20,974 nt of DNA from positions 1-20,974 of IMG/VR virus record IMGVR_UViG_3300032267_001396, one strand, 5' to 3'. The translations under genes and the position numbers were made by a program. This stretch comes from a virus. The notes under the pieces are model-generated. The model saw only the letters and a program-made list of their open reading frames with translations, searched no databases and was not told the DNA's origin. This document shows positions 1-20,974 of the stretch, piece by piece. Numbering within the stretch: position 1 is the first letter of the stretch; each line of letters starts with the position of its first letter.

Positions 1-697
1 GACTTGCTCCCTGTAAACCACCGAGATAAAAGTTTTTAGGTGATAATAAATTTTGTTGATTATTATAAGTAAATCCATTCAAACTTAATGTTGCATTTCC
101 ACTTATCGCACCATTAACGGTTAATGACGCATCTGTAGCTGGTGTATTTGTCTTAATGCAAACATTTCCGTTTTTGTCAATCAAGAATGGTGTAGTGTCA
201 CCTGCCGAATCTTCAACTCTTAATGCATATCCAGAATTATCTACTTGTATTATATGTATGGCTCCTATCGTGTTGAATGATGATAATGTAATTGCTGCAT
301 CGGGTTTAAACGTACCCGCTCCTATTTTTCCTTGTGTGTCGATTATAAATGGAGTTTTTTCGTTTACTTCATCATATACATGTAAAGCATCCCCGCCACC
401 CGCTTGAGATAACAATAATGTTGGTTGTGTTGAATTTGCACATAGCGTAATTTGTGATGTCAAATAAACTTTATTAGCCGTAAGTGTGTTAAAAAAAACA
501 CTATCCAAATTTAAAGTATCTCTTACGTAAATATTTTTAGCAGATAATATTCCAGTTGCCGTTAAAGACCCATTTAAATGGAAATTTCCTCTAAATGGTG
601 CATCTTTACTTGCAATTGGATCATGACCAGCATCCGGATTAAATGGGTCTGTGTCCGTGTGGTGGTTTTTTCTATGAAATTTTGAATGGATAGTCAT
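1..697 (-). CDS. Tail fibre / receptor-binding type protein, 3' end beyond the window
   Basis: The minus-strand frame opens with ATG at 697 and stays open for 232 codons to the left edge, so the C-terminus is missing. The N-terminus is histidine- and polar-rich (MTIHSKFHRKNHHTDTDPFN). It is followed by short beta-rich segments of the type 'FHLNGSLTATGILSAKNIYV', which are typical of phage fibre shafts. Two copies of a module follow, at residues 104-138 and 158-196, sharing AL-x-V-x-D...TPF-x-ID-x-x-G...P-x-A and then a TL or LTVNG strand. The gene starts immediately after the tandem TAA TAA stop region of the 2006-residue gene, so it is probably co-transcribed with it as the last known member of the tail module. 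Host recognition is inferred from position and composition; no receptor-binding domain is visible. No Shine-Dalgarno sequence precedes the start. Confidence 0.75.
   Translation of the reverse strand, partial: MTIHSKFHRKNHHTDTDPFNPDAGHDPIASKDAPFRGNFHLNGSLTATGILSAKNIYVRDTLNLDSVFFNTLTANKVYLTSQITLCANSTQPTLLLSQAGGGDALHVYDEVNEKTPFIIDTQGKIGAGTFKPDAAITLSSFNTIGAIHIIQVDNSGYALRVEDSAGDTTPFLIDKNGNVCIKTNTPATDASLTVNGAISGNATLSLNGFTYNNQQNLLSPKNFYLGGLQGAS
110..388 (-). repeat. Two diverged copies of a TPF-x-ID fibre module
   Basis: Residues 104-138 (bases 284-388) and 158-196 (bases 110-226) of the left-edge fibre align. Both read AL-x-V-x-D, then TPF(I/L)ID, then (Q/N)G, and end in a TL-type strand. The copies are diverged at the DNA level, so this is an old protein-domain duplication. 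More copies may lie beyond the left edge. Confidence 0.6.
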
Positions 698-700
698 TTA

Positions 701-3700
701 TTAATATTTATTTACAAGGTCTACAAAATCATTACAACAAGAAGATGATGCAAGCTTCCACATTGTTGATGGTGCATATTGAATTGGAAAATCTTTTTCA
801 AGTTCTTTATATGTTATGGGATTCACATCACAAATTCTAATAACTGGTAAACTTAAATTGTAACAAGACATTGATTTCCAAGACCAGCAAAACGGAGAGA
901 AACAACCATTATTTACACCAGACTGAATTCTAATATCAGAAACTTCTAAATAATTTCTAAGTAAATCCAATGCATTAAATAATTTTTCAAGCTCTCGGTT
1001 TAAAACTTGTGGCACATGCAATTCATTTACACCAACTCCTATGTTTTCATTTTCAATGTAACTTGAAAATACTGGTCTTTCGGATGGAGAAATTGGTGTT
1101 AATGTAAAGTATGTTATTGTCCCAGATGGTATAGTCTCAGTTGCTATTACAAATTTAGAATTTATTATATTTCTATAATATTTAATATTTTGTACCATTC
1201 TTATTAAGGATTTATTGTAATTTATATCTTCTGCAAAATCTTCATTTGATAATAATAACTGATCAAGTGTCCAATAATTTTGTTCCAATCCATCTCCAAT
1301 TTTAAAATACTCAACAACATCTTGAATTTTTAAAATACTATTATCGGTTGATATTAGCATTGATCTGTATTGAGAACCTTTAACACCCGTATAAGTTAAC
1401 GAACTGCTGTTTGGTATTTCCACCAAATCAATAAAAATACCAGTAGTTGCATACTTATATATGTACTTGCTTGTTACTACGTAAAAAAATTCCCCAACCT
1501 CATCGAAATCGATACCTTTTATTGCATCTTTAATTGAAATTTCATTTAAATTTATTATCTCAAAATAATTTTTACTATTTTGTTCAAAAATATAAATTTT
1601 ATTTTTATCTGTTAATACATATAAAAACATTACATTTGGATCTGGATGTATTGTAATATTTTGTATTTTTTCGGAATCAAACTCATTAACATAGTACGTA
1701 TGTTTCCAGTTTAAATCGGATGTAAATTGTTTAATACATGCATTTCCATAATCTAAAACATAAACATAATTATTTGAATAAATTAACTGTGATGGTGAAT
1801 TGAATTTAGATGGATCTTCCTTTTTTCCGAAGTTTCCAACCACAAGTTGTACATTTATTTCCGGAATGTAAGAAAAATCAAAATTAAATTTATAAATTTT
1901 ATTTTTGAAAGAATCCAACACAAATCCATATGTTCCGTTTTCATCCGTGAAAGAATCTATTGATACTGGATTTGGAATTAAGGGTTTAATGTCATTTATA
2001 TTTTCAAATATTCTTTCTTGTGGTATTTTTGCAGAAGAGAATGCTCTTAGTTCTGTACCATCAATAACTAATAAATGGTCGCGTGTTTCTGAAAAAGATT
2101 TTATTTTTGAAAAATAATTATTATTTTTACCAGTTGATGTTGCAAGATAAGGTTTATCCCATTCCAAAAGTCCATAATCTTTCGTATTCCACTGTATGCC
2201 TCTAGCTGTGTATGTGGTTTCGGTTCCAAGCCAGCCATAAAATAATGTCGGAGTCTTTATACTTATGGTTTGTGAATTATATCTCAAATATTCAAAATTA
2301 GAATGTAATCTAGAAATTGCAGTGTTAAAAATATCAACATCTGCAAATTCGTTTGGTTGTATTTTTATTTGATCTAATGTATATGTATTTTCATAATCAT
2401 CCCCAAATGATAATTTTGTTTCATTTAAAAGTCTAACTTTTAATTGATTGTATGAAGCCCATTCGGAATACACATTCAACTTGGAATTCATTTCTAATGC
2501 TCTAGTTATTCCTGTATTATATATCGCAGAAAGAGATATTGTATATTGACCCGGATATTCGTACGAATGAAATAATGATTTATTTATTGTTGAATAATAA
2601 TTGTTTGCGGTGTCTCCGTAATTTATATAAAACGCATTTATTTTTATTTCTTTACCATCTATAATAACATTGTCTGGTGATTCAAATTCAAATTTAAAAT
2701 TTTGACCAGTTAATGCGTAATATGTAGAAACAAAAATTTCTGGAAGCACCGCAGTATTATATGCAACTATTGTAGTTGTATTCCCCGTCACATCTTGATT
2801 TATGGTTTTCCACAAAAATCTATCTTCTGTATATGACCCCGTCGAATAATTTGAAAATGTTGTACTTGGTATATTTGTTATTACTGATCCAGATGCTGTT
2901 AATTTTAATTTATTAAATTTGTATTTACTTACTGTTAATGGTGTTAATGGATCTCCAGTATTTAAAAAGAATAAATCAAAATTTCCATCTAATGGCGGCA
3001 CATATCTATCAACTTTCCAATCATCCGATTCCAATGTATATTTTATATATTTTGCTTGTTTTAAATCATATATCAATTGATTTGGTTGACTTTCAATTGA
3101 TTTATTACCATCAATCCCAAACTTTTGATTTATTGATATTAATTTGTTATTTAATAAATCAACTGATGTTATTTGTGGTGTAAAATTTAATGTGATCTTA
3201 TTATAAGGTAACAATTTTGGTGATCTATTGAAAGAATTTTTAAATGTTTTTGAATCAAACGGTATAGATTCAGCAGTTATATTGAAACTTTTTGTTATTA
3301 TTTGGTTTAATTCTAATGTTTTATAGGTTAATCCCATGTTTTCTGGATATTTTTTACCATATGAAATTAAACTTAATCTCATTCCAGAATTTCTATAAAA
3401 TGAAGTAGAATATGGTATATTTATTAAATTAACTATATTATAAATATTTGTTAAATATTTGCTATCGTAATCATAATACAACTTGCAATTATCAAAATTA
3501 TTTTTGTTCGCTGAAAGATAAAAGTTTTGAGTATTTGAAATTTTATTATCATATGCGGTTGGTGCATTTGATAATGTATAATTTCCTTGATTCAACAAAA
3601 CCAATTCTTTGGAATTTTGAGGCCAATAATATGGGGGGTATGTTATAAACTCCAATTTTGTATCAAAATCTTCAGGTTTTTCTGTATAAATTGTTATACT

Positions 3701-6700
3701 TTTTTGTAAATTAAATTTATTTAACCAATTTACAGGACACGCATCAACTGCACATAATGATATAGTCGTTATTCTTATATCTGTATTTGTAATATCATAA
3801 GTAAATGCGGATATTGCAGAAAAAGAAGTTGATGATAATGATTTTTTAAACCCATTATCACTTTTAGCATCCCAACAAAAATATTTTGCTGATATTTGGG
3901 GTAAAACATCCGTATTTGCTAAAAATGTATATGTATTATTTGAACCCATTTTTCGGGTTAACACGTTTTGTTCCAGCCTAGTATCTAGTATTATATCTTG
4001 TTTAAACCCAGTGTATACCACTTTAAAATCTGTATTGAAAATTTCGGGATTTGGAACATCTTCGATATCAGCAGAAAATAAACCATTTATATTAGAAGAA
4101 TTTGATTTATGTAAGAATACATTCAAATCATGCGTTAATGGTTTTTTGTTATTTGTAGTTAAATCCGTATTTAATAAATTTTTAACTTCTAAACGTATGG
4201 AACTTAATGCAGTTGCAGTATCGGATGTTCCATATTTATAAACAATATTTGTGTCTCCGTAATATGCGGTGATTGGTATTTTTTTAGGGTCGTTTTCAGA
4301 ATCAAAAGTCCAAGTCCAATTAATTGAACTATCTTTTGGTATCAAATAATCATAATTATCTACGTTTACCAAGCCCGTCAAATAAACGTATTTTGTATTT
4401 ATATCATTTAATATTGGTTTTTTCAATCCGACTATAAATTTTTTGTCTTTATAATAATCAAATAAACTGGAATTTGTTTTATATGTTTCAATTTGATTTT
4501 GTATATCAGAATATAGCGTTACTATTGTCGAAACTGGTCCATAACCAGAAATTCTTACAGTCGAAGTTGTGTTGTCAAAATTTAAACTTTGATTTGGTTT
4601 TATTTTTTGTATAAATTTTTTTGTATCGTAATCGATAGCATTGATGGTTACATCGTGTAAGAATGTCTCGTCGCCATATGGCTCAATGCTCCAAGTTATA
4701 TTTGATGGATTTGTATAATCTTTTACAATTTTTTTTAAAAAACTATCGTATCTTGGTGTATATCTTAAATCAATATATGGAAATACATTTTCTGATGTTA
4801 AATGTGCTACTGATAGATCTACATAATTTTGTTTTTCATCTAATTTTATAAAATATATATCAGAGTAATCATTTTGTATTATATCTTCTAAAAATGTTAC
4901 GGTTGTAGTATTTAAAGAATCTAATATAGTATTTAATTGAGTTTTTATTGATGTTCTAAACCCAAGATCCATTTGACCATAGTTTCCATTATAATCTATT
5001 TTAAAATATTGACCAGCTGTAGCGGGTATCCACATTGTTTCCCCGGTTGCATTATTAAACCAAGTACTTAAATCATAACTAATAAAATTTGAATTTAATT
5101 CATCTGGACTATACCAAATTTTAATATCTTGATCTTTAAAGAATTTTTTAAAATCATTTATATTTTTATTTAAAACGTTTATGGGTGTTAATTTTATTGA
5201 ATCATTTTTTGCAAATAAATCTAAGTCTAAATATAATTTTTTAAAATCTGAATAAATGCCATTTTTTATTAGTAATGATGCAGTTGTTTTTAATTTTTTA
5301 TTTTCGAGTATAACCGTATTTTCTTGTTTGTCCAATATTTCAGAATACACAAAAAATCTTAAATTATTATTTCCGTTTAGTTTATTTGAAAAATTTAAAG
5401 ATGGTGCATTGAAACCAATTTTAAATGTATAATAGTGTGGTGGATATTGTAAATTCCAAATTAATTGATCGTAATTTTTATTATTTACAGAAACAGTTAA
5501 ACCACTTAATGACTGTGTTGGGTATTTGATATTTCCAACTGACAAGTTTTTAACTATATTTGTTAAACTTTGATTTCCGATTTTTGAAGATTCTGCCATA
5601 TAGCTAACTGTAAACATGCTATCTGGTACACCGGATATTAATGGAACTTTTCTATTAGATAATAATAATGGATAATTGTAATATCTAAGATTTGTAGTAT
5701 TTATATTTATATTACAACTTAATACCGTATTAAATGAATCATGCAAAACGACATTGTCATTTAAACTACTCTGCAATAATTGAAATGTTAAATTGTTTGG
5801 ATTTTTTAATTTATCATAATCAGTTATATATGTTGAATTAAATCCTATATTTTTATGTAAATCTTCATATCTAATATTAGATAATTGATATAATTGTTTT
5901 TCTTTTATTGCATCATTTTCATCGTATATTGGCGCGTAAAACTGTATATCATATGCCAATGAAACTGTTTCGGGGTTTATATAATATTTTGTACTATCTT
6001 GTGAATTTGTGTCTATTAAATTTACACTAAAATATAAAGGATTAAAATAGTTAGCACCAGAAGAAAAATATATAATAGGTTGATTAACGATACATTGAAA
6101 TCCACTAATTGAATACACTAGATTTAAATCATTTATTTTTGGTATTGGTATAAATGATTTATTCCAATCTAATAAATAGTCTGATATTATATCATATGCT
6201 TTATTTTCCCCTCTACCATTTGGTTCTAAATAAGAATATGATACTGCGCTTATCAAGACTGCCGATGTTGTTAATGTAAATGTGTTATCTTTATTGGCTG
6301 TTGCATTTAAAGGATTTAAATATAATCTAAAAGGATTTACTAAGCTTGTATAATCTTTTTGTATATTGCTTTTAACATCTTTAATTCCAATTTTAAAAAA
6401 ATTAAAAACTTCTCCAAAATTATTTGTTTTTAACGATGATGGTGTCCAATAAAAAACTGAAGTAAGATCATTTGGATCATAATTTAAGGCTACTGAATCG
6501 TGTAAATCGCTATAAGCTAATGTACCATTTATCACTTGAAATGTAGAACTTGTTAAATTTACATTTGTTTCATTTCTAGGATTATTAATATGTCTAAATT
6601 TATTAGAAGCTCGTACTGGACCTAGAGAACTATCTATTTTTTCCAAATCGGGATCAATTTTATATCGTTCAATTGGCCAATTTCCGATTGTAGTTATTGT

Positions 6701-6721
6701 AAATGGTAAATAATCCGCCAT
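701..6721 (-). CDS. Giant virion protein with PKD/Ig-like modules and an NHL-type beta-propeller (2006 aa)
   Basis: The product is probably a baseplate- or tail-attached structural protein; no enzymatic motif is seen. The first roughly 1,300 residues are low-complexity-tolerant, beta-rich, Asn/Tyr/Ser-rich segments resembling a chain of Ig-like or PKD-like domains. A clear PKD-type signature lies near residues 1345-1420: a YGD turn, then HSYEYPGQYTISLSA. An NHL-type beta-propeller follows between about 1500 and 1800, the best blade being near 1638-1663 (FNSPSQLIYSNNYVYVLDYG). A module of about 45 residues occurs on both sides of the propeller (near 1437-1485 and 1805-1855), sharing GD...E...TLDQ...N-E-x-FA...R. 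The last 70 or so residues hold six cysteines, including a terminal CC pair. The start ATG at 6721 has only an AT-rich leader. It lies 41 bases after the 1093-residue gene, with which it shares the MAD N-terminus. Confidence 0.75.
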   Translation of the reverse strand: MADYLPFTITTIGNWPIERYKIDPDLEKIDSSLGPVRASNKFRHINNPRNETNVNLTSSTFQVINGTLAYSDLHDSVALNYDPNDLTSVFYWTPSSLKTNNFGEVFNFFKIGIKDVKSNIQKDYTSLVNPFRLYLNPLNATANKDNTFTLTTSAVLISAVSYSYLEPNGRGENKAYDIISDYLLDWNKSFIPIPKINDLNLVYSISGFQCIVNQPIIYFSSGANYFNPLYFSVNLIDTNSQDSTKYYINPETVSLAYDIQFYAPIYDENDAIKEKQLYQLSNIRYEDLHKNIGFNSTYITDYDKLKNPNNLTFQLLQSSLNDNVVLHDSFNTVLSCNININTTNLRYYNYPLLLSNRKVPLISGVPDSMFTVSYMAESSKIGNQSLTNIVKNLSVGNIKYPTQSLSGLTVSVNNKNYDQLIWNLQYPPHYYTFKIGFNAPSLNFSNKLNGNNNLRFFVYSEILDKQENTVILENKKLKTTASLLIKNGIYSDFKKLYLDLDLFAKNDSIKLTPINVLNKNINDFKKFFKDQDIKIWYSPDELNSNFISYDLSTWFNNATGETMWIPATAGQYFKIDYNGNYGQMDLGFRTSIKTQLNTILDSLNTTTVTFLEDIIQNDYSDIYFIKLDEKQNYVDLSVAHLTSENVFPYIDLRYTPRYDSFLKKIVKDYTNPSNITWSIEPYGDETFLHDVTINAIDYDTKKFIQKIKPNQSLNFDNTTSTVRISGYGPVSTIVTLYSDIQNQIETYKTNSSLFDYYKDKKFIVGLKKPILNDINTKYVYLTGLVNVDNYDYLIPKDSSINWTWTFDSENDPKKIPITAYYGDTNIVYKYGTSDTATALSSIRLEVKNLLNTDLTTNNKKPLTHDLNVFLHKSNSSNINGLFSADIEDVPNPEIFNTDFKVVYTGFKQDIILDTRLEQNVLTRKMGSNNTYTFLANTDVLPQISAKYFCWDAKSDNGFKKSLSSTSFSAISAFTYDITNTDIRITTISLCAVDACPVNWLNKFNLQKSITIYTEKPEDFDTKLEFITYPPYYWPQNSKELVLLNQGNYTLSNAPTAYDNKISNTQNFYLSANKNNFDNCKLYYDYDSKYLTNIYNIVNLINIPYSTSFYRNSGMRLSLISYGKKYPENMGLTYKTLELNQIITKSFNITAESIPFDSKTFKNSFNRSPKLLPYNKITLNFTPQITSVDLLNNKLISINQKFGIDGNKSIESQPNQLIYDLKQAKYIKYTLESDDWKVDRYVPPLDGNFDLFFLNTGDPLTPLTVSKYKFNKLKLTASGSVITNIPSTTFSNYSTGSYTEDRFLWKTINQDVTGNTTTIVAYNTAVLPEIFVSTYYALTGQNFKFEFESPDNVIIDGKEIKINAFYINYGDTANNYYSTINKSLFHSYEYPGQYTISLSAIYNTGITRALEMNSKLNVYSEWASYNQLKVRLLNETKLSFGDDYENTYTLDQIKIQPNEFADVDIFNTAISRLHSNFEYLRYNSQTISIKTPTLFYGWLGTETTYTARGIQWNTKDYGLLEWDKPYLATSTGKNNNYFSKIKSFSETRDHLLVIDGTELRAFSSAKIPQERIFENINDIKPLIPNPVSIDSFTDENGTYGFVLDSFKNKIYKFNFDFSYIPEINVQLVVGNFGKKEDPSKFNSPSQLIYSNNYVYVLDYGNACIKQFTSDLNWKHTYYVNEFDSEKIQNITIHPDPNVMFLYVLTDKNKIYIFEQNSKNYFEIINLNEISIKDAIKGIDFDEVGEFFYVVTSKYIYKYATTGIFIDLVEIPNSSSLTYTGVKGSQYRSMLISTDNSILKIQDVVEYFKIGDGLEQNYWTLDQLLLSNEDFAEDINYNKSLIRMVQNIKYYRNIINSKFVIATETIPSGTITYFTLTPISPSERPVFSSYIENENIGVGVNELHVPQVLNRELEKLFNALDLLRNYLEVSDIRIQSGVNNGCFSPFCWSWKSMSCYNLSLPVIRICDVNPITYKELEKDFPIQYAPSTMWKLASSSCCNDFVDLVNKY
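1151..2417 (-). repeat. Duplicated TLDQ module flanking the beta-propeller
   Basis: Copy A lies at about 2262-2417 and copy B at about 1151-1312 on the minus strand, separated by the propeller-coding part of the gene. Both copies read hydrophobic-x-hydrophobic-GD, E, Y, TLDQ, N-E-x-FA or N-E-FA, D-I, N, I-x-R, N, Y-x-R. They differ by about one inserted residue before TLDQ. The similarity is at protein level only. Confidence 0.6.
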
Positions 6722-6762
6722 GTTTATTATATAATAATTATGTTTTATGTTTGATTTTCAAG

Positions 6763-9700
6763 CTAATCTAAAAAACCCAAACCTTTATATAATTCATAAT
6801 TGAATGATGTTTCAACTATTCCTTCACTCATCAACCAGCTATTTAGTGATGACATGTTATATTGAAGAGTTGTGTTGATATTATTCCAATCAATAACACC
6901 TTCTATTTGATTGGTTGGTGTTGTTTGTACAAATGAATAATAGTTGTAAAAATTACTATTAAATTCATCTGTTATTTTTAAAAATTCAGAAAGTGTATTT
7001 AACGAGTAATTTTTTTCACCATCTATCAAACCAGTTTTTATGTATTTGTATTTCCTTAATGATTTTGAATGCAATAATACCGGAATACCAGCTGTTACAT
7101 AATATGTCGATGTATCTAATTTAATTCCAACATTTTTTAAATCTACAAAGTAATTATCATTCAATAATGCACCCCATAATTTTGATTTATTTATACTTGT
7201 TAAATCCATCAATCTTTTAATTGCTATTGGATAGTTTATTCTATAATCATCAGAATTTTGATCAACCGATTCCGCTATATCGTATAAAGCTTTAATACCG
7301 CAAACATCTATATCAGAGTTATTTTTTAAAAAGTTTGAAACTTTCTCATATGCAGTTACACCCAAATCGTAGTGATTTTCTAATCCGTATATATTTTTTA
7401 AGAAATCGTCAAATAATGTAACACTTTCACGCAAAGATGGTGTAAATGCCAATGATTTCAAATTTTCAGTAAAATCATAATCTTCGTTTATTTTGAATAT
7501 TTCATATGGATTTTTATCATAAAAATCAATAATTCTAGATTCTCCGGTTAAAGTTTTTGAAATTGTATAAGCTGAATTATTTTTGTATTTATTAATCCAT
7601 TTACAACCTGTCCAATCACCCATCATATTAATTGATTTTAACCATGGATGATATTCTATTTCTGTTTTTGCGGAATAGTTGCTTATAGCTTTGTATTTAT
7701 CTATTGTAATTAATTCATCTTTTTGAGCAGGATATATATTAAATCCTTTTGGGTTTACATTGAAAAAATTTTCAAATTTTTGATTTTTAATAGAAAACAT
7801 CTCAATTTTATTTGCTAATGAATTTACTACTAGAATATTATCATTACCATCGTACGCGATGCCGTTCAATGCTGGTTCTTCAACGTTTAATAAAAGTTTT
7901 CCATCATTACTTATTGAATCTGGTATTTTTGAATATATTCCGGTTAATGGAACGGCATGGGATACAAGTGTACCATCTGTTTTTATGCTTCCAATATAAC
8001 TATAACTATGTGTAAACCATAAATTTTGATCATAATCAATTGTCAAATTATTGATTTTATTAAATGGTCCAAAACAACTTAAAATTTTCCCATTTGTATC
8101 TCTTTTTTGTAAAAAATGAGATATTCCATATATGTTATTTGATAATGATAACCATATGTTTTCGTCTTTATCACAAACAATTTCATTTGGACAAGAAGAT
8201 ATTGATAATGATATCGTGTTGATTAAATTTCCAGTGGATGAAACCTTTACTAAAAAACTACTAAATGGATTTGAATATGTTATCCATGCATTGTTGTAAA
8301 TATCAGTATCTACACAAGTTGGTGTTATAAAATTTTCAATTTGCGTTGATGTTAATGGGTAGTATTGACTGTCGTAAATCCATTTGTATAAATCAGATGA
8401 ATTGTTTAAATCGAGTGTTTTTTCATTAATCGGCGAAACCCCAAATAATAATTTTCCAACACTATTAAATTTTAAAGTTGATGTTGTATTGTATAGTGTA
8501 ACCCATATATTTCTATCACCATCAATTGCAGAATAATAAGGTGTTGTATATTTTTTATTTAATAATTTATCAATATCTATCGAACATAAAACACTTCCTC
8601 TTGATGAAAATCTATATAAACTATTTAATTCGGAATCCACGCCCCATGCTTGATAATATGGATTTTGTAATGCTGAAATACACTTTAACCCATTAAACCC
8701 CGTAATATCTACAGACTGTGTTGTAAAATTTGCAACTTTTTTTATTGGTGTTTCAATTGTTGATATAAAAGCTGGTTCTTGAAAATTGTTTTTGGATAAT
8801 AATAATTTATTAGTATTATTATATTCATTATATTGTCCAATGTGTAAAGTACCCCCCATTTGATTTGATAACCAAAATAAATAATTGTCGTAATTATAAA
8901 AATTTAACGATAAAAATGCATTTGAAGTCAATAAAGCATTAAGAGAAGAAGTTTGTATTGTAAAATTTCCTTTATAATAGCCCGAAACAATATACCCAGT
9001 ATCATCTTTATATTTAAAATTTATTGGGGTAGGATAAAAACTAGAACTTAATTGATCTGAACCTACGTCTATATTTATAATGGAAGAAGTGCTGTCGTCT
9101 GGTAAATTTTTTAAAAAGTAAAAATCTGGATTATATGGTTTTATTCCATTTCCATCATATAAATCATAATGATATTCAAGTTGTTTATTACTTGGAGTTA
9201 TTATAATTGGAATTTGCGTATTTGTCCATTTGGGGTTTCTGTGTTCAACTGCTCCGTTCTCTGTTATTTTTAAATAATCAGGTACTCTATAAAGAAAAAG
9301 ATGTGGCATTGCAGTTTGAACCAAGCTATTACTAAAACTTTCAATTTCTGGTGTTTGATTTTTTTTATCTTGAAAAGATTTAATAGTCAGAGTTTGTAAT
9401 GTTGCAATTATTGTTGTATATGGTTTATTAAAATATGCTAAATCTGTATTATATATATCATCTATGAAATAAAATTCAGCAGTTCCGGTAACACCAGCAA
9501 CCATTCCACTTCTGTCTAATCTTCCATTATTGTTTACTTTTATTATTGTATCTGTTGTTTTTATTTTGTTTATTACATTTCCATTTAAATCAACAAATTT
9601 CCATTCGGGTCTAAGAAATGACCATTTATTAGTTGGCTCTTGGGGTGCATATGATTTTGAATTTGCTGCATATAAATCAATATAATGTTCATTCGTACTT

Positions 9701-10044
9701 GATGAGGTTATATTTATTTTAAATGGGTATTTATTATAATGTCCAGCATATGTTGGCGGTGGTAAAATATCAAAATAAATAGATTCGTTTAATAATAATT
9801 TTACCTCAACCGTATCTTGGTAAACATCAAACGATCCATTTGCTTTATACGCATTAAGAGTTACCGTGTAATATCCGCTATTATTATAACTGTGAGTTGG
9901 GTTTGATAATCTCGATCTTGATGAATCTCCAAAATCCCACAAATATTTTACATAATTAAATTGTTGTAATGAATTAGTGTTAAATGAAAAAATAGTTACA
10001 TTAACATATCCAGATGTTTTTGAAATTGTAAAATTATCTGCCAT
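6763..10044 (-). CDS. Large virion protein: N-terminal PKD domain, Vgb/NHL-like beta-propeller, alpha-helical C-terminus (1093 aa)
   Basis: Residues 5-82 form a textbook PKD domain: WDFGDSS at 36-42, then P-x-H-SY and GYYTVTLNA at 57-65. About 455-755 contains repeated blade motifs of the form 'N-(I/A/L)-W-(V/I/L/F)-(T/S)', followed by a hydrophobic-K-x-x-(S/T)-x-G-x-L strand. Blades are seen near WGVDSELNSLYRF, NIWVTL, NAWITY, NIWLSL and NLWFTH, resembling virginiamycin-B-lyase-type or NHL propellers. The lyase function itself is not implied. Residues after about 820 look helical and globular and may anchor the protein to the virion. Its place directly after gp6 corresponds to gp7 in T4, and its length is close to that of T4 gp7 (about 1030 aa), but I see no clear sequence match. 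The start ATG at 10044 lies 5 bases after the gp6 stop, so the two are translationally close. No Shine-Dalgarno sequence is visible. The role is inferred to be baseplate-peripheral. Confidence 0.75.
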   Translation of the reverse strand: MADNFTISKTSGYVNVTIFSFNTNSLQQFNYVKYLWDFGDSSRSRLSNPTHSYNNSGYYTVTLNAYKANGSFDVYQDTVEVKLLLNESIYFDILPPPTYAGHYNKYPFKINITSSSTNEHYIDLYAANSKSYAPQEPTNKWSFLRPEWKFVDLNGNVINKIKTTDTIIKVNNNGRLDRSGMVAGVTGTAEFYFIDDIYNTDLAYFNKPYTTIIATLQTLTIKSFQDKKNQTPEIESFSNSLVQTAMPHLFLYRVPDYLKITENGAVEHRNPKWTNTQIPIIITPSNKQLEYHYDLYDGNGIKPYNPDFYFLKNLPDDSTSSIINIDVGSDQLSSSFYPTPINFKYKDDTGYIVSGYYKGNFTIQTSSLNALLTSNAFLSLNFYNYDNYLFWLSNQMGGTLHIGQYNEYNNTNKLLLSKNNFQEPAFISTIETPIKKVANFTTQSVDITGFNGLKCISALQNPYYQAWGVDSELNSLYRFSSRGSVLCSIDIDKLLNKKYTTPYYSAIDGDRNIWVTLYNTTSTLKFNSVGKLLFGVSPINEKTLDLNNSSDLYKWIYDSQYYPLTSTQIENFITPTCVDTDIYNNAWITYSNPFSSFLVKVSSTGNLINTISLSISSCPNEIVCDKDENIWLSLSNNIYGISHFLQKRDTNGKILSCFGPFNKINNLTIDYDQNLWFTHSYSYIGSIKTDGTLVSHAVPLTGIYSKIPDSISNDGKLLLNVEEPALNGIAYDGNDNILVVNSLANKIEMFSIKNQKFENFFNVNPKGFNIYPAQKDELITIDKYKAISNYSAKTEIEYHPWLKSINMMGDWTGCKWINKYKNNSAYTISKTLTGESRIIDFYDKNPYEIFKINEDYDFTENLKSLAFTPSLRESVTLFDDFLKNIYGLENHYDLGVTAYEKVSNFLKNNSDIDVCGIKALYDIAESVDQNSDDYRINYPIAIKRLMDLTSINKSKLWGALLNDNYFVDLKNVGIKLDTSTYYVTAGIPVLLHSKSLRKYKYIKTGLIDGEKNYSLNTLSEFLKITDEFNSNFYNYYSFVQTTPTNQIEGVIDWNNINTTLQYNMSSLNSWLMSEGIVETSFNYELYKGLGFLD

Positions 10045-10049
10045 ATGAA

Positions 10050-11858
10050 TTAAAATTCTGCTAATTTAATATTACCACTTGTTTCTTCTATTATTATTTT
10101 AGATGTCACATTTTTTATATTATTAAATATTGGATATTTAAAAGTGTTTAATTGTAAATTCTGCGTATATACCTTGGAATCAGCTAATGGATAATAATAA
10201 TTCCATATTAATAAAGAAATGCCATCGATATATGAATTGGTATCACTTCTATAAGTTTGAACGTTTTTAACACCATCAACATTGAAAATAGATGTCGATA
10301 GTTGATATATGTCTATTACTTGTCCCAATTTATTCACTTTTCTATTAAATGTGTCGTTTATTATTTTTTCTATATCGGATAAAATAGCAGAATTGGATCT
10401 TCTACTATTTTCTTTTTTTGTTATAAGTAAATATGATTGATCCAAATCTTTTGGCGATGCATCGGAATTTAGATTTGGAATATAAAAATCTATGTACATA
10501 TAAACTGGATCAATTGGTACTATTTCAGATGTTAATGTTTTATTTGGATTTAAACCGTTTATAATGTATTCTTTTTGTGCTGGTGCTAAGTAATTTTGAT
10601 CTCCGCTTTTTGGTACAAGATAAACATATATGTTATTAAAATTGCAACTATCTGCAAATTTGATTTGATTCATTAATATTGCATCGTCTTTTTGTGGACT
10701 ATCCAATCCAATATCATAAAGATACTTTATATGCTCTTTCATGTAATTTTCATTATTCAATATTTTGACATCGGATATTATATTTGAAAAATTAGTTTTT
10801 ATATATGCTTCATAATCAAGAGATGTAACAAGTCTATATTGTGATCTAAATGCCTTTGGGGCATTCTTTTTAATCATTTCAACACTTTCTTCATCCGTAA
10901 AGAAAGTGGATGGATAATCATTATTGAGAAGCAAGTATCTTAAATTTCCATCAGGTACAACGGTTCCCAAATTATTAACATTTAAATTTGAAAAAATTTC
11001 ATCAAAACGTAAAGATTTAAAATTTACAATTTTTGTATTTTGCAAAGCGTTTACACCTAAATTTGCTGAATCCTTATCAATTTTTAAATAGTAAATTGCG
11101 ACTTGATCATTTTCGTTTAAACGTTTACCATTAACATCATCTCCAAATTTTATTTCATATCTTTTATTTTCATTAAATCTAACTTGAAAAATACGATCAT
11201 TTGAGCTATATAAAAATGTTTCTGGTACTCTTTGCCATTCTTGCCAATAATTTGAATTTTTTTGTTTTACAAAAACATATATATTAAAGTGATCAATGTA
11301 TTCATTTTCAAGTAATGAAATATAAACGGTTTCATTGTCAACACCAATTGCATTATATGTATCATATTCTTGAAAAAGACCTTGATATAATAAATAATTA
11401 TTTGAAATTTCTGTTATATAATCCGTGCCATTTGTTGGTTTATAAAATTTAATATCAGCATTAAAAGAATAACTAGTACCCCCAACATTAATATAACTAA
11501 ATCTAGGTATAATATAATTTCCTGTGGTTATATTTGAATCAACGGTTAAAGTGAATGGAAGCGTTTGACCTAATCTTCCTATTGGGTTATAATTTAATAT
11601 TTTAACTAATCTATTTATATTCTCATATATTTGAGCATCCGAAAACGATGTCTCTGATGATGTTTTATTCAAATAATACATCAAAGTACTAAAACTATAA
11701 CTTATAATATCTAAAAAAGCTGATAGGTTTGAACCTTGATAATTTTGATCTGTAAAAATTTTACTGTTATTTAATCTATTAACGATCAAATCTCTGAGAC
11801 TGTTAGCGTCAAAAGTTATATATGAATTTTTAGTTAAAAGTTGATCTGAATCGTTCAT
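10050..11858 (-). CDS. 6: Baseplate wedge protein, T4 gp6-like (602 aa)
   Basis: This is a member of the T4 gp6 / baseplate J-like family. It would join neighbouring wedges into the baseplate ring and trigger sheath contraction. The N-terminal segment FDANSLRDLIVNRL, followed by Y-x-GSNLSAFLDIISYSFSTLMYYLNK and the IYENINRLVKILNYNPIGR stretch, matches the conserved gp6 N-terminus in order and spacing. The central beta-rich region ends with YEIKFGDDVNGKRL, which is typical of J-like proteins. The C-terminal half has SLDYEAYIKTNF and the late VDGVKNVQTYR segment. At 602 residues it is slightly shorter than T4 gp6 (660). It lies just after gp25, as wedge genes often do. A TATAAATA motif sits five bases before its ATG. 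Confidence 0.85.
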   Translation of the reverse strand: MNDSDQLLTKNSYITFDANSLRDLIVNRLNNSKIFTDQNYQGSNLSAFLDIISYSFSTLMYYLNKTSSETSFSDAQIYENINRLVKILNYNPIGRLGQTLPFTLTVDSNITTGNYIIPRFSYINVGGTSYSFNADIKFYKPTNGTDYITEISNNYLLYQGLFQEYDTYNAIGVDNETVYISLLENEYIDHFNIYVFVKQKNSNYWQEWQRVPETFLYSSNDRIFQVRFNENKRYEIKFGDDVNGKRLNENDQVAIYYLKIDKDSANLGVNALQNTKIVNFKSLRFDEIFSNLNVNNLGTVVPDGNLRYLLLNNDYPSTFFTDEESVEMIKKNAPKAFRSQYRLVTSLDYEAYIKTNFSNIISDVKILNNENYMKEHIKYLYDIGLDSPQKDDAILMNQIKFADSCNFNNIYVYLVPKSGDQNYLAPAQKEYIINGLNPNKTLTSEIVPIDPVYMYIDFYIPNLNSDASPKDLDQSYLLITKKENSRRSNSAILSDIEKIINDTFNRKVNKLGQVIDIYQLSTSIFNVDGVKNVQTYRSDTNSYIDGISLLIWNYYYPLADSKVYTQNLQLNTFKYPIFNNIKNVTSKIIIEETSGNIKLAEF

Positions 11859-11863
11859 TCTAT

Positions 11864-11871
11864 TATTTATA
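11864..11871 (-). promoter_or_regulatory. Perfect T4-type late promoter motif (TATAAATA) close to the gp6 start
   Basis: The minus-strand sequence is TATAAATA, then five bases, then the gp6 ATG at 11858. It matches the T4 late promoter core exactly. If it is used in the T4 way, transcription would begin at or next to the start codon, giving a leaderless or nearly leaderless message. In a genome this AT-rich the motif also arises by chance, so use is unproven. Confidence 0.4.
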
Positions 11872-11876
11872 TGTTA

Positions 11877-12383
11877 TTATATTATAATCTCTCCGTTTTT
11901 TTTGGCTAATATATCCAAAACAGATTCTTTTTTTATTTCCAAAAATCTATAAAACATTTTGATTTCATATTGTAATTCATTTATGTTCGGAGTTACAATA
12001 ATTTTTAAAACTTCTATTCTTGGTTCATATGTTTGAATTACAGATAAAATCTCATCACCTATAGCTCTGGCATAAACATCGTTTAATGGTAAGAACAAAT
12101 ATTGATCTAAGGAGCAACCAAATACAGGATTTAATATTTTTTGACCTTTTCTGGTTGTTAAAATATTTCTAATTGAATTTTTTATAGCATTTATATCTGT
12201 ATCTATAGCTAAATCTGTTGAATTAACAGGATTGGTGCCAATGCCTATTGATCTGTTTATATTTAAATCTAAATGCAAATCAGTATAAACGCTTTCTTCT
12301 TGTTTCACTCGTTGAGTGTAATCTTGAACCTTAAAGTTCGTTTGTTTTGGTTTTACAAAATTATTTAAATCTATTAGTGCCAC
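11877..12383 (-). CDS. 25: Baseplate wedge protein, T4 gp25-like (168 aa)
   Basis: This is a gp25/GPW-family baseplate protein, a small lysozyme-like-fold subunit that sits at the inner baseplate and nucleates sheath assembly. Diagnostic features are the DL...AIKNSIRNILTTRKGQ(K)ILNP-x-FG stretch at about 66-89 and the family EPR motif at 120-122 (TYEPRIEV), followed by alternating hydrophobic strands. T4 gp25 is 132 residues; the extra length here is mainly N-terminal. The start codon is GTG at 12383; no in-frame ATG lies upstream before a stop, and a GTG start is unusual for this window. It precedes gp6 by 18 bases, forming a wedge operon. It is divergent from the plus-strand gene at 12434, with 50 bases between. 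Confidence 0.88.
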   Translation of the reverse strand: MALIDLNNFVKPKQTNFKVQDYTQRVKQEESVYTDLHLDLNINRSIGIGTNPVNSTDLAIDTDINAIKNSIRNILTTRKGQKILNPVFGCSLDQYLFLPLNDVYARAIGDEILSVIQTYEPRIEVLKIIVTPNINELQYEIKMFYRFLEIKKESVLDILAKKNGEIII

Positions 12384-12388
12384 AATAA

Positions 12389-12396
12389 TATTTATT
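12389..12396 (-). promoter_or_regulatory. Late-promoter-like motif AATAAATA before gp25
   Basis: The minus strand carries AATAAATA, five bases before the GTG of gp25. This is the same spacing as the TATAAATA before gp6. It fits the NATAAATA late consensus reported for T4-like cyanophages. The chance background is high at this base composition. Confidence 0.35.
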
Positions 12397-12414
12397 GTTT
12401 TTGATTAACTTTAG

Positions 12415-12427
12415 ACTAAATATTAGT
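12415..12427 (+). promoter_or_regulatory. ACTAAATA element in a short inverted repeat before the 172-aa gene
   Basis: ACTAA-ATA-TTAGT is an inverted repeat with 5-base arms and a 3-base spacer, located in the 50-base divergent gap. On the plus strand it carries ACTAAATA (12415-12422), 11 bases before the ATG at 12434. ACTAAATA also occurs on the minus strand in the other divergent gap (14091-14098). It may be a weak late promoter or operator; evidence is positional only. Confidence 0.25.
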
Positions 12428-12433
12428 AAAGCC

Positions 12434-12952
12434 ATGTCAAAGTTTAAAAAGTTTAATACATTATTAGAAACCGCATTTTCTCATTATTCAAATGGTGGAT
12501 TTCGTGAAGGTACTCCCGTAAAAATAAAAAAGAGTTTTTTATCTACGGAATATTGTAAAAAGCATTATATCAATGATGAATCTTTCATCAACTGGTTAAC
12601 GGATTTAATAGAAAGAGAATATTTTTTCTTTATAAAAAGAGTAGTTGGACATGGTTCAATGCAAAATGTAAAAGACTCAAATGATAACGAAGGTGCAGGA
12701 GATGTATTTTTAATTTTAAAAATGGATCCAAGATCAGTTTCGATGCCAACTGAATTGGCTGAGTTTACAGTGCCCGGCGATTTTAACCATATTGAAGTTT
12801 TAAATTTTGGTGTTAATTTACCACCAGTACAAAGTGTTCCAAATAATTACGAAACTCCAATTGGTACAAAACCAGAACCAGTTACAATTAATATAAATTT
12901 AGGTAATCAACCAACTGACAATTCATTACCTAAAACAAATACTAAGATTTAA
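12434..12952 (+). CDS. Conserved-looking small phage protein of unknown function (172 aa)
   Basis: I do not recognise a named family. The ATG at 12434 (MSKFKKFNTLLE) is chosen over an upstream ATG at 12395, because the extra 13 residues look non-coding and would run over the gp25 promoter-like motif. The N-terminal half is basic and globular, with a 'NGGF-x-EG-x-PVKIKKSFL' segment. I recall similar GGF-x-x-G-x-x-VK starts in small uncharacterised proteins of marine T4-like phages, but cannot verify this. The C-terminal 45 residues are Pro/Asn/Thr-rich and probably disordered (TKPEPVTININLGNQPTDNS). The gene is one of only two plus-strand genes here, and its stop overlaps the stop of gp44. Overall base composition matches its neighbours. 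Confidence 0.65.
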   Translation: MSKFKKFNTLLETAFSHYSNGGFREGTPVKIKKSFLSTEYCKKHYINDESFINWLTDLIEREYFFFIKRVVGHGSMQNVKDSNDNEGAGDVFLILKMDPRSVSMPTELAEFTVPGDFNHIEVLNFGVNLPPVQSVPNNYETPIGTKPEPVTININLGNQPTDNSLPKTNTKI

Positions 12953-13878
12953 AGTGTTTTTTTGATATTCAAAATCAAACAGAACATATTAATTTCATGA
13001 TCTATTACTAGGTTATCCCTATACATATGTTCGCCTATTTCCAATAAAACGCTTTTCTTTTTTTCGTCTTTTACTAAATCTGTTAAAAAAAACAGTTCAA
13101 ATAATTCTCTCATCAAGCTTTGATAATTAGATCCAAATGTTTTTTCACTTTCTATTATCAATTTTCTAATTTCAACATCTGATGTTTTTTTAATTAAATT
13201 ATCAAAAACTGTTTGTGCAAAGTTTTTTACTTTATCGGTTCCATTTATTACTAAAGAACCAGTTATTGAAAACATTTGCAAATCATTTATTATTCTCCTC
13301 ATATCGGGGAAATTATTCTCTATATAGGTTAATAATTTTTCTTTTTGATTATCTTCTACTTTTACATTTTCACTTTTTAATATAAAACAAACTCTCTTGA
13401 TAACATCATCCAATTCCGGTAAAACATTAAAAAGTAAACATCTCGAACACAGGGGTTCTATAATTCTGTTTATATAATTAGCGGTCAATATGAACCTTGT
13501 GGTTGATGCATATTCTTCCATTACATTTCTCAGTATGCGTTGGGAATCCACAGATAGACCGTCAGCTTCATCTAAAATTATAACTTTCTTTTTACCATCA
13601 AATGAAGACGTTTGTGAAAAAGATATAACTTTATTTCTTATGGTGTCTACCCCATTTTCATCTGATGCGTTTATATATAAATATTGACATTTTAAAACGT
13701 CATTTACCAAAATCTTTGATAAAGCGGTTTTACCAATACCCGGACTTCCATGAAAAAGCATATGGGGGGTGTCGTCGTTTATCTTTGAAAAGAAATTTCT
13801 GTTATCTTTTGATAAGACGATGTCCTGTATTGTTTTCGGTGAATATTTATTCACCCATAAATCTCTATACTTATTCAT
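12949..13878 (-). CDS. 44: Sliding-clamp loader large subunit, T4 gp44-like AAA+ ATPase (309 aa)
   Basis: With gp62 it would load the gp45 clamp on DNA using ATP; it is related to archaeal and eukaryotic RFC small subunits. Counting from the ATG at 13878: WVNKYSPKTIQDIV near 8-21, Walker A GSPGIGKT at 44-51, Walker B VIILDEAD at 99-106, sensor-1 LTAN at 131-134, and the arginine-finger SRC motif at 145-147 (PLCSRC). T4 gp44 is 319 residues, so this is full length. The frame could extend seven codons upstream to a TTG or GTG, but ATG is preferred because those codons fall within a palindrome and ATG has AAAGAG just before it. The gene stands between late structural genes, which is unusual for a replication gene. 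gp62 and gp45 are not in the window. Confidence 0.9.
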   Translation of the reverse strand: MNKYRDLWVNKYSPKTIQDIVLSKDNRNFFSKINDDTPHMLFHGSPGIGKTALSKILVNDVLKCQYLYINASDENGVDTIRNKVISFSQTSSFDGKKKVIILDEADGLSVDSQRILRNVMEEYASTTRFILTANYINRIIEPLCSRCLLFNVLPELDDVIKRVCFILKSENVKVEDNQKEKLLTYIENNFPDMRRIINDLQMFSITGSLVINGTDKVKNFAQTVFDNLIKKTSDVEIRKLIIESEKTFGSNYQSLMRELFELFFLTDLVKDEKKKSVLLEIGEHMYRDNLVIDHEINMFCLILNIKKTL

Positions 13879-13881
13879 TTT

Positions 13882-13903
13882 CTCTTTAGTGTACACCAAA
13901 GAG
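13882..13903 (-). promoter_or_regulatory. 22-bp palindrome immediately upstream of the gp44 ATG
   Basis: On the plus strand, ctcttt (13882-13887), one base, the self-complementary gtgtacac (13889-13896), one base, and aaagag (13898-13903) form an inverted repeat with a single mismatched pair. In the gp44 message the 3' arm (AAAGAG) ends three bases before AUG and contains the only SD-like bases, so folding would hide the ribosome site. There is no T-run, so it is not a terminator. It could be a translational operator or a binding site for a dimeric protein. Confidence 0.55.
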
Positions 13904-13917
13904 GAATAATATCAAGA

Positions 13918-14082
13918 TTATTCAACCAAAAGCTCATTGCCGTTAAACTGAGCTTTTGTCTCGTTTACGCTAGAGCCTTGTGTTTTAACCCCACTGTTGC
14001 TTTTTAGCCAATCCATTAACGGTTGAATGTTTTCGGTTGAAATATAAAATGTACCATACCCTTGAATAATTACTTGTGTCAT
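13918..14082 (-). CDS. Small hypothetical protein (54 aa)
   Basis: A short minus-strand frame runs from ATG at 14082 to TAA at 13918-13920, filling most of the gap between gp44 and gp16. The product begins MTQVIIQGYGTFYIS and continues with QPLMDWLKSN and a polar tail ending NGNELLVE. The composition is protein-like: a beta-type N-terminus, a helix-type 'IQPLMDWLK' and no long low-complexity run. No family is recognised. It lies upstream of gp44 by 39 bases, which contain the palindrome, so the two could share a transcript. It is divergent from gp16, with 39 bases between starts. Without a homologue it remains a likely but unproven gene. Confidence 0.6.
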   Translation of the reverse strand: MTQVIIQGYGTFYISTENIQPLMDWLKSNSGVKTQGSSVNETKAQFNGNELLVE

Positions 14083-14098
14083 GATAAATATATTTAGT
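14083..14098. promoter_or_regulatory. Back-to-back late-promoter-like motifs between gp16 and the 54-aa gene
   Basis: The palindrome TAAATATATTTA (14085-14096) presents GATAAATA on the plus strand (14083-14090), 31 bases before the gp16 ATG at 14122. On the minus strand it presents ACTAAATA (14091-14098), 8 bases before the 54-aa ATG. The plus-strand spacing leaves room for a normal leader, so this is the most promoter-like of the late-type motifs here. It is a sequence match only. Confidence 0.45.
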
Positions 14099-14121
14099 AA
14101 GTAATTAATATTTTCAACACT

Positions 14122-14607
14122 ATGGATAGCGAAATCGATTCAATAATACAAGAACTTAAAGCGGATGAAATTTCTACCGCACAAAATAAATCAATTGTGA
14201 AAATTGATGAGAAGATAGAAGACCATTTAACCGATCAAAATGTAAATGAATATGTTTATAGGAAATCATCAGAACTTGTAGAATCAACTTTAAGTGCTGT
14301 CAATTCATTAAAAGATACAGTATTAACTGGTAATGATCCAAAAGAAATATCAGCATTATCACAGTTAATTAACTCTGCCACAAAAGCATTGGATCAGCTT
14401 AATAAAATAAATTTACAAAATAAACAAAACAATAATAATTTGCAAATGAAGAAAATGGAAATTGAATCAAATTCTCATTTATCTAAAATGAACCCACAAA
14501 CAAATAATATTGTGATTGCAACGAGGGATGAGATAATGGAACGTATTTTTGATAAATCCGGTAAAAGGGAAAAATTACAAATCATAGATACCGAAATTAC
14601 TAAATAA
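14122..14607 (+). CDS. 16: Small terminase subunit, T4 gp16-like (161 aa)
   Basis: The product would form the ring that regulates DNA packaging by the gp17 motor. The layout matches T4 gp16 (164 aa): an acidic N-terminus, then 'NEYVYRKSSELVESTLSAV', parallel to T4's DYGVVRRNM helix. A central coiled-coil stretch follows, with ALSQLINSATKALDQLNKI corresponding to T4's [21 protein letters not shown], then an Asn/Gln-rich linker. The C-terminal 'NIVIATRDEIMERI' corresponds to T4's 'TVFMGSPTDLMDEI'. The match is by eye and moderate. The start ATG at 14122 has no Shine-Dalgarno sequence; a late-promoter-like GATAAATA lies 31 bases upstream. Unlike T4, no gp17 follows: the gene is alone on the plus strand and ends at a hairpin terminator. 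Confidence 0.75.
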   Translation: MDSEIDSIIQELKADEISTAQNKSIVKIDEKIEDHLTDQNVNEYVYRKSSELVESTLSAVNSLKDTVLTGNDPKEISALSQLINSATKALDQLNKINLQNKQNNNNLQMKKMEIESNSHLSKMNPQTNNIVIATRDEIMERIFDKSGKREKLQIIDTEITK

Positions 14608-14647
14608 TTTTTTTAATTTATATATTTTAAAATTTATAACTAAAATG

Positions 14648-14683
14648 AGAAAACCCATTAATATTTCTATTAATGGGTTTTCT
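14648..14683. terminator. Strong hairpin terminator between convergent gp16 and gp23
   Basis: GAAAACCCATTAAT (14649-14662), loop ATTTCT, then ATTAATGGGTTTTC (14669-14682) make a perfect 14-bp stem, extended by one A-T pair at each end. A TTTT run follows on the plus strand. On the minus strand the hairpin is followed by CATTTTAG, a weaker U tract. The position between two converging genes suggests that it stops transcription from both sides, chiefly gp16. Confidence 0.85.
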
Positions 14684-14711
14684 TTTGATTGTGCTACGAA
14701 CTACACTTATA

Positions 14712-16139
14712 TTATAGGTATAGACGACCGTTGTCTTGAGCAACATTTGCGGTTCCTAGACCAGATACAATGATAGTATGGTAGTATAGATTTGCGCCAA
14801 AGATATGATCAACAACGCCGTAACGAGTCATAAGACCAACTCTTGGAGAGAAGTCGTTAGGACCGATTGTGCGCTGAATCATAACTGGGATGTATGGGCA
14901 ATATACAATACCTGTATCATAGTATTCTGTTCCTTTGTAACCTAATAATGCGTATTCAAGGGCAGAATTTCTTTGTCCTGCAAGATACTGTGCATCGGTA
15001 CGAGTGTCGCGGTAAACGGTGAAACGTCCACCCAATGTTCCAACTTTGGCAACGCCTGTTGGTTGAGTGTTAATATTTCCGTTTACTGGCATCCACTGAA
15101 ACTCTGGCAACATTTCAAGGATTGAGCAAACGCGAGGAGTAGCGATAATAAAATTAGCACTACCACGGCGGTTGCGAATTGCGATGCGGTTAGCTTCAAC
15201 AATTACCTTGCTATAGAAGTCGCGGTTTCTCTCACCAAGCCAACGTGCGTCAGCTGATTGAGCATACCAAAACGAGTATCCATTTCCTTTTTGTGCATTG
15301 AGACAGACTTGGATCATTCTCATAACCATTTCACGGTCGATTTCGGCTTGAATTTCATAGCTCATCGCGTTTGTTAATTCAGAGTCAATATCTAATCCGT
15401 TCATGTTTTTCAAGTCTTGTTCAAGTTCAACAGACCAGCGAGCGGCGAGGCGGCGTGTGCCAGCTTCGACGGCTGTTTTGCTGAATTCTACAGTGACTTG
15501 AGGAATGTTACCTGTTAACTCGAAATCTTTAAGGATAGCTGCAACGCCTTGATCGGGTCCGATGAAGGATCCGAAATCATTGTTTCCTGAAAGGAATGTT
15601 GAGCTAGTGCCTGTAAAGCGAGTATCCAAGTATTGATAGCCTAGTTCAGAGCCGTCTGATGGAAAGCGATCATTACCAGCACCAGTTGTGACTTTGCCAG
15701 CTGAATAACCGTCGATACCATTAGCTCCAAGACTATCTGCCTCATAGCGATAACGCAATGCAAATGCTAGTCCGACTGGGCCGCTCATTGGCTGTACGCC
15801 GACGATCTCGTTAGTGATAAGCTCAGGGAAAGTACGGCGTACCATTGGGATAAGAATCTTAGGTAAGCGGCTGTCGCCTGTTGCATATCTATCTCCTGAT
15901 GTAACCGATCCGGGTGGGTTATAAAGTCCATTAGAACCTAATGCACTAGATGAAGAATTTTCTTCAACACACCATCTTTCTTGGTTTTCCATCAGGATAG
16001 CGGTTGTGAGACGAGCATGTTCGTTTTCGATTGGACTTACCTTATCGGAAGAGTAATCGAGAACTGGTGCCCATTTTTCAACCAACTGTTGAGCGCGGGA
16101 ACGGTCAATATAGCCTGTGGCTGGATTAACGTTTTTCAT
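14712..16139 (-). CDS. 23: Major capsid protein, T4 gp23-like (475 aa)
   Basis: This is the HK97-fold shell protein that assembles on the gp22 core and is trimmed by gp21. Hallmarks in order: MVRRTFPELITNEIVGVQPMSGPVGLAFALRYRY, parallel to T4's MVRRAIPNLIAFDICGVQPMNSPTGQVFALRAVY; KTAVEAGTRRLAARWSVELEQDL; ELTNAMSYEIQAEIDREMV; DARWLGE; RRGSANFIIATPRV; and YDTGIVYCPYIPVM. It is shorter than T4 gp23 (521). A plausible gp21 cut lies after VEE at 58-60, just before a Ser-rich stretch; this is inferred from the position of the cut in T4. The start ATG at 16139 is supported by the strong Shine-Dalgarno sequence AGGAG, 9 bases upstream. The gene is much richer in G+C than its neighbours (for example 37 of 60 bases at 15421-15480), which fits strong expression or a separate history. 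Confidence 0.95.
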   Translation of the reverse strand: MKNVNPATGYIDRSRAQQLVEKWAPVLDYSSDKVSPIENEHARLTTAILMENQERWCVEENSSSSALGSNGLYNPPGSVTSGDRYATGDSRLPKILIPMVRRTFPELITNEIVGVQPMSGPVGLAFALRYRYEADSLGANGIDGYSAGKVTTGAGNDRFPSDGSELGYQYLDTRFTGTSSTFLSGNNDFGSFIGPDQGVAAILKDFELTGNIPQVTVEFSKTAVEAGTRRLAARWSVELEQDLKNMNGLDIDSELTNAMSYEIQAEIDREMVMRMIQVCLNAQKGNGYSFWYAQSADARWLGERNRDFYSKVIVEANRIAIRNRRGSANFIIATPRVCSILEMLPEFQWMPVNGNINTQPTGVAKVGTLGGRFTVYRDTRTDAQYLAGQRNSALEYALLGYKGTEYYDTGIVYCPYIPVMIQRTIGPNDFSPRVGLMTRYGVVDHIFGANLYYHTIIVSGLGTANVAQDNGRLYL

Positions 16140-16148
16140 TTGTTTGTT

Positions 16149-16153
16149 CTCCT
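16149..16153 (-). promoter_or_regulatory. Canonical Shine-Dalgarno sequence of gp23
   Basis: AGGAG on the minus strand lies nine bases before the gp23 ATG. It is the only canonical Shine-Dalgarno sequence I found before any gene in the window, and it fixes the gp23 start. Confidence 0.8.
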
Positions 16154-16169
16154 ATGGATAGAATACAGA

Positions 16170-16194
16170 TTGAAAGGAATTACTTCCTTTTCAA
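16170..16194 (-). promoter_or_regulatory. Hairpin at the gp22 stop, upstream of gp23
   Basis: TTGAAAGGAA-TTAC-TTCCTTTTCAA folds with a 4-base loop, four inner pairs (GGAA/TTCC), three A-T pairs, one bulged T and three outer pairs. It spans the gp22 stop codon (16180-16182) and ends about 16 bases before the gp23 Shine-Dalgarno sequence. No U tract follows. A role in RNA processing or in stabilising the gp23 message is possible but unproven. Confidence 0.4.
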
Positions 16195-17079
16195 TTCATT
16201 CAGATATTCGCTAATATGAACATCGCGTTCATTATTATCTGTGGCAAAGGATTCGTTTACAACTGAAACTGGAAGAGATTTAACATCACGACTAAAAGCC
16301 TTGTGTTTTGCTTCTTCAACAAGTTCAGCGGCTGTTTCCTCCTCGCCACGCTCGAACATCTCAACAACATAGTTAAAATTCTCTAAAATATAAGAACTAT
16401 CTTTGTCGTTCAATAACTTAAAAATAAAGTCTTTTTTGGATGAAGCCATTCCACTTGTTTTTTCTTGTAATAACAACTTGGCTTCAGCACCATTTATTTT
16501 TTCCAAAAGAGTTTCGTTCTCTTTATATGATTCGTTTAATTTTGTATTAAGCTCATCAATTTTTTCTTTTCCGATCATGATTGATTCTTTAACACTGGAA
16601 TCAACATAATCTTTATCAAATCCTACCAACTCGCGGATGGTATCTAATTTCTTACGAGCATGTATATTTTTTACAGCTTCTTCCAATTGATCTTTTGGTA
16701 AAACTTTATCGAGATACAAATCAAGATAATTACTCATTTCATTGATTATATTTTTAGAAAAATTTTCTGCTTTTTCGTTCAATGCCTTTTTGTAAAAAGA
16801 AGCAACCTTGTTTAATTTATCGGCATGATTTTCAGTAATAGCATTTACAACTTCTTGTAATTTTGAAGAATGATCATTGTCGATTGCTTCTAATAATTTT
16901 TCCAATTTAGCAGCGTGTTCTTCGTCTTGATTAGATAAAGCATTTTCAACTTGTAATTTTAATCTAGATTCAACCTTTTCGTTGACTGCATTTTCAAATG
17001 CCTCACTAATAGCTTTAGCAGTTTCCTCGTTTATGATGTTTTCATCTATTTGTTTTAGGATTTCGGAAAAATTACTCAT
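16180..17079 (-). CDS. 22: Prohead core scaffold protein, T4 gp22-like (299 aa)
   Basis: This is the main internal scaffold on which gp23 assembles; the gp21 protease would degrade it during maturation. The protein is highly charged and almost entirely helical/coiled-coil, with one or few aromatic clusters, as in T4 gp22 (269 aa). Residues 53-97 hold three exact 15-residue repeats with histidines at 55, 70 and 85, of the form H-x-x-KL followed by a helix (EEHAAKLEKLLEAID and two variants). The C-terminal part has a DFIFKLLNDKDSSYILENFNYVVEMFERG stretch. It lies between the small core-like protein and gp23, the usual context. The start ATG at 17079 gives MSNFSEILKQ; no Shine-Dalgarno sequence is present, but GATAAATA lies 12 bases upstream. 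Confidence 0.9.
   Translation of the reverse strand: MSNFSEILKQIDENIINEETAKAISEAFENAVNEKVESRLKLQVENALSNQDEEHAAKLEKLLEAIDNDHSSKLQEVVNAITENHADKLNKVASFYKKALNEKAENFSKNIINEMSNYLDLYLDKVLPKDQLEEAVKNIHARKKLDTIRELVGFDKDYVDSSVKESIMIGKEKIDELNTKLNESYKENETLLEKINGAEAKLLLQEKTSGMASSKKDFIFKLLNDKDSSYILENFNYVVEMFERGEEETAAELVEEAKHKAFSRDVKSLPVSVVNESFATDNNERDVHISEYLNELKRK
16788..16923 (-). repeat. Three 15-residue histidine-phased repeats in gp22
   Basis: Residues 53-67, 68-82 and 83-97 of the scaffold repeat the pattern acidic/Asn-x-H-x-x-KL-x-x-hydrophobic with a phase of exactly 15 residues. This indicates a regular helical rod. The three copies are diverged at the DNA level. Confidence 0.65.
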
Positions 17080-17091
17080 ATCGTATATTAT

Positions 17092-17099
17092 TATTTATC
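17092..17099 (-). promoter_or_regulatory. Late-promoter-like GATAAATA before gp22
   Basis: GATAAATA on the minus strand lies 12 bases before the gp22 ATG, in the 49-base gap after the small core-like gene. It fits NATAAATA. If used, the leader would be only about 6-7 bases. Confidence 0.35.
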
Positions 17100-17128
17100 T
17101 TTAAATGTTACAAATTAATAAATTTTTT

Positions 17129-17326
17129 TTATTTTTTATGTTCGCATTCGTCACAACCACAATCGCATGTTTTTTTGCTTTTTGGTTTATCCAAATCTTT
17201 TTTAATTTTTTTGATTTTGGATTTAATTTTTTCTGCAACTAAAAATTCTAAAGTAGAATATGCATTGGCGTAATTTTTTTCACAGATTTGTGTGATTAAT
17301 TTTGAAGATAATTTTTGCAATTCCAT
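17129..17326 (-). CDS. Small prohead-core-like protein with cysteine-rich tail (65 aa)
   Basis: The protein starts MELQKLSSKLITQICEKNYANAYSTLEFLVAEKIKSKIKK and then becomes very lysine-rich. The pattern 'I-x-x-(N/K)-(Y/F)-A-x-A...L...VAEKI' is reminiscent of T4-type prohead core proteins gp67/gp68. The location between gp21 and gp22 supports a core role, but the match is weak. An upstream TTG at 17362 could add 12 residues; I prefer ATG at 17326 because the extension is Asn/Ile-rich and AT-driven. The tail carries a compact C-x-C-x-C-x-x-C-x-H cluster (CDCGCDECEH), which suggests metal binding and is odd for a scaffold component. The gene lies after gp21, whereas in T4 genes 67 and 68 precede 21. 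Confidence 0.65.
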   Translation of the reverse strand: MELQKLSSKLITQICEKNYANAYSTLEFLVAEKIKSKIKKIKKDLDKPKSKKTCDCGCDECEHKK

Positions 17327-17363
17327 ATTTATTATATTATTATTTACTCTTTTGATGTACAAA

Positions 17364-18032
17364 TTAAAGCATTTTTAATGCATTAATAAAATTAATAAAT
17401 TGTTCTTTCAAGTATGCGTCTTTGTTTTTAAGTGGCAATCTTGAAATAGCTTTTTCAAATTTTTCATAAACTGGCTCAAATGCACCATCATCCAATAAAA
17501 CCCATTGTTTTGATTCTAATATGCCATTTACAAATGCAGTTGGTACAGATGGATCAGCTACTACGTCAATTGCAACCAATCTAAAATCTGAGACATGACC
17601 ATATCCATTTTTGGTTTCAACTTTACCCAATGCTCTTGAAGAGACACCAAGCTTAACTCCATCCATAATTAAAGAACGAACAACTTGACCCATTGGAGTT
17701 GATAAAATTTTGGATTTGCCTTCAAAAATATTTCCATCTTGTTTTAAAGACGTAACTATATGACAAGCTCTTTCCAAATTAACTTCTGGTGTACTTGGAT
17801 GATTTAATTCACCTGTTGCTCTATTGTTTATAACCATTTCAGAAGAATATCGGTTAACCTCTTCGACCATTTGCTGCAAGGGATAAATTCTATTATTTCT
17901 ATTTGGTTTATCTGCCATTAAAAATGGTCCTTGTATGAACATGTTAGATGGAGCATTTCTATTTTTTTCTTCTACTAAATATTTTAATTCATAATTTGGC
18001 GACTCGACCAATAGATTATAAGCATTACTCAT
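17364..18032 (-). CDS. 21: Prohead maturation protease, T4 gp21-like (222 aa)
   Basis: This is a peptidase family U9/S77 enzyme that cleaves the gp23 N-terminus and digests the core. Seen features: MFIQGPFLMADKPNRNNRIYP at 31-51; the catalytic-histidine motif GELNHP with His78; the serine motif GVSSRALG at 129-136, with Ser131 or Ser132 as nucleophile; and IDVVADPS at 155-162, carrying the conserved acids. T4 gp21 is 212 residues, so this is full length. Its start ATG at 18032 lies 28 bases after the gp4 stop. The small core-like protein and gp22 follow at once, giving a protease-scaffold-capsid operon. No Shine-Dalgarno sequence is seen. Confidence 0.93.
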   Translation of the reverse strand: MSNAYNLLVESPNYELKYLVEEKNRNAPSNMFIQGPFLMADKPNRNNRIYPLQQMVEEVNRYSSEMVINNRATGELNHPSTPEVNLERACHIVTSLKQDGNIFEGKSKILSTPMGQVVRSLIMDGVKLGVSSRALGKVETKNGYGHVSDFRLVAIDVVADPSVPTAFVNGILESKQWVLLDDGAFEPVYEKFEKAISRLPLKNKDAYLKEQFINFINALKML

Positions 18033-18060
18033 ATATTACTATTACTTACATTACACTTAA

Positions 18061-18522
18061 TCATTTTAAAGCCTTTTCATTAAGAATTAAAAATATATAA
18101 TTTTTTTGAGCCGCCCATTTTTTCGCACATTCCCATTTTGCTAAGTTTATAGCATATTGAGTATTTTCATAAATTATAGTTGATTGTTTTTTTCTTTTTG
18201 AAATTGTTGGCGGTAATGTTTGTTTTTCGGGTTTTACTTCTATTAAAAGTTTTTTTATTGTCCCGTCTCTTGATTTTAATTCAGCCACCAAATCAACAAA
18301 ATATCTATGCATTCTTCCATCTATGGGGGATTTATATGGTATTATTACGCTTTCACTTCCCCATGAAATAATATTTGGATTTTTATCCAAGTATCTAAAT
18401 GCAGTAAGTTCTAATGACGATCTGTATATTATAGGAAAAGAACCTCTATACTTGTCTTTGTTTATTAAATTATATTTACCTTGGCTGAAATTTTTATTTT
18501 TTTTACCAAAGAATTTTGACAT
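18061..18522 (-). CDS. 4: Head completion protein, T4 gp4 (gp50)-like, TnsA-type nuclease fold (153 aa)
   Basis: Required late in head assembly in T4, it has a PD-(D/E)XK nuclease fold related to the TnsA N-terminal domain. The visible pattern follows T4 gp4 (150 aa) closely: YNLINKDKYRG near the start; YRSSLE with the conserved Glu38; NPNIISWGSESVIIPYKSPIDGRMHRYFVD with Asp77; LLIEVKP with Glu95 and Lys97; a basic P-x-x-x-KRKKQ segment; and YAINLAKWECAKKW. The putative catalytic D...E-x-K set is intact. The ATG at 18522 lies 9 bases after the gp13 stop, so the genes are likely coupled. Linkage to gp13 and gp21 differs from T4, where gene 4 lies near 2, 64 and 53. Confidence 0.9.
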   Translation of the reverse strand: MSKFFGKKNKNFSQGKYNLINKDKYRGSFPIIYRSSLELTAFRYLDKNPNIISWGSESVIIPYKSPIDGRMHRYFVDLVAELKSRDGTIKKLLIEVKPEKQTLPPTISKRKKQSTIIYENTQYAINLAKWECAKKWAAQKNYIFLILNEKALK

Positions 18523-18531
18523 TAAAATAAA

Positions 18532-19416
18532 TTATCCAACGAAAAATTTTGGAGGAGTTAAATCGGTTCCGGATGTCGTAATTTCTTTTTCCAATTCATC
18601 TTTTTCCTTTTCACCCTGTCTCAATAAATCTGCACCATTTACAGTTTGACCTCCGAATAAATTAGAACCTGCATATTTTCCTCTTATATGTCCTACTGCG
18701 ATTTTAGTTAGAGCCGTAACGTAACGATAAACCCATAGTTGTGAAACAAGATCTTTAATTGGTTTTTGTACATAACATCCAATCAAACCATAATATGTAG
18801 TAGCTTTTGATGGTTCTGGAATTAATTTCATTAATTGTGTTTCCGGTTCAAATCTAACGTATGGCATTAATGCAAGCATTTTTTCTCTAGTTTCTAACCA
18901 ATTTTTAAGCGTATGCCATGTTATTAAATCATACCCAACATTACCTAATAAATGTCCAAAATATGCTTGTTGTGCGATGGTATGTTCTATTGTGAATAAT
19001 GTATTAACCCCTGAATTATTTCCTTCATTGAATGAAAAAACATCAACTACTTTTCTATAATTATCCATGTCAAAATCATATCCCGCATTTGATGTTGTAT
19101 TATTTAAATCATTGGAATTATTTAATTCCGGAGTTTGGCTGAATAGTTTATCTAATCTCAAACCAACACCAGATGTATATAAATCCGATTTAAAAATTAG
19201 ATATTCTTCTGTATGTCCTGTAAATTTAGTAAACCATTCAAGTGCAATGTCAATGAATTCGTACATTTGTTCGCTACTAACTTCTATTTGAATTAATGGC
19301 TCTCCTAATGTTCTTCGCACTCTTTGTGCTAAATGATCATAACTTTTAATTTTAGAATTAAAAGTAGTGCTTCCATGAAAGGAATTTGGTAAAACTGGTT
19401 GATCTGGATATGGCAT
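18532..19416 (-). CDS. 13: Neck protein, T4 gp13-like (294 aa)
   Basis: This is a component of the head-tail connector neck that completes filled heads. The N-terminal helix region DHLAQRVRRTLGEPLIQIEVSSEQMYEFIDIALEWFTKF has the family pattern 'RLG-P-x-x-I-x-V...Q...I-x-x-AL-x-x-F'. Later come LLGNVGYDLITWHTLKNWLETREKML, VRFEPETQLMKLIPEP, DLVSQLWVYRYVTALTKIAVG, FGGQTVNGADLLRQ and the terminal P-x-FFVG. T4 gp13 is 309 residues. The frame extends 26 codons further upstream into the fibre gene, but the ATG at 19416 (MPYPDQPVLPN) is chosen. It begins one base after the fibre stop, and the extension would overlap coding DNA in another frame. No Shine-Dalgarno sequence precedes it. Confidence 0.8.
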   Translation of the reverse strand: MPYPDQPVLPNSFHGSTTFNSKIKSYDHLAQRVRRTLGEPLIQIEVSSEQMYEFIDIALEWFTKFTGHTEEYLIFKSDLYTSGVGLRLDKLFSQTPELNNSNDLNNTTSNAGYDFDMDNYRKVVDVFSFNEGNNSGVNTLFTIEHTIAQQAYFGHLLGNVGYDLITWHTLKNWLETREKMLALMPYVRFEPETQLMKLIPEPSKATTYYGLIGCYVQKPIKDLVSQLWVYRYVTALTKIAVGHIRGKYAGSNLFGGQTVNGADLLRQGEKEKDELEKEITTSGTDLTPPKFFVG

Positions 19417-19417
19417 T

Positions 19418-20974
19418 TTAATTGATTCTATATGTTTGGAATGTGGTTGATGATAGTTTTCTAATTCTAAACGTTGCAGATGTACCAATTGCAACTATAT
19501 TATTACCCGTTGCTGTCGCTGGTCCGCCGGGTGCGGCTACTCCAGTTCCACCCGCTAATGTAACCGCTCCAGCAGATGTTCCATAATTTATTATATTAAA
19601 ATCAAATGCACCATTTATTGGTAAATTAACATCAAAAACGGAAGATGCGGGAAGGGTTAATGTTAATGCTGTTGTTGCTGTACATGTTATAATTTTAGAC
19701 TGCAAATGTATTAATGATAAAGTGGTTGAAGTAGTAAAGTTTGAAGGGGTTGGTTGTAATTGTAAATATGTTCCATTTACAACAACATTTCCTTGTGAGC
19801 TTAAATTGTTCACATATGTATATGATGGAACGCTTGTTGTTATATTAGAACCTAATATAAATGTATTACAATGGTTGGTGGTATTAAGATAACCACCCAA
19901 TATAGAAGAATTAGCCCCAGAGGCAATATTGCAACAACCGCCAGCTACATTCGAATAAATTGCAGAGGCTGTATTACAAGAACCACCCGCTATAGTCGAA
20001 CCAGTAGAACAAGATACATTAAAACAACCACCAGCTACAATTGAATATTTTCCAGTAGCTGTATTACAAGAACCACCCGCTACCTGTGAATAATCCCCAG
20101 AAGCTGTATTACAAGAACCACCCGCTACCTGTGAATAATTTCCAGAAGCTGAATTCCATGAACCACCAGCTACGTTTGAACCCAAGCTACATGCACGGTT
20201 AAAATAACCACCAGCTACGTTCGAAAAACACACATTAGCACGATTACTTAAACCACCAGCTACATTTGAATAAGTTCCAGACGCTGTATTCAATGAACCA
20301 CCAGCTACGTTTGAAAAACCCCCATAAAATGCACAAGAACAACCAGCTACATTACAATAACCACCACTTACCGTTGAATGACATCCACAAGCTCTATTGG
20401 CATAACCACCAGCTACGTTTGAAAAAACACAAAAAGCATAATTACTGCAACCACCATTTACATTTGAATATTCTCCGCAGGTCAGATTATATATACCACC
20501 AGATATGTTTGACGTAATTCCATAAGCGATATTACAATAACCGCCACCTATACTGGAACAACTCCCAGTACCACAAACAAGATTGCCACTACCTCCAGAT
20601 ATAGACGAGTTACTACCAAGAGCTGTATTATTATAACCACCACTTACCGTTGAATGACATCCACAAGCAGTATTATAGAATCCACCAGCTACGTTTGAAA
20701 AACACACATTAGCTGTATTACGGCGACCGCCAGCTACGTTTGAATAACATGCAGAAGCTGAATTGCATAAACCACCAGCTACGTTTGAATATTTTCCATA
20801 AGCTGTATTACGGCAACCACCAGCTACCTGTGAATAATTTCCAGAAGCTGTATTACAGTAACCACCAGCTACGTTTGAATAACATGCAGAAGCAGTATTA
20901 TTGAGTCCACCAGCTACGTTTGAACCCAAGCTACATGCACGGTTAAAATAACCACCAGCTACGTTTGAATAACA
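19418..20974 (-). CDS. Repeat-rich fibre protein with YadA-like head repeats, 5' end beyond the window
   Basis: The frame is open through the right edge; the apparent TTG start at 20929 lies inside a repeat, so the true start is outside. The 518 visible residues begin with about 24 tandem 15-residue units of the form Y/F-S-N-V-A-G-G-x-x-N-T-A-S-G-x. These resemble the left-handed beta-roll repeats of trimeric adhesin (YadA-type) heads, though most of those have 14. Cysteine is extremely frequent (about 30 in the repeat region). The final 150 residues form a different domain (LTLTLPASSVFDVNLP, FNIINYGTSAGAVTLAGGTG, ending SSTTFQTYRIN), like the distal or trimerising ends of other phage fibres. 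It probably forms a trimeric adhesive fibre. It is placed directly upstream of gp13. Intramolecular chaperone activity is not evident. Confidence 0.8.
   Translation of the reverse strand, partial: CYSNVAGGYFNRACSLGSNVAGGLNNTASACYSNVAGGYCNTASGNYSQVAGGCRNTAYGKYSNVAGGLCNSASACYSNVAGGRRNTANVCFSNVAGGFYNTACGCHSTVSGGYNNTALGSNSSISGGSGNLVCGTGSCSSIGGGYCNIAYGITSNISGGIYNLTCGEYSNVNGGCSNYAFCVFSNVAGGYANRACGCHSTVSGGYCNVAGCSCAFYGGFSNVAGGSLNTASGTYSNVAGGLSNRANVCFSNVAGGYFNRACSLGSNVAGGSWNSASGNYSQVAGGSCNTASGDYSQVAGGSCNTATGKYSIVAGGCFNVSCSTGSTIAGGSCNTASAIYSNVAGGCCNIASGANSSILGGYLNTTNHCNTFILGSNITTSVPSYTYVNNLSSQGNVVVNGTYLQLQPTPSNFTTSTTLSLIHLQSKIITCTATTALTLTLPASSVFDVNLPINGAFDFNIINYGTSAGAVTLAGGTGVAAPGGPATATGNNIVAIGTSATFRIRKLSSTTFQTYRIN
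19850..20974 (-). repeat. Tandem 45-bp coding repeats (15-residue units)
   Basis: About 24-25 units encode the S-x-V-A-G-G-x-x-N-x-A motif. On the plus strand they appear as recurring ccaccagctacgtttgaa-type words spaced about 45 bases apart. A few units are irregular (17 residues near NLVCGTGS; a short AFYGG unit). The array continues past the right edge. Confidence 0.85.
20163..20965 (-). repeat. 59-bp exact duplication within the fibre repeats
   Basis: Bases 20163-20221 and 20907-20965 are identical, including the unusual unit encoding RACSLGSNVAGG, 744 bases apart. The identity is much longer than between ordinary neighbouring units, so a recent copying, unequal-exchange or repeat-conversion event is likely. 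Confidence 0.75.

Follow-up and report, generated by a model that had tools for sequence, protein, structure and literature searches.

The C-terminal ~600 residues of a 2006-aa giant tail protein from an uncultured T4-like phage combine three copies of a helix module with a predicted β-propeller, and we favour, with a probability of roughly 0.55, the reading that they form a self-contained virion unit, which acts as an adaptor between baseplate and fibre and whose helix modules form a docking bundle. The triple repeat itself (M1, M2 and M3) is confirmed as an ancient triplicated helix module. The window, i.e. the whole stretch of viral DNA analysed, comprises 20,974 nucleotides, and its relevant features are collected in Table 1. 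The initial annotation had described a module duplicated around an NHL-type propeller, within a span (positions 1151-2417, residues 1435-1857) that includes M1, M2 and the propeller. The repeat proved to be real, but its copies number three rather than two.

Table 1. Features of the giant tail protein gene and its surroundings in the window.
Feature	Position	Strand	Basis or remark
Conserved N-terminal peptide encoded by the adjoining fibre-like ORF (2-697)	578..697	(-)	HSKFHRKNHHT..NPDAGHDPIAS
2006-aa giant tail protein CDS	701..6721	(-)	ORF, ATG start; carries propeller and modules at its C-terminus
Cys-containing C-terminal tail (FCWSW.(A/S)MSCYNLSLPVIR)	704..934	(-)	Alignment; pLDDT <50
Module M3, residues 1887-1925	947..1063	(-)	Third copy, missed by the initial annotation; hhalign, AlphaFold, held-out detection
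Beta hairpin after M2, residues 1855-1876	1094..1159	(-)	AlphaFold E447-456, E459-468
Module M2, residues 1809-1853	1163..1297	(-)	Self-alignment, hhalign, AlphaFold
NHL-type beta-propeller, residues 1540-1807	1301..2104	(-)	AlphaFold, pLDDT mostly >90; Foldseek to NHL domains
Beta strands right after M1, residues 1484-1513 (SQTI..PTLFYGWLG)	2183..2272	(-)	AlphaFold E76-78, E85-91, E102-105
Module M1, residues 1441-1483	2273..2401	(-)	TLDQI-x-I-x-PNE...FN heptad helix; self-alignment, hhalign, AlphaFold
PKD/Ig-like domain preceding M1, residues 1325-1420	2462..2749	(-)	Sequence pattern
Junction of N-terminal and C-terminal parts	2786..2809	(-)	Fused in the window, ATGA split in other genomes (alignment, split loci)
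N-terminal part, residues 1-1307	2801..6721	(-)	Own gene (~1230-1310 aa) in most split relatives; ATGA-coupled split
Baseplate wedge gp6-like	10050..11858	(-)	phrog_219, E 1.9e-38
Baseplate wedge gp25-like	11877..12383	(-)	PF04965, E 3.2e-14

Within the protein, M1 and M2 share 35% identity over 43 aa (BLASTP E 8e-6), and their Smith-Waterman score of 69, the top non-overlapping self-match of the entire sequence, was reached in none of 5000 shuffles (mean 27.5, maximum 54). When 37 diverse relatives were aligned and 42-residue blocks cut on the NE...N motif were compared by hhalign, all three pairs aligned in one register, with P = 9e-11 (Prob 97) for M1-M2, 9e-8 for M1-M3 and 1e-4 for M2-M3. 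An unanchored scan of 93 overlapping windows returned M2, followed by M3, as the best non-self regions for M1, and M1 as the best match of both M2 and M3. Moreover, all three modules were detected in a relative outside the profile training set (L079). The M2-M3 similarity is weak when taken alone, with only 4 of 32 positions identical in the window, and might by itself be attributed to chance likeness between short helices encoded by an AT-rich genome, with no repeat at all. The shuffles, the P values of the other two pairs, the ranking of the modules in the unanchored scan and their detection in held-out sequences (L079 and the fibre-baited loci considered below) leave this explanation with almost no credibility.

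The alignment also defines what the copies have in common. In its numbering, which is that of the structural model as well (residue minus 1408), the columns invariant throughout the 37 sequences are P48, N49, E50 and N58 in M1, N428 and N437 in M2, and N491, E492 and N500 in M3, the remaining two, G224 and K348, being located in the propeller. Counting from an N or D at position 0, each module has E at +1, an aromatic residue or Leu at +2 and hydrophobic residues at -5 and -3; the helix Asn at +9 is present in 111 of 111 aligned copies, and Arg or Lys occupies +14 in nearly all of them. Every module also carries hydrophobics in a heptad (4-3-4-3) spacing at +8, +12, +15, +19 and +22, a sequence pattern which makes it plausible that M1-M3 serve as a self-assembly interface.

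The predicted structure lends the three copies a common form. A first AlphaFold model based on 3 sequences (pLDDT 37) was discarded; the deeper run with 37 sequences gave a monomer model with a mean pLDDT of 82.6 and a pTM of 0.76. Each module is predicted to consist of a short helix, a loop bearing the NE motif and a helix of 20-21 residues (H41-44 and H54-73 in M1, H411-414 and H424-444 in M2, H479-482 and H496-516 in M3; pLDDT about 82-97), so that the copies share both sequence similarity and predicted secondary structure. The two outcomes that would have refuted the initial annotation, dissimilar copies and unrelated folds, were thus both checked for and did not occur. The propeller extends over strands 132-399, with about six blades by strand count. 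Its earlier assignment to the NHL type is borne out by Foldseek, in which NHL domains, including those of TRIM71 and Drosophila Thin, rank first against the PDB (8j72, 9jur and 6d69; E ~1e-11, TM 0.68-0.74 normalised by target). The window protein does not reach the Pfam NHL (PF01436) gathering score, and the homologue L029 falls just under that cut-off (18.9 vs 20 bits). These NHL propellers have the propeller fold in common with the unit, yet the matches do not extend over its flanking modules. A different kind of match is provided by BFVD A0A6J7X647, an uncharacterised 539-aa protein of an uncultured Caudovirales phage, which is a full-length structural counterpart of the stand-alone unit at 20% identity (546 columns, E 5e-28; TM 0.60 normalised by query vs 0.36 for propeller-only matches). 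Since it matches the entire unit, far above the propeller-only matches, a separately predicted model appears to reproduce the unit's arrangement.

Scans of IMG/VR contigs yielded about 36 non-redundant sequences related to the C-terminal region, with identities down to about 20%, and later scans added more; full-length homologues of the 2006-aa protein exist, L008 being one example (36% over 2066 aligned columns). Among 37 non-redundant members the unit forms the C-terminus of a giant protein in 21 (one truncated by its contig), a separate gene of 674-1055 aa in 11, and a separate protein of 542-818 aa lacking the Cys-rich tail in 5, the stand-alone form measuring ~550 aa. The tail is conserved in the giant and split family and missing from the stand-alone members. 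The two genes of most split members share an ATGA overlap at exactly the same junction, where a LamG-like domain is inserted in L001 and L017 (Laminin_G_3 matches). The PKD/Ig-like domain preceding M1 is echoed by a weak PKD_4 match in the homologue L155 (E 0.008, under the cut-off). The order M1-propeller-M2-M3 is fixed in all relatives with a complete region.

The modules group in a tree by position and not by genome, M2 and M3 each being monophyletic and the M1 copies clustering together with the exception of five divergent members; the triplication therefore predates the split of the families. No further copies were found outside the unit proteins among 2054 ORFs of the fetched loci; ten contigs, each 75-212 kb long, likewise had none beyond a single weak match (E 0.004). 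The suggestion that the module is a swappable cassette thus holds only for the whole unit, which is itself the module, being fused, split off or stand-alone. Swapping of single modules was rejected on the strength of the clustering by position, the fixed order and the lack of copies in the other proteins searched; because the unit was found in no other protein searched, its copies are not exchanged individually.

Individual relatives show further variation. L029 carries about 300 additional residues past the unit (L029:9714-10619) with no Pfam match, in which a YELGRNFW segment resembles a degenerate metallopeptidase motif, and in L170 (reverse strand ORF, 1288 aa) a Cys-rich insertion separates M1 from the propeller. 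In L168, M2-M3 lie in another frame, and since a propeller blade is broken there at an A/T-rich run, this was judged a probable sequencing frameshift and not a genuine gene split.

As the initial annotation had supposed, the module corresponds to no known domain in the libraries searched. Pfam and PHROGs returned nothing for the 2006-aa protein and no match over the modules, a PDB sequence search with them returned chance coiled-coil matches only, and the module profile (hmmsearch --max) had no significant match in T4 76-100 kb (gp6-gp15) or in the S-PM2 gp25-gp8 region. Tblastn of INPHARED isolate phages with several different members produced nothing past one marginal partial match; the whole 2006-aa protein had no match among isolate phages, and no relative was found in bacterial and archaeal genome contigs. 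The module family is therefore new to the libraries searched, while a propeller-bearing baseplate protein is of a known kind.

The surroundings of the gene point to the baseplate. Along the window, gp25 and then gp6 are followed by a 1093-aa PKD/propeller protein, after which come the 2006-aa protein and a fibre-like ORF; in L076, gp25 and gp6 are followed by a large protein and then the unit. The T4 gp6-gp12 region and the S-PM2 gp25-gp6-gp8 region are similarly arranged, with gp6 (gp25/gp6 in S-PM2) upstream of large wedge-periphery and fibre proteins, but they differ from the unit in having no module match. The 1093-aa neighbour (6763-10044, minus strand) begins with a PKD domain and gives a second propeller match, Vgb-lyase-like, weak and under the Pfam cut-off, and is without the module. 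Other genes of the window (all on the minus strand) include a clamp-loader subunit between the capsid and baseplate genes (12949-13899), and a 153-aa protein matching a TnsA-like endonuclease N-terminal domain (18061-18522, E 1.5e-18), which sits amid head and neck genes and is conserved together with a neck gene in L072-L074. A fibre-like ORF with SNVAGG repeats and with UspA1_rep and ice-binding beta-roll profile matches (19418-20974) is open at the contig end.

In 29 of 36 members the next gene opens with the peptide FHSKFHRxNHHT..NPDAGHDPIAS, 24-127 nt downstream of the unit gene; the HHT motif is missing from the available flank in the other seven non-redundant members (the flank of L024 is only 1.1 kb), and three stand-alone loci have a second copy of the peptide about 0.8 kb further on. 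Searched more widely, HSKFHRxNHHT..PDAGHDPIAS matched 221 loci, and is common to the fibres of many uncultured T4-like phages (e.g. L017 and L073). In the reverse test, with the fibre peptide instead of the unit as bait, 27 of 36 new loci had the modules immediately upstream. Three of the fibre-baited loci (L088, L124 and L153) start within the unit gene, with M2 and M3 as their sole modules, and in L154 M1 falls under the threshold, though it can be read by eye; of the nine loci without adjoining modules, four have modules elsewhere on the whole contig. HSKFHRxNHHT..DPIAS is a useful marker and a probable docking peptide. The recurrence of the conserved unit beside fibre genes in many related uncultured phages makes the unit a probable baseplate-fibre socket.

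Some genomes join the two more directly. In L065, L134 and L155 the unit protein is extended by a PT-rich linker, followed by a Gly_rich_2 fibre tip, which in L065 additionally matches a tail-fibre PHROG. On the single contig L169 the gene is split between M2 and M3; the two reading frames overlap at TAATG, preceded by a GGAG motif, and the second protein starts with M3, followed by a PT linker and a Gly-rich tail, as in a fibre-like protein. This arrangement bears on the notion that the modules are mere structural caps, i.e. helical brackets which close or stabilise the propeller and have no intermolecular role. The direct bordering of the propeller by M1 and M2 in a well-defined model (pTM 0.76) would suit such brackets, but M3 lies past a hairpin and, in L169, can sit on another polypeptide, and the (near-)invariant NE/N residues and heptads of all three modules suggest that the helices pack on each other or on a partner, making this a rather improbable account. 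The conserved predicted helices, the position between baseplate and fibre genes and the M3 of L169 fit the proposal that the module is a docking or linker domain mounting the propeller; that interpretation is partly supported overall, and a role in docking or assembly is likely.

The virion location of the unit is deduced from its gene position and the fibre fusions; its bundle formation, oligomeric state and docking of fibres are also inferred. The unit would be positioned at the rim of a T4-type baseplate, where the wedge would be joined to the fibres through it. The propeller would be held between the first and second copies of the triplicated module, in the arrangement M1-NHL propeller-M2-(hairpin)-M3, and the three helices, amphipathic and with an NE...N cap at their start, would pack together as a bundle formed by a single chain or arranged about a homotrimer axis. 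Such a bundle may keep the propeller rigid, with the M3 end as the fibre-side element that holds the fibres.

The closest structural precedent, by analogy, appears to be Gp45 of Staphylococcus phage phi11, a baseplate receptor-binding protein in which helical coils flank a five-bladed propeller (PMC4901313). The unit resembles it in having helical segments on either side of a propeller (helices 54-73, 424-444 and 496-516; strands 132-399), and its heptad pattern would be compatible with a homotrimer as in Gp45. The unit could accordingly be a receptor-binding device in its own right, a homotrimer with M1 as a helical stem, three glycan-binding propellers and axial M2/M3, whose modules are oligomerisation coils and not fibre sockets. 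Apart from the heptad spacing, however, the details argue otherwise and render this unlikely. Gp45 combines its five blades with a repetitive all-beta tower (PMC4901313), whereas the propeller of the unit is about six-bladed with NHL domains as its best match; a repeated NE-N module is absent from the description of Gp45 (PMC4901313), and no sequence match to the unit was found. Among the relatives the propeller shows no obvious hypervariability of the sort that a receptor-binding domain might display, many of its columns being conserved, and dedicated fibre genes directly follow the unit in most of them. A peripheral propeller in a myovirus baseplate, as proposed for the unit, has another parallel in phiKZ gp131C (PDB 4GBF), whose function is unproven according to its citation in PMC4901313; it is seven-bladed, vs about six blades in the unit.

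A more specific version of the adaptor reading, which we regard as tentative and somewhat doubtful, is that M1-M3 form one pseudo-threefold bundle with an inserted NHL propeller, whose third helix may be supplied in trans by a fibre protein; this would represent a new class of baseplate-to-fibre socket, common to many uncultured T4-like phages. Giant tail proteins now labelled 'hypothetical' can be annotated with the profile of the 42-residue module and with the fibre peptide HHT...DPIAS. The present work describes a tail-protein unit that is conserved, previously undescribed and present in many uncultured T4-like phages, and offers a testable account of the way in which variable fibres may be attached to a conserved baseplate.
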